A DNA stretch of 64,000 nt from an uncultured Alphaproteobacteria bacterium (GTDB lineage Bacteria > Pseudomonadota > Alphaproteobacteria > GCA-2731375). Position 1 is the first letter of the stretch; each line of letters starts with the position of its first letter. A program made the position numbers and the translations under genes. Positions 1-64,000 of this stretch are shown piece by piece. The stretch spans positions 62,001 to 126,000 of the forward strand of contig CATOSZ010000006.1 of NCBI GenBank assembly GCA_951812805.1. The letters run 5' to 3'. Below the pieces are notes generated by a model. That model saw only the letters and a list, made by a program, of their open reading frames with translations. It made no database searches and was not told where the DNA came from.

Positions 1-53
1 CCCTCCCCATGTAGAAGTGTGACCGCCGGCATTGGGGGGCGTGGAAGGCGACT

Positions 54-806
54 ATGGCAGATGTTGAACCTTCGGGGGCGCGTTCCAGCCTCGTCAAACG
101 TTACCTGCCCATCGCCGCCATCGTCGCGGCCCTCTCCGCGTTCCTGCTGGCGGGCGGGCATGATTATCTCAGCTTCGAAACGCTGCGCGCCCACCGCCTG
201 GAACTGGAAACCTGGGTCGGCGCCAACACGCTGCTCGCCGTCGCCCTGTTTTTCCTGATCTACGTCGTGGTGGTCGCCTGCTCGCTGCCGGGCGGTTCCG
301 TGCTGACGTTGCTCGGCGGTTTTCTCTTCGGCTTGTGGTTCGGTGGCTTCATCGTCGTCTTCGCCGCGACGATCGGCGCCGGCCTGCTGTTTCTGGCCGC
401 GCGCCACGCCTTCGGCGACCTGCTGCGGCGCAAGGCCGGACCGACGATCCAGCGCATGGAGGCCGGCTTCCGCGAGAATGCGCTGAGCTACCTGTTGGTG
501 CTGCGGCTGGTACCGTTGTTTCCCTTCTTCATCGTCAACCTGGTGCCGGCCTTCCTCGGCGTGCCGTTTTCGACCTACCTGATCGCGACCTTCATCGGCA
601 TCATTCCCGGCACCTTCGTCTACGCCAGCGTCGGCAACGGGCTCGGGGCCGTGTTCGAACAGGGGGGCGAACCCGACTGGGGCATCATCTATAATCCCGA
701 AGTGTTCGGCCCGCTGGTGGCGTTGGCGCTGCTCTCTTGCGTGCCGATCGTCTACAAGCGGATAACGACCAGGCGGGCGGCCGGGGGAGATGCCCCGGGC
801 CGGTGA
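54..806 (+). CDS. TVP38/TMEM64 (VTT domain) membrane protein
   Basis: A 250-residue integral inner-membrane protein of the TVP38/TMEM64 (SNARE-associated, DedA-superfamily) type. Hydrophobic segments lie at about residues 17-35, 58-80 and 85-112, with more in the C-terminal half. The family-typical central stretch with LRLVPLFPFFIVN (about 150-162) and the following glycine-rich G-x-IPGTF segment are visible. DedA-superfamily proteins are linked to lipid scrambling or membrane homeostasis, but the substrate cannot be read here. The start is chosen for a GGAAGG ribosome site just upstream. The gene overlaps the next flavoprotein gene by 17 bp, so the two are probably co-translated. Confidence 0.9.
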   Translation: MADVEPSGARSSLVKRYLPIAAIVAALSAFLLAGGHDYLSFETLRAHRLELETWVGANTLLAVALFFLIYVVVVACSLPGGSVLTLLGGFLFGLWFGGFIVVFAATIGAGLLFLAARHAFGDLLRRKAGPTIQRMEAGFRENALSYLLVLRLVPLFPFFIVNLVPAFLGVPFSTYLIATFIGIIPGTFVYASVGNGLGAVFEQGGEPDWGIIYNPEVFGPLVALALLSCVPIVYKRITTRRAAGGDAPGR

Positions 807-2259
807 GACGCAGGCGCGGGAGAACGAGGTCTTGGCGGCAGGCGACGACATCGACATCTGCGTCATCGGCGCCGGCGCGGGCGGCCTCTCGGTCGCCGTC
901 GGCGCCGCTGGCATGGGCGCGCGCGTCGTGCTGATCGAACGCGCGGCCATGGGCGGCGACTGCCTGAATTACGGCTGCGTGCCCTCGAAGGCGCTGCTCG
1001 CCGCGGCGCACGCCGCGCACGAGGCGGGCCATGCCGATCGCTTCGGCCTCGCGCCCGCCCGCCTCGAGGAGGCCTCGCCCGGCGCGGTCCGTGCCCATGT
1101 CCAGGGGGTCGTCGCGGGCATCGAGCCGCAAGATTCCATCCAGCGGATGCAGGCGCTCGGCATCCGGGTGATTTCGGCCGAGGGCCGCTTCGCCGACGCC
1201 CGCACGATCATCGCCGGCGACGAGACGATCCGCGCACGCCGCTTCGTCGTCGCCACCGGTTCGGGTCCGCTGGTGCCGCCGATCCCCGGCCTGGACACGG
1301 TGCCCTATCTCACCAACGAGAGCCTGTTCGAGGACGTCGGACCGATTCCCCACCTCGTCGTCGTCGGCGGTGGTCCGATCGGCCTGGAGATGGCGCAGGC
1401 GCATCGCCGGCTCGGCGCCGAGGTGACGGTGCTGGAGATGGCGACGATCGCGCCGCGGGAGGACCCGGAGCTCGTCGACCTGCTGCGCAACCGGCTGCGC
1501 GGGGAGGGGGTGGAGGTCGCCGAAGGCTGGCGGGTCGAGGGGGTCGCCGGCGAGGCCGGCGCCATCGAGGTCACGGCATCGGCCGAGGGCGAAACGCGGC
1601 GCTTCGGGGGCAGCCACCTGCTGATCGCGGCGGGCCGGCGCCCCCATCTCGCGAGCCTGGATCTCGAGGCCGCGGGCATCCAGGCGGATCCGGGCGGCAT
1701 CCGCGTCGATGCGCGGCTGCGCAGCACCAACAAGCGGGTCTACGCCATCGGCGATTGCGCGGGCGGTCCGCAGTTCACCCACGTCGCCGGTTATCACGCC
1801 GGCATCGTCCTGAAGAACATCCTGTTCCGGTTGCCGGCCAAGGCGGACCATCGGCTGGTCCCCCGGGTCACCTTCACCGACCCGGAACTCGCCCATGTCG
1901 GCAAGACGGAAGCGGAGGCACGGGCCGACGGGCGCGAGATCCGCGTGCTGCGCTGGGCCTTCGCCGAGAACGACCGGGCCCAGGCCGAGCGTGCGACCGA
2001 GGGCATGGTGAAGGTCGTCACCGACAAACGCGGCCGTATCTTAGGCGCCAGCCTGCTCGGCCCACGCGCGGGCGAGTTGCTGCAACCCTGGGTCCTCGCC
2101 ATGGAGAACGGGCTTTCCATCGCCAAGATGGCGACGACCATCGCGCCCTATCCGACCCTGGCCGAGGTCAACAAGCGGGTCGCCGGCAGCTTCTACACGC
2201 CGAGCCTGTTCGGCCCCCGGACCAGGCGGCTGGTCCGCCTGCTGGCGGCCTTCGGCTAG
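790..2259 (+). CDS. Mercuric-reductase-like FAD/NAD(P)-disulfide oxidoreductase
   Basis: A 489-residue class I pyridine nucleotide-disulfide oxidoreductase. It shows an N-terminal FAD-binding GAGAGG (about 27-32), the redox-active CLNYGC pair (Cys58, Cys63), an NAD(P)-binding GGGPIGLE, the second FAD motif YAIGDC and a C-terminal dimerisation domain. The C-terminal active-site motif reads YPTLAE where dihydrolipoyl dehydrogenases carry HPT, so the protein groups with the mercuric-reductase-like branch rather than true LPD. No vicinal C-terminal Cys pair or MerR/MerT neighbours are seen, so Hg(II) reduction is not supported and the electron acceptor is unknown. It overlaps the membrane protein upstream. 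Confidence 0.9.
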   Translation: MPRAGETQARENEVLAAGDDIDICVIGAGAGGLSVAVGAAGMGARVVLIERAAMGGDCLNYGCVPSKALLAAAHAAHEAGHADRFGLAPARLEEASPGAVRAHVQGVVAGIEPQDSIQRMQALGIRVISAEGRFADARTIIAGDETIRARRFVVATGSGPLVPPIPGLDTVPYLTNESLFEDVGPIPHLVVVGGGPIGLEMAQAHRRLGAEVTVLEMATIAPREDPELVDLLRNRLRGEGVEVAEGWRVEGVAGEAGAIEVTASAEGETRRFGGSHLLIAAGRRPHLASLDLEAAGIQADPGGIRVDARLRSTNKRVYAIGDCAGGPQFTHVAGYHAGIVLKNILFRLPAKADHRLVPRVTFTDPELAHVGKTEAEARADGREIRVLRWAFAENDRAQAERATEGMVKVVTDKRGRILGASLLGPRAGELLQPWVLAMENGLSIAKMATTIAPYPTLAEVNKRVAGSFYTPSLFGPRTRRLVRLLAAFG

Positions 2260-2271
2260 GGCGGGCCGGGT

Positions 2272-3684
2272 ATGAGCGACCGTTTGGATGCGCCGGAAGA
2301 CCGCCCCCGCACCGCGATCGCCGGCGGCCTCTCGGCGCGGCTGCTGTTCCTCACCGTGTTTTTCGTCATGTTGAGCGAGGTGCTGATCTATGTGCCCTCG
2401 ATCGCCAACTTCCGCCAGACCTACCTGACCTCCCGCCTGGTCGACGCCAACTTGGCGGCGATGGCGTTGCGGGCGACGCCGGACCAGGCGGTCAGTGTCG
2501 AGTTGGCGCAGGAACTGCTGGACGCGGCCGACGTGCGCATGGTGGTGCTGAAGCGGGAGAAGACGCGCAGCCTGCTGCTGGGCGAGGATACGCCGCCTGA
2601 GGTCGACGCCAGCTTCGACCTCAGGACCGAGGCGCCGATGATGATGATCATGCGGGCCTTCGAATCGCTGATCGAGGGAGAACGCACCCTGCTGGTCGTC
2701 GGCGGCTTCCCCGATGCCAGCCCCGGCTTCGTCGAGGTGATCCTGGACGAGGCGTCGTTGCGCGCGGCGATGATCGACTATTCGATCAACATCCTGCAGC
2801 TTTCGATTCTGATTTCGCTGGTCACCGCGTCGCTGGTCTTCCTCTCCCTGCATTTCCTTTTCGTCAGGCCGATGCGCGACATCACCGCCGCGATGATCCG
2901 CTTTCGCGAGGGGCCGGAGAACGCCGGCAACGTCATGCCGCCCAGTACCCGGGCCGACGAGATCGGCGGTGCCCGGCGTGAACTCGCCCGCATGCAGCGG
3001 GAAATTCGCGCGGCCCTGCGGCAGAAGACGCACCTCGCCGCGCTCGGCTCCGCCGTCGGCAAGATCAATCACGATCTGCGCAACATGCTGGCGACGGCGC
3101 ACCTGGTGTCCGACCGGCTGGCGGCGAGCGACGATCCCGATGTGCGCCGGGCGACGCCGACCCTGGTGGCGGCCCTCGACCGGGCCGTGGCGCTCTGCAC
3201 CGCGACCCTCGATTACGGCAAGGCGGAGGCGCCGACGCCCCGCCTGACCCGGTTCCGCCTGCGCCCGCTGGTGGACGAACTGATGGAGCATGTCGGCCTG
3301 GATGCGGAGAGCAACGTCGCCTGGCTGAACGACGTCGCCCCGGATTTCGAGGTGACGGGCGATCGCGACCAGCTGTTTCGCGTCCTCCAGAACATCTCGC
3401 TCAACGCCATGCAGGCGATGCGCTACGACGGCGCCTTCACCGTCAGCGCCGAGCGCGAGGGCGACAATGCGGTCATCGAGCTCGCCGACGAAGGTCCCGG
3501 CCTGCCCGCACGGGCGCTGGAGCATCTCTTCGAGGCCTTTGCCGGCTCGGCCCGGCAGGGCGGCACCGGCCTCGGCCTCGCCACGGCGCGCGATCTGGTG
3601 CGCGCCCACGGCGGCGAGCTGGAACTGGCGAAGAGCGACGAGACCGGCGCCACCTTCCGCATCACCCTTCCCGCCGGGCGGTAA
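2272..3684 (+). CDS. Membrane sensor histidine kinase
   Basis: A 470-residue two-TM histidine kinase. The first TM helix is near residues 25-45. A periplasmic sensor region of about 120 residues follows, then a second TM helix near 175-200, a HAMP-like linker beginning RPMRDI, a dimerisation/phosphoacceptor helix with the His in INHDLRN, and a HATPase domain with N box NAMQAM, G1 DEGPGLP and G2 GTGLGLA. No response regulator is encoded next to it, so its partner is elsewhere. It follows the flavoprotein gene by 12 bp and is probably in the same transcript. Confidence 0.92.
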   Translation: MSDRLDAPEDRPRTAIAGGLSARLLFLTVFFVMLSEVLIYVPSIANFRQTYLTSRLVDANLAAMALRATPDQAVSVELAQELLDAADVRMVVLKREKTRSLLLGEDTPPEVDASFDLRTEAPMMMIMRAFESLIEGERTLLVVGGFPDASPGFVEVILDEASLRAAMIDYSINILQLSILISLVTASLVFLSLHFLFVRPMRDITAAMIRFREGPENAGNVMPPSTRADEIGGARRELARMQREIRAALRQKTHLAALGSAVGKINHDLRNMLATAHLVSDRLAASDDPDVRRATPTLVAALDRAVALCTATLDYGKAEAPTPRLTRFRLRPLVDELMEHVGLDAESNVAWLNDVAPDFEVTGDRDQLFRVLQNISLNAMQAMRYDGAFTVSAEREGDNAVIELADEGPGLPARALEHLFEAFAGSARQGGTGLGLATARDLVRAHGGELELAKSDETGATFRITLPAGR

Positions 3685-3703
3685 TCTCGGCTAGATTCGC
3701 TGC

Positions 3704-4195
3704 ATGAGGCAGGGTGGCGAAACGACCGCGGGACGCCGGCGGTTCGATCTGGTGATGGCACCGCATCGGAGCCTCGGCCCGCGCGGCTTCTGGATCCTGA
3801 TGGCCGTCGTGTCGGCCATCGGTTTCGGGGCCGGGATCGCCTTCATGCTGGCGGGCGCCTGGCCGGTGCTGGGTTTCCTCGGCCTCGACGTGGCGGCGAT
3901 CTATCTCGCCTTTCATTTCAGCTACCGCGCGGCCGGGTTGCGCGAGCGATTGAGCCTGGAGAACGACGACCTGGTGCTCGCCCGCCGCTATCCGGGCGGG
4001 CGTGTCGAGCGCTGGCGTTTTCCCGCCGCCTGGGTCCGGGTCCAGGCCTGCGAGGACGAGGATGGCCGCGGCCGGCTCACGCTCGCCAGCCACGGCCGCG
4101 AGGTTGCCTGCGCCGCCTTCCTGAGCCCGGGCGAGCGCGCCGAGATCCTGGCGGAAGTTCGCCGTGCCCTTCATCGCCGTCTGCAGCCGTCGTAA
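3704..4195 (+). CDS. DUF2244 family membrane protein
   Basis: A 163-residue protein with the DUF2244 layout: an N-terminal cytoplasmic strand, the family-typical PHRSLGPRGF segment, two adjacent TM helices (about 30-70), then a beta-rich C-terminal part. The family is common in alphaproteobacteria, often near respiratory or housekeeping genes, but has no assigned function. It lies 19 bp after the kinase and 23 bp before pdxJ, in the same direction. Confidence 0.85.
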   Translation: MRQGGETTAGRRRFDLVMAPHRSLGPRGFWILMAVVSAIGFGAGIAFMLAGAWPVLGFLGLDVAAIYLAFHFSYRAAGLRERLSLENDDLVLARRYPGGRVERWRFPAAWVRVQACEDEDGRGRLTLASHGREVACAAFLSPGERAEILAEVRRALHRRLQPS

Positions 4196-4218
4196 CGTCG
4201 TTTCCGAGGATATCGCTC

Positions 4219-4968
4219 ATGCCCGTCTCCCTCTCCGCCAACGTCAATGCCATCGCCGAGCTGCGCAACCGGCGCGGCCTGCCCTGGCCGTCCGTGGTCG
4301 GCATCGCCCGGATCGCACTCGAGGCCGGGGCGGCGGGTATCACCGTCCATCCCCGCCCCGACGAACGGCATATTCGCCCGCACGACGTCGTCGAGCTGGC
4401 GGCGATGATCCGGGCCGAGTTTCCGGACCGGGAGTTCAACGTCGAGGGCAACCCGGACGCCCGTTTCACCGAGCTGGTGGAGCGGGTCCGGCCCGACCAG
4501 GTCACCTTGGTGCCGGACGACATTCGCCAGGCGACCTCGGATCACGGCTGGCCGATCGCCCAGCACCACAACTTCCTGACGGATATCATCGCCCGCCTCA
4601 AGGATACCGGCATGCGAGTGTCGATCTTCGTCGACCCGGAGCCGGAAGCCGCCAGCCTCGCCGCCGACGTCGGCACCGACCGCATCGAGATCTACACCGG
4701 GCCCTACGGCGGCGCCCTCGACGCCGAGACGCGGGCCCGCGAACTCGCTGCCGTCGTGGCGACCGGGCGCCGGGCGGCGGAGGTCGGCCTCGATCTCAAC
4801 GCCGGGCACGACCTGACCCTCGATAATCTGCCGCCCCTGGTGGGTGCCTTGCCGAACCTGCTCGAGGTCTCGATCGGCCACTGCCTGACCGCCGACGCCC
4901 TCCTCTACGGCATGGCCGGTGCGGTGCGGCGCTACCTGGTGGCCTGTGGGCAGGAGAACGTCACGTGA
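4219..4968 (+). CDS. pdxJ: Pyridoxine 5'-phosphate synthase PdxJ
   Basis: A 249-residue cytoplasmic TIM-barrel enzyme that condenses 1-deoxy-D-xylulose 5-phosphate with 3-amino-2-oxopropyl phosphate to make pyridoxine 5'-phosphate, the last ring-forming step of the DXP-dependent vitamin B6 pathway. Diagnostic segments are LSANVNAIAELRN at the N terminus, GITVHPRPDERHI (about 36-48), FNVEGNP, the QVTLVPD strand and the C-terminal NAGHDLT and SIGHCL phosphate-binding loops. The length is normal. acpS, often next to pdxJ in proteobacteria, is not here. Confidence 0.97.
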   Translation: MPVSLSANVNAIAELRNRRGLPWPSVVGIARIALEAGAAGITVHPRPDERHIRPHDVVELAAMIRAEFPDREFNVEGNPDARFTELVERVRPDQVTLVPDDIRQATSDHGWPIAQHHNFLTDIIARLKDTGMRVSIFVDPEPEAASLAADVGTDRIEIYTGPYGGALDAETRARELAAVVATGRRAAEVGLDLNAGHDLTLDNLPPLVGALPNLLEVSIGHCLTADALLYGMAGAVRRYLVACGQENVT

Positions 4969-5037
4969 TGGGGGAGGGACAGCGGGGCAGGGACTCGCCG
5001 TTCGGAGTCGCCGAACATTTCCATATTATGTAATTCC

Positions 5038-5075
5038 GCACGCCGCCGGTTCGAAACATCGGACGGGCGGCGTGC
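5038..5075. repeat. Perfect 10-bp inverted repeat downstream of pdxJ
   Basis: The arms GCACGCCGCC (5038-5047) and GGCGGCGTGC (5066-5075) are perfect complements around an 18-nt loop. It sits between the end of pdxJ and the end of a convergent small gene, where a bidirectional terminator would be expected. Neither side has a clear T tract, so a factor-independent terminator is not established. Confidence 0.5.
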
Positions 5076-5124
5076 GCTTCGGGTCGAGATCGATCACTAT
5101 CGACGAACGGATCCTGGATCCGCG

Positions 5125-5331
5125 TCAATCGATCGCCAGTGGTAGGTCGTCTCCGTACTTTTCGAGCAGATCATCCACGGCTTCCAGCAACAGGTCGTGC
5201 TGCGTCACCCGCGTCCCGCGTTTGGCATCGAGTACTGCGGCCAGCAGTTTCAGCTTCAACCAAGTCTCGGGCAGCAAGCGCAGGGTCTGGCCTTTCAAAC
5301 GAGGCTGACCCTCCCTCTCCGGCGATTTCAC
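5125..5331 (-). CDS. Small ribbon-helix-helix-like protein (antitoxin-type)
   Basis: A 68-residue basic-then-acidic protein from a GTG start; an in-frame TGA lies just upstream. The sequence LRLLPETWLKLKLLAAVLD followed by a second helix with TQHDLLLEAVDDLL resembles the strand-helix-helix arrangement of plasmid-type and antitoxin-like RHH DNA-binding proteins. No toxin gene is adjacent on the same strand. If it binds DNA, the inverted repeat at 5406-5453 in its upstream region is a natural operator candidate. Function is inferred from fold resemblance only. Confidence 0.55.
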   Translation of the reverse strand: MKSPEREGQPRLKGQTLRLLPETWLKLKLLAAVLDAKRGTRVTQHDLLLEAVDDLLEKYGDDLPLAID

Positions 5332-5405
5332 AACGCGTCACAGCCTCCATGTTCGCCACTGTTCAGCCTCGTCGAACCTTGATGATGGGTAGCAGATTGA
5401 TAGTT

Positions 5406-5453
5406 TGATAGCAAAATATTTTCATCGCATGTCATCTCTATCGATTGCTATCA
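5406..5453. promoter_or_regulatory. Inverted repeat, candidate operator of the RHH gene
   Basis: TGATAGCAA (5406-5414) and TTGCTATCA (5445-5453) are perfect 9-bp arms about 30 bp apart, in an A+T-rich stretch (5370-5470) that contrasts with the G+C-rich surroundings. The site lies 75-122 bp upstream of the small RHH gene, which is read leftward. Apart from this, the gene-free interval 5332-5635 shows only the ribosome site for the gene at 5636. Confidence 0.35.
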
Positions 5454-5635
5454 GTCTTCTCTGCTGCTAGGTTGCCCGATCGGATGGATCCGTACCGGCG
5501 CCTGAAAGGCGAATGCGCTAGTTAGCCCGCCGAGAGGGACAGGGCGACTACCCGATAGACATCCAACCAAACAAGCACCGTGGCCAAGCGGCGATCGCTG
5601 GCGTCGTCATGGGTGCGCCCTTCAGGAAAGACACC

Positions 5636-5986
5636 ATGAAAAAGCAAACCATAACGAACTTCATTTGGGGCGTCGCCGCGGGAGGCGTCGCCCTGGCCGT
5701 TATTCTGTTCGCTACCGGGTTCGCCGTGACCAGTTCGACGGCGGAACAGCAGGCCCGCTCGACCGCGCAGTCGGCCGTCGCCGAAAGCCTCGCCAAGATC
5801 TGCGTCGCCCAATTCGAGATGGCGCCGGACAAGGCGACGAAGCTCGCGGCCATGAAGGACCTCAGCAGTTGGCAGCGCGGCAACTACGTGCAGGACCAGG
5901 GCTGGGCGACCATGCCTGGGAGCGACAGCAGTGCCGGATCCGTCGCTTCCGAATGCGCCCTGCTGCTGAACGAGATGACGGGCTGA
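5636..5986 (+). CDS. Small single-TM hypothetical protein
   Basis: A 116-residue protein beginning MKKQ with an AGGAAAG ribosome site, preferred over an in-frame ATG 27 bp upstream that lacks one. One TM helix spans about residues 8-30. The rest is a periplasmic or cytoplasmic domain with two Cys, CVAQFEM near 46 and a C-terminal ECALLL. Similar short membrane-anchored orphans occur in Rhizobiales and Rhodospirillales. I do not recognise a function. Confidence 0.65.
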   Translation: MKKQTITNFIWGVAAGGVALAVILFATGFAVTSSTAEQQARSTAQSAVAESLAKICVAQFEMAPDKATKLAAMKDLSSWQRGNYVQDQGWATMPGSDSSAGSVASECALLLNEMTG

Positions 5987-6048
5987 GACGAGCCGATCTC
6001 GAGCCCACCAGACGCCGCTTCGCAGGTAGCACAGGGAAGGGAGGCGCA

Positions 6049-6825
6049 ATGGTCGAAGGTCGCCTGATCATACGTTTGGCGGGTCACGTCGCGCGCCTCC
6101 ATTTTCTAGCCCTGTTTTGCCTTTTCGCCATACCGCAGGCCGGTGCAAACACGGACGTGCCGGCGAATGCACGGGCGACGACGCACGGCGAGGGGTGGGA
6201 ATGCCTCGAGGGCTATCGCCGCAAGGACGATCGCTGCGCCGCCGTCGCCGTGCCGGACAATGCCTATTCGACGGGACGCGGCTATGGCCGGGGGTGGGCG
6301 TGTCGCCGCGGCTACGGCCGCCAGGCGGAGCGTTGCGTGGCGCTTCCGCTACCGGAGAACGCATACTTGAGCGAATCCGGTGATCGCTGGCATTGCAACA
6401 GGGGCTACCGACGGCGCGGTGACGCTTGCAGCGCCGTGGTCGTGCCGCTGCACGGCTATCTCGAAGAGTCGGGTGAGCGCTGGAGCTGCGATCGCGGCTA
6501 CAGGAAGACGGCGGACGCCTGCCTGCAAGTCGAGGTGCCGGAGAACGGGTACCTCGTCGGCTCGTCGCGCAACCCCGACTGGGCCTGCGAGCGCGGCTAT
6601 CGCAAGGCGGAACGGGCCTGCAGGAAGATCGTCATCCCGGAGAATGGCTATCTCGCGCCCTCGGTCTCGGGAACCAGCTGGAAGTGCGAACGCGGCTATC
6701 GCGCGGCGAACGACCGTTGCGCCAAGGTTCCGGTACCGGAGAACGCGCACCTCGACGTCGTGGGCAATGACTGGAACTGCGACAAGCCCTACCGAAAGGC
6801 CACCGACGGCTGCGTATTGCGGTAA
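6049..6825 (+). CDS. Exported protein with seven cysteine-paired repeats
   Basis: 258 residues. The start with an AGGGAGG ribosome site is chosen over in-frame codons further upstream. A signal peptide of about 40 residues ends near IPQAGA. The mature part is almost entirely seven tandem units of about 30 residues with the consensus VPENAYL...gW-C-erGYR...d-x-C. Each unit carries exactly two Cys, about 10-13 residues apart, giving 14 in all. This suggests a string of small disulfide-bonded modules in the periplasm or on the surface. The same repeat occurs in other proteobacterial exported proteins, but I know of no assigned role. It is 62 bp downstream of the small membrane protein. Confidence 0.75.
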   Translation: MVEGRLIIRLAGHVARLHFLALFCLFAIPQAGANTDVPANARATTHGEGWECLEGYRRKDDRCAAVAVPDNAYSTGRGYGRGWACRRGYGRQAERCVALPLPENAYLSESGDRWHCNRGYRRRGDACSAVVVPLHGYLEESGERWSCDRGYRKTADACLQVEVPENGYLVGSSRNPDWACERGYRKAERACRKIVIPENGYLAPSVSGTSWKCERGYRAANDRCAKVPVPENAHLDVVGNDWNCDKPYRKATDGCVLR

Positions 6826-6978
6826 CGCCGAGGGCCGGCGCTTTCGACCCGGGCCATGGAAATCTTGGCCCGGAGATTTCCGCAGATGATCCACCCGTGA
6901 CACTCTGGCTCCGAAGGTGCAATAGTTCGACCAGTTCCAAAGTGGCGGCTATCTAGTGTTTCAAGGGAACATGATCGG

Positions 6979-7125
6979 ATGGATTGCAAATGCCTTCGAG
7001 GCCACCGGGGGGCGACAATCACACTCGATGCGAATGGCTGGTCGCCCGAATTCTCGTTCCGGTCTGTGCACGGGCTGAAGTACCGACCCGGGGGTGACAT
7101 GATCGACGTGGCCACGTCGCCATGA
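6979..7125 (+). CDS. Possible small ORF coupled to metF
   Basis: 48 codons whose stop overlaps the metF start in an ATGA, the usual arrangement of a translationally coupled pair. The peptide contains a plausible beta-rich stretch (ATITLDANGWSPEFSF). There is only a weak ribosome site (AAGGGAA). It could be a short leader, the tail of a decayed gene or chance. The rest of 6826-7121 shows no recognisable riboswitch or promoter. Confidence 0.25.
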   Translation: MDCKCLRGHRGATITLDANGWSPEFSFRSVHGLKYRPGGDMIDVATSP

Positions 7126-8027
7126 GTTCGCAGAATCGACTTCTCCCGCTAGGCCCGACAGAGGCCGCATCCGGCGCGCCTTTGCGGGTTTCGTTCGAGT
7201 TCTTCCCTCCGAAGTCCGCGGAAATGGAGGCCTCGCTTTGGCGGGCCGTTGAACGATTGGCTCCCCTTGCACCCAGCTTCGTGTCCGTCACCTATGGCGC
7301 CGGCGGCACCACGCGCGAGCGCACCCATCGCACGGTAGCCCGCCTCGCGCGCGAGACGCGGTCGCCGGTCGCCGCGCACCTCACGTGCGTCGGAGCCGAG
7401 ACGGGTGAGATCGATGACATTGCGCGGCGTTATCAGGATGTGGGAGTCAAGCACATCGTGGCCCTTCGCGGTGACCCGCCCGAAGGCGCGGACAGATATT
7501 CGGCCCATCCCGGCGGCTATCGTGACGCCTGCGCCCTGGTGAGCGGTCTCAAGCAGATCGCTGATTTTGAGATTTCCGTGGCGGCCTATCCGGAGATCCA
7601 CCCCGACGCCGCCTCCTCGCAGGCTGATCTCGATAATCTGAAACGAAAGATCGACGCCGGCGCAGATCGGGCAATCACTCAGTTCTTCTTCGACACCGAT
7701 ATCTTCCTTCGCTTCCAGGAACGCGCCCGGGCGAACGGCATTTGGGTGCCGATCGTGCCCGGCATTCTGCCTGTGACCAATTTCCAGACGGTCCGCCGCT
7801 TCGCCAACGCCTGTGGCACCAGCGTTCCGGCCTGGATGACGCATCTCTTCGAACATCTCGACGACGATGCGGAGAGCCGAAAACTCATCGCCGCGACCGT
7901 GGCGGCGGAGCAATGCCACGCCCTGCGTCGCGCGGGCGTCGGCGAATTTCACTTCTATACCCTGAATCGATCCGACCTGGTATTCGCTATCTGCCATATT
8001 CTTGGGACCCGCCCGGGGACGATGTGA
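7122..8027 (+). CDS. metF: Methylenetetrahydrofolate reductase MetF
   Basis: A 301-residue cytoplasmic flavoenzyme reducing 5,10-methylene-THF to 5-methyl-THF for methionine synthesis. Motifs include the N-terminal FEFFPPKS, YGAGGTTRERT (about 50-60), HLTCVG, LRGDPP, the YPEIHP loop, ITQFFFD and VPGILPV, in family order along the TIM barrel. The length fits bacterial MetF. No ArsR regulator or metH is next to it. It supplies one-carbon folate metabolism, the same pool used by the folate-type formyltransferases 5-8 kb downstream, but that link is only general metabolism. Confidence 0.96.
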   Translation: MSSQNRLLPLGPTEAASGAPLRVSFEFFPPKSAEMEASLWRAVERLAPLAPSFVSVTYGAGGTTRERTHRTVARLARETRSPVAAHLTCVGAETGEIDDIARRYQDVGVKHIVALRGDPPEGADRYSAHPGGYRDACALVSGLKQIADFEISVAAYPEIHPDAASSQADLDNLKRKIDAGADRAITQFFFDTDIFLRFQERARANGIWVPIVPGILPVTNFQTVRRFANACGTSVPAWMTHLFEHLDDDAESRKLIAATVAAEQCHALRRAGVGEFHFYTLNRSDLVFAICHILGTRPGTM

Positions 8028-8137
8028 ACCACGCCTCCCGCAGCGGCGGCGACGGCGATTGAGCAACGACCCGCAAACCTGTTACCCATGTCCCGACACC
8101 GACGAACACCCCGTGACGCAACCGAGGAGAAGATACC

Positions 8138-8929
8138 ATGGCCTATGCGCCGTTCGACCTGACAGGAAAAGTCGCGCTGATTACCGGCGGCAACAGCGGC
8201 ATCGGCTTGGCCATGGGCGAGGCGGTGGCGGCAGCGGGCGGGGATGTCTGCATCTGGGGGACCAACGCCGAGAAGAACGAGGCGGCCGCCGCGCAACTGA
8301 CCGAACACGGCAGCAAGGTCGCCGCCTTGCAGTGCGACGTCTCGGATGAAGCGGCGGTCGAGGCCTGTTTCGCCGAGACGCTGGCGCGCTTCGGGCGGGT
8401 CGATGGCTGTTTCGCCAATGCGGGCGTCAGCGGGCGGGCTGGCGTGAGCACCGGCCGCGCACCCGCCTTCCACGAGATGCCGACGGATGATTGGCGTCGG
8501 GTGCTGGGTGTCAACCTGGACGGCTCCTTCTTCACCTTCCGGGCGGCGGCGCGCCATATGGTGGAACGCGGCGGCGGCGGCCGGATGGTCGGCACGGCCA
8601 GCCTGGCGGCGATCAGCGGCCAGGCCCGGGGCCAGCACTATGCCGCGACCAAGGGCGCGATGATCGCGATGATGTATGCCCTCTCGGTCGAGTATGGCCG
8701 CCACGGCATCACCGCCAACACGATCCTGCCCGGCTGGATCGAGACCGCGATGACCGAGCGGACCTTCGCCTGGGACAAGTTCTCCGACGCCGTCATGCCC
8801 CGCATTCCGCAACGCCGCTGGGGCCAGGGCGACGACTTCGGCGGTATCGCCGTCTATCTGATGTCGGACGCCAGCGCCTATCACTCGGGCGATACCTTCG
8901 TCATCGACGGGGCCTACTTCCGCTTCTGA
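8138..8929 (+). CDS. SDR family oxidoreductase
   Basis: A 263-residue classical short-chain dehydrogenase/reductase. The nucleotide-binding TGGNSGIG lies at about 13-20, a CDVS segment near 69, the NAG motif near 95 and a catalytic Tyr-Lys in YAATK near 170, with an active-site Ser upstream in the TASLAA strand. A strong ribosome site (GAGGAGA) precedes the ATG. The substrate cannot be deduced. It precedes the nonulosonate operon but is separated from it by a CtrA-like site, so it is probably not part of that pathway. Confidence 0.9.
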   Translation: MAYAPFDLTGKVALITGGNSGIGLAMGEAVAAAGGDVCIWGTNAEKNEAAAAQLTEHGSKVAALQCDVSDEAAVEACFAETLARFGRVDGCFANAGVSGRAGVSTGRAPAFHEMPTDDWRRVLGVNLDGSFFTFRAAARHMVERGGGGRMVGTASLAAISGQARGQHYAATKGAMIAMMYALSVEYGRHGITANTILPGWIETAMTERTFAWDKFSDAVMPRIPQRRWGQGDDFGGIAVYLMSDASAYHSGDTFVIDGAYFRF

Positions 8930-8966
8930 CCCTGCGCCGGCATTGGTCGAGGCGGGACGGGGCGCC

Positions 8967-8981
8967 TTAAGGCCCTGTTTA
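8967..8981 (+). promoter_or_regulatory. CtrA-like box (one mismatch) upstream of the nonulosonate operon
   Basis: TTAA-GGCCCTG-TTTA, followed by CC, matches the alphaproteobacterial CtrA consensus TTAA-N7-TTAAC except for one base in the second half-site. It ends 24 bp before the start codon at 9006. Two perfect boxes occur in the same gene cluster. Confidence 0.45.
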
Positions 8982-9005
8982 CCGTCTTTGCCTAAGCTTT
9001 TCGCC

Positions 9006-10118
9006 ATGATGTCGCTTGAGTCCCTTCTGCTCTCCGACGCGGCGACGATCCGCGAGGCCATCGCCGTGATCGATGCGGGCGAGCGGCGGACGGCGCTCAT
9101 CGTCGATGCCCACTTCAAGCTCATCGGCATCATCCGTGATGCCGACGTGCGCCGCGGCCTGCTGGCCGGCCTGGGGCTGGAGACGCCGGCGGCGCGGGTG
9201 ATGAACACCGAGCCGGTGGTCGGCTATCCCGCGATGAGCCGGCGCAACCTGGTCGACTACATGCGGGCCCGGCGGCGCGACATGCTGCCGATCGTCGACG
9301 CGGCCGGCCGCCTGGTCGGCGTCGAATTCCTGGTCGACACGATCCAGGCCGAGGCGCAGCCGAACGAGGTGGTGGTGATGGCCGGCGGGTTTGGCCGGCG
9401 CCTCGGCGCGCTCACCCGCGACTGCCCCAAGCCGCTGTTGAACGTCGGCTCCCGCCCGATCCTGGAAACCATCATCGAATCCTTCGCCGAGCAGGGTTTC
9501 CGCCGCTTCTGGATCGCCGTGAACTACCTGGCGCCGCGTATCGAGGCGCATTTCGGCGACGGCCGCCATTGGGGCGTCGAGATCGAATATCTGCGCGAGG
9601 AGGCGCCGCTCGGCACCGCCGGCGCGCTTTCGCTGCTGCCACGCCCCCCGACGCACCCCCTGATCGTGATGAACGGCGACATTCTGACCAAGGTGCGCTT
9701 CGACGAGTTGATCGGCTTCCATCGCGAGGCCCGGGCGCGGGCGACCATGTGCATCCGCCGCCATGAGGTCACCATCCCCTACGGCGTGGTCGAGGCGGCG
9801 GACGGCTATTTGTCGGGCATGGTCGAGAAGCCGCGACAAAGCTGCTTCATCAACGCCGGCATCTATGTGCTGGAGCCGGAGCTGATTGCCGCCCTCGCCC
9901 CCGGCCAGCCCCGCGACATGCCCGACATCGTCGAGGCGGCGATGGTGCGGGAACGCGCCGTCGCGCTCTTCCCGATCCGGGAATACTGGATGGACATCGG
10001 CCAGATCGAGGATTTCAAGAAGGCCAACCAGGACATCGCCGAGCTGTTTCCCACGCCCGAGGCCGCCGCCCCGCCGGCGCCGGCACCGCCATGGCCCCGC
10101 GTCGGATTGGCGTCGTAA
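9006..10118 (+). CDS. CBS-domain sugar-1-phosphate nucleotidyltransferase (PtmE-like)
   Basis: 370 residues. Two CBS repeats (about 1-115) are followed by a nucleotidyltransferase domain with the signature MAGGFGRRLGALTRDCPKPLL (split here as MAGGFGRR and CPKPLL, near 128-147), the VMNGDILTK metal-binding Asp and EKPRQ. This two-part architecture is that of PtmE-type enzymes, which make GDP-glucosamine at the head of the legionaminic-acid pathway; that substrate is inferred. The first ATG at 9006 is chosen because 5' extension would run through the CtrA-like site. Its 3' end overlaps the neuC-type gene by 28 bp. Confidence 0.85.
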   Translation: MMSLESLLLSDAATIREAIAVIDAGERRTALIVDAHFKLIGIIRDADVRRGLLAGLGLETPAARVMNTEPVVGYPAMSRRNLVDYMRARRRDMLPIVDAAGRLVGVEFLVDTIQAEAQPNEVVVMAGGFGRRLGALTRDCPKPLLNVGSRPILETIIESFAEQGFRRFWIAVNYLAPRIEAHFGDGRHWGVEIEYLREEAPLGTAGALSLLPRPPTHPLIVMNGDILTKVRFDELIGFHREARARATMCIRRHEVTIPYGVVEAADGYLSGMVEKPRQSCFINAGIYVLEPELIAALAPGQPRDMPDIVEAAMVRERAVALFPIREYWMDIGQIEDFKKANQDIAELFPTPEAAAPPAPAPPWPRVGLAS

Positions 10119-11254
10119 CCGGCGGGCGGGCCGATTGGGGCCTGCTGCTGCCGGTGTTGCGCGCGCTCCGGGCCGCGCCGGACATGGAATTGCGGCTGAT
10201 CGTCAGCGGCGGCCATCTCTCGTCCCGCCATGGCGACACCCGGCGCGAGATCCGGGCCCAGGGCTTCGAGATCGCGGCGGAAGTGCCCTGCCTCGCCGAG
10301 GGCGACGATCCGCTGTCGCTCTGCCGTGCCGTCGGCAGGGGGGTCGAGGGTTTTGCCCAGGCCTACGCGGCGACGGCGCCGGATGTCGTGCTGCTGCTGG
10401 GCGATCGCTACGAGATCCTGGCCGCGGCCGAGGCCGCGATGCTGAGCGGGTTGGTCGTCGCGCACATATGCGGCGGCGACGTCACCGAGGGGGCGTTCGA
10501 CGATTCGATCCGTCATGCCGTCACCAAGATGGCGCATTTGCATTTCGTCTCCAACGAGGGTTCCGCCCGCCGGTTGCGCCAGCTGGGCGAGGATCCGGCC
10601 GCGATCCGGGTGACCGGCAACCCGGGGCTGGATCTGTTGCGCGACATGGCATTTCTCGACCGGGCGGCCTTCGAGGATCGCATCGCCATGACGCTCCGCC
10701 CGCGCAACCTGTTGGTCACCTATCACCCGGAAACCCGTGCGGAGGGTGAGACCGCCGCCGACCTGGACGCCTTGTTGGCGGCCCTCGACGGGCTCGGCGA
10801 GGATGTCGGGCTCATCCTCACGCAACCGAATGCCGATCCCGGGCATGGCGCCTTCCAGCGCCGCCTGGAGGCCTTCGCCGCGCGGCCGAACGCCGTCCTG
10901 CATGCCGCCCTCGGCCAGCAGGGCTATTTCTCCGCCATGCGTCACGTCTCGGCCATGGTCGGCAACTCGTCCTCGGGGCTGATGGAGATGCCGAGCTTCG
11001 GCAAGCCGACGGTGAACGTCGGCGGGCGCCAGGACGGCCGGCCGCGCGCCGCTTCGGTGATCGACGTAGCGCCCCGGGCCGCGGCGATCCGGGGCGCAAT
11101 CGAACGCGCGCTCGCCCTCGACTGCGCCGGCACCGTCAATCCCTATGGCGACGGTCACGCCGCGGCCCGCATTCTCGCCGGCTTGCGTGAGGCCGGCCCG
11201 GCCCGCGCCCTGTTGCGCAAGACATTCCACGATATGGGAGCGCATGCGGCATGA
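10091..11254 (+). CDS. neuC: UDP-N-acetylglucosamine 2-epimerase (hydrolysing), NeuC/LegG type
   Basis: A 387-residue GT-B-fold enzyme of the hydrolysing 2-epimerase family, which releases a 2-epimerised hexosamine (ManNAc or the 2,4-diacetamido sugar in legionaminate pathways) from its nucleotide. Recognised by the N-terminal VVTGGRADWG, LLGDRYE, the hallmark HICGGDVTEGAFDDSIRH (about 122-139), NPGLD and the C-terminal NSSSG loop binding UDP. It lies between the nucleotidyltransferase and NeuB with overlapping ends, so all act in one pathway. Whether the donor is UDP- or GDP-linked cannot be read from sequence. Confidence 0.93.
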   Translation: MAPRRIGVVTGGRADWGLLLPVLRALRAAPDMELRLIVSGGHLSSRHGDTRREIRAQGFEIAAEVPCLAEGDDPLSLCRAVGRGVEGFAQAYAATAPDVVLLLGDRYEILAAAEAAMLSGLVVAHICGGDVTEGAFDDSIRHAVTKMAHLHFVSNEGSARRLRQLGEDPAAIRVTGNPGLDLLRDMAFLDRAAFEDRIAMTLRPRNLLVTYHPETRAEGETAADLDALLAALDGLGEDVGLILTQPNADPGHGAFQRRLEAFAARPNAVLHAALGQQGYFSAMRHVSAMVGNSSSGLMEMPSFGKPTVNVGGRQDGRPRAASVIDVAPRAAAIRGAIERALALDCAGTVNPYGDGHAAARILAGLREAGPARALLRKTFHDMGAHAA

Positions 11255-12342
11255 CAGATCCCGCCATCACCGTCATCGCCGAGGCCGGCGTGAACCACAA
11301 CGGCGACGCCGGGATGGCGCTGGCCCTGGTCGACGCCGCCGCGGCCGCCGGCGCCGATGTGGTCAAGTTCCAAACCTTCAAGGCCGACGCCATGATCGCC
11401 GCCTCGGCGCCGAAGGCGCGTTATCAGCGCGAGACCACGGGCGCGGCGGAAAGCCAGCTCGAGATGGTTCGCCGCCTGGAGTTGTCGCCGACGCTGCATT
11501 CGGAATTGATCGCGCGCTGTGCGGCGCGCGACATCGAGTTCCTCTCGACTCCCTTCGACGCGGAGAGCCTGGCGCTGCTGCAGGATCTCGGCTTGCGCCG
11601 CCTGAAGGTGCCTTCCGGTGAAATCACCAACGGCCCGTTGCTCGTGCGTCTGGCGGCGAGCGGCCTGCCCCTCATCGTGTCGACCGGGATGGCCGACCTG
11701 GCGGAAGTCCGGGCGGCCCTGGATCTCCTGGCCTATGCGATGGTGCACCGTGAGGCGGTGCCCGAAGCCGGACGCCACGCAGGTTTCGCCGGTCGGGCCG
11801 AAGGTCGCGCGGCCTTGGCCCGGCGGGTGACGCTGCTGCATTGCACGACGGAATATCCGGCGCCCATCGCCTCGGTCAACCTGAAGGCGATGGACAGCCT
11901 GGCGGCGGCCTTCGACCTGCCGGTCGGCTATTCCGACCATACCGAGGGGATCACCACGCCGATCGCGGCGGCCGCCCGGGGCGCGGTGGTGATCGAAAAG
12001 CACTTCACCCTCGACAGGGCCCTGCCGGGCCCGGATCATCGCGCGTCCCTGGAGCCGGACGAGCTCGCGGCGATGGTGGCGGGCATCCGCCAGGTCGAAG
12101 CCGCCCTCGGCGACGGGGTCAAGGCGCCACAACCGTGCGAGCTGGGCAATGCCGAGGTTGCCCGCAAGAGCCTGGTCGCCGCCCGCGCCATCCGCCCGGG
12201 CGAGTGTTTCAGCGCCGACAACCTCGCGGCGATGCGACCCGGCACCGGCATCTCACCGATGGCCTTCTGGTCCTATGTCGGCCGGCCCGCCGACCGTGCC
12301 TATGCGGCGGGTGAACTGATCGAGGCCGGGGCCGGCGGATGA
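11251..12342 (+). CDS. neuB: Nonulosonic acid synthase NeuB/LegI type (first copy)
   Basis: A 363-residue PEP-condensing synthase forming a nine-carbon sialic/legionaminic-type acid. The TIM-barrel domain carries EAGVNHNGD, KFQTFKAD, LSTPFD, KVPSGEI, STGMA, HCTTEYPAP, GYSDHTEG and EKHFTLD in the family order. A C-terminal SAF (antifreeze-like) domain starts near RKSLVAARAI (about 305). ATGA overlaps join it to neuC upstream and to the formyltransferase downstream. It is clearly distinct from the second synthase at 16743-17732, so two nonulosonates or two steps are implied. Confidence 0.95.
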   Translation: MTDPAITVIAEAGVNHNGDAGMALALVDAAAAAGADVVKFQTFKADAMIAASAPKARYQRETTGAAESQLEMVRRLELSPTLHSELIARCAARDIEFLSTPFDAESLALLQDLGLRRLKVPSGEITNGPLLVRLAASGLPLIVSTGMADLAEVRAALDLLAYAMVHREAVPEAGRHAGFAGRAEGRAALARRVTLLHCTTEYPAPIASVNLKAMDSLAAAFDLPVGYSDHTEGITTPIAAAARGAVVIEKHFTLDRALPGPDHRASLEPDELAAMVAGIRQVEAALGDGVKAPQPCELGNAEVARKSLVAARAIRPGECFSADNLAAMRPGTGISPMAFWSYVGRPADRAYAAGELIEAGAGG

Positions 12343-13010
12343 GCGTCCTCCTCTTCACCAAGTCCGATTGCTGGTCACGCCGCGCCCAGGCGGCGGCCCG
12401 GGAGGCTTTCGGTGCCAGGCTCACGGTTCTCGAGGGCAACCGCGGCGATGGCTTTCCGCAATTGCCGACGGTGGATGCGGGCACCGTCCTGCTTTCCTTC
12501 CTCTCGCCCTGGATCTTGCCGGCGGAACTGCTGGTGGCGGCGGGTCCGGCGCTCAACTTTCATCCGGGCAGCGCAAACTATCCCGGTATCGGCTGTTACA
12601 ACTTCGCACTCTATGAGGGCGCGCGGGACTTCGGCGCCGTCTGTCATCACATGGCGGCCCGGGTCGATTCCGGTGACATCGTCGCCGAGCGGACCTTCGA
12701 GATCGCGCCGGACGAGCGGGTCGAGACCTTGAAGCTGCGCACCATGGAAGTGATGGCGGCGATGTTCGAGGAGATCGTCGCCGAACTCGCCCGCGGCCGG
12801 GTCCCGGCGGCGGCGGGTATCGCGTGGACGCGGCGTCCCTTCACCCGGCGTGAGTTGGAAGAGCTCTGCCGCCTGGTACCGACGATGGACGAGGCGGAGA
12901 TGCGCCGGCGAATCCACGCGACGGCCTATCCTGGCTTTCCCGGCGCGCGGATCGAGATCGCCGGAACCGTGTTCCGGGCAGAGGTTCCCGCCGGCCCGGC
13001 ACTCGCCTGA
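12339..13010 (+). CDS. Formyltransferase-fold sugar-modifying enzyme (first copy)
   Basis: 223 residues with the folate-dependent formyltransferase core: the catalytic Asn-x-His in LNFHPGSANYPG (about 66-77) and the catalytic Asp in DSGDIV (about 109). The domain is minimal and lacks the tRNA-binding C domain of methionyl-tRNA formyltransferase, as in sugar N-formyltransferases. Being last in the overlapping nucleotidyltransferase-neuC-neuB operon, it most likely N-formylates an amino sugar intermediate or product. The exact position is unknown. Confidence 0.8.
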   Translation: MSVLLFTKSDCWSRRAQAAAREAFGARLTVLEGNRGDGFPQLPTVDAGTVLLSFLSPWILPAELLVAAGPALNFHPGSANYPGIGCYNFALYEGARDFGAVCHHMAARVDSGDIVAERTFEIAPDERVETLKLRTMEVMAAMFEEIVAELARGRVPAAAGIAWTRRPFTRRELEELCRLVPTMDEAEMRRRIHATAYPGFPGARIEIAGTVFRAEVPAGPALA

Positions 13011-13019
13011 ACGGCAGCG

Positions 13020-13034
13020 TTAATTCGATCTTAA
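13020..13034 (+). promoter_or_regulatory. Perfect CtrA box upstream of the radical SAM gene
   Basis: TTAA-TTCGATC-TTAA matches the full CtrA consensus (TTAA-N7-TTAA) and is followed by G. It sits 55 bp before the start at 13090, in the 79-bp gap after the first formyltransferase gene. A second box at 14991 shares not only the TTAA halves but the flanking CAG and the inner CGATC, giving 18 identical positions over 21. Confidence 0.65.
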
Positions 13035-13089
13035 GTCCGCGCGCAGATGCTGGACGGCAATTCCGCCCTGCCCGGCGAAGGAGCCTGTC

Positions 13090-14157
13090 ATGAACGTCAT
13101 CCGCCAAGATCTCGTCGTCCGCAGCGCCCCGGTCTGGCGACCGAGCGCGGAGTCCCCCTGGCAGTTCGACGCCAATGCCACCTTCAACGAAAAAGTCTTC
13201 AGCGAGGACTGGAAGGCGCATCGCGGCGAGGACTATCAGCAGTACCGGCACGACTGGCACCAGGTGCCGGCGACGAAGACGGAGCTCGACTTCCCGCTGC
13301 ATCTCGACATCGAGACCACGACGCGCTGCAACCTGCTGTGCCCCATGTGTCCGAGGACGTTGCTGGTGGAGAAGGGGACCTTCAACGACTTCGGCTTCAT
13401 GACCCGGGCGGAATACGCCTCGATCATCGACCAGGGCGCGGCGTATGGCTTGCGTTCGATCAAGCTCAACTATCTGGGGGAGCCGCTGCTGCACAAGGAC
13501 GTTCCCTGGCAGGTCGCCTATGCCAAGGAAAAGGGCGTCGTCGACGTGCTGATGAACTCGAACGGCACCGCGCTCACCAAAAAACTCGGACGCCGCCTGC
13601 TGGAAGCCGGCGTGGACGGCCTCTTCGTGTCCTTCGATGCGGCCAATCCGGCCGACTATGCCCGCCAGCGTGTCGGCGCCACGCTCGGCCGGGTGATCGA
13701 CAACCTCTATTCCTTCGTCCGCCTGCGCGACGAGATCCGCCCCGGCTGCCAGATCCGCGTTTCCATGGTGATGTACGACGAGCCGAAATGGCGCGACCAG
13801 TTCGCCGCCCTGCAGGTGATGTGGCGCGACCTGGTCGATGCGGTCGGCTACAGCTACTACGTCGAGCGTGACGACGACGCCCATGGGGAATACGACCCCG
13901 TGCCCGGCTTCCACTGCGCCCAGCCCTTCCACCGGATGTTCCTGAAGAACAACGGCAACGTCACGATCTGCTGCTTCGACGACAAGGACGAGATCATCCT
14001 CGGCAACTGGCGCGAGGAAAAGCTGCACGCGATCTGGAACTCGGAGGCCTACCGTGAGATCCGCCGGCTGCACGCCGAGGGCCGCTATCACGAAATGGAT
14101 CTCTGCCGGAAATGCTACTTCCCGGTTTCCCAGAAGCAGGCCGACGTCGCGAGCTAG
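13090..14157 (+). CDS. Radical SAM/SPASM protein
   Basis: A 355-residue radical SAM enzyme. The cluster-binding CNLLCPMC (CxxxCxxC, about 79-86) opens a TIM-barrel domain with the NYLGEPLLHKD (GGE-like) motif. A C-terminal SPASM-type region has ICCFDDKD and CRKCYFP for an auxiliary Fe-S cluster. Family members modify peptides or sugars or perform epimerisation and dehydrogenation; the substrate here is unknown. It lies in the nonulosonate locus with its own CtrA box and a GAAGGAG ribosome site. It converges on the next gene, both stop codons using one CTAG. Confidence 0.88.
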   Translation: MNVIRQDLVVRSAPVWRPSAESPWQFDANATFNEKVFSEDWKAHRGEDYQQYRHDWHQVPATKTELDFPLHLDIETTTRCNLLCPMCPRTLLVEKGTFNDFGFMTRAEYASIIDQGAAYGLRSIKLNYLGEPLLHKDVPWQVAYAKEKGVVDVLMNSNGTALTKKLGRRLLEAGVDGLFVSFDAANPADYARQRVGATLGRVIDNLYSFVRLRDEIRPGCQIRVSMVMYDEPKWRDQFAALQVMWRDLVDAVGYSYYVERDDDAHGEYDPVPGFHCAQPFHRMFLKNNGNVTICCFDDKDEIILGNWREEKLHAIWNSEAYREIRRLHAEGRYHEMDLCRKCYFPVSQKQADVAS

Positions 14158-14948
14158 ATCACGACCGCCCGCTCGCCGAAGCTGGCCGGCCGCGCGGCGG
14201 TGGAGCGGGCAATTGCCGCCGGGGTGGGCAGGTGATCGAGGTAATCGCCGGCAACCGCATCGGTGAAATCGGCGTTGCGGCTATAGCGGATCTGCAGGTC
14301 ACGATCCTGCGTGGCCGGCGCGCCGGCGAAGAGGTCGCCGCCGGCGATGCGGGCGATGAGGCCGTGCTGCGCGGCGCGGACCGCCGCCATGCCGAGGTCG
14401 AAGGGATCATGCGGACCGGGGGCGGGGAAGGCATGGAAGAGGATGTCGCCGCTGTCGAGGCCTTCGGAAAGCAGATGGACCGTTGCCCCCACCAGGTCGG
14501 CCCGCCCGTCGGCGAGCGCCCAGAAGTTGCAGGACGAACCGCGATAATAGGGTGAGACGCCCATGTGGATATTCGCCGCCCGGCCGGCGATCAACCGCTC
14601 GCAGAGCGCGCCCTTGATCCAGCTGGCGCCAAAGACGACGAAATAGTCGGCGTCCAGCAGCGGCGCCAGGTCCCCCGGCGACAGGTCGGAGAGATCGCCC
14701 ATTTTGACGACCAGCGCGCGTACGTTGGCGGGCAGCGGACGGGGTCGGCCGAACAGGCGCGCCTCGGCCCGCATGACCTCGGCGAAATAGCGCTGCATGA
14801 TCGCGCTTCGGGCGAAGAAGTCGGCTCGTGCGCCGGGAAAGATGGTGGTGCATTCGACGACGGCGGCGACCTCGTCGGCGACGTCGGCCAGCGCTTCCAG
14901 CAGCGCCAGGTGACGCGGCTGGTTCGAGGTGAAGACGCTGATTTTCAT
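14154..14948 (-). CDS. Formyltransferase-fold sugar-modifying enzyme (second copy)
   Basis: 264 residues. The start MKISVF is preferred over a longer reading because GAGGTCC precedes it. Catalytic residues of the folate-type formyltransferase fold are present: NIHMGVSPYYRG (about 134-145, Asn-x-His) and Asp in DSGDIL (about 171). The C-terminal tail is short, without an anticodon-recognition domain. It is unlike the first copy outside the core, so this is not a recent duplication. Probable N-formylation of a surface sugar, inferred from the neighbouring nonulosonate genes. Confidence 0.78.
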   Translation of the reverse strand: MKISVFTSNQPRHLALLEALADVADEVAAVVECTTIFPGARADFFARSAIMQRYFAEVMRAEARLFGRPRPLPANVRALVVKMGDLSDLSPGDLAPLLDADYFVVFGASWIKGALCERLIAGRAANIHMGVSPYYRGSSCNFWALADGRADLVGATVHLLSEGLDSGDILFHAFPAPGPHDPFDLGMAAVRAAQHGLIARIAGGDLFAGAPATQDRDLQIRYSRNADFTDAVAGDYLDHLPTPAAIARSTAARPASFGERAVVI

Positions 14949-14990
14949 TGGACCTCGCGCTTCCGTTCGGACCACTTTCGGGCAACAGGG

Positions 14991-15005
14991 TTAAGGCGAT
15001 CTTAA
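14991..15005. promoter_or_regulatory. Perfect CtrA box between divergent formyltransferase and deacetylase genes
   Basis: TTAA-GGCGATC-TTAA, 44 bp before the deacetylase start (15049) and 43 bp behind the divergent formyltransferase start (14948), so it could serve either gene. It is nearly the same 21-bp element as at 13015-13035. Confidence 0.65.
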
Positions 15006-15048
15006 GCTGGCGCCGCCAAGCTTGGCGGCGAGAAGGGAGACGCCGCCC

Positions 15049-15984
15049 ATGCCCGCACCGCCGCACGGTCTGATGTTTCACCACTTCCACGACGCGGTCC
15101 ATCCGCCGATCCAAGGTTCGATCTCGGCCGAGGGGTTCTGTGAACTGCTGGACTTCGTCGGCCGTTCCCGCATCCTGCCGGCCGAGGATTGGCGCTGCCG
15201 CGCCGAGAGCGGCCGTTTGCGCGACGGCGAGCTGTGCCTCACCTTCGACGACAACCTGCGTTGCCAGTACGACATCGCCCTGCCGGTGCTCGAAGCGTAT
15301 GGCCTCACCGCCTTCTGGTTCGTTTACACCTCGCCCCTCGAAGGCGTCGCTGAAACACTGGAAGTCCATCGCCACTACCGCAATACGGCGTTCGCGGACG
15401 TCGATGAATTTTACGCGGCCTTTTTCGCCGCCCTGGCGACCTCCCCCTGGGGAGCCGAGGCGGAGGCGGCGCTGGCCGGCTTCGATCCTGCCGGCTATCT
15501 AGCGGAGCTTGCCTTCTACAGCGACGCGGACCGGCGCTTCCGCTTTGCCCGCGACCGCATTCTCGGGCCGGAACGCTATGACGAGACCATGGTGGTGATG
15601 ATGCGCCGCTCGGGCTACGACGTTGCCGACGCGGCGACGCGGCTGTGGATGGGGGCGGGGGACTTGCGCCGGCTCGCCAGCGGCGGCCATGTCATCGGCC
15701 TGCACTCGCACAGCCACCCGACCGACCTGAAAGCGCTGCCCGCCGATGCGCAGGCCCGCGAATACGCCCGCAATGCCGAAGTCCTCCGCGCCGAGGTGGG
15801 TGTTGCGGCCGACAGCATGGCGCACCCGACCAATTCCTACGGGCCCGAGACGCTGGCCTTGTTGCACCGCCAGGGCGTGCGCCTCGGCTTCCGCGCGAAC
15901 CTGGCGTTGGCTGAGTACGGGCCGTTGGAGCACCCGCGCCGTGATCACGCCGAGGTCATGGCGGCGATGCACCTGGCCGCCTGA
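15049..15984 (+). CDS. Polysaccharide deacetylase (NodB-type)
   Basis: A 311-residue protein with the carbohydrate esterase 4 signature LTFDDN (about 63-68) and a downstream metal-binding HSHSHPT (about 220-226). The start with AGAAGGGAGA is preferred over an in-frame TTG upstream. No signal peptide is seen, so it may act on a cytoplasmic or lipid-linked sugar, removing N-acetyl groups. A deacetylase next to two formyltransferases fits replacement of acetyl by formyl, but this is inference. Confidence 0.82.
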   Translation: MPAPPHGLMFHHFHDAVHPPIQGSISAEGFCELLDFVGRSRILPAEDWRCRAESGRLRDGELCLTFDDNLRCQYDIALPVLEAYGLTAFWFVYTSPLEGVAETLEVHRHYRNTAFADVDEFYAAFFAALATSPWGAEAEAALAGFDPAGYLAELAFYSDADRRFRFARDRILGPERYDETMVVMMRRSGYDVADAATRLWMGAGDLRRLASGGHVIGLHSHSHPTDLKALPADAQAREYARNAEVLRAEVGVAADSMAHPTNSYGPETLALLHRQGVRLGFRANLALAEYGPLEHPRRDHAEVMAAMHLAA

Positions 15985-15993
15985 CGCCCCGGT

Positions 15994-16746
15994 TTACTGC
16001 GCGGCGACGGCCCGCAGGCGGATCGGTGGTGCCGGTTTCTGTTGCACGGCGGCGTTGAGCGCGGCGACCTCCGGATGGGCGTCGAGCCAGGCGACGATCT
16101 CGTCGAGCCCGAAAACCCGGCCGGGGCGATGCAGCGCCTCGATCACCCGCCGCACCACCTCGAAGTCCGGCGCCTCGTCCACGGTCAGCCGCAATTCGGG
16201 CCGGCGAAGACGGGCCTCCGCGACCGCGAGCGTTTCGCAGCGAAAGCGCTCCGTCTCGGTGAAATAGCCGCCCCAGACCTCGGTCTCCCGCGTCGCCTTG
16301 AGGGCGCAAGCCTCGGCCAGCGCCGTGCGCCGCAAGCCGTAGCAGAAGGTGCCGAAGGGCAGGCCGTCGATCTTCACATAGTCGGCCCGGCGCTCCGCCA
16401 TGAGATCGATCAGGCGGTCGAGATGGGGCGGGTCGACGAAGGGGCAGTCTGCGGTGCAACTGGCGACGAGATCGACGTCGAAGGCCTCGGCCGCGGCCAG
16501 CAGGCGGGCCAGCACGTCGTCCGGATCGCCGCGAAAGACCTCGATCCCCTCCTCCCGGGCGACGGCTTCGAGGGGATCGTCCTCAGCTATCGTCGAGGTG
16601 CACAGCACGATCCGTTCCGGCCGCTTTGCCAGGCGCAGCCGGCGGATCATGTGAACCAGCATCGGCTCGCCCAGGATCGGCTTGAGGACCTTGCGCGGCA
16701 GGCGGGTCGACTTCAGGCGGGCGGTGATGAAGGTCGCGACCCTCAC
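15994..16746 (-). CDS. Cytidylyltransferase, SpsF/NeuA-like
   Basis: A 250-residue GT-A nucleotidyltransferase that probably activates a nonulosonate with CMP. The N-terminal FITARLKSTRLPRKVL (about 6-21) matches the SpsF-type CMP-sugar synthetases, and SCTADCPFVDP (about 95-105) supplies the metal-binding Asp. Its start overlaps the end of the NeuB/SpsE-type gene by 4 bp (ATGA), so the two form a leftward operon and probably act in sequence. Confidence 0.85.
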   Translation of the reverse strand: MRVATFITARLKSTRLPRKVLKPILGEPMLVHMIRRLRLAKRPERIVLCTSTIAEDDPLEAVAREEGIEVFRGDPDDVLARLLAAAEAFDVDLVASCTADCPFVDPPHLDRLIDLMAERRADYVKIDGLPFGTFCYGLRRTALAEACALKATRETEVWGGYFTETERFRCETLAVAEARLRRPELRLTVDEAPDFEVVRRVIEALHRPGRVFGLDEIVAWLDAHPEVAALNAAVQQKPAPPIRLRAVAAQ

Positions 16747-17732
16747 GCCACGTCCTCCCAGCGCACCAGTTCCTGCGAGGCGAGGTCGCGGCGCAGGCGG
16801 CGGCCGATCAGCTCCGGCGTCCGGTCGGGCGGCAGGCCCAGGGCGTCCGAGCGGAGGTAGACGAGATCCGCCGCGTCCAACGCGTGGCCGGCGGGGAGGG
16901 CCTGGGCGACGACGACGCTCTTCTTGGAATAGACGCGATAACGCTCCTCGTCCTCCGAGAAGGGTCGGGGCACGCCGCTGCCCCGCGCCACGTCGATCTC
17001 GCGGACCATGGCGGTGAAGCGCGCGAACTCGTCCGGGTTCAACGCCGCTTCGTGGTCGGCGCCCTTGGCGGCGCGGTCGTGGGTGATGTGTTTCTCCAGG
17101 ATCTGCACGCCCATGCCCTGGGCGGCGGCGGGCAGGGTATAGGCGCCCGGGAGATCGGCGTCGGTATGATCCTGATAGCCGACGGGCAGCTCGAACAGCT
17201 GGGCCAGCTTCATCATGTAGGCGAGGTGCACGTCCTCTACCCGGGTGGGGAAATTCTGGTAGCCGTACATCAGCCAGATATCGTTGCCGGCAATGTGCGC
17301 GATGGCGTCCTGGATTTCACCGATCGTCGAGCCGCCGACGGAGAGATCGATACGTTTGCCGGTCCCCGCCATATGGCGCAGCAGATAGGGATTGGAAAGA
17401 TCGGCGCTGTGCAGCTTGTAGGCGTCGACGCCCAGCGTCTCGGCGAAATCGACGCTTGCGGGATCGTAGACACAGGCGATGATCGCCAGGCCGGGCCAGC
17501 GTTCACGCACATGCGACGTGAGAGCCTGCCAGTGCGGGCGCGAAAGCTCCAGCCGTTTGACGGCATCGAAGGCCGGGTGGGCGCGGACCATCATGTCTTC
17601 CAGGCGCCAGATCTGGAACTGGATGCTGTCGGCTCCGGCGGCGCCGGCGCCGTCGATGATCCGCCGGGCGAGTTGCGGATTGCCGTCGTGAGAGCAGGCC
17701 ATTTCCGCGATGATATGAACTGATGTCGACAT
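16743..17732 (-). CDS. NeuB/SpsE-type nonulosonic acid synthase (second copy)
   Basis: A 329-residue PEP-condensing synthase of the SpsE-like branch. It has EMACSHDGN, IQFQIW, KLHSADLSN, LSVGGST, LMYGYQNFPT in place of the LLHCTxxYP of the first copy, GYQDHTDAD and LEKHITHD. A C-terminal SAF domain starts near YSKKSVVVAQ (about 272). The altered active-site strand points to a different sugar substrate from the NeuB at 11251. Upstream is a GTTAACC half-site (17758-17764) but no full CtrA box. Confidence 0.9.
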   Translation of the reverse strand: MSTSVHIIAEMACSHDGNPQLARRIIDGAGAAGADSIQFQIWRLEDMMVRAHPAFDAVKRLELSRPHWQALTSHVRERWPGLAIIACVYDPASVDFAETLGVDAYKLHSADLSNPYLLRHMAGTGKRIDLSVGGSTIGEIQDAIAHIAGNDIWLMYGYQNFPTRVEDVHLAYMMKLAQLFELPVGYQDHTDADLPGAYTLPAAAQGMGVQILEKHITHDRAAKGADHEAALNPDEFARFTAMVREIDVARGSGVPRPFSEDEERYRVYSKKSVVVAQALPAGHALDAADLVYLRSDALGLPPDRTPELIGRRLRRDLASQELVRWEDVA

Positions 17733-17950
17733 GGGCGCTCCCGGACCTTTCGAATATGGTTAACGTTCGGGCGAGCCTAGTCTCCTATCCCTAAGAATTG
17801 CTTTACGGCACCCTAAAACACTGGAATTCCCGGTTGTTTGAATGCCGTCATTTGGCTAAGTTGAGGACGATGGTATGAATTGTCGCACACCGTCATTCTG
17901 GGCCGGCACCGCATGCCGCTGAGGGGTGGCACCGGCCAGGGGACATCACG
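17733..17950. promoter_or_regulatory. Divergent intergenic region between synthase operon and sensor kinase
   Basis: 218 bp containing the promoters of the leftward SpsE-SpsF operon and of the rightward kinase. Visible elements are a GTTAACC half-site on the minus strand, an A+T-richer core at 17790-17860, and an AGGGGA ribosome site before the TTG at 17951. I cannot assign -35/-10 boxes with confidence. Confidence 0.4.
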
Positions 17951-18477
17951 TTGATCGAAATGACTGACGATACGGCGCTGTCGAAGGTCATTCTCGATTC
18001 CGTCATCGACGCGGTGATAACGATCGATCATTCGGGGATCATTCGCGACGCCAATCGTGCCACCATCACACAGTTCGGCTATGCCCTGGATGAATTGATC
18101 GGCAGCGATGTCACGATGCTGATGCCGGAAAAATACGTTTCGGCCCATACGGAGGCGTTGCGGCGCTACCGGGAGAGTGGCGAGGGGCGGATCTTCGGCA
18201 AGGCCGTGGAACTCGAGGCGCGCCATCGCGACGGCCGGGTGTTTCCCATCGAACTCACGCTCGGGCGGTTTCGCGAGGACGGCGTCGAATTGCTGACCGG
18301 GGTCCTGCGCGACATTTCCGAACGCAAGTCGGCCGAACGGGAGCTCGCCCGTCAGGCCCGTGAGCTGGCCCGCTCGAACGAAGATCTCAACCAGTTCGCC
18401 TATGTCGTCAGTCACGATCTCAAGGCGCCGTTGCGGGCGATTTCAAACTACGCCAGTTTCCTGCACGAGGATCTGGC

Positions 18478-20248
18478 GTAACAGGGGCAAAACCCCGGGC
18501 GGTCAAGCCATTTCGATGCAGCGTTGTCTGACGAGGATCGGCAGTGGGGGCACGGGTGGGGCGCCGGGGACCTTGAGGCGGTCGCCGAGATAATCCCAGA
18601 AGGAGAGGCCAAGTTTCTGGCAGGTCTTGTAGAGGCCGAGGAATGTGTCTCGGGCCTGCTTGCCGTCCTCGGAGCGTGTGCCGCCGGAGAATTTTCGCCT
18701 TGTGACCATGGCGCGGATGTCGCGTTCCGCGCCGTTGGTGTTGAGCGGGACCTCCGGGCGGTCGAGGACGACGAGCAGTTCGTCGCGGTTGGCATGCAGG
18801 CGAGCCAGGAGCCGGTCGAGGCGGAGGAATCCGGTCTTGGTCGCGAAGAGCGCATCGAAGCGGCATGCCAGGTGGGCCCGCCGTCCTGGCGCCGGCCTTT
18901 CGCGATAGGCTTTGAGATCGGCGTAGAGTTGCCAGAGCCGTGCCTGGATGTGTTCCTTCTCGCGCCGCTGGCTCCGGGAGAAGGTCATCAGCTTGTGGAT
19001 CAAGCGCTCCGCATGGACCCAGCAGAGCGCGTGGCGGCCGACGTTGAACTGGCCAGCATCGTCACTCAGGACGACGCAGGCGCCCGCGGCCGTGCCCCTG
19101 AGCAGGCCGTGCGCGGCGATGGCGCCCCACAGCGCCCCCTCGGTGGCGGTCCGCGCGGCCCCGCGCCCGTCCCCGTGCCCGGTGATGGCGAGCCGCCCCA
19201 GGTGGGCCAGCCAGGCATCTTCGTTGGTGAAGCGCCGCGGGCAGCCCTCGGCCAGACGGGCGATCACCGATGCGGCCAGGTCGCGCTCGGCCATGTAGGC
19301 GAAGGCGGCGGCATTGAGCACATAGTCCGCGTGGCCGGCCCGCAGCCGTTCCAGGAAGTTCAAGCGGCTCTTGGAAAACGTCGTGGCGAACCAAGCGAAG
19401 GCGTCGTTGCCGATCCCGCTCGTCACCCCGTTGCGGTTGGCGTGGCGGGCGCCGGTATCGTCGACGCTGATCCAGGGCGCCGTCTCCAGGCCGGCGCGCA
19501 GCACCGCCTCGCCCTCGGCGACGAAGCCGTCATGGCCCTCGTTCAACAACCGCACCACCTGGCGCTTGGAGATCTTGATGCCGAGGTCGTCCAAGAGCCG
19601 CGCCAAGCGCTCCGCGCTGGTCTGGCCGCCATGATAGAGCGCCAGCACGAAACGCCTGAGCGCCGGGCCGAAGTGGCCGCGCGTCCCCGCCGGCAGCGGC
19701 GCCACGATCGTGGCCCCCTCGGGCGTCAGCCAGCGCTCGCGGCGTAACAGGACAGTGTTCGGCCGGCAGAGCAGGTCCTGAACCAGATAGTCTTCATAGC
19801 CCTTGAAGCGCGAGCCCGCCGGCACGGCGGCCCGGACGATCCGCCTCTCGTCGATGGGAACCCGGCCCTTCTTGGCCCGCCGTCCCGCCTTCCGCCCCGT
19901 CCGGCCCCGGGATACGGCCTGCTTGTCCATGCCGCTCGGCTTGATATCCGGTGGCCCGGAAAGGCCTTTGAGACGGCGGATCTCTTCGCGCAATGTCGCG
20001 TTCTCGGCACGCAGGGCCGCCTGCTCCTCAAGCAGCGTCAGAACCAGCGCCTTCAGGGCGGCGACATCAAGATCGTCGAGATCCGGAAGCGATTCGGCCA
20101 TGACGGGATCGAATCACAGACCTCCCGCCGCGAACATCGATATCTGGTCACTTGACGCGGAAGCCTCACAAGATGTGGCCGTTGAGACTCACCCCTATAC
20201 CCAGGCCAGATCCCCCCGTCCCCAGGCCCGGCCTTTTGCCCCGGTTAC
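18478..20248 (-). mobile_element. IS66-family insertion sequence (single-ORF type), 1771 bp
   Basis: Termini are imperfect inverted repeats beginning GTAACAGGGGCAAAA on the left and, read inward, GTAACCGGGGCAAAA on the right; GTAA ends are typical of IS66. The element is flanked by a perfect 8-bp target duplication GATCTGGC (18470-18477 and 20249-20256), also the IS66 length. It encodes only the TnpC-type transposase, with no tnpA/tnpB accessory genes, as in the ISBst12-like subgroup. The intact target repeat and open transposase frame indicate a fairly recent insertion. Confidence 0.96.
18503..20101 (-). CDS. IS66-family transposase (TnpC)
   Basis: A 532-residue DDE transposase. An N-terminal leucine-rich coiled coil (about 15-48) leads into a basic zinc-finger-like region and the catalytic core with ISVDDTGARH (first Asp), VLSDDAGQFN with ALCWVHAER (second Asp region), and the terminal NGAERDIRAM carrying the catalytic Glu. 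The length is usual for IS66 TnpC. It is read against the interrupted kinase gene. Confidence 0.95.
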   Translation of the reverse strand: MAESLPDLDDLDVAALKALVLTLLEEQAALRAENATLREEIRRLKGLSGPPDIKPSGMDKQAVSRGRTGRKAGRRAKKGRVPIDERRIVRAAVPAGSRFKGYEDYLVQDLLCRPNTVLLRRERWLTPEGATIVAPLPAGTRGHFGPALRRFVLALYHGGQTSAERLARLLDDLGIKISKRQVVRLLNEGHDGFVAEGEAVLRAGLETAPWISVDDTGARHANRNGVTSGIGNDAFAWFATTFSKSRLNFLERLRAGHADYVLNAAAFAYMAERDLAASVIARLAEGCPRRFTNEDAWLAHLGRLAITGHGDGRGAARTATEGALWGAIAAHGLLRGTAAGACVVLSDDAGQFNVGRHALCWVHAERLIHKLMTFSRSQRREKEHIQARLWQLYADLKAYRERPAPGRRAHLACRFDALFATKTGFLRLDRLLARLHANRDELLVVLDRPEVPLNTNGAERDIRAMVTRRKFSGGTRSEDGKQARDTFLGLYKTCQKLGLSFWDYLGDRLKVPGAPPVPPLPILVRQRCIEMA

Positions 20249-20829
20249 GATCTGGCCGACTCCCTGGATGGCGATCAACGGCTCTACATCGACAATCTGA
20301 TGAACGCCACCGGCGAGTGCGAGGCCTTGATCGAGGCGGTGCTGGCGCTCTCCCGCGTCGGGCGCCGCGATATCGAGAACGAGGTCTTCGATCCCCGAGA
20401 ACTGCTGGAGAACCTGTCGCGTTCACTTGCGCTCGAGGGCGAGGTTCGCTTCGTCGGTGAGGGTTGGACCGATTTCGACATGCCGACGTCCGCATTTCGC
20501 CAAGCGTTTCAAAACCTGATCACCAACGGTTTCAAGTTCAATGATTTGCCGGAGAAGATCGTGACGGTCGAGTGTCGGCGTCGCGATGAAACGCATGTCG
20601 AGATGTCGGTGACGGACGAGGGCATCGGCATCGAACCCGCCTATCACGGCAAGATCTTCGAGGTCTTTCAAAGATTGAATCCGCGGGAAAATTACGAGGG
20701 TACGGGGATCGGTCTGGCGATCGTAAAGAAGGCCGTCGATTTCCTGAATGGTGAGCTCACTCTCGAATCGGAACTGGGGAAGGGAAGCCGGTTTATCGTT
20801 GTTCTGCCCATCGAGAGGACGAGCTAGCC

Positions 20830-21282
20830 ATGGCGCCGGAAGATTTCATCGTGCTTTACGCCGAAGACAACGAGCATGACATCATCGCGACCAAACGGTC
20901 GTGGAAGCGCCATGGCGTCGAACTCGGCTTGCGGATCACCCGCGACGGCGCCGAGTGTCTCGACTATCTCTATCGACGGGGCGCCTATGCGCCACCCGCC
21001 GATGCACCGTCGCCGTCCCTGGTCCTTCTGGACCTGCACATGCCGAAGGTCGGTGGTCTCGAAGTGTTGAAAACAATTCGCGAAGACCCGAAACACAAAC
21101 ATCTTCCCGTCGTCGTCATGACATCGTCGAGCATGGACAGGGATCGGATCGAAAGTTACGAGCTCGGCGTCAACGCCTATGTCATCAAGCCGTTGGTATA
21201 CGAAAAGTTTGCCGAAGCCATCGCTTCGATCCTGGAATTCTGGAAGATGGTCGAGCCGGCAAGCGGGGAAGCAAAGACATGA
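20830..21282 (+). CDS. Rcp1-type single-domain response regulator
   Basis: A 150-residue receiver domain with no output domain. The acidic pair is in YAEDNEHD (about 11-18), the phosphoacceptor Asp in LLDLHMPK (about 66) and the conserved Lys in VIKPL (about 118). The elongated loop before the phosphorylation site is typical of Rcp1-like regulators that partner phytochrome-type or PAS kinases. It starts 2 bp after the interrupted kinase, its natural partner, and overlaps the hybrid kinase start (ATGA). Confidence 0.93.
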   Translation: MAPEDFIVLYAEDNEHDIIATKRSWKRHGVELGLRITRDGAECLDYLYRRGAYAPPADAPSPSLVLLDLHMPKVGGLEVLKTIREDPKHKHLPVVVMTSSSMDRDRIESYELGVNAYVIKPLVYEKFAEAIASILEFWKMVEPASGEAKT

Positions 21283-23687
21283 GCGGAGCGGGGCCGTTAC
21301 GGGCGATCAACGACAATGACCACGGCGGGCGGTCGCCCGCGCCGGGTCGGGGGAACGCGGACAACTTCGAAGCCGCATCCGATGCACTCGCCGATGGCCG
21401 CGTCATCGAGGTGCTGCTGGTCGAAGATCGTGCCGACGATGCCATTCTCGCCCGTCGCGCCCTGGTCGGCGCGAAGTTCGACTGCAATCTGGCCGTGGAA
21501 ACCAGTGCGGAATCGGCGATGCGGCGGCTGTTCGAGTCGGGAAGCGATTTCGACGTCGTCGTCGTCGACTACACGCTGCCGGGTATGGACGGGCTCGAGC
21601 TGTCCCGGCGACTGCTCGAGCGGGGCCTGGCCACGCCCATCATCTTCGTGACCGGGACGGGGAGCGAGGACGTCGCCGTGGAGGCGTTGCGCCTCGGCGT
21701 CGTGAACTATCTGGTGAAGGACGAGCATCGCCAGTATCTCGATCGTCTCCAGATCGCCGTCGTCGATGCGGTCATGCGCGACGCCCAGGCCCGTCGCCTG
21801 CGCGACAGCGAAAGGCGCCGCCGCCTGCTCGTCGAGGCCTCGCTCGACGCGGTGGTCGCCATCGACGCCGCGGGCGACATCGTCGAATTCAATCCCGCCG
21901 CCGAGGCCATGTTCTCCCTGCCAAAGGATGCGGCGCTGGGTCGCAACGTGCATCGGCTTCTGGTGCCGGCACGGGAACGACGGCGACATACCGATGGGCT
22001 CGAACGCGCCAATGGTAAAAGTTCGGCGGAATTGACCGGCGGCCGCACGGAGATGATTTTGCAGCGTACCGACGGCGTCGAATTTCCCGCCGACGTGATG
22101 CTGTTGACGTTGGAGGAATCGCGGGTCCGCACCTACACGGCGCTGATCCGCGACGTCGCCGCCGAGCGCCGCGCCGCCGCGCAGCTCGAGAGCGGGCGCC
22201 GTATCCTCGACGAAACCCTGAAGGGAGCTGCGCTGGCGCATTGGATCTGGGACGATTCCCAGAGGCGGGTGCGTGCGGACCTGTCCGGACTCGAGCGGCT
22301 TTTCGGCGGCGAGCTTGCCGCCCGGTTCGAGGATCCGGAACGCTTCTGCATTCTCGTCCACGAGGAAGACCGGGACGCCTTCCGGGACGCCTTCGAAGCG
22401 TTGCGGCGCGACGGTGCCGGCGCCGCCGCACACAGCGGGCTGCTCTACCGCGTCGATGTTCCCGGGCGCGGCTGGCGCTGGTTCGAATCACGCCTCGTGC
22501 CCGAGCCGCCGGACGGCCAGGCGGCATGGTCCTTTCTGGGTATCGTCCAGGACGTCACCGAACGGCACGAGGCCGAGCTGCGCCTGGAACAGGGGCGACG
22601 GTTGGAGTCTCTCGGTCAGCTGACCGGTGGCGTCGCCCATGATTTCAACAACCTGCTCGCCGTCATCCGGGGCAACCTCGAATTGATGCGGCGCAAGCTC
22701 GGCGCGGACGACGAGCATGTCAAAAGCATCGACACCTCCCTGCGCGCCAGCGAACGCGGTGCGGAACTGACGCAGCGCCTGCTCAGCTTCGCGCGCCAGC
22801 GCCCGACGCGGCCCGAAGTCGTCGACGTGAACGAGCACCTGAAGGAATTGCGCGGGCTGCTCGCCCGGACGCTCGGCCCGGAATACGTCGTGACTTTCGT
22901 TCCCGGAAATACCGCGGCCCGCATCGAAGTGGATGCCGGCCAGTTCGACGATGCCCTGCTGAACCTCGCGCTCAACGCCCGCGACGCGATGGCGGGTGGC
23001 GGCAACCTGGTCTTGCGCGTGGAACCCGGCGATGGTCCGCAAGCGCCCCGGCCGACGGTTCGAATTCTGGTGGAGGACGACGGCGGCGGCATGACGGAAG
23101 AGGCCCGCCAGCGCGCGTTCGAGCCGTTCTTCACGACCAAGGCCCTTGGACAGGGCAGCGGGCTCGGCCTGTCGATGGTCTATGGCTTCGTACAACAGGC
23201 GGGCGGCAGCGCCGATCTGACCAGCCTCGAGGGTCACGGCACGACGGTCATCCTGGAGTTTCCGACCACCATGCAAGAGGTGGCCCGCCGGGGTCGCGAG
23301 AGTGACGTCGTCGGGGCGGCCGCCGCTTATACCGTGCTCGTCGTCGAAGACGATCCCGACGTCCGCCAGGTCGTATCCGGCCTGGTCCGCTCCCTCGGCT
23401 ATGTCGTTCTGACGGCGAGCGATGGGCAGGAAGCGCTCGGAGTCCTGGGCGCGCAGCGTGTGGATCTTCTGCTGACCGACATCATGATGCCCGGCGGCAT
23501 GAACGGTTTCGAAACGGCGGAGCGTGCCCAGGCCCTGAACAGCGACCTGACCGTCATCTTCATGTCCGGTCATTCGGAAGGCGAAGCGGCCCTGCGTGCC
23601 AGTGCAAGTGCCGCCCCGATGCTGCGCAAGCCCTTCGAAATCGCCGATCTGGCGGAACTGCTCTATCGGGCCTCGTCGCAGACCTGA
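21279..23687 (+). CDS. Hybrid sensor histidine kinase (REC-PAS-PAS-HK-REC)
   Basis: An 802-residue soluble protein. Domains in order: N-terminal receiver (about 43-165, Asp in VVVDYTLPGMDG), a PAS domain with EASLDAVVAIDAAG (about 187), a second PAS/PAC region ending GIVQDVTERHEAE (about 430), a phosphoacceptor helix with the His in GGVAHDFNNLL (about 458), a HATPase with NLALNARDAM, DDGGGM and GSGLGLSMVYGF, and a C-terminal receiver (LLLTDIMMPGG). The kinase core is of the HisKA type ending in a receiver typical of phosphorelay hybrids. It can receive phosphate through the single-domain regulator before it. Confidence 0.92.
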   Translation: MSGAGPLRAINDNDHGGRSPAPGRGNADNFEAASDALADGRVIEVLLVEDRADDAILARRALVGAKFDCNLAVETSAESAMRRLFESGSDFDVVVVDYTLPGMDGLELSRRLLERGLATPIIFVTGTGSEDVAVEALRLGVVNYLVKDEHRQYLDRLQIAVVDAVMRDAQARRLRDSERRRRLLVEASLDAVVAIDAAGDIVEFNPAAEAMFSLPKDAALGRNVHRLLVPARERRRHTDGLERANGKSSAELTGGRTEMILQRTDGVEFPADVMLLTLEESRVRTYTALIRDVAAERRAAAQLESGRRILDETLKGAALAHWIWDDSQRRVRADLSGLERLFGGELAARFEDPERFCILVHEEDRDAFRDAFEALRRDGAGAAAHSGLLYRVDVPGRGWRWFESRLVPEPPDGQAAWSFLGIVQDVTERHEAELRLEQGRRLESLGQLTGGVAHDFNNLLAVIRGNLELMRRKLGADDEHVKSIDTSLRASERGAELTQRLLSFARQRPTRPEVVDVNEHLKELRGLLARTLGPEYVVTFVPGNTAARIEVDAGQFDDALLNLALNARDAMAGGGNLVLRVEPGDGPQAPRPTVRILVEDDGGGMTEEARQRAFEPFFTTKALGQGSGLGLSMVYGFVQQAGGSADLTSLEGHGTTVILEFPTTMQEVARRGRESDVVGAAAAYTVLVVEDDPDVRQVVSGLVRSLGYVVLTASDGQEALGVLGAQRVDLLLTDIMMPGGMNGFETAERAQALNSDLTVIFMSGHSEGEAALRASASAAPMLRKPFEIADLAELLYRASSQT

Positions 23688-23693
23688 GACGAG

Positions 23694-24617
23694 CTAAACC
23701 GCTGCCGCTGGGTCGTCCGCGGGAATGATGGCGCCGCGCCGTGCGATGACCTTGGCGGCGAGTGCATGTCCCGCCAAGGCGGCGTTCTCCGGGTCGGCAC
23801 CGGCCATCCGCCGGGCGAGGTAGGCGGCGTTGAAGCTGTCGCCCGCCGCCGTGGTATCGACGACATCGACGACGGGTTGTGCGGCGACGGTGAACTCACC
23901 CTCGGGCGCGAGGATTTGGCACGGACCCGCGCCGTCCTTGACCACGACCTCCCGCGGCCCGTGATCGGTGATGCGTAGAATTGTCGCCGCGCCGTCCCGG
24001 TCACCGAACAGCGCCCGCTCGTCGTCCAGCGAGGGCATGGCGATGTCGACCAGCGGCAGGATCGCCGCCGTGACCGCGCGGGCGTCTGCCGGATCGCGCC
24101 AGCCTCGCGGCCGGTAGTTGCCGTCGAAGACGACCCGTGTCCCCTCGGCCCGCGCGGCGGCGAGGGCCGCATAAAGCTGCCGCCGGCTGTCATCGTCCAG
24201 AATCGAAAGACTGATCAGGGTGAGGTAGACGACATCGTGCGCCGCCAGTGCCGCAAGCCGCGCCGCGCCGCGACCGGCGGAAAAGACGTCGCGCGCCGCG
24301 GCGGCGGAACGCCAGTAATAGAAGCTGCGCTCGCCCGCCGCGTCGGTCATCACCGTGTGCAAACCCGGCAAGCGGCCCGGCAGTCGCTCGACCAGGTCGA
24401 TGCCGACGCCTTCGCCGGACCAGGCGGCCAGCATCTCGGCGCTGTAGGGATCGTCGCCGAGCGCGGAGACATAGTTCACCCGCTGGCCGCAGCGTGCGAG
24501 ATAGACGGCCGTATTGAGGCTGTCGCCACCGAAACCGCGAACCAGGCGGCCATCGCTGGTCTCGACCAGTTCGATCATGCATTCGCCCAGCGAGGCGAAG
24601 AGAGGAGATTGAGGCAT
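23694..24617 (-). CDS. kdgK: 2-keto-3-deoxygluconate kinase (PfkB family)
   Basis: A 307-residue ribokinase-family sugar kinase. The N-terminal glycine pair is in GGDSLNTAVYLARCG (about 29-43) and the C-terminal anion-hole and base motif is DTTAAGDSFNAAYLA (about 254-268, catalytic Asp in AAGD). The sequence resembles KDG kinases, phosphorylating 2-keto-3-deoxygluconate to KDPG. A KDPG aldolase gene lies 800 bp away, supporting the assignment. It converges on the hybrid kinase. Confidence 0.85.
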   Translation of the reverse strand: MPQSPLFASLGECMIELVETSDGRLVRGFGGDSLNTAVYLARCGQRVNYVSALGDDPYSAEMLAAWSGEGVGIDLVERLPGRLPGLHTVMTDAAGERSFYYWRSAAAARDVFSAGRGAARLAALAAHDVVYLTLISLSILDDDSRRQLYAALAAARAEGTRVVFDGNYRPRGWRDPADARAVTAAILPLVDIAMPSLDDERALFGDRDGAATILRITDHGPREVVVKDGAGPCQILAPEGEFTVAAQPVVDVVDTTAAGDSFNAAYLARRMAGADPENAALAGHALAAKVIARRGAIIPADDPAAAV

Positions 24618-24662
24618 CGGGGGAAAATGCCCGGCGGCATCGTCCCTGGCAAGCGGAGGGTG

Positions 24663-25310
24663 CTAAACCTTTTGCCCCGCGTCGGCGCGAGGCGCCGTGG
24701 ACAGTGCGATGACCGCCCGCCGTCGCGCCAGCACGATGACGAGGGCGATGCAAAAGACCGGCGCGCCCACGGCCGCCAGGGCGAGCAAGAGGTCTTCGAG
24801 ACCGAACCAGATGAGGATCGGCACGGCGAGCATGGCGTCGTCCGCGTCGAAGCCCGCGAACGAGGCGAGTTCGCCCGAGCGTGCCCCGCCGGCCGCCTCC
24901 AGCCGGCAGACCATGGCCAGCACGCCGACGATGGCCAGGCCCGCGATCACCCCCATGGCCATGGCCCAGACACCGAACGTTCCGCCGCGCAGCGCCAAGC
25001 CGATGCCGAGCCCGATGAAGACCATGGCGTTGCACAGCGAATCGCCCCAGAGATCGAGCTTGTGGCCGAAGGGACTGGAGACGCCGGACAGTCGGGCCAG
25101 TTCGCCGTCGGCGCGGTCGAGGAAGAACGACAGGGTGAACAGCGCCGCGCCGAATGCAAGCCACGCGGCATCGCCCAAGGCGAAGGCCAGGGCGGCGGCG
25201 AGACCGGTGAGGATGCGGAGGCCGGTGATGAAGTTCGGCGTGACCATCCCGCCCGCCAAGGGGCGCATCAACGGGCGCACGGCGCGGTGCGCCCAGGTAT
25301 CATGGCTCAT
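24663..25310 (-). CDS. CDP-alcohol phosphatidyltransferase family protein
   Basis: A 215-residue multi-TM protein with the complete CDP-alcohol signature D-x2-DG-x2-AR-x8-G-x3-D-x3-D, read as DRADGELAR then G and two Asp in GHKLDLWGD (about 65-90). It transfers a phosphoalcohol from a CDP-linked donor at the inner membrane; the acceptor is not identifiable. The start MSHDTW is preferred over a longer N terminus. It lies between the KDG kinase and KDPG aldolase genes without an obvious pathway link. Confidence 0.88.
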   Translation of the reverse strand: MSHDTWAHRAVRPLMRPLAGGMVTPNFITGLRILTGLAAALAFALGDAAWLAFGAALFTLSFFLDRADGELARLSGVSSPFGHKLDLWGDSLCNAMVFIGLGIGLALRGGTFGVWAMAMGVIAGLAIVGVLAMVCRLEAAGGARSGELASFAGFDADDAMLAVPILIWFGLEDLLLALAAVGAPVFCIALVIVLARRRAVIALSTAPRADAGQKV

Positions 25311-25418
25311 GGCGAGACTTTCTCGGATCGTGCGACGGCGGGTGGCACCAGACCGCTCGCAATGTAGTCTCATGGTCACACAATACCAGGGGCCATTTGC
25401 GGCGGCGGGGGGGCGGTC

Positions 25419-26063
25419 ATGAACGAGATGCGGGAGCTACTGCGCGAGGCGGGCGTCGTCCCGGTGCTGTCCATCGCCGATCCGGCGCGGGCCGTGCCGC
25501 TGGCGGAGGCCTTGCTCGCCGGCGGCTTGCGCCACCTGGAAATCACCTTCCGCACGCCGGCGGCGCTCGACGCGCTTCGCGCCATCGTCGACGCGGTCCC
25601 GGCGGCCCAGGCCGGCGCCGGCACGGTGACGACCGCGGCGCAGGCCGACGCCGCCGGGGCGGCGGGCGCCCGCTTTCTCGTCGGGCCTGGATTTTCGGCG
25701 GACGTCGCGAGGCGAGCGGCCGACCTGGGCCTGCCCTATCTGCCCGGCGTCGCGACGGCGAGCGAGATCATGGCGGCGGGCGCCCATGGCCTCGATTGCC
25801 TGAAGTTCTTTCCGGCCGGGCCCATGGGCGGCATCGCCACCCTGAAGGCCCTGGCCGGCCCGTTCCCCGATGTGGTCTTCTGCCCGACGGGCGGTATCGA
25901 CGGCACGAACGCCGCCGATTACCTCGCACTCTCCAACGTACTCGCCGTCGGCGGCTCCTGGCCGGCCCCCGCCGACCTAGTGGCCGCGGGCGACTTCGAT
26001 GAGATCACCGCCCGCGCGCGGGCGGCGAAGGCTCTAGTGGGAGGTCCATGTGAGCCGCACTAG
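25419..26063 (+). CDS. eda: KDPG/KHG aldolase (Eda type)
   Basis: A 214-residue class I aldolase cleaving 2-keto-3-deoxy-6-phosphogluconate to pyruvate and glyceraldehyde 3-phosphate. The catalytic Glu and an Arg lie in LEITFRTPAA (about 44-53), GAGTVT is near 70, and the Schiff-base Lys is in CLKFFPAGPMGG (about 131). The CPTGGI phosphate loop is near 155. Divergent from the membrane transferase gene and 1.8 kb from a KDG kinase gene, it suggests KDG catabolism feeding the lower Entner-Doudoroff pathway. Confidence 0.92.
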   Translation: MNEMRELLREAGVVPVLSIADPARAVPLAEALLAGGLRHLEITFRTPAALDALRAIVDAVPAAQAGAGTVTTAAQADAAGAAGARFLVGPGFSADVARRAADLGLPYLPGVATASEIMAAGAHGLDCLKFFPAGPMGGIATLKALAGPFPDVVFCPTGGIDGTNAADYLALSNVLAVGGSWPAPADLVAAGDFDEITARARAAKALVGGPCEPH

Positions 26064-26072
26064 GAGCCGACA

Positions 26073-26552
26073 ATGACACTCGACGCGCACGCTCACTGTT
26101 GTTGCTTCGAGCGAGGAGAGCTTCTCGAGCAACCCGATCCTGCCTGGCAGGTCTTTGTTACGCGGGATGGTGGACGCGACGCGGGAACCAAAGACATGGA
26201 ACAAGTGCTCGCCTTCGACCAATGGGATCTCGAGCGCGCCTGCCCGCATGAAATGGGAACTCTTTTGCACCACTTCATCGGTAATATAGCGTTGGTTGCG
26301 CGTCTACGGCACGAACTCAACCGATATAGCGGTTCTTTTCCCTTGATCCTCCAACGAGTGATCCAGAACGGTGTTCATACCGGTGACTGGCTCTCACTCG
26401 AACAAGTTGAAACTCTGGACAAAGAAATCAGGGCGCTCACCAGCGTGTCGGCCCTTGATCCCGAGTTCGAGCCATGGCTCAGACACTTCGAGCTTCAGAT
26501 GCGCGAGCTTGTGGCGGCATCGCGTTCGGTAGGAAAACCAATCGTTTTCTGA
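26073..26552 (+). CDS. Hypothetical protein
   Basis: 159 residues with a good AGGAG ribosome site 9 bp downstream of the aldolase gene. The protein has HAHCCCFERGE near the N terminus and a helical middle and end. G+C content is lower than that of its neighbours, which hints at acquisition. No recognisable domain. Confidence 0.6.
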   Translation: MTLDAHAHCCCFERGELLEQPDPAWQVFVTRDGGRDAGTKDMEQVLAFDQWDLERACPHEMGTLLHHFIGNIALVARLRHELNRYSGSFPLILQRVIQNGVHTGDWLSLEQVETLDKEIRALTSVSALDPEFEPWLRHFELQMRELVAASRSVGKPIVF

Positions 26553-26630
26553 TCCCATTTTCCATCTCAGGCTGAGCGCCGGGGTGGCGAGGCGGGTCAT
26601 AGGCCCATCCTGCCCCCCGGACGCAACAGC

Positions 26631-27608
26631 TCAAGGAATGAAGACCGTCGAGCCCGTGGTCTTGCGGCCTTCGAGGTCCCGGTGGGCCTTGGCCGCGTCT
26701 TTCAGCGGATAGGTCTGGTTGACCTCGATTTTCACCTTGCCGCTGGTCACCATCTTGAACAGGCGGCGGGCCGACAGTTCCAGGTCCGCCCGCGTCGCCG
26801 TGTAGTTGGCGAGCGAGGGCCGCGTCAGGAAAAGCGAGCCCTTGGCGGCCAGGATGCCGGGCGAGATGTCGGCGACCGGACCGGACGCGTTGCCGAAGGA
26901 CACCATCAGCCCGCGCGGCGCCAGGCAGTCGAGGGAGCCGTCCCAGGTCGACTTGCCGATCGAGTCGTAGACCACCGGAACGCCGGCGCCCTTGGTCAGG
27001 CGGCGTACCTCCTTGGTGAAGTCCTTCTTGCTGTAGTCGATCGCGTGGGTATAGCCGTGCGCCTTGGCGAGCTTGCACTTGGCGGCACTGCCGGCGGTGC
27101 CGATGACGGTGGCGCCGATTGCGTCGGCCCACTGACCGGCGATAAGGCCGATACCGCCCGCCGCGGCATGCATCAGGATCGTCTCCCCCTTCTTCACCGG
27201 ATAGGTACGGCAAAGCAGGTATTCGACGGTCATGCCCTTCAGCATCATCGCCGCCGCTTCCTCGTCGGAGATCTTGGCGGGCAGTTTCAACAGCTTGTCG
27301 GCCGGCAGGTTGCGGGCCTCCGAATAGGCACCGAGCGGGCCGCCCGAATAGGCCACCCGGTCGCCCGGCTTGACGTGCTTGACGCCGCGCCCGACGGCCT
27401 CGACCACGCCTGCAGCCTCGACGCCGATCCCGCTCGGCATCGGCAACGGATAGAGGCCGGAGCGATGATAGGTATCGATGTAGTTGAGGCCGATCGCCGT
27501 GTGGCGGACCTGGGCCTCGCCGGCCTTGGGCTTGCCGAGTTCGACGTCTTCCCATTTCAGCACGCCGGCGGCGCCGGGCTTGTGGAAGCGATGTGCCTTG
27601 ACCTTCAT
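26631..27608 (-). CDS. NADPH:quinone oxidoreductase (zinc-free MDR, QOR type)
   Basis: A 325-residue medium-chain reductase. The GLNYIDTYHRSGLYP segment (about 42-56) is diagnostic for quinone oxidoreductases, the nucleotide fold has HAAAGGIG (about 145-152), and no catalytic zinc Cys/His ligands are present. The start MKVKAH is chosen because the open frame upstream belongs to the dienelactone hydrolase region in another frame. It is 47 bp downstream of that gene, so they probably share a transcript. Confidence 0.92.
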   Translation of the reverse strand: MKVKAHRFHKPGAAGVLKWEDVELGKPKAGEAQVRHTAIGLNYIDTYHRSGLYPLPMPSGIGVEAAGVVEAVGRGVKHVKPGDRVAYSGGPLGAYSEARNLPADKLLKLPAKISDEEAAAMMLKGMTVEYLLCRTYPVKKGETILMHAAAGGIGLIAGQWADAIGATVIGTAGSAAKCKLAKAHGYTHAIDYSKKDFTKEVRRLTKGAGVPVVYDSIGKSTWDGSLDCLAPRGLMVSFGNASGPVADISPGILAAKGSLFLTRPSLANYTATRADLELSARRLFKMVTSGKVKIEVNQTYPLKDAAKAHRDLEGRKTTGSTVFIP

Positions 27609-27655
27609 GGTGTGAAACTCCCCGTTTCTTTTGTCTTGTGTTTTGTCGGTGCGGC

Positions 27656-28354
27656 TCAGCCGAGATGGGCGGCGAACAGCTCCAGGGTGCGGCCGTTGGC
27701 GAGATTTGCCGCCGCTTCGTCGTAATGCTCCCCGCCCATGCGGCAGAAGGCGTGGTCCTGTTCCGCGTAGGTGTGGATCGTCACCTTGTCGTTGCCACCG
27801 AGGCCCGCGGCGATTTCCGCCTGCGCCTCGGGCGGGACGAAGCCGTCCTTGGCCGCGACGTGCAGCATGACGGCGCCGGAAATACCGGCCGCCTCGGCCA
27901 GGTGGCCCTGGATGCCGACGCCGTAATAGCCGACGGAGGCGGCGGCATCGGTGCGGCAGCCGGTGAGATAGGCGAGCAGGCCGCCCAGGCAATAGCCGGT
28001 CGCGCCGATCTTGCCGTTGCAGCCCGGCTGCGCGCGCAGCGCCGCCATGGTCGCCTGGATATCCTCGATGCCCTTGTCGACGGAGAAACCCTGATAGAGC
28101 TCGAAAGCCCGCTTCCAGTCGGCTTCCGTCTTGTCGGTCAGCTGGATGCCCGGCTCCTGCCGCCAGAACAGGTCGGGCGAAAGGGCGATATAGCCGGCCG
28201 CCGCGAACTCGTCCGTGATCTCGCGCATCACGTCGTTGACCCCGAAGATCTCCTGGATGACGACGACGCCGGCGCCGTTGCTGGTCTCCGGCACCGCCAG
28301 ATAGCCGCCGAAATCGCCGTCGGCGCCCTTGATCGTAATGTCCTGTCCGGCCAT
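27656..28354 (-). CDS. Dienelactone hydrolase family protein
   Basis: A 232-residue alpha/beta hydrolase. The family catalytic triad is visible: Cys in GYCLGGLLAY (about 118-127), Asp in AAKDGFVPP (about 168) and His in EQDHAFCR (about 200), plus the conserved Glu in VIQEIFG (about 36) that activates the Cys in true dienelactone hydrolases. A GGGAG ribosome site supports the start. No chlorocatechol genes are nearby, so the natural substrate is open. Confidence 0.92.
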   Translation of the reverse strand: MAGQDITIKGADGDFGGYLAVPETSNGAGVVVIQEIFGVNDVMREITDEFAAAGYIALSPDLFWRQEPGIQLTDKTEADWKRAFELYQGFSVDKGIEDIQATMAALRAQPGCNGKIGATGYCLGGLLAYLTGCRTDAAASVGYYGVGIQGHLAEAAGISGAVMLHVAAKDGFVPPEAQAEIAAGLGGNDKVTIHTYAEQDHAFCRMGGEHYDEAAANLANGRTLELFAAHLG

Positions 28355-28430
28355 GTCTCGCTCCCCCGTCCCGGCCGCGTTCCCCGCGCGGCGAATGGCG
28401 AGGGACTGTAGACCGGCGGCCGGCGGGTTG

Positions 28431-30230
28431 TCACCTCGGCAAGCCCGCCTCGACCAGATAGGCCGCCAGTTGTTCGCGGTGTGCGGGATCACGGAACGGA
28501 TAGGGCCGGACAAAATCGTCGGTGGTCAGGGTCGGGTTCTCGGCCATGACGTCTGCGATGACCGCCCTGGCCTCGTCGCGACGATCCGCGGCGGTGAGGG
28601 CGGCGGCGAGCAGCGCGTCGTCGCGCTTTTGCTGCACTTCGAAGCTTCGGTACTTCTCCAGCGCGGCGACGGCATCCTCGATCCGCTCGTCCATCAGCGA
28701 CGACAGCCCGAGCATGATCAGGATCACCGGGTAGGGATAGGGATGCAGCTTCAGGGCCTGGATCGTCTCGCCGCGCGCTTCGCCGAAGCGGCCGACCGCG
28801 CACAGGATGCGGGCATGGATCGTGCGGATCGACGACGTGCCCTCCAGAAGCGCGATCGCCTGCGCCGCGTCCTTCAGCCCACCGTCGTAGTCGCCGGTGG
28901 CGAGCCGGACGTAGGCGCGGGAAAAGTGGCCATACGGCGTGCCGGACGGTCCCAGTTCGAACAATCGTTCCGCCAAGGCGAGCGCCGTGTCGAGCGCGCC
29001 GTCTTCGCTGGTCCAGCTGTTCAAATGGCGCACGGTCCGTACCGCCGATGCCATCAACAGGGCGATGGGGCTGTCCGGTTCCAATTCCATCGCGCGATCG
29101 CTCACTTGCTGGCACTTCAGCAAGGAGATGGGATCGAAACGACCGAGATAGATGAGCGACTGGCGAATCAGCCGGCGGACTTCGGGATCCTGGGCGCTCT
29201 CCTCGCGAGCATGTCGACCATGTCCGGCCGAGATCGACGCGTCGATTTCCACAGCTATGGCCTCGCACAACGCGTCCTGTACCGCGAAGAGGTCGTCCGT
29301 CGCCCGGTCGTAGCGGTCGGCCCACAGGTGCTCGTCGGTGTGCGCTTCGATCAGCTGGGCATTGATTCGCATGCGCGGGCCCATCACCTGCACGCTGCCT
29401 TCGATCAGGTAGCGGACGTCGAGCCGTTCCGCCGCCGCACGGGCGTTGAGCGCCTGCCCCTTCAGCTCGAAGCTCGAGTTGCGCGAGGCCACGGTGAGCC
29501 GCGAATCGCGCGACAGGTCGGTGATCAGGCTTTCGGTCAGCCCATCGCAGAAGTAGTCGAAGTCGGGATCCCGGCTCATGTTCTGGAACGGCAGGACGGC
29601 GAGGCTCGGCACCTCGATGGCGGCGAGAAGCGCGGCAAGCGGTGGCTCGGCCGAGGCGGCGGGCGGTGCGGACGCGGCCGGCGCGCCACCCACCATCGAC
29701 CAGCGCCAGACCTGCAACGGCCGGGTGATGTTCTTCACCTCGTGGCGGCCGCCGTCCTCAAAGGTGACGTCGAGCTTGCCGGCGACCTGTTCGTGCACGG
29801 CGCCGGAAATGGCGATGCCGCCGGCCTCGGTCAGGCCTTCCAGCCGGGCGGCGAGGTTGACGCCGTCGCCCAGGATATCGTCGCCGTCGATGACGATGTC
29901 GCCGACGTTGATGCCGATGCGGTAGCGGATCATCTCCCCGGCCGTGCGCCCAGCCTCCCGCGCGGCCATCGCGCGCTGCACCGCGACCGCGCATTCGACG
30001 GCGTCGACGGCGCTGGCGAACTCGACCAGCATACCGTCGCCCGAGGTCTTGACGATCCGCCCGGCGAAGCGCGCGACGGTCGGATCGATCAGCTGTTCGC
30101 GGTGCTCGCGCTGGCGGGCGATGGTGCCGGCCTCGTCGGCTTCCATCAGCCGTGAGTAGCCGACCATGTCGGCGGCCAACACGGCGGCCAGCCTGCGTTC
30201 GACGCGTTTGTCCGACACGTTTTCGTCCAC
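28431..30230 (-). CDS. Class III adenylate/guanylate cyclase with TolB-like and TPR regions
   Basis: 599 residues. The N-terminal class III cyclase domain has the first metal Asp in LAADMVGYSR (about 18-27), the second in KTSGDGMLVEF (about 61-71) and NVGDIVIDGDDILGDGVN near 108-125. A linker follows, then a TolB-like module beginning VLPFQNMSRD (about 213) and TPR-like helices to the C terminus. No TM helix is evident. The same architecture recurs at 56231-58135. Predicted to make cAMP or cGMP under control of its C-terminal repeats. Confidence 0.88.
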   Translation of the reverse strand: MDENVSDKRVERRLAAVLAADMVGYSRLMEADEAGTIARQREHREQLIDPTVARFAGRIVKTSGDGMLVEFASAVDAVECAVAVQRAMAAREAGRTAGEMIRYRIGINVGDIVIDGDDILGDGVNLAARLEGLTEAGGIAISGAVHEQVAGKLDVTFEDGGRHEVKNITRPLQVWRWSMVGGAPAASAPPAASAEPPLAALLAAIEVPSLAVLPFQNMSRDPDFDYFCDGLTESLITDLSRDSRLTVASRNSSFELKGQALNARAAAERLDVRYLIEGSVQVMGPRMRINAQLIEAHTDEHLWADRYDRATDDLFAVQDALCEAIAVEIDASISAGHGRHAREESAQDPEVRRLIRQSLIYLGRFDPISLLKCQQVSDRAMELEPDSPIALLMASAVRTVRHLNSWTSEDGALDTALALAERLFELGPSGTPYGHFSRAYVRLATGDYDGGLKDAAQAIALLEGTSSIRTIHARILCAVGRFGEARGETIQALKLHPYPYPVILIMLGLSSLMDERIEDAVAALEKYRSFEVQQKRDDALLAAALTAADRRDEARAVIADVMAENPTLTTDDFVRPYPFRDPAHREQLAAYLVEAGLPR

Positions 30231-30292
30231 CCCGAGCCATCCTTGGCGCGGCCGACTCTATGAACGGCCCCGAATGTTGTCCAGGGCCGGGC

Positions 30293-32266
30293 TCAACTGT
30301 CGGGATGGAAGAAGTCGTAGATCCGCTGCGCCACCGTGGCGCTGACGCCCGGCACCGTCTCCAGGTCCGAGGCCGCGGCCGCGGCGATGGCGCGGGCGGA
30401 GCCGAACTGGTTCAACAGCGCCCGCTTGCGACGGGGGCCGATGCCCGGGATCTCGTCGAGCGGTGAGCGGGTCATCGCCTTCGCCCGTTTGGCTCGGTGT
30501 GTGCCGATGGCGAAGCGATGCGCTTCGTCGCGCAGGCGTTGGAGGTAGTAGAGCACGGGGCTGCGAATTTCCGGCAGCAGGGGCGAGCGGCCGCGGAGAT
30601 AAATCCGCTCGCGCCCGGCGTTACGCTCCTCCCCCTTGGCGATGGCGGCGAGCGGGATCTCCTCCAGGCCGAGTTCGGCCATGGCATCCTCCGCCGCCTG
30701 CAAATGGCCGGGCCCGCCGTCGATCAGCACCAGGTCCGGCCGCTCGCCGGAAATCCGCTTGGACTCGGCCGCCTCGCCGTCTGCGTCGTCGCCGTCCTCC
30801 GCCTTCAGCAGGTGGGCGAAGCGGCGGCTTAGCACCTCGCGCATCATCGCGTAATCGTCGCCCGGCGTAAGGGCGCGGTCCTTGATGGTGAACTTGCGGT
30901 AGGAGGACTTCATGAAACCGTCCGGGCCGGCGACGACCATGCCACCGACCGCGTTCGACCCCTGGACGTGGGAGTTATCGTAGACCTCGATGCGGGCCGG
31001 CGGGGCCTCCAAGGCCAGCAGGTCGGCCAGCCCCTCCAGCACCCGTCGTTGCGAGGCGCTTTCCGAAAGGCGGCGGGCCAGCGCGTCGCGGGCGTTGACC
31101 TGGGCGGCGGTCACCAGTTCCCGCTTGGCGCCGCGGCGCGGCACATGCACCCGGACCTTGCGGCCGGCCCGCACCGCCAGCGCCTCGGCCAGCAGTTCGA
31201 GGCCGGCGATGTCGCGGTCCAGCAGCACCTCGCGCGGCGGCGGCTTGTCCTCGTAGAACTGGCCGAGGAAGGCCTGCAGGACCTCGCCCGCCTCCTGCTC
31301 GCGGGCGTGGCTCGGGAAGTAGGCCCGGTTGCCCCAGTTCTGGCCGGCGCGGAAGAAGAACACCTGGATGCAGGTCTGGCCGCCCTCGCTCGCCACGGCG
31401 ACGACGTCGGCCTCGTCGACGGCGCCGACGTTGATGCCCTGGTGCGACTGGATATGCGCCAGCGCCCGCAGGCGGTCGCGCAGCGCCGCCGCGCGCTCGA
31501 ACTCCAAGGCCTCGCTCGCCTCCGCCATGCGGTCGGAGAGCGCGGCCTGCACCTCGCGGCTGCGCCCGGCGAGGAAGTCGCGCGTCTCCGTCACCAGGCG
31601 GTCGTACTCCTCCCGCCCGACGCGGCCGACGCAGGGCCCGACGCAGCGCTTGATCTGGTACTGCAGACAGGGCCGGGTCCGGTTGTCGAAGATACTGTCG
31701 GAGCAGGAACGCAGCGGAAACGCCTTCTGCAAGGTGTTGAGCGTGTTGTTCACCGCGCCGGCCGAGGCGAAGGGGCCGAAATACTCGCCCCGCCGCTTGC
31801 GCGCGCCGCGATGCTTGGTAATGCGCGCCCACTCGTGGTCGCCGGTGATCAGGATATAGGGGAACGACTTGTCGTCGCGCAGCAGGACGTTGTAGCGCGG
31901 CCGGTGCCGCTTGATCAGGTTGCTCTCCAGCAGCAGCGCCTCGACCTCGGTGTGGGTGGTGATCACCTCGACCGCGCGGGTCAGGCTGATCATCTTCAAG
32001 ATCCGGGTCGAGATTCCCGCCGGGTTGGCGTAGTTGGCGAGGCGCCGCTTCAGGCTCTTGGCCTTGCCGACATAGAGCACCTCGCCGCCCTCATCCAGCA
32101 TGCGGTAGACGCCGGGCGCCCCGCTCATGGTGCGGAGTGCGGCGCGGATGGTCGCGCGCCCGGCGTCGAGCGCGGCCATGGCGCCGGCTTCGGGTGCCGC
32201 CGGCGTCGGCGCCGCGTCCGCCGGCAGGTTGCCGGGCGCCGCTTCGGGCTTGTCCGCTTTGCTCAT
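30293..32266 (-). CDS. uvrC: Excinuclease ABC subunit C
   Basis: A 657-residue nuclease of nucleotide excision repair, working with UvrA/UvrB to cut both sides of a lesion. An N-terminal extension of about 45 residues precedes the GIY-YIG domain (APGVYRML, LYVGKAKSLK). A Cys cluster CLQYQIKRCVGPC, the UVR motif, the RNase H-like C-terminal nuclease domain (EVYDNSHVQGS, LVLIDGGPGHL) and tandem helix-hairpin-helix motifs (IPGIGPRRK, VPGVSATVAQ) follow. An alternative ATG lies 9 bp further upstream. Confidence 0.96.
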   Translation of the reverse strand: MSKADKPEAAPGNLPADAAPTPAAPEAGAMAALDAGRATIRAALRTMSGAPGVYRMLDEGGEVLYVGKAKSLKRRLANYANPAGISTRILKMISLTRAVEVITTHTEVEALLLESNLIKRHRPRYNVLLRDDKSFPYILITGDHEWARITKHRGARKRRGEYFGPFASAGAVNNTLNTLQKAFPLRSCSDSIFDNRTRPCLQYQIKRCVGPCVGRVGREEYDRLVTETRDFLAGRSREVQAALSDRMAEASEALEFERAAALRDRLRALAHIQSHQGINVGAVDEADVVAVASEGGQTCIQVFFFRAGQNWGNRAYFPSHAREQEAGEVLQAFLGQFYEDKPPPREVLLDRDIAGLELLAEALAVRAGRKVRVHVPRRGAKRELVTAAQVNARDALARRLSESASQRRVLEGLADLLALEAPPARIEVYDNSHVQGSNAVGGMVVAGPDGFMKSSYRKFTIKDRALTPGDDYAMMREVLSRRFAHLLKAEDGDDADGEAAESKRISGERPDLVLIDGGPGHLQAAEDAMAELGLEEIPLAAIAKGEERNAGRERIYLRGRSPLLPEIRSPVLYYLQRLRDEAHRFAIGTHRAKRAKAMTRSPLDEIPGIGPRRKRALLNQFGSARAIAAAAASDLETVPGVSATVAQRIYDFFHPDS

Positions 32267-32275
32267 GCCCCGCAT

Positions 32276-32825
32276 TTTGGCGCCCTGGGTCTCGCCGTCA
32301 ACGGGTGCGGCCGAGACTATCCACGCCGGCTGTGGAAAACTCTCTGGGCAAGTCCGCCCGCGGCGGGAATGCGAGGCGGTTTTCCGCCGATTTCTAAAAA
32401 TTGCTCAAATTCTAGGCATTTCGGCAAGCCTTTGATTTTTAACTATGATTTCGCCGGGGGTGGCAGTTTGCTTGGGGCAAATCGGCTAAACGACCGCAAT
32501 TGTTACGAAATCGTGAACCGCGCGCCGCCCTGTGCATAGAGTGCCAGTCCGCAGGGGTCACGCTGGCAGTGAAAGCCGAAGTCAAGGGTGCTAAAGAATC
32601 ACGAAGACTGTCGCTCCCGGGTCCGAGTTCTTGGCGCTGTGCAAGTCGAGGCGAGGGGGACCTTGTCTATACACGAGGGCTTGTTCCGACCCGCGGCGGC
32701 GCCATCGGGTCGCTTTCGCCGAGCGGTCGGCAAGGACTGCCGGGCCGTAGCGGTCGTCGTCCTGGATTTCGACGGAGAATCCGGCCCGGCGGATCTGGCA
32801 CGAAGCTTGCGATGCGATAGGCGCC
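32276..32825. other. 550-bp gene-free interval between uvrC and a hypothetical gene
   Basis: The part at 32380-32530 is markedly A+T-richer than the flanks, with runs such as TTTCTAAAAATTG, and probably carries the divergent promoters. Short open frames across 32588-32820 have no ribosome site and no protein-like composition, so I do not call a gene. Confidence 0.4.
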
Positions 32826-33602
32826 ATGGATCTCGCCAGCACCGCCGTTCGCCCCCTCAACAACCCGGACTTCATGCCCACCGGGAACGAAGCCTCGAGC
32901 ACAGCGGCCGAGGCGCCGCCCGACGGGGCCGAGTTCTGGGGCGAGGACGGGATGACCTTCGCGGACTTCCTCGACATCATCAATCCGCTGCACCATCTGC
33001 CGATCATCGGCTCGATCTACCGGGCGATCACCGGTGACGAAATCTCGCCCGCCGCCCGGATCGCCGGCGGGGCGCTGTTCGGCGGTCCGCTCGGCCTCGC
33101 CGGCGCCGTCGTCAACGCCGCGATCGACGAGACGACGGGCAAGGACCTGGGGGAACATGCGGTGGCGCTGTTCACCGACGACGCGGAAGACGCCGGCACC
33201 ACCGCGCCCGCGGCCGCGGCCGCCGCAGCCACGATGCCGGATCCAGCGATCGCCGCCGTTGTGACGACGGCAACACCACCACCGCCGGCCCCGCCCCCCG
33301 TGATCACTCAAGCCCGCCGCATGCCGATTCCAGCCGCCACGGCCACAGTCCCCGCCGCGAGTGCAGCGCCGCGGCTCAGCCCCGCCGCCTTCGACCTGTT
33401 GATCCGCGAGTTCAACGGTCCGGCCGTGGCTCCCGCCGTCGCCCCGGCATTGCGCCCGCCGGCCCTGGCCGAGCGTCACCCCCTGCCCGAGGTTCGCGGC
33501 GCCGAGGCGGAGGAGCGCCGCCGCATCCAGCTCGAGCTGCACCGCCTGCTGGCCGAACGCCACACCGCGCCCGCCGCCCGCGAGCTGGCGCCGGCGCCAT
33601 GA
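32826..33602 (+). CDS. Alphaproteobacterial hypothetical protein with glycine-rich hydrophobic segment
   Basis: 258 residues. A conserved N-terminal part EFWGEDGMTFADFLDIINPL (about 35-54) and ITGDEISPAARIAGGALFGG (about 65-84) with a possible membrane-inserting stretch recur in other alphaproteobacterial orphans. The C-terminal half is Ala/Pro-rich and low-complexity, ending in a charged helix. Function unknown. It converges on the TRAP protein gene with a terminator between. Confidence 0.65.
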   Translation: MDLASTAVRPLNNPDFMPTGNEASSTAAEAPPDGAEFWGEDGMTFADFLDIINPLHHLPIIGSIYRAITGDEISPAARIAGGALFGGPLGLAGAVVNAAIDETTGKDLGEHAVALFTDDAEDAGTTAPAAAAAAATMPDPAIAAVVTTATPPPPAPPPVITQARRMPIPAATATVPAASAAPRLSPAAFDLLIREFNGPAVAPAVAPALRPPALAERHPLPEVRGAEAEERRRIQLELHRLLAERHTAPAARELAPAP

Positions 33603-33634
33603 AAAAGGGCGGGGGCCTCGTCGGCGCCCCGCCC
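33602..33634 (-). terminator. Rho-independent terminator of the TRAP protein gene
   Basis: GGGCGGGG-GCC and GGC-GCCCCGCCC (33607-33634) form an 11-bp stem with one bulge around TCGTC. Read leftward, the stem is followed by TTTTT (33602-33606). It lies about 40 bp beyond the stop codon at 33673. Confidence 0.75.
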
Positions 33635-33672
33635 CTCTCCGCCCGCCGTCCGGCGGGCCGGTCTATCGTCGG

Positions 33673-34863
33673 CTACTTCTTCTTTTTCTTCTTGCGGACA
33701 TACTTCTCATAGCGGCTGAACCACGGCTTCATCGCCGCGCAGTCGGTGCTTTCCAGCCCGTCCGAGCCGATCGGGTGCGCGTCGACCGCCGCCTTCGCCT
33801 CCATGACGAACTTGTCGGCCCACTGGTCGGCCTCGGCCGGCGTCTTCGACTTGATCCAGTCGGTGGTCGCGGTGCCGAGCTTGTTCGCCAGCACGGCCTG
33901 CTGGGCGGCCGGCAGCACATAGATGCCCGGCTTGCCCGGATCCTCGGTGCCGTAGAGGTCGAGCACCCGCTTGTCGTTGCACCAGTTCAGCTTCTTCTGC
34001 AGCGGGATGATCTCCTCGCTCATCCACTTGATGAAGCGGGCCCGCGTCTTGGCGTTGAGCCGGCCGAGCCACTTCTGGCTGGCGCCGATCCAATAATAGT
34101 CACCGACCACGCCGTTGATGCCGGCGACGGTGAAGTAGGGCGCCTGGTTCTTCACCACGTTGAAGCCGCCGAGGCTGGTCAGCAGGCCGTCGATCACCTT
34201 GGTCTCGAGCGCCGGCGGCACGTCGCCGAAGGCCATGGTCACCGGATTGGCGTTCCAGCGCTCCAGCGCGGCGTTCTCGGCCGGACCCATTGAACGGATC
34301 TTCTTGCCCTTGAAATCGTCGAGGATCCGCTCGCGCCCGCCGAAGCCCATGTACATGGAGAGATGCGCGGCGCCGACCAGTTCGACCCCGTGCACGTCCA
34401 TCATGCGCTTCTTCAGGAACTTGTAGGTCTCGAAACTCTCCAGCTGGTTCATCGCGCCCGGCGTGGTCAGCAGCATCGGGCCGTTGACGACGCTCATGTA
34501 GGGCTCGATCTGCGCCGACTTGCCGAACTGGCCCCAGGTCATCTCGAGGTTGCCGTCGGTCATCGCCTCGACCGCCTCGGGGATGTTGTAGAGCGAGCCC
34601 GCGTAAAAGATCCTGAGCTTGGAACCCGGGAAGACCTTGGCGATGGTCTCCTTCATGTATTCCATGGTGATGCCGGCGGGATGCGGCGGGCCCACCAGGT
34701 CGGAAGCAAGGCGAATGTTGAGCGCCTGCAAATCCTCGGCACTCACCGGCGCCGCGAACGCCAGCCCGGCGCCGAGCAACGCCGCCCCGAGCCCCCGCCC
34801 GAGCCCGCCTGCACGGCGAAGTGCCCGTGCCGGTCGTCTTCCGTTTGGATATCGAATTGCCAT
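33673..34863 (-). CDS. TRAP transporter substrate-binding protein (DctP family)
   Basis: A 396-residue periplasmic binding protein. A signal peptide of about 38 residues ends near APVSAE. The mature protein has the DctP core, including GKKIRSMGPAENAALE (about 185-200) with the conserved Arg that binds a carboxylate and the following DVPPALETKVIDG segment. The start is chosen for GGAGGAG upstream. It ends in six Lys. No DctQ/DctM membrane genes are adjacent, so it is an orphan binding protein or serves a remote transporter. Confidence 0.9.
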   Translation of the reverse strand: MAIRYPNGRRPARALRRAGGLGRGLGAALLGAGLAFAAPVSAEDLQALNIRLASDLVGPPHPAGITMEYMKETIAKVFPGSKLRIFYAGSLYNIPEAVEAMTDGNLEMTWGQFGKSAQIEPYMSVVNGPMLLTTPGAMNQLESFETYKFLKKRMMDVHGVELVGAAHLSMYMGFGGRERILDDFKGKKIRSMGPAENAALERWNANPVTMAFGDVPPALETKVIDGLLTSLGGFNVVKNQAPYFTVAGINGVVGDYYWIGASQKWLGRLNAKTRARFIKWMSEEIIPLQKKLNWCNDKRVLDLYGTEDPGKPGIYVLPAAQQAVLANKLGTATTDWIKSKTPAEADQWADKFVMEAKAAVDAHPIGSDGLESTDCAAMKPWFSRYEKYVRKKKKKK

Positions 34864-35050
34864 AAAGCTGTCTCCTCCCATCGGCCGGCTCTCCCGAGGG
34901 CCCGGGCGACGAGGTCGCCGCCCCGGCCGATTGCGCCCTCTCGGCCCGAATTAAAGGCGATTGCCACCACCCCGGTCAATCGATGTTGCGGCTCTGCGAC
35001 GATTCCCCATCGACAAGCCCCAAGCGCTCTGCTATATCGCCGCCCCTGGA

Positions 35051-35226
<176 letters not shown>

Positions 35227-35240
<14 letters not shown>

Positions 35241-35278
35241 CTGTGCTGTCCCCCGAATTCCTGTGTCCCCCGAATTCC
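35227..35278. repeat. Short tandem repeats containing CCCCCGAATTCC
   Basis: TGTCCCCCGAATTCC occurs three times, starting at 35227, 35247 and 35264 (spacings 20 and 17 bp; the last copy ends CCC). The first lies at the edge of repeat A. A single related copy closes repeat B. Confidence 0.7.
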
Positions 35279-35282
35279 CGGG

Positions 35283-35660
35283 CTAGCGGTGCTCGACGAG
35301 GCTGATTTCGACACAAACGCCGTCGGTGAATTTCGCCCGGAACTCCCACCAGTGCGACCGTCCATCCTGCGACTCGTCCTGAGCCTGATATTCATAGAAG
35401 TCGATGGTGCCGTGAAACTCGATCCGCTCGGGCGCCGATTCCACCCTCCGCATTGGCCCCCGTTTCTCGCGTTCCTCTTCGGGCCTCGCCTCCACCTTGT
35501 AGGGCCGCCACATGAGGTGGCCGTCCGCGGTGATCGTGTAGAGCGTCAAATATTGGTCTGGCGTGTCTTTGGTTTGGAATATCGTGTCTCCGCCCTTTGG
35601 CAGGGGCAGGGCGGTCTCGGGCAACGGCATTTCGCAGCGCAGATCGTCAAACACTCCCAT
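35283..35660 (-). CDS. Hypothetical protein
   Basis: 125 residues with an AAGGAG ribosome site 9 nt before the ATG. A beta-rich protein with YLTLYTITADGHLMWRPY (about 36-53) and a C-terminal WWEFRAKFTDGVCVE. No domain recognised. It lies inside the unit bounded by tRNA-Lys repeats, so it is probable cargo of an integrated element. Confidence 0.6.
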   Translation of the reverse strand: MGVFDDLRCEMPLPETALPLPKGGDTIFQTKDTPDQYLTLYTITADGHLMWRPYKVEARPEEEREKRGPMRRVESAPERIEFHGTIDFYEYQAQDESQDGRSHWWEFRAKFTDGVCVEISLVEHR

Positions 35661-35702
35661 CACTTGCTCCTTCCATCACGCGCGGGGAGGATCATCGACG
35701 CG

Positions 35703-35894
35703 TCACTTCCCTGATATCGTATTCTCGAGCGCAATGAGTTCGTTGCAAATATCCAGATTGAGCTTCCCTAGCTGTTTGGTGATTGGAGACTCTGGTCCCG
35801 CAGCTTGGACTACGGCGGCCGTCAGTTCCCGTATCGCATCAGCGACATTATTCAGCCCGCGTTCGATCCTCTCGGCATCGTGATCCTGAGACAT
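35703..35894 (-). CDS. Small helical hypothetical protein
   Basis: 63 residues with a GGAG ribosome site. Almost wholly amphipathic helix, with RIERGLNNVADAIREL and ICNELIALEN. It precedes the 125-residue gene in the same direction by 42 bp and shares its position within the repeat-bounded unit. Function unknown. Confidence 0.5.
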   Translation of the reverse strand: MSQDHDAERIERGLNNVADAIRELTAAVVQAAGPESPITKQLGKLNLDICNELIALENTISGK

Positions 35895-36026
35895 GACTGC
35901 TCTCCGTGTATATTGGCGTGAATGCTACAATAGCATTCTGACAATTCCGCTAACCCACTGATTTCACTGCCGTGAACAAACCATGAATTTGTCAGAACGA
36001 CGGCGGAAATCTGCGGAGTTGCGCGC

Positions 36027-36186
36027 ACTCTTTATCAGCGGGTCCGGGGTTCGAGTCCCTGTGCGCCCACCAAATTCCTCCAGATTCGAATAGGTCCCGG
36101 CCGGACGTGGCCGGGCCCTTTGTGATTTCGGTTGAAATAGCGTTGGTCTCGGCGGCGGCGAAATGGGTATTCTGGCCCCCGAATTC
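36027..36186. repeat. Direct repeat B: truncated tRNA-Lys copy
   Basis: 160 bp matching 35081-35240 with about six substitutions. It includes only the 3' 46 nt of the tRNA, so it cannot make a tRNA. Such a partial tRNA 3' copy is what site-specific integration at a tRNA gene leaves at its far boundary. The 946-bp unit between the repeats holds two small hypothetical genes and no integrase. Confidence 0.88.
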
Positions 36187-36216
36187 TCCAAATAGTTAAC
36201 GGTTTGGGCCGTAACA

Positions 36217-36260
36217 TCTTAATCGGCGGACCCAAGGTTCGGGTCCTTGTGCGCCCACCG
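36217..36260. repeat. Degenerate third copy of the tRNA-Lys 3' end
   Basis: A sequence starting TCTTAATCGGCGGACC and running through GGTTCGGGTCC to GTGCGCCCACC follows the tRNA 3' half with several substitutions. The sequence after it (GGCGAAATGG..., then GGAATTCCTG near 36355) also loosely follows the flank of copies A and B. It is an older duplicate of the same boundary. The interval 35895-36449 otherwise holds only these copies and the promoter region of the gene at 36450. Confidence 0.65.
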
Positions 36261-36449
36261 CAGAAATCAAGTCCTGGCTGGCGACGGCCCTGTCCTTTGG
36301 CTTTTGGGGGCATGAGCAACAAGATTGACATCGGCGAAATGGTATGCTGCACCCGGAATTCCTGAGGAGAGCAGGCATTTCTAGAACTCAAGCGAGGGAA
36401 GCCATTCTAAATGCAGAATCCTATTTTGACTCCATTGGAGTAAATCGTG

Positions 36450-36863
36450 ATGCAGCAACTAGAATTCTGGGAACTAGCAGGTAGTAAAGTTATGGAATTA
36501 GATCGTCCAGTCGATGATGCAGACATTTCAACGATCCAAAATGTAGCTAAGAAAATCGCTGTCTATCTAGCAAATAGAGAATATGGTGAGATCTCATCAT
36601 ATGTTAGCATTGACTCTTTATCTCAGGAAGATATCGAGTATTTTGCAGAAGACTATCCTGATCAGATAATTTCTCCGCCCGCTGTGGCATATGATGACCT
36701 CCTTGTTATCCTGGTTGACGGTGACGGACCTAAGGAGTGGAATGTAAGGATGCCGCTGTGGACGGTCCATGAACATCCCTCTGATCTCTCTATTGAGTTC
36801 AGTGTAATTAAAACAGAAAACGGCGATGTCGAGGTTACTCTAGAAAATATTCTAGTATTCTAG
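36450..36863 (+). CDS. Low-G+C hypothetical protein (immunity-like)
   Basis: 137 residues from ATG with TTGGAG upstream. Base composition is far more A+T-rich than the chromosome, a clear sign of transfer. The protein is acidic, with an N-terminal helical part and a beta-rich end (LWTVHEHPSDLSIEFSV). It loosely resembles small DUF-type immunity proteins of polymorphic toxin systems, but no toxin gene is adjacent and I do not assign a function. Confidence 0.55.
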   Translation: MQQLEFWELAGSKVMELDRPVDDADISTIQNVAKKIAVYLANREYGEISSYVSIDSLSQEDIEYFAEDYPDQIISPPAVAYDDLLVILVDGDGPKEWNVRMPLWTVHEHPSDLSIEFSVIKTENGDVEVTLENILVF

Positions 36864-37054
36864 AGTTCTTGGATTTGCGGTGACGAATTGAGGGAGTTCG
36901 GGGCGTCCATTAGTGACAATATACCGATTCAAGAAGCTCGTGCGAGCGTGCCTCTTCCCAAAATCCCATTGCCGACCACCCCTGCCGAATACCGCCAATC
37001 GCTCGCCGTTCTCATGACGGGCGCCCCCGAACCCGGCGAGCACGTCAATCCCAA

Positions 37055-37787
37055 TCAAACCCCGCCCGACCTCAAATACCTCCCGAACCAATCCCGCGAC
37101 ACCGACGCAATCGCCTCCAACTGCGTCGTATACGGCGCGTAATGCCCTCCCGCAAACATCGCCAATCGCTTCGGCTCGTGCGCCGTCGAATAGGCTTCGA
37201 GCTGCAAGTCCGTCAGGCACTTCGTGTCGTCGGTCGTCAAGGCCATCAGCAACGGCGTGGGCGAAACGGCGGGGATGTAATGGCCCGGCTCATAGGCGTC
37301 GCGGAAGGCGCGGCTGAGTAGGGTGCAGGCATTGACATAGGTTGTGCCGGCGCCCGCCACCCGGCTCCATTCGTAGCTTTCGTCGCCTTCTTTCGAGATC
37401 GGAACCATGCGGGGGGCGTCGCCGCGCTGGCGGGCGGCGCGTTCCGTGTTCACGTCGCGGCGGAAGGCGGCGTGGCCTTCGGTCCCGAGCGCCCGGACCG
37501 TGTTTTGGTGGCCGCTGACCGTCGGCACCACGGCGACGACGCACTTGACCCGCCGGTCGGTGGCCGCCGCGACCAGGCTGTGGCCGCCGGCGAAGCTGGT
37601 ACCCCAGAGGCCGATGCGGTTCTCGTCCACCTCGGCGCGGCCGCCCGCATAGGTGATGGCGTCGCGCATGTCGGAAATCTGCCGCTAGGGGTCGATCTCG
37701 CCGCGCGGGGCCCCGCCGCTCTCCCCGGTGTTGCGATGGTCGTAGGGGAGGCAGGCGAAGCCCGCCATCACCCGCCGCGCCCGACCC
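37055..37787 (-). pseudogene. Alpha/beta hydrolase (S15/dienelactone-like) fragment with nonsense codon
   Basis: The reading frame runs from the IS1182 copy at 37792 to a stop at 37055. Features are YDHRNTGESGG, the nucleophile elbow GTSFAGGHS (Ser within G-x-S) and a late His in GGHYAP. An in-frame TAG at 37685-37687 follows GEIDP where relatives have DPW, so a Trp TGG probably became TAG. The N terminus, before about YDHRN, is cut off at the insertion element. Two lesions make this a dead gene. Confidence 0.8.
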
Positions 37788-37791
37788 CTAG

Positions 37792-39335
37792 CAGCCTGTC
37801 GGACTCGGGCATGCAAGGATTGGTAAGATTGGCTTGGCGGGCGTCGATGTCATGGATTTACCCCCATGAAGTTGCGAACGCGGGTTGGCCCGCCCGTTCA
37901 GGCGTGGCTGAGGACGAACATCCGCTTGATGTTCCAGGAGAGCGTGGCCAAGGTCCATTCCCCCTTCGCCTTGTCGAGGCCGCGCAGGCTGAACTGACGC
38001 AAGCCCATCACCGATTTGATGATGCCGAACACCGGCTCCGGCGTCTGCTTGCGAAGCGCGTAGAGCGCCCGGCCCTCGGGTGTGGCCAGGCGATGGCACA
38101 TCGCCTCGAGCGGCGTCGGATCCTCGGGCGCTGGCGGCGCCTCGGCGAAGCGGTCCCGCCAGGAAAGATGGTGGTGCTCCCGGCCGAGCGCGATCAGCGG
38201 CGCGATCTCCGCTTCCCCGCAGGCCTCGACGTTGGCCTGGCTGAAGTAGCCGCTGTCCGCCAACAGGGTCTCGACCTCGCCAAGCCCGTCCGGCAGGCCG
38301 GCGAGTGCTTCGAGCGTCGGTTCGATCTGCTGCTTGTCGTTCGCCGCCTGCACCACGTCGGCGCTGACCACCAGCAGGCTGCCGGCGGCCACCGCAGCCT
38401 GGGCGTTGTAGCACTGCTCGAAGCCGCCGCCGGCCACCGGCATGATGCGCGAGTCCGGGTCCGTCAGGTTGACCTGGTCCTTCGCCCGTGGCCCCGGCTC
38501 CGGCGGCTTCGGTGGCCGCCCGCCCGGCTTGCGGCCGGTCCGCGTTTCCTTCGCCTCGCGGGCTGCCAGCTTCTCTTCGTACTCCGCCTGCTCCCGCGCA
38601 TGACGCTCGGCCGCCCGCGCCTCGATCTCCGCCTTCGCCGCGGCGATCGCCGCCAGCCGGTCCTCGCGCCGTGCCAGCTCCTCCGGCACGCTCATGCCGT
38701 CGGGAACCTCGGACCGGTCCGCCGCTTCCGCCAACGCCATCAACTCCGCCACCTCGGCCCGCAGCCGGGCTTCGATCTCGCCCGCACGCTGCCACGACAG
38801 GGCGCTGTGCCGGCTCGCGTCGGCATGGATCTTCGTCCCGTCCAGCGCCACCGTGCCCAGTTGCAGCATGCCGGCCTGCCGCGCCAGCAGCAGAACCTGC
38901 ACGAACAGCCCCTCGATCAGCGGCAGGAAGCGACGGCGGAACGTGGCGATCGTGTCGTGGTCGGGGTGGTCGTTTGCCGCGATGAAGCGGAAGGCCACCG
39001 AATCATAGCTCGCCCGCTCCAGCTTCCGGCTGGAATGCACCCCCGTCGCGTAGCCGTAGATCAGCAGGCCCAGCAGGACGCTCGGGTGATGCGCCGCCGA
39101 GCCCGAACCACGATAGGCCTTCACGAACGCAGAGAGATCCAGCTGCTCCAGCACATCGACCACGAAGCGCGCCAGATGACGATCAGGCAGCCATTCGTCC
39201 ACCGAAGGCGGCAGAAGATAGCTGGTCTCCCGGTCAACCTGTCGAAAGTTGCTCATCACAAAATCACCGCGCAGGAGAGAATCAGACCGTGACAGTGAAT
39301 CTCATCTCGAAACTCGGCTCAAGTCCGACAGGCTG
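37792..39335 (-). mobile_element. IS1182-family insertion sequence, copy 1 (1544 bp)
   Basis: Ends are inverted repeats reading CAGCCTGTCGGACT inward from both sides. It is flanked by CTAG at 37788-37791 and 39336-39339. It carries one transposase gene and is of identical length to copies 2 and 3. It lies in the same orientation as copy 2. Confidence 0.95.
37898..39256 (-). CDS. IS1182-family transposase, copy 1
   Basis: 452 residues with the DUF772-type N-terminal domain (RHLARFVVDVLEQLD, PSVLLGLLIYGYATG) and a DDE core: Asp in VALDGTKIHAD (about 135), Asp in LLADSGYFS (about 324) and the Glu region around PEPVFGIIKS. A charged helical insertion (about 160-245) separates the first two. The same protein is encoded by all three copies. 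Confidence 0.95.
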   Translation of the reverse strand: MSNFRQVDRETSYLLPPSVDEWLPDRHLARFVVDVLEQLDLSAFVKAYRGSGSAAHHPSVLLGLLIYGYATGVHSSRKLERASYDSVAFRFIAANDHPDHDTIATFRRRFLPLIEGLFVQVLLLARQAGMLQLGTVALDGTKIHADASRHSALSWQRAGEIEARLRAEVAELMALAEAADRSEVPDGMSVPEELARREDRLAAIAAAKAEIEARAAERHAREQAEYEEKLAAREAKETRTGRKPGGRPPKPPEPGPRAKDQVNLTDPDSRIMPVAGGGFEQCYNAQAAVAAGSLLVVSADVVQAANDKQQIEPTLEALAGLPDGLGEVETLLADSGYFSQANVEACGEAEIAPLIALGREHHHLSWRDRFAEAPPAPEDPTPLEAMCHRLATPEGRALYALRKQTPEPVFGIIKSVMGLRQFSLRGLDKAKGEWTLATLSWNIKRMFVLSHA

Positions 39336-39608
39336 CTAGCAGATCTAACCCTTGAAGAATGGCTAGATGAGGCGCGAAATGACTACGCCCTCTTGCGACT
39401 CGCGGCAATGCTTGTGGGCCGAAACGAAGCTGATATCTCGACTCAAGTTGATGAGCTCGGTTGCACGGATGCATTGTTAGCACTTCTGGAAGAATTCGAT
39501 AGCTGGCGACGACGCTGCCATGGGATTATTGACTTCTGCGACTGTGCGGAGGCACGCCTTCTGGTCGTCTTAGCGCGGAGGCGCCGACGGGCTTCACCGC
39601 AGGATTGA
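39336..39608 (+). pseudogene. Hypothetical gene fragment truncated by IS1182 copy 1
   Basis: The frame continues directly from the element border for about 89 codons (LTLEEWLDEARNDYALLRL onward) and is helical and acidic before a basic tail. No start codon lies outside the element, so the 5' part is missing. An outward frame of about 29 codons inside the element joins it in phase. Function unknown. Confidence 0.4.
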
Positions 39609-40057
39609 GGTGTAGGCGCAGAGGTGGAGTGAGGCTGGAGCCGAGAGCAACACGCTCGAGGGGGAGAACCGGCATCCAAGCATGGCCGCCGCTTGGCTTC
39701 TCCAGCCAAAGACTTCGTCGATCCTCTGGCCCGCCCCCTGTCTCAACGCATAATCCTCGCACTCCGCCGGCTTGTTCGCAGTGGCCGAGCCGTAGTCAGT
39801 GGTTCACGTGTCGTAAAGCTTATCATCTATTGCCGCTCCTTCGGCGCCAATCCGTCGGTGATCCACCCGGCCGTTCCGATTCTCATTTATTACATGATCA
39901 AAGTATCAGAACTGGCTCGACACTCGAGGATCAAGATCCAAACACCTGAACAGGATGTCCCTCCTTGCATCCGAGCTGCGGAAGCCAAACGAACAACGGA
40001 TCACCTAGCCTAACCGCGAGATTCTCAGAAGCAACCTACTGATCCCGTCCAAATTTG
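39609..40057. other. 449-bp interval, probably decayed sequence
   Basis: A frame at 39693-40013 begins with about 20 residues (PLSQRIILALRRLVR) reminiscent of MarR-family N termini but then loses resemblance. No ribosome site is seen. I see no intact gene. Confidence 0.3.
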
Positions 40058-40957
40058 TTACTGTCCCGCCTCACGATTACGCCTAATCTCCTGGAGTTTA
40101 ACAAGCATCGACAATGTTCTCTCGAATTTCCGATCCAATTGCACCTCGTATCTTGCAAGTTTCTCTAATGCGGCCGGATCAAAGGCAGATCCAATTGCTT
40201 GCTGTTTAATGATTTCATGATTTTCAAAAGTGACCTTGATTTTCCTCAGATCCTGAAGAACTTGGTAATAAATCCACTGGTACATTTTTCCAAGTATATA
40301 AGCGATATAATCCTCCGTCCACTCTTCGCTATCGACATCAGTATAGTCCTCAAAGTCCAAAAATTTATCATCCCACAAATTCTTTGTTTCTTCATCAAGA
40401 GAATTGTAAACAGCGTCATAGCTGGAAGGATCGCTGTTAATCATGTCAAGCGATATTTCAATGGCTGTAATTCGCGCTTCGACGGCGCTCAAAGACTTCT
40501 CCGCCTCTTGCGAAGACAGGCGCGCCGCCTGGCGCACAAGGTCAGAGGGCAACTGCAATTCATCAGATACCGGTGCCAATGCTGTAATCCCCAAGGCGCT
40601 CACCTGCATGCCGATGCCGATGACGGTATGTGTATCCGTCAGACTATCTGACAGCCCGCTTTGATAGGCCGCCGCCTCTGCCAATCGAAGCCGCCGGTAA
40701 CGCCACATTGTGCTGGTCAGCTCTTCGACAAGGTGCAGCTCCGTCAGGCCCGACGGCTGGTAGTCCGCGATCAACGTCTCTCGCAGGGCCTCATACTCTG
40801 CGGCATCCTCCCAGTTCAGGACCATATGGCGGCTCAAGATTCCATGATGCGTCGCATTGACGGTCGCCACTTCCGGCGCTTCCCCGGCCTCGGCATTCGC
40901 CGTGTCCCCGCCTCCGTCCACTGGCTTTTGATTCTTTCGGACGCGTCTTCTGGTCAT
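40058..40957 (-). CDS. Hypothetical protein of a family often found in mobile regions
   Basis: 299 residues with a GAGGG ribosome site. The N-terminal half (ATHHGILSRHMVLNWEDAAEYE, about 36-57, then LVEELTSTMWRYRRLRLAEAAAY) and the C-terminal ALEKLARYEVQLDRKFERTL match a widespread bacterial family of unknown function known mostly as multi-copy orphans. The middle is acidic and its DNA much richer in A+T than the ends, which suggests a mosaic origin. Confidence 0.65.
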   Translation of the reverse strand: MTRRRVRKNQKPVDGGGDTANAEAGEAPEVATVNATHHGILSRHMVLNWEDAAEYEALRETLIADYQPSGLTELHLVEELTSTMWRYRRLRLAEAAAYQSGLSDSLTDTHTVIGIGMQVSALGITALAPVSDELQLPSDLVRQAARLSSQEAEKSLSAVEARITAIEISLDMINSDPSSYDAVYNSLDEETKNLWDDKFLDFEDYTDVDSEEWTEDYIAYILGKMYQWIYYQVLQDLRKIKVTFENHEIIKQQAIGSAFDPAALEKLARYEVQLDRKFERTLSMLVKLQEIRRNREAGQ

Positions 40958-41158
40958 GTGTTTCCCTCAGGTCCTCACGCCGATCCCTGGCCAGCCAATG
41001 TAAAGCTAAATTATGAACGGCAATAGTAAATTGCAACCGCAATGTCTCGTGGCCACATAATATTAGTAATGATGTGCACAACAGTGCAGCCATACCCTTA
41101 AGAAGAAACCAGCGCTCTGCTAGTTTACTAATGCCGCCATGGCACCTCCTCTCTCACT

Positions 41159-41401
41159 ATGGAGACGTGCCTAAAATTAAGATATTGGCCGGTCATCCGC
41201 ACCCCGTTCCGCGACGAGCACGGCGCAGCTGGCATTGAGTATGCTCTCCAGGTGGTTGGGATCTCGATTGCCATCCTATCGATAGTGTTTGACATCGGCG
41301 CAGAGATGACGAGTTTCTTCGAGAGAATGTTAGAAGAATGCGCTGGTAGCGGCATGGCCAGAGACCAAGGGTGCGATTCCGGAAAGGGGGATCGGCGCTG
41401 A
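41159..41401 (+). CDS. Flp/Fap-type pilin-like small protein
   Basis: 80 residues. The stretch GAAGIEYAL followed by a hydrophobic helix VVGISIAILSIVFDIGAEM resembles the prepilin cleavage site (G/x4-EY) and helix of Flp pilins. No ribosome site is obvious and no tad/cpa genes are present, so it may be an orphan or a remnant. Its stop overlaps the start of the VanZ-like gene. Confidence 0.45.
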   Translation: METCLKLRYWPVIRTPFRDEHGAAGIEYALQVVGISIAILSIVFDIGAEMTSFFERMLEECAGSGMARDQGCDSGKGDRR

Positions 41402-41739
41402 TGAACCCGCGCATCATGATGCTGGGAATATTCCTGGTCGGCATATCGATGGCTTCCCTACTCCCCGCCGAATATGCGCCGCCAACCTTCGACATCTGGG
41501 ACAAGCTCCTGCATGCTGGCATCTACTTCATGCTGACGATTGTCGCCGCCTGGGCCAGCGGATATCGTTGGCACCTTGTGATGCCGTTGATTATTTTTGG
41601 CTCGCTCATCGAAGCGGCGCAGGGGCTGATACCTGGCCGATACCCTGATGTCGCCGACGCGATGGCCAATGGCGTCGGCATACTGGCGGGCGTGGTCGCA
41701 TTCCATATTCCGGCTGTGTGGCGCCGGCCCGCGAAATGA
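41401..41739 (+). CDS. VanZ-like family protein
   Basis: 112 residues, with three to four short TM helices and the family pattern DIWDKLLHAGIYFMLT (about 31-46) followed by GSLIEAAQGLIPGRYPDVADAMAN (positions about 67-90, with Glu, Gly-Arg and Asp as conserved residues). VanZ-like proteins are small membrane proteins of poorly known role. Translationally coupled to the pilin-like gene by a stop/start overlap. Confidence 0.8.
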   Translation: MNPRIMMLGIFLVGISMASLLPAEYAPPTFDIWDKLLHAGIYFMLTIVAAWASGYRWHLVMPLIIFGSLIEAAQGLIPGRYPDVADAMANGVGILAGVVAFHIPAVWRRPAK

Positions 41740-41870
41740 GACAGCAAGTCCCATTACATGATATATTTTTAATTTATATATTTTCTCTGCATTAGGAATT
41801 CCAGGGTCCGCTCAGGCTACCATAGTCGTCAAGCCGGCGCGCGCGCACGACGCAAGCAGCTGATACACTT

Positions 41871-41878
41871 TCACATGA
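41871..41878. promoter_or_regulatory. TCA-CA-TGA operator candidate 1
   Basis: TCACATGA, a short dyad (TCA/TGA with 2-nt spacer), 31 bp before the GTG of the repressor gene. The same octamer occurs twice more, at the head of the next operon. Confidence 0.35.
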
Positions 41879-41909
41879 TTCGTCACCATCGCCATGTTGG
41901 ACCTTCCCC

Positions 41910-42638
41910 GTGACTCCCATCGATTGGCGCGAAGCCTTGAGTTTGCGGATCGACGCGGCCGGCCTCAACCCGCGCGCCGTCTCGCTTGCGGCAGGGCTCG
42001 GGCCGACAGCACTCCGGGACATCTTGTCGGGCCGATCACAACAGCCGCGCCGCCGGACCCTCATGCAAATCGGCCAAGTCCTTGGCTGCACCGTCGAAGA
42101 GATCCTCAATCCGCCGGAGGACCTGGATCGGATCATTGCCGAACAAAACTTCGGCCACCTGCTGCCCCCGTCGCAAGCGACGGCCGACTCCCGCGGTAAG
42201 AGGCCAAGCGGAGACGCCGGCGGAGAGGTCCACCGCTCCGATCCATACCTCGTGCCCATACTCGATCCGAACACCATCGCTGACGCCACCCCCCCCGAAC
42301 AATGGTCATCTGATGAACTCGCGCTGCCGTGGACAATGCTCGACAGCTTACAGGCGCAGCGGCCGGCCATCGTCAAGGTCGCGGATGATGCCATGTCACC
42401 TACGCTCAATCGCGGTGATTGGATCTTGATCGACCGCGCCATCTCCCAGCCGCGCCGGGACGGTGTTTATGTTCTGCAGGCACCAGCTCGACTGATGATC
42501 CGTCGCTTGCTCCTTGACCCGCGGGCCGATACCGTCACCATTCTGGCCGACAATCCCAACTATCATCTAACTAACCAGACCTCCATCACAGATATTCATG
42601 TTTTTGGCCTGGCCCTCTGGCGAGGGCACGCCCTCTAA
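41910..42638 (+). CDS. HTH repressor with degenerate S24 peptidase domain
   Basis: 242 residues. An N-terminal helix-turn-helix region (about 7-66, SLAAGLGPTALRDILSG) is joined by a linker to a C-terminal LexA/CI-type domain (about 135-242). At the nucleophile site the usual G-D-S-M reads D-D-A-M (Ala161), and the general-base Lys position reads Arg (MIRRLL, about 198-199). So the fold is kept but the self-cleavage dyad is missing. Phage-type regulator heading a prophage remnant; candidate operators flank it. Confidence 0.85.
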   Translation: MTPIDWREALSLRIDAAGLNPRAVSLAAGLGPTALRDILSGRSQQPRRRTLMQIGQVLGCTVEEILNPPEDLDRIIAEQNFGHLLPPSQATADSRGKRPSGDAGGEVHRSDPYLVPILDPNTIADATPPEQWSSDELALPWTMLDSLQAQRPAIVKVADDAMSPTLNRGDWILIDRAISQPRRDGVYVLQAPARLMIRRLLLDPRADTVTILADNPNYHLTNQTSITDIHVFGLALWRGHAL

Positions 42639-42789
42639 CAATCCCTTTTTTATCAGTATATTAGGCAGAATACAAAGTTTGGCTGGCAGGTTGCGGCGCT
42701 GCCACCTCGCACATAATCACACGATCAACGTTGACAATTGGCATTTTGTCCACTATATCATACTTTCTGATCGTGTACGGGGGTTTTTA

Positions 42790-42821
42790 TCACATGATTT
42801 CGATAGAGCCCTGTCACATGA
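42790..42821. promoter_or_regulatory. TCA-CA-TGA operator candidates 2 and 3
   Basis: TCACATGA occurs at 42790-42797 and again at 42814-42821, 24 bp apart centre to centre, at the very start of the phage-type operon and overlapping both possible start codons (42794 and 42818). The upstream 70 bp is A+T-rich and promoter-like. Together with the copy before the repressor gene this looks like an autoregulated switch. Confidence 0.4.
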
Positions 42822-43174
42822 TGATGACAACCAAGGTAGCGATCGCCCATGCCGAGGAAATCGTGGTTATGATCCGACTCCGTTCACATGCCGATTATCT
42901 TGAGCACCACCGCGAGCTGGTCGCTTTGGAGGAGCTGACAGACGCAAGCGCGCACCTTGTCGAATCGGCCCACCACCACGCCAACCTCAGGCCGGAGCTC
43001 ACTGTCATATTAGAGTGCTTTGGTGAAGCTGTGATTCGGGCGCTCGATGCCCACCTGGTCGAGCCGCTCGCCGTTCGACGCGATGCGCTCCGCCTCTATG
43101 AAGAGATGTGCGCTGGCATCGATCAAGAGCTCAATCCTCAACTTCCAGAAGTCAAACTGCGGAGGAGACGATGA
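42794..43174 (+). CDS. Phage-associated hypothetical protein
   Basis: 126 residues from an ATG with GGGGG upstream; an alternative start is the ATG run at 42818. Helical, with HRELVALEELTDASAHLVESAHHHANL in the middle (about 51-77, several His). No domain recognised. Its stop overlaps the Gp157 gene start (ATGA), so it belongs to that operon. Confidence 0.5.
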   Translation: MISIEPCHMMMTTKVAIAHAEEIVVMIRLRSHADYLEHHRELVALEELTDASAHLVESAHHHANLRPELTVILECFGEAVIRALDAHLVEPLAVRRDALRLYEEMCAGIDQELNPQLPEVKLRRRR

Positions 43175-43674
43175 CCGCACCGATCCTATACGAACTCGCC
43201 CACCACGAATTCTTGCGCCAGCAACTTTCCGCCGAGTTTCCTGATGCCGACGACGAGACACTCGCTGACACTTTGGAAGGGCTCACGGAGCTCACCGAAA
43301 TGATCGGCCACGTGACCCGTTCCTACCTCGACGATCGTGCCATGGGGCAAGCCCTTCGGGCCCGGATTGAAGAAATGCAAACACGGCTCAGACGCTTCGA
43401 TCATGCCGCCGACGCCAAACGTCGGATCCTGACGACGGTCATGACCCGCGCTGAAATCCCACAGCTAAGGGAAGCTGATTTCACACTATCACTCCGATCG
43501 ATGCCCCCGGGACTCGTCCTGCACGACGAGGCGCAGGTACCGCGTCAATTCTTCACGCCGCAACCGCCGAAACTCGATCGCCGCGCCGTGCTGGATGCGC
43601 TCAAAACCGGCCGCAGCATTCCCGGTGCGACACTCTCCAGCGGCGGCACGAGCCTCACTGTCAGGACCAAATGA
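43171..43674 (+). CDS. Siphovirus Gp157-family protein
   Basis: 167 residues with a GGAGGAG ribosome site. The Gp157 pattern is visible: LYEL near the N terminus, DETLADTLEGLTELTEMIGH (about 29-48), a helical RARIEEMQTRLRRF region, and a beta C-terminal part with FTLSLRSMPPG and VPRQFF. In phages the family sits with recombination genes, as here. It overlaps the Rad52-like gene start. Confidence 0.82.
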   Translation: MTAPILYELAHHEFLRQQLSAEFPDADDETLADTLEGLTELTEMIGHVTRSYLDDRAMGQALRARIEEMQTRLRRFDHAADAKRRILTTVMTRAEIPQLREADFTLSLRSMPPGLVLHDEAQVPRQFFTPQPPKLDRRAVLDALKTGRSIPGATLSSGGTSLTVRTK

Positions 43675-44753
43675 TGAGCTTAACCCCAGATCAAACCACG
43701 GCACTGGCAGCCAAACTTCAGATCAAGCATGTCCGTGCCCGACGTGATGGCGATACGACTCGCCACTACATCGAAGGCTGGCATGTGATCTCCGAAGCCA
43801 ACCGCATTTTCGGGTATGACGGTTGGGATCGCGAGACATTGGAAACCCGCTGCCTCTGGCAAGGTGCCCGCCGCAACCGCCCGTGCTGCCTCTATTCAGC
43901 CAAGGTTCGTATCACCGTGCATGCCGGACCTCGCCGCATCATCCGCGATGGCCACGGAACAGGAGAAGGTGAAGGCGCAGACCCTGGGGAAGCCCATGAG
44001 AAAGCCTTGAAGGCGGCCGAAACCGATGCCACCAAACGCGCGCTCGTTACCTTCGGCAATCCCTTCGGCCTCGCGCTTTACGACACCGAACGAGAGGGCT
44101 TGAGCCGCCGGTGTAGTTCGCGGCGGCGGCGTGGCCTGACCTGGCAGCTAAATCTGGCCCACAGTACCAAACGGTTCGACGATCCCGTCGACCTCTGCAG
44201 CCAACTTCGCCAAGCGATCGAAGCCGCAGAAACGACCGAGAACCTCGAACGATTATGGGCTGCCAATCACGCCACCCTCGACCGATTGCGGCTCATTGCG
44301 CCAGGACTGACCGATCAACAGGGCCGACACTTCGCCGATCTCCTCGAGCGGCTGATCGCCGAGCGACGGCGGCACCTGAGACAGCCGGACTTCGATCGAA
44401 CCCACGCAGATTCCGATGTCCCAGCCGATCCGACACCTACCGACCACTCAGCCCCGGCGCACCCACGGCGAGTCCGCGACAAGAGCCAACTCGCTTTCGT
44501 CGCCCGCCAGCCTTGCCTTGTCTGCGGTCGCACACCCGTCCAGGCGCACCATCTCACCTTCATCCAGCCCAAGGCTATGAGCCGCAAGTCAGGTGATCAA
44601 TGGACCGTCCCACTCTGCGCCTTGCATCACCGCGCCCTGCACGATGCCGGCGACGAACGCGGCTGGTGGCGCCAACAGCAGATCGACGCCGAGAACGCTG
44701 CTCAGCAATTGTGGCAGGAACACCTGAACGCGGGGAGTTCGTCGGCGGCATGA
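43671..44753 (+). CDS. Rad52/Rad22-like recombinase with C-terminal HNH-type zinc domain
   Basis: 360 residues. The N-terminal half is Rad52-like: YIEGWHVISEANRIFGYDGW (about 32-51), the YSAKVRITV strand, GEGEGADPGEAHEKALKAAE (about 100-119) and TDATKRAL. The C-terminal 80 residues carry a Cys/His cluster, CLVCGRTPVQAHHL and LCALHHRALHD, resembling DUF968/HNH nuclease-like domains. This couples single-strand annealing with a possible nuclease in one chain. It is the last gene of the phage remnant and converges on ugd. Confidence 0.82.
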   Translation: MMSLTPDQTTALAAKLQIKHVRARRDGDTTRHYIEGWHVISEANRIFGYDGWDRETLETRCLWQGARRNRPCCLYSAKVRITVHAGPRRIIRDGHGTGEGEGADPGEAHEKALKAAETDATKRALVTFGNPFGLALYDTEREGLSRRCSSRRRRGLTWQLNLAHSTKRFDDPVDLCSQLRQAIEAAETTENLERLWAANHATLDRLRLIAPGLTDQQGRHFADLLERLIAERRRHLRQPDFDRTHADSDVPADPTPTDHSAPAHPRRVRDKSQLAFVARQPCLVCGRTPVQAHHLTFIQPKAMSRKSGDQWTVPLCALHHRALHDAGDERGWWRQQQIDAENAAQQLWQEHLNAGSSSAA

Positions 44754-44806
44754 GCGACCCGAAACCAGCCGCTAACTCCGGCCAGCCGCAAGCCGTGCTC
44801 GGCGGT

Positions 44807-46108
44807 CTAACGCCCAATGGATGTGTAGCGGAAGCCCCGCGCCGCCATGTCCTCCGGGCGGTAGATGTTTCTGAGGTCGACGATCACCGGGGCGTCCAGC
44901 CGCCGTTTGATCTCATCGAGATCGAGGGCGCGGAACTCGTTCCATTCGGTGATGATCACCAAGGCGTCGGCGCCGTCGGCTGCCGCATAGGCATCTTCGC
45001 ACCAGGCGACATCGCGCAGCAGCTGGCGCGCCGTCGCCATCCCCTGGGGATCGTAGGCCGCCACCGAAGCCCCCGCCCGAATCAGGGCCGGTACGATCTC
45101 CAGGCTCGGCGCTTCGCGCATGTCGTCGGTGTTGGGCTTGAAGGTGAGGCCGAGGACGCCGATCCGTTTGCCGGTGAGCCCACCGTCGAGTGCCGCCACC
45201 ACTTTCTCCGCCATCGCCGCCTTGCGCTTCTCGTTCACCGAGTCGACCGCCTCGACGATCTGTAAGGGTGCGCCGACCTCGCGGGCCGTCTCCAACAACG
45301 CTCGGGTATCCTTCGGAAAGCAGCTACCGCCGTAACCCGGGCCAGCGTGCAAGAACTTCGACCCGATCCGCCCATCGAGGCCAATGCCCCGCGCCACCTC
45401 CTGAACATCGGCGCCCACAGCCTCGCAGAGATCGGCGATCTCGTTGATGAAGCTGATCTTGGTCGCCAGGAAGGCATTGGCCGCGTACTTCGTCAGCTCC
45501 GCCGTCTCCCGGCTGGTGAACAGCACCGGCGTCTCGTTCAGAAACAGCGGCCGGTAGAGTTCCCGTGCGACCTCGCGCGAACGCTCCCCCGTGGCGCCGA
45601 CGACGATCCGGTCCGGGCGCATGAAGTCCTCGATCGCCGCCCCTTCGCGCAAGAACTCCGGGTTGGAGGCGATCTCGACCTCGGCATCGGGCCGCGTCGT
45701 GCGAATTCGACGTTCGATCTCCGTGCCCGTGCCGACCGGCACCGTCGATTTCGTCAAGACCACGGTCGGGCCGTCGAGCGCGCGGGCGATCTCCTCTGCC
45801 GCCGCCATGACGTAGCTCAGATCCGCCTGCCCGTCACCACGCCGGCTCGGCGTGCCGACGGCGATGAACACCGCCTCGGCGGCGCCGACCGCTGCCGCTG
45901 TATCCGTGGTGAAGCCGAGACGCCCGGCCGCCACGTTCTTTGCCAGCAGATCCTCCAAACCCGGCTCGTAGATCGGCACCCGTCCGGCCTTGAGCTCGCC
46001 GATCCGCCCCGCGTCTCTGTCCACGCAGGTGACGTGGTGGCCGAACTCGGAGAAACAAACGCCCGAAACCAAGCCGACATAGCCGCTGCCGATCATCGCC
46101 ACGCGCAT
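44807..46108 (-). CDS. ugd: UDP-glucose 6-dehydrogenase
   Basis: A 433-residue cytoplasmic enzyme oxidising UDP-glucose to UDP-glucuronate for exopolysaccharide or LPS. The NAD-binding GSGYVGLVSG is at the N terminus, KSTVPVGT near 120, NPEFLREG near 150, and the catalytic Cys in YGGSCFPKDT (about 258-267) with GLTFKPNTDD near 320. It starts 4 bp from the galU stop and is last in a leftward operon after galU. Confidence 0.96.
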   Translation of the reverse strand: MRVAMIGSGYVGLVSGVCFSEFGHHVTCVDRDAGRIGELKAGRVPIYEPGLEDLLAKNVAAGRLGFTTDTAAAVGAAEAVFIAVGTPSRRGDGQADLSYVMAAAEEIARALDGPTVVLTKSTVPVGTGTEIERRIRTTRPDAEVEIASNPEFLREGAAIEDFMRPDRIVVGATGERSREVARELYRPLFLNETPVLFTSRETAELTKYAANAFLATKISFINEIADLCEAVGADVQEVARGIGLDGRIGSKFLHAGPGYGGSCFPKDTRALLETAREVGAPLQIVEAVDSVNEKRKAAMAEKVVAALDGGLTGKRIGVLGLTFKPNTDDMREAPSLEIVPALIRAGASVAAYDPQGMATARQLLRDVAWCEDAYAAADGADALVIITEWNEFRALDLDEIKRRLDAPVIVDLRNIYRPEDMAARGFRYTSIGR

Positions 46109-46111
46109 AGG

Positions 46112-47002
46112 CTAGCTCTCCTCACCGGTGGCCCTGACGGTCGACGACAGGTAAGACGCCAGTCCTGGGCCGAGATCGTCCCGCGCCAGGGCAAAAGCAA
46201 CGGTTGCTTCCAGATAGCCGAGCTTGTCGCCACAGTCGAAACGCCGGCCTTCGTAGCGCAGGCCATGAAAGGGCATCCGCCCGATCAACCGCGCCATTGC
46301 ATCGGTGAGCTGGATCTCGCCGCCGGCCCCCGGTTCCATGGCATCGAGTTCGGCGAAGACGTCGGCCGAGAGGATGTAACGACCGATGATCGACAGGGTC
46401 GAAGGCGCATCGGCGGGATCGGGTTTCTCTACCAATCCGGAGACTTCCGCCAGCCGCCCGTCGTCGTGAGCGACATCGAGAATACCGTAGCGCCGCGTTT
46501 CCTCGCGCGGTACGTCCATCACCGCCACCAGGTTGCCGCCCATCTCCGCATGCGCGGCGACCATCTGTGCCATTACCGGCGTTTCCGCCTGCACCAGGTC
46601 GTCTGGCAGGATCACGGCGAAGGGCTCGTCGCCGACCAGATGGCGCGCGCACCACACGGCATGCCCAAGCCCGAGCGGCGACATCTGCCGGACATAGGCG
46701 ACCTGCCCCGGGCCCGGCAGCCAATCCTCGATCAACGCGACCAGATCCTGGCGGCCGCTCGCCTCCAGGCTGGTGGTCAGCAGATGCGAGTGATCGAAGT
46801 GATCCTCGATCGCCGTCTTGCCGCGGCTCGTGACGAAAATAAACTCCTCGATCCCCGCCGCCGCCGCCTCTTCCACCGCGTACTGGATCAGCGGCTTGTC
46901 GACCACGGGCAGCATTTCCTTCGGAATCGCCTTGGTCGCCGGCAGAAACCGCGTGCCGAGGCCACCTACCGGAAACACCGCCTTACGCACGTTCGCGGCC
47001 AT
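46112..47002 (-). CDS. galU: UTP-glucose-1-phosphate uridylyltransferase
   Basis: A 296-residue nucleotidyltransferase producing UDP-glucose. The signature GGLGTRFLPATKAIPKEMLP (about 12-31) is followed by GLGHAVWCAR, LPDDLVQ and EKPDP in family order. A GGAGG ribosome site 7 nt before the ATG fixes the start. It supplies the substrate for Ugd encoded next in the operon. Confidence 0.96.
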   Translation of the reverse strand: MAANVRKAVFPVGGLGTRFLPATKAIPKEMLPVVDKPLIQYAVEEAAAAGIEEFIFVTSRGKTAIEDHFDHSHLLTTSLEASGRQDLVALIEDWLPGPGQVAYVRQMSPLGLGHAVWCARHLVGDEPFAVILPDDLVQAETPVMAQMVAAHAEMGGNLVAVMDVPREETRRYGILDVAHDDGRLAEVSGLVEKPDPADAPSTLSIIGRYILSADVFAELDAMEPGAGGEIQLTDAMARLIGRMPFHGLRYEGRRFDCGDKLGYLEATVAFALARDDLGPGLASYLSSTVRATGEES

Positions 47003-47063
47003 GAAGGGCCTCCAGGAATTAGTGGCAACGACGAGACCCCGGCTCTCGACGCCGACAGCATAA

Positions 47064-47570
47064 TCAGTTATCGCGCCCGATTTTGTCCCGTTCGACACGG
47101 GTGCGCACCTGGCGGCCCATGATCTCGAGGAGCACGACGATCCTCGACTTTTCATCGACGCTCTCGACGATCGCGGCAACATCGACCAAGGCGCCGTGGG
47201 AAATGCGGACCTGCTCGCCCGGCCGAAAGCCGCCGCGCCAGGCTTCTAGATCAATGTATCCATCCGCCCCCTCGAGATGCTGGATGCCCGCGATCACCTC
47301 GTCGGGAACATGCGGTGGGCGCGCGCCGAATCGCACCAGCCCCTTGACCCCCTGGGCCATATCGATGGTCCGAGAACTGGTGACGTCCAGATCGACATTC
47401 ACGAAGAAATACCCGGGAAACAGCGGCCGCGTCACCAGCTCGCGCTTCCGCGCATGCTTGCGCCAGCGTTGCATCAGCGGCAGATAGACCTCGACATCCC
47501 GTTCCCAGAGATTTGTGCGCGCCCAAAGCTCCATGCGCGGCTTCGAGGCGACGGCATGCCACAGCTTCAT
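47064..47570 (-). CDS. NusG/RfaH-like specialised transcription antiterminator
   Basis: 168 residues with a NusG N-terminal domain (MKLWHAVASKPRMELWA, then PLFPGYFFVNVDL near 50-62) and a C-terminal KOW-like barrel (FRPGEQVRISHGALVDVAAIV, about 117-137, with Gly at the KOW turn). Operon-specific NusG paralogues ride with RNA polymerase to allow read-through of long polysaccharide operons. Its start overlaps the stop of the upstream regulator gene, and galU-ugd follow. Confidence 0.88.
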   Translation of the reverse strand: MKLWHAVASKPRMELWARTNLWERDVEVYLPLMQRWRKHARKRELVTRPLFPGYFFVNVDLDVTSSRTIDMAQGVKGLVRFGARPPHVPDEVIAGIQHLEGADGYIDLEAWRGGFRPGEQVRISHGALVDVAAIVESVDEKSRIVVLLEIMGRQVRTRVERDKIGRDN

Positions 47571-48184
47571 GAGTTCCGATCTCTCCCCTCACCGCCGGAC
47601 AGGATCGCCGGCAGATGAATGTCGTTGGCGGTAAAGCAAGGCGCCAGGGCCGTCAAGAGGCTGGCGGTCTCCCCCAGATCGACGACGACGGCGGCCTCGG
47701 CCGAAGACGGCATCTCGGAACCCACAGTACACTCGGCCATGCGAAGACGATCTGCGTCAATTACGCCCGCGACCTCGATATCGTTCGCCTTGGCGCAGAG
47801 GCGGGCGAGCTCCGCCAGCTCACCAGCGCCGATGATCACGACACGGTTGTGGCCCAGCATATCGCAACGCCGGTAGATCTGTTCCAGCTGCAAGCGCAGC
47901 GTCGTCACATATTTCAAGGACCCGGCCAGGTATCGCGCCGACAGCCGCGTCTTCTCCGAAAAGCCCTGCGGCGTCAGGAAATAACGGTAGCGATTGGGCT
48001 TGACCCGGCGGATCCGAACCCAGCCCTTGCGGGCGCAACGTTTCAGGTAGGCGTTGGTCAGTCCGAGCGCTATACCGAGTGAGTCCGCGAGGCGACGCTG
48101 CGTAAGGCGTTCCTCCGTCTCGACCGCTTCCAGCAGCTGCAACAGCAGCTCCCCGTCGGCGTCTTCGGCCAGCCGTCGCGACAT
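47567..48184 (-). CDS. Winged-helix EPS-operon regulator with Rossmann-like C-terminal region
   Basis: 205 residues. The N-terminal winged helix (about 14-75, LTQRRLADSLGIALGLTNAYL as recognition region) resembles the MarR-type EPS-associated regulators. The C-terminal part, HNRVVIIGAGELAELARL (about 112-129), looks like a CoA-binding/Rossmann sugar-nucleotide sensor. First gene of the operon regulator-antiterminator-galU-ugd. A palindrome 70-85 bp upstream is a likely self-operator. Confidence 0.82.
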   Translation of the reverse strand: MSRRLAEDADGELLLQLLEAVETEERLTQRRLADSLGIALGLTNAYLKRCARKGWVRIRRVKPNRYRYFLTPQGFSEKTRLSARYLAGSLKYVTTLRLQLEQIYRRCDMLGHNRVVIIGAGELAELARLCAKANDIEVAGVIDADRLRMAECTVGSEMPSSAEAAVVVDLGETASLLTALAPCFTANDIHLPAILSGGEGRDRNS

Positions 48185-48538
48185 GGTCGCGTCTCCGTTT
48201 CGCTACTAGATTTCCCGTCCGAGACATCTCTCGATGCCGCGCCCGGATAGCATGTTCAAATTATGAACGTCAAGCGAAACGCCGAGTGTCGTCGATCGAC
48301 GGCAACCCGATGGCATGGGTATTGATCGACCGGTTGTTTGCCCCGCTCGACACCACGGATTTCGGCCGGCTCGTTGCCGCTGCCAACAGGGTGTCGGACA
48401 ACGACAATAGCACGCCCGATGCCCAGCAGGGTTTCGACTCGTCGACACGAACCCCCCGTTACACTCCCGCCAACTTGCACTGCCCGGAGCGTTCTGGTCA
48501 GATGCCGTAGCTGAATCGCCGCCGATGACGAGGACGTT
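48185..48538. other. 354-bp divergent intergenic region
   Basis: It separates the leftward EPS regulator from the rightward selenoprotein gene. Apart from the palindrome at 48252 and a GACGAGGACG ribosome site before 48539, I see no gene; a frame at 48286-48510 has no coding character. Confidence 0.4.
48252..48270. promoter_or_regulatory. GTTCA-AATTA-TGAAC palindrome upstream of the EPS regulator
   Basis: Perfect arms GTTCA (48254-48258) and TGAAC (48264-48268) around AATTA, with partial symmetry one step further out. It is located 70-85 bp upstream of the leftward regulator gene, in an A+T-rich island. Good candidate operator. Confidence 0.5.
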
Positions 48539-49414
48539 ATGCACGTCGAATACATTCGATCGATCACCGAACGCTATGAGCGGCTCGGTTACCAACCCTA
48601 CCGCTGGTACGAGGCGCCCGACGACGGGGTGCTGGCACCGCTGAAGAAGCCGCTGTCAGAATCTCGTCTCGGTATGCTGTCGACCGCCGGCGCCTATGCG
48701 CTCGGCCAGGTGGCGTTCTTCTACAAGGACGACACCTCCATTCGGCGCATCCCGGCGACGACGCCGGTCGAGGACATGCGCTTCTCCCATATCACGGAGA
48801 ACTACCTGCCCGACGCCCGGCGCGATCCGAACTGCGTCTTTCCGCTGACCCCGCTGGCCCAACTGGCGGAGGAAGGCGTGATCGGCGAGCTGGCGGGTGA
48901 TCATCTCTCCTGCATGGGCGGTGTCTATTCGCAACGCCGCACCCGCGAGGAGATGCTACCCGCCATCGAAGAGGCCTTCGTCGAACAGGCCGTGGACGTC
49001 GCCCTGCTGGTCCCGTTGTGACCGGTCTGCCACCAGACCGTGAGTCTGGTCGCACGCCATCTCGAAGCCCGGGGCATCCCGACCCTCTGTATCGCCAGCG
49101 CCCGCGACATCATAATGGCTGGCCGGCCGCCGCGCGCGGTCTACGTCGACCATCCGTTGGGGCACACCACCGGCAAACCGTTCGATGCGGTCGATCAATT
49201 GGAGATCGTGCGCGCCGCGCTCGAGGCCTGGCCGCGTTTCGAGCGGCCGGCGCAAATCATCGATCTGCATCGGCGCTGGGCCGACAACGACGACTGGAAG
49301 GAAGGCGCCATGCGCGCCGAACAGGGCGATACACGTTCGCCCCGGGACGAGTCGCCGCGTTACCAGCATGATGCCGATCGCCTGGCTGCGGAGGCGCGCG
49401 CCGCCGGATCCTAG
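48539..49414 (+). CDS. GrdB/PrdB-family selenoprotein with in-frame UGA
   Basis: Read through the UGA at 49019-49021, this is one 291-codon gene. The protein matches the glycine/sarcosine/betaine reductase selenoprotein B family: an N-terminal half ending DVALLVPL, then Sec161-Pro-Val-Cys164-His-Gln-Thr (a UxxC redox motif), HLEARGIPTLCIASARDI, and AVYVDHPLGHTTGKPFD near 200-216. A hairpin fitting the bacterial SECIS follows the UGA. The redox substrate of these proteobacterial homologues is not known. The stop codon TAG lies in the CTAG used by the adjacent IS1182 copy, and the C terminus appears complete or nearly so. The alternative is a Cys gene killed by a nonsense mutation. Confidence 0.8.
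49030..49052 (+). promoter_or_regulatory. Bacterial SECIS-like hairpin
   Basis: ACCAGAC (49032-49038) and GTCTGGT (49044-49050) make a perfect 7-bp stem around the loop CGTGA, with a further C-G pair beyond one mismatch. The apical loop begins 17 nt after the UGA and has G as its second base, within the spacing and loop rules known for bacterial SECIS elements recognised by SelB. It lies inside the coding sequence, as in other bacterial selenoprotein genes. Confidence 0.7.
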
Positions 49415-50958
49415 CAGCCTGTCGGACTCGGGCATGCAAGGATTGGTAAGATTGGCTTGGCGGGCGTCGATGTCATGGATTTACCCCCATGAAGTTGCGA
49501 ACGCGGGTTGGCCCGCCCGTTCAGGCGTGGCTGAGGACGAACATCCGCTTGATGTTCCAGGAGAGCGTGGCCAAGGTCCATTCCCCCTTCGCCTTGTCGA
49601 GGCCGCGCAGGCTGAACTGACGCAAGCCCATCACCGATTTGATGATGCCGAACACCGGCTCCGGCGTCTGCTTGCGAAGCGCGTAGAGCGCCCGGCCCTC
49701 GGGTGTGGCCAGGCGATGGCACATCGCCTCGAGCGGCGTCGGATCCTCGGGCGCTGGCGGCGCCTCGGCGAAGCGGTCCCGCCAGGAAAGATGGTGGTGC
49801 TCCCGGCCGAGCGCGATCAGCGGCGCGATCTCCGCTTCCCCGCAGGCCTCGACGTTGGCCTGGCTGAAGTAGCCGCTGTCCGCCAACAGGGTCTCGACCT
49901 CGCCAAGCCCGTCCGGCAGGCCGGCGAGTGCTTCGAGCGTCGGTTCGATCTGCTGCTTGTCGTTCGCCGCCTGCACCACGTCGGCGCTGACCACCAGCAG
50001 GCTGCCGGCGGCCACCGCAGCCTGGGCGTTGTAGCACTGCTCGAAGCCGCCGCCGGCCACCGGCATGATGCGCGAGTCCGGGTCCGTCAGGTTGACCTGG
50101 TCCTTCGCCCGTGGCCCCGGCTCCGGCGGCTTCGGTGGCCGCCCGCCCGGCTTGCGGCCGGTCCGCGTTTCCTTCGCCTCGCGGGCTGCCAGCTTCTCTT
50201 CGTACTCCGCCTGCTCCCGCGCATGACGCTCGGCCGCCCGCGCCTCGATCTCCGCCTTCGCCGCGGCGATCGCCGCCAGCCGGTCCTCGCGCCGTGCCAG
50301 CTCCTCCGGCACGCTCATGCCGTCGGGAACCTCGGACCGGTCCGCCGCTTCCGCCAACGCCATCAACTCCGCCACCTCGGCCCGCAGCCGGGCTTCGATC
50401 TCGCCCGCACGCTGCCACGACAGGGCGCTGTGCCGGCTCGCGTCGGCATGGATCTTCGTCCCGTCCAGCGCCACCGTGCCCAGTTGCAGCATGCCGGCCT
50501 GCCGCGCCAGCAGCAGAACCTGCACGAACAGCCCCTCGATCAGCGGCAGGAAGCGACGGCGGAACGTGGCGATCGTGTCGTGGTCGGGGTGGTCGTTTGC
50601 CGCGATGAAGCGGAAGGCCACCGAATCATAGCTCGCCCGCTCCAGCTTCCGGCTGGAATGCACCCCCGTCGCGTAGCCGTAGATCAGCAGGCCCAGCAGG
50701 ACGCTCGGGTGATGCGCCGCCGAGCCCGAACCACGATAGGCCTTCACGAACGCAGAGAGATCCAGCTGCTCCAGCACATCGACCACGAAGCGCGCCAGAT
50801 GACGATCAGGCAGCCATTCGTCCACCGAAGGCGGCAGAAGATAGCTGGTCTCCCGGTCAACCTGTCGAAAGTTGCTCATCACAAAATCACCGCGCAGGAG
50901 AGAATCAGACCGTGACAGTGAATCTCATCTCGAAACTCGGCTCAAGTCCGACAGGCTG
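49415..50958 (-). mobile_element. IS1182-family insertion sequence, copy 2 (1544 bp)
   Basis: Same ends, length and orientation as copy 1, flanked by CTAG at 49411-49414 and 50959-50962. The left CTAG contains the stop codon of the selenoprotein gene; on the right the element runs straight into a cyclase gene lacking its first codons. Confidence 0.95.
49521..50879 (-). CDS. IS1182-family transposase, copy 2
   Basis: A 452-residue transposase identical in predicted protein sequence to copies 1 and 3, with the same DDE residues. The open frame and intact ends suggest it is active. Confidence 0.95.
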   Translation of the reverse strand: MSNFRQVDRETSYLLPPSVDEWLPDRHLARFVVDVLEQLDLSAFVKAYRGSGSAAHHPSVLLGLLIYGYATGVHSSRKLERASYDSVAFRFIAANDHPDHDTIATFRRRFLPLIEGLFVQVLLLARQAGMLQLGTVALDGTKIHADASRHSALSWQRAGEIEARLRAEVAELMALAEAADRSEVPDGMSVPEELARREDRLAAIAAAKAEIEARAAERHAREQAEYEEKLAAREAKETRTGRKPGGRPPKPPEPGPRAKDQVNLTDPDSRIMPVAGGGFEQCYNAQAAVAAGSLLVVSADVVQAANDKQQIEPTLEALAGLPDGLGEVETLLADSGYFSQANVEACGEAEIAPLIALGREHHHLSWRDRFAEAPPAPEDPTPLEAMCHRLATPEGRALYALRKQTPEPVFGIIKSVMGLRQFSLRGLDKAKGEWTLATLSWNIKRMFVLSHA

Positions 50959-51703
50959 CTAGAGGGCCAAGGTCTCGGCAAATATGCCGAGGCGTTCGAT
51001 GAGAACGATATCGACCTCGATGTCCTTCCCGTCCTGAGCGACGACGAACTCAAGGAACTCGGCCTGTCGTTGGGCCATCGCAAGAAATTGCTCATGGCCA
51101 TCGGCAAACTCGGCGGCGGTGTGGGCGTTGTCGGTGCCGATGTCGACCAACCCGCCGTGGCGTCCACAGCCGATACCACGCCCCCGTCCGGCGAGGCGGA
51201 GCGCCGGCAGTTGACCGTGATGTTTTGCGATCTGGTCGGCTCCACCGCGCTGTCGACGAAGCTCGATCCCGAGGACATGGGCGATGTCATCCGAGCCTAT
51301 CAGGAAACCTGTACCCGCGTAGTGGAGAGCTGCGGCGGGCACGTGGCAAAATATATGGGCGACGGAATTCTGGTCTACTTCGGTTATCCGATGGCGCACG
51401 AATATGACGCCGAGAACGCCGTGCGTGCCGGACTGGAGATTGCCGAAACGGTGCCACGGCTTCGGGTCGGCAACGTCGAGGACCTCGCCGCGCGCATCGG
51501 CATCGCGACGGGGCTGGTCATGGTCGGCGAACTCGTCGGTGCGGGAGCGGCTCGGGAAGAGGCGGTCGTCGGCGATACGCCGAACCTGGCCGCTCGGTTG
51601 CAGGACGTCGCGGCGCCGGGGTCAGTGGCGATCGCGGGAGAGACCCGTCAGTTGCTCGGCGATATGTTCGAATTGGAGTCGATGGGACAACGGGCCCTGA
51701 AGG

Positions 51704-52912
51704 CAGGGCAATCGCATTTCAGAATTTGCCGAGGAGTGACAGGAGATAGTCGTTGTTCCAAGCGGCGATTTTGAACTTGGCGCGCAGCGAGTCTTTTCGT
51801 GGATCCTTTCGCATGACATTGAGCGCCATGTGGCGCAGGACGGCGAGATTGTGCGGTCCATTGTCCTTGCGGGTTCTGTCTTGGTCTTCGTTCATTTGGA
51901 CATCGAGGCACCAGTGCAGGCGGTTTTCGACCCCCCAGTGCGCCCGGGCAACGGGATTGAAGCGCTCGGCGTCGAGCGGCTGGCTGAGCAGGTAGTAGGC
52001 GGTTTCGCTCGACGTCTTCTCCGCGCACTCGCGGGTCCGGGTGACTTTGGCGACCGCCTTCAGGCCCGGCCAATGATGGCGCTCTTGCAGCCACTCGACG
52101 TGGCTGGAGACGAGAGCGGCACGGGTCTCGATGCGGCCATGATCGCCATCGACCGTGGTGTCGGTGGTGGTCGCTTCGGCTTTCGGATCGTCGAGGAAGG
52201 TTCTCACGTCGTCATGCAGCGTGCCTTGATTGCCCTTCAACGCCAGGGCGTAGTCACCCCCCTGCTCGATAATCTGGCTGGCGATGGCGCGCTGGCAATT
52301 GAGGGCGTCCACGGTCACGATCGTCCCCTCGAGGCTCAATAGTTTCAACAGCTTCGGCACGGCGGTGATCTCGTTGGACTTGGCGTCGGTGGCGACTTGC
52401 CCCAACACCAGCCGCTGATCACAGCCCCAGGCCGAGACCATATGCAGCGCCGACGTGCCGCTCGCCTTGTCGTAGGATCGCCGCACCACCTTGCCGTCGA
52501 TCGCAATGACCCCTTGGCAGGTCTCGGAAAAGCGCGCCATGAAGCGCTGGAAGCAGGCGCCGAACGCCTCCGGATCCAGCAACCGGAACACCCGGCTGAA
52601 GGTGTCGTGGCTCGGCACGCCATGTTCGAGTACGAGAAATTCCCGCAGGAACGCCTCCTTTTCACGCGCGAAGATCGCCATGTCGACCGCCGTCTGACCG
52701 CCCGAGAGGACCGTGCACAGGGCGATCGTCAAGATCTCCAGCAGATCGTGACGCCCGGCATTGCCAGTCCGCGGATCCTCGAGACCCTCAAAGCACTCCA
52801 GAAAGCCTTCCATCGCAACCTCCACCCGTGAAAAGACCGGGTAGAATCGATTCGCGCCAATACCTCAAGATCAAACACGCACGTCAAGGCAATTCCAAAT
52901 GCGATTCCCCTG
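51704..52912 (-). mobile_element. ISAs1-family insertion sequence, 1209 bp
   Basis: Inverted ends CAGGGCAATCGCATTT (left) and CAGGGGAATCGCATTT (right, read inward), differing at one base. It is flanked by a perfect 10-bp target duplication GCCCTGAAGG (51694-51703 and 52913-52922). Size and ends fit the ISAs1 family. Confidence 0.95.
51719..52813 (-). CDS. ISAs1-family transposase
   Basis: A 364-residue DDE transposase with the N-terminal LEDPRTGNAGRHDLLEIL (about 12-29), the first Asp in VIAIDGKVVRRSYDK (about 104-118), VTVDALNCQ (second Asp) and WGVENRLHWCLDVQMNED (about 289-306, Glu and HWxLDV). A GGAGG ribosome site 5 nt before the ATG fixes the start. Intact. Confidence 0.95.
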   Translation of the reverse strand: MEGFLECFEGLEDPRTGNAGRHDLLEILTIALCTVLSGGQTAVDMAIFAREKEAFLREFLVLEHGVPSHDTFSRVFRLLDPEAFGACFQRFMARFSETCQGVIAIDGKVVRRSYDKASGTSALHMVSAWGCDQRLVLGQVATDAKSNEITAVPKLLKLLSLEGTIVTVDALNCQRAIASQIIEQGGDYALALKGNQGTLHDDVRTFLDDPKAEATTTDTTVDGDHGRIETRAALVSSHVEWLQERHHWPGLKAVAKVTRTRECAEKTSSETAYYLLSQPLDAERFNPVARAHWGVENRLHWCLDVQMNEDQDRTRKDNGPHNLAVLRHMALNVMRKDPRKDSLRAKFKIAAWNNDYLLSLLGKF

Positions 52913-55871
52913 GCCCTGAAGGGGATCTCCGCACCCACGCCGGTCTGGCGCGTGCTCGGCGAGCGGCGGATGGCCAGCCGTTTCGAGGCGGTCCGCGGAA
53001 CGCGGGAAGTGCCACTTGTCGGCAGAGACGGCGAGCTGGCCATGTTGACGGATCGCTGGCGGCAGGCGTGCGAGGGCGATGGACAGGTCGTCCTGCTCTC
53101 GGGCGAGGGCGGTATCGGCAAGAGCCGTCTGGTTCAGGCCCTTCGCATGGTGATCGAGGGCGCGGCGGGCTATTGCGACGTCTATCAATGCAGCCCGCAC
53201 TTTGAAAGCACGCCGTTCCATCCCGTGATCCAGCATCTGGAACTGTCGGCCGGATTCACGCCCACCGACGCCCATGCGGCAAAACGGGACAAGTTGGAGC
53301 GGCTGGTGGCGGGTTCCGGTGTTGGGACCTCTTCCGTGTTCGCACACCTTCTATCCATAGGTTCAGCCGATGATCTCGAAGCCCTCCCCTCCCAGGGTCG
53401 CCAGCGGATGGAAGCGATCAGAGCGGCGTTGCTCGACCATATGATGGCGCGCGCGGGCGATGGGCCGGGCCTGCTCCTCATAGAGGACGCGCAATGGATC
53501 GACCCGTCGACTCGAGATCTGCTCGAGGAGCTGATGCGGAGTTCCCGGGGGCGCCGACTTCTCGTGCTCGTCACTTACCGCGCCGCCGATGGGTGGGATT
53601 GGCCTCATTTCGATCATGTCACCATGCTCTCGCTCTCGCGCTTCGGGCGCCGCCAGTCGGAGGCGCTGGCCGGACATTTTCTGGCGGGCAAGACATCCTT
53701 GCCGGGGGCGATCGACGCCATCGTCACCAAGGCGGACGGCGTTCCGCTGTTCATCGAAGAGCTGGCCCGCAGCATCGCGGAGGGTGGCGTCCCGACCAGC
53801 GCGACGGCCGGCGAGGACCTGATTCCCAGCACGTTGCGCGACAGTTTGATGTCGAATCTCGATCGCCTGGGTCCGGCCAAAGCCGTCGCTCAGATCGGCG
53901 CCTGCATCGGCCGGGAGTTCGATCATGATCTGATCCGGCGCGTTGCACCGGCGGGAGAGGATGACATCGCCCGCGCCTTGGACGAGTTGGTCGAAACGGG
54001 CCTGCTATTGCGTCGAGGAGGTTCCGGAGACGAGGCGTTCGGTTTCCGTCATGCCCTTATGCGGGACGTCGCCTACGAGAGCATGCTGCGTAGCCAACGC
54101 CGGACCCTGCATGCCGCGGTCGCCGAGGCGATGCGGTCGCAGAGTGCGGATGGAAAATCCCCGAACCTCGGGGTTCTGGCGGGCCACGCCCTTCGGGGCG
54201 AACAATGGCGGGATGCGCTCGCGGATTATCGCCAGGCCGCGGAACTCGCGACGGCCGATTATGCGTTGCGCGAGGCGCTGGTTCTCTATCAAGGGGCATT
54301 GAAAGCCGTTGCCGGTTTGGATGACGAGGCGCGCACGTCGGCGCTCATGGATATCCACCAGGCTCGCTCGCGGCTGCTCTTCGCGATCGGCGATTTCTCG
54401 GGCGCCAGTCGAGAATTCGAGCCGTTTCTGGAGACGGCACGTGGGCGGGGCGATCGCCGGCGCGAGAGCGACGGTCTGGCGGCACGGGCCCATGCCTTGA
54501 TGTGGGCCGAGGACTTCGAGGCGGCGCTGGAGAATGCCGATGCGGCTTTCCAAATAGCCGAGGAGATCGGGCATCATGCCGTCCTCGGCAGCGCTCAGAT
54601 GACGACCGGGTATATCCATGCGGTATCCGGGCGGATGGAGCCCGCGACGCTGGCGTTGGGCAAGACCGTCGCCATCGCCCGTTCATCCAAGGATGCCCTG
54701 AACGAGGCAATGGCGCTCTATATGCTCGGCAACGTCGAGAACTGGCGTGGCGACTTCGACGAGGCGATCCGGCTGACGTCGACGGGCGCCCAGTTGGCCC
54801 GCGACAACGGTCTCGTCGCGGCCTTTTTGCGCAGCCAGTATGCGCAGGCGATTTCCCTGATCGGACGGGGCGATTACGACCCCGCGAGGCTGCTGATGCG
54901 GGAAGGTTTGGCGCTGGCGGAGAAGATCGGCGACGAGGCTTTCATACCGCGCCACCTGAATGGTCTCGGCTGGCTCTATGTCGAGACCGAGAATCTGCAG
55001 CAGGGCTTCGAATTGAACGAGCGGGCCGCAGACCTCTCGCGCGGCAGCACGCATGGTACCGGTGTCGAGAAGCGGTGTTTCTCGGAGATCAATATGAGTG
55101 ACGCTTGCTTTTTTCAGGGTGATCTGGCGCTCGCCGGCGAAATCCTCGCCGGTGTCCATGCCATCGTGCGCCAGCCGGGCGGCCATGAATGGATGCGCTG
55201 GAGGTACTCCATCCATCTCTACGTTAGTCTGGGCTGGCAGGCGTTGGCCCGCGGGCGCCCGGCGGAAGCGCGCGACCATGCCGATCAGGCTTTGAAGATA
55301 GCCGTTCCCAAGGGGTCGAAGAAGTATATCGCCGGCGCCTGGTCCATCCTCGGCGAGGCGGCCGTCGCGAACCTCGATTGGGAAGCGGCGGAAAGTTGGT
55401 TCACGAAGGCCCATGCGCTCGCGGTCGAGATCGGCCACAAGCCACAGGTCTGGAGAACGCTGGAGATGTTGGCACGGGTGCACGCGGAGACGGGGCGAGG
55501 GCCATCGAGCGCGCGGCACCTGCGTGCGGCGCGGGCGGTCGCGGAGGGGCTGCGGGACGGCATCCAGGACGCCGAATTGCGCCGCGGCATGGAGACGTCG
55601 CCACTGATACGTTCGCTCGTCGAGCGGACCTCGGAGATGCCTTGAGCCGGGATCAGTGCGGTCGTGCCGAGGATGGGAGATTATGGCACGGCTGCTTGGC
55701 CCGTCGCTTCGCCGCGCCGGCCGGGTTCGAAGATGGGACGGGATAGCGCTCCGGGCGGTTCCGTCGTCCTTGTGTGCCTCGATGTCCGCCCTACCGGTAT
55801 GCCGCATCAAGCCTATCTAACTCGCGGCATTAGGTTTAGTGTCTAATCCAGATCTATTGATTTGGAGAGAA

Positions 55872-56135
55872 ATGATGCGGTACCTTCTGCCTGTATGCAT
55901 TGGTGCAATTCTGCTGTCGTCACCGGTCATGGCTTGTCGTGGCACGGTCGAGTATTCCGACGTCAAGGCGCGGCTGGCGATGGCCGACCTGCCGGCCGCC
56001 GACAAGGCGGCCTACGGAAAGAAGCTGGAAGAGGGCTGGGCGCTACACGAGAGCGGCCATCACGGTGACAACAAGGAACTGCGTAAGAAATCGCTGAAGA
56101 TTCTGGATGAGATCAAGGTCAAGGTCGGCCTGTAG
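55872..56135 (+). CDS. Small exported hypothetical protein
   Basis: 87 residues with a TTGGAGAG ribosome site. A signal peptide of about 20 residues (YLLPVCIGAILLSSPVMA) is followed by a Cys and a small charged helical domain (ADLPAADKAAYGKKLEEGW). It might be a lipoprotein if the Cys after VMA is modified, though the lipobox is imperfect. Function unknown. The 226 bp before it (55646-55871) hold no gene. Confidence 0.65.
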   Translation: MMRYLLPVCIGAILLSSPVMACRGTVEYSDVKARLAMADLPAADKAAYGKKLEEGWALHESGHHGDNKELRKKSLKILDEIKVKVGL

Positions 56136-56230
56136 CCTGATTCCGTCCGTAATCCGCGGTCGGACGACCCCGTAGACCGGACTTGCATCGATAACGGGGC
56201 GCCTTCCGGGCGGACTCGGCGGTCGGGACG

Positions 56231-58135
56231 GTGTGGGGAATTCGCGTGGAAGACAGAGATGACGAGCGCAGACTGGCGGCCATACTCGCCGCCGACCTCG
56301 TCAACTACAGCGGCAAGATGGGCGCGAATGAGGAAGCCACGCTTGCCGCGCTCAATATCAGTCTCGAACTCCATATTCGCCCGGCGATTGCCGAGCGCGG
56401 CGGCCGTGTCGTCAAGACGACCGGCGATGGCATCCTGGCCGAGTTCGCCAGCGCCGTGGATGCAGCCCGTTGCGCCATCGACATTCAGCAAGGAATCGCC
56501 GAACGCAATGGGGAACTGGCGCCCGAGGATCGACTGCACTTCCGCATTGGCGTCAACCTCGGCGACGTGATCGTCCAGGGCGACGACATCTTCGGCAACG
56601 GCGTCAACATCGCCGCGCGTCTCGAGGGATTGGCACGCCCGGGGGGTATCCGAATTTCCGAGGACGTCTATCGTCAAGTGCGCGGCAAACTCGGTCACGA
56701 AATCGAGGATCTGGGCGCGCAGAGCGTCAAGAACATCGCCGAACCGATCCGGGTCTATCGTGTCGTCGTGGATGGGGAAGAGGCGGGTGAACTTGGCCGG
56801 CCCGCGAAACGGCGCGGCCGGAATGTCATGATCGCGGGGATCGTTCTCGGCGCTCTGATCTCCGTGCTGGGGTGGTTCGCCCTGGATTGGCGGTGGCCGG
56901 CACAGGAACGCGAGCCTTCGGCCGCCGCGCCTTCGGCGTTGCCGTTGCCCCAGGAGCCCTCGGTCGCCGTCCTGCCGTTCGTTGATCCGAGCGCGCCGGA
57001 TGGACAAAGCGGGCTCGGCAACGGCGTTGCCGAAAATCTCATCGCCGCCTTGTCCGAATTGCCGGGAATGTTCGTCATCGCCCGCAGTTCCTCGTTCCGC
57101 TATCGCGGCCAGGCGGCAAAACCTCAGGACATCGCGCGGGAACTCGGCGTTCGCTACATCCTGGAGGGAAGTGCGCAGGTCTCCGGCAGCCAGGCCCGCA
57201 TTACGTCCCGCCTGGTCGACGCGGCCAGCGGTGGGCTGCTGTGGAGCGGTCGATATGACCGCGATGTCTCGGATATCTTCGCCTTGCAGGACGAAATTAC
57301 CCTGAACATCGCGACCGCGTTGCAGGTCGAGTTGACCGAAGGCGCCCTGATCCGTTCACGCCGACGCGGCACGGACAACCTGCAAGCCTGGCTTCTCGTC
57401 AGCCGGTCTCTCGAAACCCATATGAAGTACACGAAAGAGGCCAACGCAGAGGCCGGTGCGCTGGCAGAACAGGCGCTGGCGCTGGATCCGACCTATCCCG
57501 AAGCGCTGATCCGGCTGGCCTGGATGTATCTGTCGAATTTCCAGGCCGGCTGGGCACCGGACCGCGAGGCCGCGTTGGCGCGAAGTATCGAGCTCGTCCA
57601 GCAGGCACTGGCGCTCGACGATACCTATCCCGACGCCTTTATTACGCTCGCCAACATCCATCTTTTCGTCGGACGCCACGATGATGCCATCGCCTTTGGC
57701 AAACGGGCCACGGAACTCGCGCCCAGCCATTCGCTGGCCCGTGCAAGCCTGGCGATGGCCGAGAATTACGCCGGCCATCCAGATGAAGCCATCCGGCTGT
57801 TGCAACGGGCGATGCGGCTCAGCCCGCATTATCCATCCTGGTATCTCGGCGAGCTTGGCCGCGCCTACGTTTTGCGGGGAGATTTCGACAAGGCGATCGA
57901 AGCGCTGGACCGCCGCTTGGAGAGCAGTCCCGAGAACGGCGATGCCCTGGTCTTACTGGCCGCTGCCCACGCCGGCGCCGGTCATTCGGAGTTGGCGGGC
58001 AACGTGCTGAGCGATTTCCTCGGGCCGCGCCCCGGTTACACGTTGCAGGATTATGCTCGCGGCGAGTTCTACAAGAACGACGCCGACCTCGATCGGATCC
58101 TCGACGGGCTTCGGAAAGCCGGGCTTTCGGAGTGA
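56231..58135 (+). CDS. Membrane class III cyclase with TolB-like and TPR domains
   Basis: 634 residues (GTG start; a second GTG lies 15 bp on). The cyclase domain has Asp residues in LAADLVNYSGKM (about 17-28) and KTTGDGILAEF (about 58-68). A single TM helix follows near 197-217. Then come the TolB-like module (SVAVLPFVDPS near 240; YILEGSAQ near 310) and TPR-like repeats (LDPTYPEALIRLAWMYL near 418-434). Same domain order as 28431-30230 but with a membrane anchor. Predicted cyclic-nucleotide synthesis controlled from the C-terminal module. Confidence 0.9.
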   Translation: MWGIRVEDRDDERRLAAILAADLVNYSGKMGANEEATLAALNISLELHIRPAIAERGGRVVKTTGDGILAEFASAVDAARCAIDIQQGIAERNGELAPEDRLHFRIGVNLGDVIVQGDDIFGNGVNIAARLEGLARPGGIRISEDVYRQVRGKLGHEIEDLGAQSVKNIAEPIRVYRVVVDGEEAGELGRPAKRRGRNVMIAGIVLGALISVLGWFALDWRWPAQEREPSAAAPSALPLPQEPSVAVLPFVDPSAPDGQSGLGNGVAENLIAALSELPGMFVIARSSSFRYRGQAAKPQDIARELGVRYILEGSAQVSGSQARITSRLVDAASGGLLWSGRYDRDVSDIFALQDEITLNIATALQVELTEGALIRSRRRGTDNLQAWLLVSRSLETHMKYTKEANAEAGALAEQALALDPTYPEALIRLAWMYLSNFQAGWAPDREAALARSIELVQQALALDDTYPDAFITLANIHLFVGRHDDAIAFGKRATELAPSHSLARASLAMAENYAGHPDEAIRLLQRAMRLSPHYPSWYLGELGRAYVLRGDFDKAIEALDRRLESSPENGDALVLLAAAHAGAGHSELAGNVLSDFLGPRPGYTLQDYARGEFYKNDADLDRILDGLRKAGLSE

Positions 58136-58207
58136 GGGCCCGGCGATGCCGCCTGCGGCGGATCTGCTATCCTCGCGCCGGATCATTTCGGCGCGGGGAG
58201 GCAGGCC

Positions 58208-58957
58208 ATGCGGCTCGACGACAAGGTGGCGATCATCACGGCGGCGGGTGGGCCGATGGGCGCGACGGTGGCGCGTCGCTTCGCGGCCGAGGGGGCGAGG
58301 CTCGTCCTGAACGACATCTCCGGCAATCGGCTGGCCGGGACCCAGGCGGCGCTCGAGGCGGCCGACGCCGATGTCGCGGCGCTGCGCGGCGACGTCTGTG
58401 AATGGGCCGAGGCGAAGGCGCTCTATGAACTGGCGATCGAACGGCACGGCCGGGTCGACGTGCTGATCAACATCGTCGGCGGCATGAAGGGCGAGCTAGA
58501 AGTCCCGCTCGGCGAGATGGACGCGGCGCGCTGGGACGAGACCCTGCGGCTCAACATGCACGGCACGCTGGCGCTCACCCGTCTCGCCGCCGACGGCATG
58601 AAGGCGCGCGGCGGCGGCGCCATGGTCAACCTCTCCTCCGTCGTTTACGCCGGCGGGCCGAACCAGGCGGATTATGCCGCCGGCAAGGCCGCCGTCGCCG
58701 CCTTCACCCGCTCGATGGCGGGGGCGCTCGCGCCGGAGATCCGCGTCAATGCCATTATGCCGGGGTTGATCCAGACCTCGGTGCTGGAACGCTCGGGCGC
58801 GGAGAAGATTGACGCCTGGATCGAGGCGACGCCGCTCGGCAAGCTCGGCCGGCCGGAGGACATCGCCAACGCCGCCCTGTTCCTGGCCTCGGACGAGGCC
58901 GGGCATATCACCGGACAGTTCCTCTACGTCTCCGGCGGGCTCCTGCCCTCGCTTTGA
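58208..58957 (+). CDS. SDR family oxidoreductase
   Basis: 249 residues. The glycine motif is a variant (AAGGPMGATVA, about 11-21), followed by NIVGG near 89, the active-site Ser in NLSSVVY (about 140) and Tyr-Lys in YAAGK (about 155-159). GGGAGG ribosome site. It forms a pair with the RidA-family gene 25 bp downstream, suggesting a shared catabolic role with imine or enamine intermediates. Confidence 0.9.
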   Translation: MRLDDKVAIITAAGGPMGATVARRFAAEGARLVLNDISGNRLAGTQAALEAADADVAALRGDVCEWAEAKALYELAIERHGRVDVLINIVGGMKGELEVPLGEMDAARWDETLRLNMHGTLALTRLAADGMKARGGGAMVNLSSVVYAGGPNQADYAAGKAAVAAFTRSMAGALAPEIRVNAIMPGLIQTSVLERSGAEKIDAWIEATPLGKLGRPEDIANAALFLASDEAGHITGQFLYVSGGLLPSL

Positions 58958-58982
58958 GACCGTTCATGGAAAGGACAGCGAC

Positions 58983-59396
58983 ATGAGTGTGATCGACTAT
59001 CAGGCCATCCTGCCCGAGGGCTGGAACCGGGCCCGGGGCTTTTCCTATGCGGTCCGCGCGAGCGGTTCGACCACGGTGCATATCGCCGGCCAGATCGCCA
59101 ATGCGGACGGCAACCGCTCCCGCTGCGGCGAGCTCGACATGGGCGGCCAATGGGGCCAGGTGCTGGAGAACATCGCCCGCCTGGTGCGCGAGGCCGGCGG
59201 CGCGCCCGAGAACATCGTGAACCTGCGCGCCTATGTCACCGATATCGAGGCCTTCAACCAGGCCGGTCCGGCGATCGGCCAGGCCTGGACGGCGCATCTC
59301 GGCAAGCATTTCCCGGCAATGACCCTGGTCGAGGTCAGCCGCCTGATCGATCCCGACGCCCTGGTCGAGATCGAGGCGGAGGCCGTCCTGCCCTAG
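58983..59396 (+). CDS. RidA/YjgF-family protein
   Basis: A 137-residue small trimeric-type enzyme that hydrolyses reactive enamines/imines. The family pattern is seen in HIAGQIANADGN (about 33-44), QVLENIARLVREAGG (about 58-72), NIVNLRAYVTDI and the C-terminal LVEIEAEAV. Its stop TAG is within the CTAG (59393-59396) into which IS1182 copy 3 inserted, so the coding sequence is unharmed. Before insertion it would have met the amine oxidase gene tail to tail. Confidence 0.9.
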   Translation: MSVIDYQAILPEGWNRARGFSYAVRASGSTTVHIAGQIANADGNRSRCGELDMGGQWGQVLENIARLVREAGGAPENIVNLRAYVTDIEAFNQAGPAIGQAWTAHLGKHFPAMTLVEVSRLIDPDALVEIEAEAVLP

Positions 59397-60940
59397 CAGC
59401 CTGTCGGACTTGAGCCGAGTTTCGAGATGAGATTCACTGTCACGGTCTGATTCTCTCCTGCGCGGTGATTTTGTGATGAGCAACTTTCGACAGGTTGACC
59501 GGGAGACCAGCTATCTTCTGCCGCCTTCGGTGGACGAATGGCTGCCTGATCGTCATCTGGCGCGCTTCGTGGTCGATGTGCTGGAGCAGCTGGATCTCTC
59601 TGCGTTCGTGAAGGCCTATCGTGGTTCGGGCTCGGCGGCGCATCACCCGAGCGTCCTGCTGGGCCTGCTGATCTACGGCTACGCGACGGGGGTGCATTCC
59701 AGCCGGAAGCTGGAGCGGGCGAGCTATGATTCGGTGGCCTTCCGCTTCATCGCGGCAAACGACCACCCCGACCACGACACGATCGCCACGTTCCGCCGTC
59801 GCTTCCTGCCGCTGATCGAGGGGCTGTTCGTGCAGGTTCTGCTGCTGGCGCGGCAGGCCGGCATGCTGCAACTGGGCACGGTGGCGCTGGACGGGACGAA
59901 GATCCATGCCGACGCGAGCCGGCACAGCGCCCTGTCGTGGCAGCGTGCGGGCGAGATCGAAGCCCGGCTGCGGGCCGAGGTGGCGGAGTTGATGGCGTTG
60001 GCGGAAGCGGCGGACCGGTCCGAGGTTCCCGACGGCATGAGCGTGCCGGAGGAGCTGGCACGGCGCGAGGACCGGCTGGCGGCGATCGCCGCGGCGAAGG
60101 CGGAGATCGAGGCGCGGGCGGCCGAGCGTCATGCGCGGGAGCAGGCGGAGTACGAAGAGAAGCTGGCAGCCCGCGAGGCGAAGGAAACGCGGACCGGCCG
60201 CAAGCCGGGCGGGCGGCCACCGAAGCCGCCGGAGCCGGGGCCACGGGCGAAGGACCAGGTCAACCTGACGGACCCGGACTCGCGCATCATGCCGGTGGCC
60301 GGCGGCGGCTTCGAGCAGTGCTACAACGCCCAGGCTGCGGTGGCCGCCGGCAGCCTGCTGGTGGTCAGCGCCGACGTGGTGCAGGCGGCGAACGACAAGC
60401 AGCAGATCGAACCGACGCTCGAAGCACTCGCCGGCCTGCCGGACGGGCTTGGCGAGGTCGAGACCCTGTTGGCGGACAGCGGCTACTTCAGCCAGGCCAA
60501 CGTCGAGGCCTGCGGGGAAGCGGAGATCGCGCCGCTGATCGCGCTCGGCCGGGAGCACCACCATCTTTCCTGGCGGGACCGCTTCGCCGAGGCGCCGCCA
60601 GCGCCCGAGGATCCGACGCCGCTCGAGGCGATGTGCCATCGCCTGGCCACACCCGAGGGCCGGGCGCTCTACGCGCTTCGCAAGCAGACGCCGGAGCCGG
60701 TGTTCGGCATCATCAAATCGGTGATGGGCTTGCGTCAGTTCAGCCTGCGCGGCCTCGACAAGGCGAAGGGGGAATGGACCTTGGCCACGCTCTCCTGGAA
60801 CATCAAGCGGATGTTCGTCCTCAGCCACGCCTGAACGGGCGGGCCAACCCGCGTTCGCAACTTCATGGGGGTAAATCCATGACATCGACGCCCGCCAAGC
60901 CAATTTTACCAATCCTTGCATGCCCGAGTCCGACAGGCTG
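59397..60940 (+). mobile_element. IS1182-family insertion sequence, copy 3 (1544 bp, inverted)
   Basis: Same element as copies 1 and 2 but in the opposite direction, flanked by CTAG at 59393-59396 and 60941-60944. I see one base difference from the other copies near the right end (CAATTTTACC at about 60901 against CAATCTTACC). Confidence 0.95.
59476..60834 (+). CDS. IS1182-family transposase, copy 3
   Basis: A 452-residue intact DDE transposase with the same predicted sequence as in copies 1 and 2. Starting ATG is preceded by a GTG codon in frame. Confidence 0.95.
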   Translation: MSNFRQVDRETSYLLPPSVDEWLPDRHLARFVVDVLEQLDLSAFVKAYRGSGSAAHHPSVLLGLLIYGYATGVHSSRKLERASYDSVAFRFIAANDHPDHDTIATFRRRFLPLIEGLFVQVLLLARQAGMLQLGTVALDGTKIHADASRHSALSWQRAGEIEARLRAEVAELMALAEAADRSEVPDGMSVPEELARREDRLAAIAAAKAEIEARAAERHAREQAEYEEKLAAREAKETRTGRKPGGRPPKPPEPGPRAKDQVNLTDPDSRIMPVAGGGFEQCYNAQAAVAAGSLLVVSADVVQAANDKQQIEPTLEALAGLPDGLGEVETLLADSGYFSQANVEACGEAEIAPLIALGREHHHLSWRDRFAEAPPAPEDPTPLEAMCHRLATPEGRALYALRKQTPEPVFGIIKSVMGLRQFSLRGLDKAKGEWTLATLSWNIKRMFVLSHA

Positions 60941-62308
60941 CTAGTCGATAAGGTCCGCGAGGCGGCGCGGCAGCATCGCGGCGCGGGCGAACCAGTGCCG
61001 GAATCCGGGCAGGGGAAAGCGGCCGGAGAAGCCGCGCACGGCTGCCGGCAGGTGATCGGGCGTCGCCTGCATCAGGCTGTTGGTGCCGGCGAGCCAGCGG
61101 GCGATCTCGCGCCCGGTCCAGGTCGCCGTGTTGACGCCGTTGCCGTGATAGCCGAAGCCGAAATAGACGCTGTCGTCATCGGGAAAGCGGCCGATCGCCG
61201 GTACCTGCTCGCGGGTCAGGCAGACCAGGCCACGCCAGCGATGCGTCACCTCGACATCCGCCCAGGCCGGCCAGATCTGGCCGAGGCGCCGGATCATCCA
61301 ATCCTGCGTGCGCGCCGCGCCGTCGGCCGTGCCGCCCATGTCACCCCGCCCGCCGAGCATCAATCGCCGATCGGGCAGGACGCGGTAGTAGAAGAACAGG
61401 TGCCGGCTGTCGATGGTCGGGCAGTCGTTGCGCCATTCCTGTGCCGCCAGCTCGCCCGCCGTCAGGGGTCGGGTGACGACGATGTTGGACTGCAGCGGCA
61501 GCACACGGCCCTGCAGCTGGGCATGCAGATGTTCTGGCATGAAGCCGTTGCCGGCGATGACCAGCCGCCGTGCCCGCAGCCGGCCGCCCGCCGTCTCCAG
61601 CAAATGCGTGCCGCCGTCCTTGGTGAGGGAAAGAACCTCGCTTCCCGGGTGCAGGCGGGCGCCGTGGCGGATCGCGGCCCGGCCGAGGCCCTGGACGAAG
61701 CGCAGCGGATGCAGCCCGAAAGTCGGTTTCAGCAACAACGCGCCATGCTGTTCGGGCGAAGCATAGCCCCGCTCGCGGAATTCCTCCCGACCCATCACCC
61801 GGCTGTCGAGGCCGAGCAGCTCGCGCTCGACCCGGGCGCGATCGACCAGGTCGGGCAGATGATCCGGCCGGCTCGCCACCGTGACCTCGCCCTCGCCCTG
61901 GGCCTGGAAATCGATCTCCTCGTCCCGGCCGAGCGCGCGGACCAGCTCCACCGCCTCGACCTGGGCCTGGTAGAAGCGCCGGGTTTCCGCCCGCCCGAAG
62001 CGGCGGACCTGTGCGGCGAGCGACAGCTTGGCGCCGCCGATGGCGCAGAAGCCGCCGTTCCGTCCCGAGGCGCCCCAGCCGATATGGCCGGCCTCCAGCA
62101 CCCGGACGTCGACGCCGTAATCCCGCGCCAAATGCAGCGCGGCGGAGAGCCCGGTATAGCCGCCGCCGATGACGGCGACGTCGCAGCTCTCCTCGCCCCC
62201 GAGCGCGCCGCTGCCCGGCACCGGCTCGCCCGCCGTCGCTTCCCAGTAGGAGGGTTGCGGGTCGGCGAACCGATAGAGGCTGTCGTCGAAGGGACGGTAG
62301 GGGCGCAT
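60941..62308 (-). CDS. FAD-dependent amine oxidoreductase (DAO/PuuB-like)
   Basis: 455 residues of the DAO family. The FAD-binding VAVIGGGYTGLSAALHLA (about 42-59) follows an N-terminal YWEAT segment typical of gamma-glutamylputrescine oxidase-like enzymes; GWGASGRNGGF (about 78-88) and the C-terminal YFGFGYHGNGVNTATWTG (about 389-406) complete it. The start MRPYRP is preferred over a longer reading. The substrate is probably an amine or amino acid; with RidA and SDR genes adjacent, an imine-generating catabolic set is plausible. Its TAG stop lies in the CTAG hit by IS1182 copy 3. Confidence 0.9.
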   Translation of the reverse strand: MRPYRPFDDSLYRFADPQPSYWEATAGEPVPGSGALGGEESCDVAVIGGGYTGLSAALHLARDYGVDVRVLEAGHIGWGASGRNGGFCAIGGAKLSLAAQVRRFGRAETRRFYQAQVEAVELVRALGRDEEIDFQAQGEGEVTVASRPDHLPDLVDRARVERELLGLDSRVMGREEFRERGYASPEQHGALLLKPTFGLHPLRFVQGLGRAAIRHGARLHPGSEVLSLTKDGGTHLLETAGGRLRARRLVIAGNGFMPEHLHAQLQGRVLPLQSNIVVTRPLTAGELAAQEWRNDCPTIDSRHLFFYYRVLPDRRLMLGGRGDMGGTADGAARTQDWMIRRLGQIWPAWADVEVTHRWRGLVCLTREQVPAIGRFPDDDSVYFGFGYHGNGVNTATWTGREIARWLAGTNSLMQATPDHLPAAVRGFSGRFPLPGFRHWFARAAMLPRRLADLID

Positions 62309-62411
62309 GGCGCCATCGTAGCCCCATGTGCGTGCCGTTTCGATTGACAATGCGGGGGCGGGCACCTAAATCAGGGCCCTGTCCGCGCGTCCTCGCGCGC
62401 CTACCGCCGGA

Positions 62412-62485
62412 TGGGGGATCGTCTAATGGTAGGACAGCGGACTCTGACTCCGTAAGTGGGGGTTCGAATCCCTCTCCCCCAGCCA
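62412..62485 (+). tRNA. tRNA-Gln (anticodon CTG)
   Basis: 74 nt. Acceptor arms TGGGGGA and TCCCCCA pair, the anticodon loop is CTCTGAC with CTG, the T arm has GGTTCGAATCC, the discriminator is G and CCA is encoded. Confidence 0.95.
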
Positions 62486-62513
62486 CCTTTCGCCATAGTA
62501 AAATAGGCCCACG

Positions 62514-63488
62514 CTAGAACCAGTTCGCCTTGTCGACCAGGTTCACCAGCGGCCGGCCGGCGGCGAAGCGGCGGCAGTTTTCCGCGAAGACCCGGTAGCG
62601 GCGTTCGTCGAGATGGGGACCGGCCGCGGCGACGTGCGGCGTGATCAGCATGCCGGGCGCATCCCACAGTGGATGGTCCGTCGGCAGCGGCTCGGTCTCG
62701 AAGACGTCGAGGGCGGCGCCGGCGATGGCGCCGTCGCGCAGCGCCCGGTCGAGGTCGTCGAGGCGTACGGTGGCGCCGCGGCCAATATTGATGAAGACGG
62801 CGCTGTCCTTCATCGCCGCGAACTTGCCCGTATCGAAGAAGCCTTGCGTCGCCGGAGTTTCGGGGACGGTCAGGACGACGACGTCGGCGCGGGGCAGCAA
62901 TTCGTCCAGTGCTTCGGGGCCGTGCAGTTCCGCCACCCCCGGCGGGGCCGTCTGCAAGCGGGCGTCGGTGGCGAGCACCGTCATGGCGAATTCGGAGGCG
63001 AGGCGCGCGGTCTCCGCCCCGATGCCGCCTGTGCCGACCACCAGCAGGGTCGCTTCCGGCAGGTAGAGGGTCGGCACGCCGGTCTCCCAGCGCCGCGTCC
63101 GCTGGCGTTCCAGGTAGGTCGGCAGGCCGCGCGCGAAGGCGAGCAGATAGGCCATCACCTGGGCCGAGATGTGATCGTTGTAGATGCCGCGAACGTTAGT
63201 GACTTCGACGGCGCTCGCGACGAGAGCCGGGTGATAGAAGCTCGGGTCCGGCCCGGCGCGGGGCGAGGCGAGCCAGCGCAGATTGCCGGCCTTGGCGAAG
63301 AGGTCGGGGGGCAAAACCCCGAACGCCGCTTCGACCTCGCCGATCACCGCCCCGGCCTCGGCAATCGAGGTGGCGAGGAACAATTCGGCCTCCGGGATCT
63401 CGGCGCGCAGCCGGGTCGGCCAGTCGGTGGTGGCGATTCCGCTTTCCGGAATGGCGGGGTCGCTCAACAACAGCAGTTTGAAGGCCAT
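62514..63488 (-). CDS. D-2-hydroxyacid dehydrogenase (GhrA-like)
   Basis: 324 residues. The NAD(P)-binding loop GTGGIGAETA lies at about 150-159, the catalytic Arg in NIGRGATVR (about 235-243), Glu in DVFETEPLP (about 261-269) and His in ITPHVAAAGP (about 282-291). These give the full R-E-H triad of 2-hydroxyacid dehydrogenases acting on glyoxylate/hydroxypyruvate-type substrates. It lies 10 bp after the PrpD-type gene in the same direction, so they may form one catabolic operon. Confidence 0.92.
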   Translation of the reverse strand: MAFKLLLLSDPAIPESGIATTDWPTRLRAEIPEAELFLATSIAEAGAVIGEVEAAFGVLPPDLFAKAGNLRWLASPRAGPDPSFYHPALVASAVEVTNVRGIYNDHISAQVMAYLLAFARGLPTYLERQRTRRWETGVPTLYLPEATLLVVGTGGIGAETARLASEFAMTVLATDARLQTAPPGVAELHGPEALDELLPRADVVVLTVPETPATQGFFDTGKFAAMKDSAVFINIGRGATVRLDDLDRALRDGAIAGAALDVFETEPLPTDHPLWDAPGMLITPHVAAAGPHLDERRYRVFAENCRRFAAGRPLVNLVDKANWF

Positions 63489-63498
63489 GTCTTCTCCC

Positions 63499-64000
63499 TC
63501 ATGCGGCCGGCGGCAGGGTCAGGGCGATCAGCCGGTCGGCCCGGCCCGGCGCGTCGAGGTCGCGGCAGGCGGTGATCAGGGCGTCGAACTGCGCCGCCGG
63601 GATCGGCAGGCTCGGCGCCAGGCCGCGGACCCGGCGCGCCTCTTCGTCGAAATCCCAGATGAACTCGGCCCCCGTGCCCTCGGCGCTGACGGCGCGCCCG
63701 TCCTTCAGGTGGATGGTGATGCGCGGTGCGAACAGCGCCTGGCGGTGCGAGGGGGTGATGGTGACCCGGTGCATCAACTCCAGCACCTCGGGCGGATCGT
63801 CCTCGCCGGTGCCGCGCTGGGGAAACTTGTCCAGCGGGAAGCCGCGCCGGACCACGCCCCAGGCGGCGTAATAGTGCGGGCTGTCGACCGCCGGCCCACG
63901 GCCGCGCGCGGGGAAGGCGGGACTCGGGTATTCCGTCTCCAGCCAGTTCACCACGCAGGCGATCTCCGCGACGTCTTCGTAGGCGATGTCGTGTTCTTGG
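63499..64000 (-). CDS. MmgE/PrpD family protein (3' part, runs off the window)
   Basis: The frame is open to the window edge, giving the C-terminal 167 codons; the gene's 5' part lies beyond position 64000. DSPHYYAAWGVVRRGFPLDKF (with its SPHYYAAW core), MHRVTI and FAPRITIHLKDGRAVSAEG match the C-terminal domain of MmgE/PrpD (2-methylcitrate dehydratase-like) proteins. Exact substrate not inferable from the fragment. Confidence 0.78.
   Translation of the reverse strand, partial: QEHDIAYEDVAEIACVVNWLETEYPSPAFPARGRGPAVDSPHYYAAWGVVRRGFPLDKFPQRGTGEDDPPEVLELMHRVTITPSHRQALFAPRITIHLKDGRAVSAEGTGAEFIWDFDEEARRVRGLAPSLPIPAAQFDALITACRDLDAPGRADRLIALTLPPAA

Follow-up and report, generated by a model that had tools for sequence, protein, structure and literature searches.

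Among the closest described relatives of the locus analysed here is the CMP-legionaminic acid pathway, known as the GDP route of Campylobacter with PtmE and from the sps genes of Bacillus. Our locus shares with it the order of CBS-domain nucleotidyltransferase (NTase), NeuC and NeuB and the position of the synthase in trees, and LegB and LegC are found in the operons of relatives. In contrast to that pathway, it has a formyltransferase in the acetyltransferase slot, a deacetylase/formyltransferase pair, a second synthase, a radical SAM enzyme and a broken LegB. ArnA (a formyltransferase) and ArnD (a NodB-family deformylase) form the classical pair of a formyltransferase with a CE4 enzyme. PseJ, a sugar N-formyltransferase (PDB 6ci2/6ci4), is linked to nonulosonate synthesis like the second formyltransferase described below (FT2), and is among the best solved-structure matches of FT2 (E=1.2e-5), but the similarity is only ~28 bits and FT2 is longer and paired with a NodB-type gene. 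Halorubrum sp. PV6 contains 5-N-formyl-legionaminic acid, a known formylated product, and has a predicted formyltransferase gene inside its Leg locus, as does our locus (PMC6137143). The two systems differ in that PV6 is archaeal and that one formyltransferase, NeuD and LegH are named for it, with no deacetylase mentioned (PMC6137143).

The window, that is, the whole 64,000-nucleotide stretch analysed, is G000:C6:62001-126000 of the source genome (G000; 7.4 Mb in 19 contigs), which its named relatives assign to Alphaproteobacteria. We compared it with 384 other sampled genomes (G-numbers) and with individual contigs or loci (L-numbers). Ten genes make up the region of interest:

8138..8929, plus strand: short-chain dehydrogenase (PF13561/PF00106; below every NCBIfam equivalog cut-off)
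9006..10118, plus strand: CBS-domain nucleotidyltransferase, PtmE-like (PF00483 132 bits, PF00571)
10091..11254, plus strand: NeuC/LegG-type hydrolysing 2-epimerase (TIGR03568 396 bits, cut-off 236)
11251..12342, plus strand: NeuB/LegI-type synthase (TIGR03569 473 bits, cut-off 400)
12339..13010, plus strand: putative N-formyltransferase FT1, in the NeuD/LegH slot (PF00551)
13090..14157, plus strand: Twitch-type radical SAM enzyme (PF04055 and PF13186)
14154..14948, minus strand: putative N-formyltransferase FT2 (PF00551; ATG start at 14948, reading frame open to a GTG at 14975)
15049..15984, plus strand: NodB/CE4-type deacetylase (PF01522 53 bits)
15994..16746, minus strand: SpsF/KdsB-like cytidylyltransferase (PF02348 75 bits)
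16743..17732, minus strand: second NeuB-fold synthase, "SpsE" (PF03102 159 bits; below the NeuB and PseI equivalog cut-offs)

All ten genes are open and keep their catalytic motifs, and open frames and family assignments bear out the sequence-only reading in placing every gene that it named, intact, where it put them. The overlapping run that it described, from the NTase through NeuC and NeuB to FT1, is confirmed by the coordinates (28, 4 and 4 nt), and SpsE and SpsF overlap by 4 nt on the minus strand. The radical SAM gene starts 79 nt past FT1 on the same strand, FT2 is convergent with it, and NodB is divergent from FT2. The short-chain dehydrogenase gene, which ends 76 nt before the NTase start, is a possible first gene of the operon; short-chain dehydrogenases are also present within the Leg operon of Rhizobium WL3. 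Elsewhere in the window, a frame at 5665-6825 carries about seven repeated YRK/Cys-containing units (CxxGYRxxxDxC).

A tree that included solved-structure synthases, built on PDB fragments and not on whole chains, places the window NeuB with its counterparts from Rhizobium sp. WL3, G347, L035 and L036 (support 96/95, then 98/96) and apart from NmNeuB, CjPseI and Bacillus SpsE. The Rhizobium sp. WL3 neuB lies in an annotated LegB-LegC-NeuC-NeuB-acetyltransferase-NTase run, and L035-L037 hold in one run NeuC, SpsE, SpsF, LegB, NTase, NeuB, radical SAM, a cytidylyltransferase, LegC and NeuD (the L037 contig starts inside this run). As its place in the tree is among synthases of legionaminic-acid operons and not among sialic or pseudaminic ones, we read the window NeuB as LegI-type. 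Profiles and tree together thus place LegI- and LegG-type enzymes of legionaminic acid biosynthesis in the window, a class assignment that comes from the operons of sister sequences, as TIGR03568/03569 do not separate Leg from Neu. The NTase, which would make NDP-GlcN/GlcNAc, is 46% identical to that of the Rhizobium WL3 Leg operon and 41% identical to that of G015.

The sequence-only reading had suggested a formylated derivative, and homology, the gene order of relatives and the formyltransferase tree support probable N-formylation. FT1 and FT2 both keep the Asn-His-Asp catalytic residues. It had also held that a grouping with purine or tRNA enzymes would speak against its proposal; instead, FT1 and FT2 form two clades (100/100 each in the close sets) apart from the genome's own PurN and Fmt, in a tree whose deep branching is not resolved. 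Both are accordingly classed as predicted sugar N-formyltransferases and not as housekeeping enzymes. FT1 is 54% identical to the gene directly after neuB in Azospirillum lipoferum 4B, and this slot is held by the acetyltransferase NeuD in Rhizobium sp. WL3. An FT1 homologue is found near NeuB-rSAM-LegC in G347, and a match in G312, though located in a flagellin/NeuB region, is weak (34%). We set aside the FT1-like matches in G290, G329, G005 and G090, which fall outside nonulosonate loci.

FT2 has matches in 5 of the 384 other sampled genomes, and in four of the five (G384, G347, G108 and G058, but not G174) the homologue adjoins a NodB-type (PF01522) gene, with an overlap of exactly 4 nt in three of the pairs. 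As matches occur in so few genomes, we judge informally that these four cases carry weight. In G058 the pair is followed by neuB; in G384 it lies outside a nonulosonate locus, which counts against a nonulosonate role. NodB adjoins a different formyltransferase in G029 and lies within a nonulosonate locus in G015. The TFDD and HSxxH (HSHSH) motifs of the window NodB supply the catalytic Asp and the HxxxH metal motif of CE4/NodB deacetylases. A different type of pair joins an Fmt-like member of the formyltransferase family to a PIG-L protein. It comes after NeuC, with 4-nt overlaps, in G388, G202 and G373, which we count as two cases because G202 and G373 are close kin. These partners of PIG-L have Gly in place of the catalytic Asn and so may not formylate; their operons keep NeuD.

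From these data we infer that N-formyl takes the place of N-acetyl, partly by deacetylation followed by formylation. This acyl exchange is a reasoned proposal with an ArnA/ArnD-like rival, in which formylation is transient: FT2 would add a protecting or handling formyl that the NodB-type protein removes to give a free amine. The FT2-NodB coupling fits that scheme equally well, and the ArnA/ArnD precedent is joined by the presence of ArnA among the structure matches of FT1. However, no ArnD model is found among the NCBIfam matches of NodB (the best is HfsH, 22.5 bits), the recurrent pairing of formyltransferase-family and PIG-L proteins suggests deacetylation, known PIG-L members being de-N-acetylases, and an end product that retains the formyl group, 5-N-formyl-legionaminic acid, is known (PMC6137143). 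We consider transient formylation unlikely and favor acyl exchange.

Further evidence bears on whether the pathway is complete. The dehydratase and aminotransferase steps had been expected to lie elsewhere in the genome, and a search for LegB and LegC homologues upheld this for the aminotransferase only. An intact, stand-alone gene for a probable LegC-type aminotransferase is found at G000:C3:559482 (356 bits, under the cut-off of 420 but level with the 361 bits of LegC in the L036 operon), but LegB is present only as positions 2-198 of 297 of TIGR04180, cut by a mobile element. Both copies of LegB are truncated and join a transposase gene at exactly the same point. The C-terminal half was not found in the stretches searched or by a genome-wide family search, and no intact LegB dehydratase for legionaminic acid biosynthesis was found. 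L027 (G000 C2) and L028 (G000 C3) share 9.8 kb at 100% identity, cut LegB included, and differ by an 8.2-kb phage-tail-like insert in C2, a sign either of redundancy in the assembly or of a differing prophage. The TPR protein beside LegB was considered as an MptE/Maf glycosyltransferase and dropped, as Pfam and NCBIfam show only TPR repeats. For LegH/NeuD, where the search covered the NeuD type, the best match in the genome reaches 47 bits against a cut-off of 161, and no LegF-like CMP-sugar synthetase was found in the genome. Bacillus SpsF is predicted to serve as a LegF-type CMP-sugar synthetase (PMC7439481); here, either SpsF could serve both branches or the pathway could have decayed. The pathway in this assembly is probably interrupted at LegB, and with the only LegB found being cut and no LegF or NeuD found, the sugar may not be made in the strain, our chief ground for caution over its product.

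Decay would mean that insertion elements cut LegB and removed LegF and NeuD, and that the window genes are remnants making nothing. The two truncated LegB copies and the failure to find LegF or NeuD agree with this, as does an insertion element (18503-20101) adjoining the island. Against decay, the ten window genes are open with their catalytic motifs and the LegC-type aminotransferase is intact, SpsF could activate both products, and an intact copy may be missed in a 19-contig assembly with mobile elements at junctions. We consider decay of the pathway unlikely. The transposase at 18503-20101 (minus strand) is IS66-like by its sequence and apparently splits a PAS/histidine-kinase gene, which has its start at 17951 and seems to resume after ~20220 (window 17951-20300).

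The two synthases differ at the active-site strand, HCTTEYP in NeuB and MYGYQNFP in the second synthase, just as had been read. A structure model of the second synthase (pLDDT 74, best match 1vli) has the NeuB fold, and it shares with NmNeuB, Bacillus SpsE and CjPseI the SAF domain, the metal His pair, Glu and Asp. In NmNeuB numbering, it keeps E25, Q55, K129, H215, E234, H236 and D247, and differs from these enzymes at positions 53, 110, 184, 186 and 213, canonically K, T/S, variable, Y and S, which are Q, C, Q, F and Q in the window, L035, L036 and G015 (K53Q, T110C, N184Q, Y186F and S213Q). The changes vary within the clade, as G388 and G218 differ further. K53, T110, N184, Y186 and S213 have a role in PEP or sugar binding. 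The protein is thus NeuB-family by fold and by metal and acid residues, without these canonical five. Phylogeny, while placing NeuB with Leg-operon synthases, puts it in a separate clade (100/100) with SpsE of L035, L036, G015, G388 and G218. The earlier label "SpsE-type" is misleading, since Bacillus SpsE (1vli) has the canonical residue at almost every position compared and the window protein groups elsewhere.

SpsF adjoins SpsE in L035, L036, G015 and G388, and the two are fused in G218 as one 594-residue frame (L096 9410-11194), suggesting that they act in turn. Apart from SpsF, no convincing CTP_transf_3 protein turned up in the genome. The two parallel synthase/cytidylyltransferase sets of the relatives L035-L037 lend support to the earlier suggestion of two nonulosonates. 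Production of one nonulosonate only, with the divergent synthase a paralogue that takes the same intermediate, or a later one, as its substrate, would suit the single cytidylyltransferase that remains in the genome, but it is improbable given that L035 and L036 keep both synthases with two cytidylyltransferases, that SpsE and SpsF are fused in G218, and that the neuB regions of A. lipoferum 4B and WL3 are without a second synthase/cytidylyltransferase pair. We tentatively favor a second ulosonate branch. The SpsE/SpsF/NodB locus of G015 (L095 5294-8911) also holds GAPDH-like, HpcH/HpaI-like aldolase and 2-hydroxyacid dehydrogenase-like proteins (named by eye), which may hint at what the second synthase acts on. 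In G388 (L048 811-6432), SpsE-SpsF is followed by Gfo/Idh-like oxidoreductase, class-III-like aminotransferase, HisH/HisF-like and amidotransferase-like proteins (also named by eye). NeuB-family synthases in L097 (9163-11460) and L101 (8959-11208) occupy frames of ~750 residues, twice the usual length, which suggests domain fusion.

The radical SAM enzyme had been named a SPASM protein, which proved wrong. SPASM is defined by a seven-cysteine CX9-15GX4C-CX2CX5CX3C-C motif (PMC6231123), and after CX2C the window enzyme has no further cysteines of it. Its four auxiliary cysteines (C-x17-C ... C-x2-C), enough for one cluster, have the Twitch spacing and are shared with BtrN, the nearest solved structure (E=2e-13); these and the CxxxCxxC (CNxxCPMC-type) motif are invariant in seven homologues. 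BtrN is a Twitch enzyme that carries out the two-electron oxidation of an aminocyclitol (PMC9012708), but the window enzyme is ~100 residues longer and has another substrate context, and its structure model (mean pLDDT 49) is too poor to use. Homologues are found in 4 of the 384 other sampled genomes and on four named contigs, two of which belong to genomes already in the sample. The gene has NeuB as its neighbour in L035, L036, L037 and G347, and SpsE-SpsF in G388 (L034 is too short a contig to show the neighbourhood). In L035-L037 it stands between NeuB and a cytidylyltransferase gene, with a 4-nt overlap into the latter, a hint that the enzyme acts around the free ulosonate stage. A paper on this enzyme group cautions that sequence similarity does not reveal function (PMC6231123), so any reaction assigned here is a guess. 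Plasmid searches with FT2 and with the radical SAM enzyme as queries gave no match, and literature searches of incomplete coverage returned no paper joining formyltransferase, deacetylase and nonulosonic acids, or treating radical SAM with nonulosonic acid.

Overall, there is good support, at the level of the gene set, for a nonulosonate island of the legionaminic type with probable N-formylation. That the island serves N-formylated legionaminic-type nonulosonic acids together with a second ulosonate branch is, from the sequences compared, about an even call. The NTase, NeuC and NeuB would perform the PtmE, LegG and LegI steps, and FT1 would formylate the 4-amino group that becomes N7, replacing the acetyltransferase NeuD/LegH. 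NodB may strip the GlcNAc-derived N-acetyl, leaving an amine (N5) for FT2 to formylate. The second synthase and SpsF would form and CMP-activate another ulosonate, and the radical SAM enzyme may oxidise or epimerise a carbinol carbon of one of these sugars in the manner of BtrN. The genes, their families and catalytic motifs, and the conservation of gene pairs and neighbourhoods are observed; we infer all substrates, the N7/N5 assignment, the radical reaction and where the sugars are used (perhaps on flagellin or in a capsule). More tentatively, the second synthase and cytidylyltransferase may constitute an undescribed bacterial ulosonate branch in which the PEP/sugar pocket is altered, and a nonulosonate may undergo radical oxidation or epimerisation by the Twitch enzyme, alongside a deacetylase/formyltransferase acyl-exchange module.

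N-formyl nonulosonates are already known, and the papers searched describe no route for formyl to N5, which starts as the N-acetyl of GlcNAc. The deacetylase/formyltransferase gene pairs, involving two unrelated deacetylase families, offer a testable route. Surface sugars still to be isolated would be the implication of a synthase clade with a changed active site and of a radical SAM enzyme associated with operons for nonulosonates.
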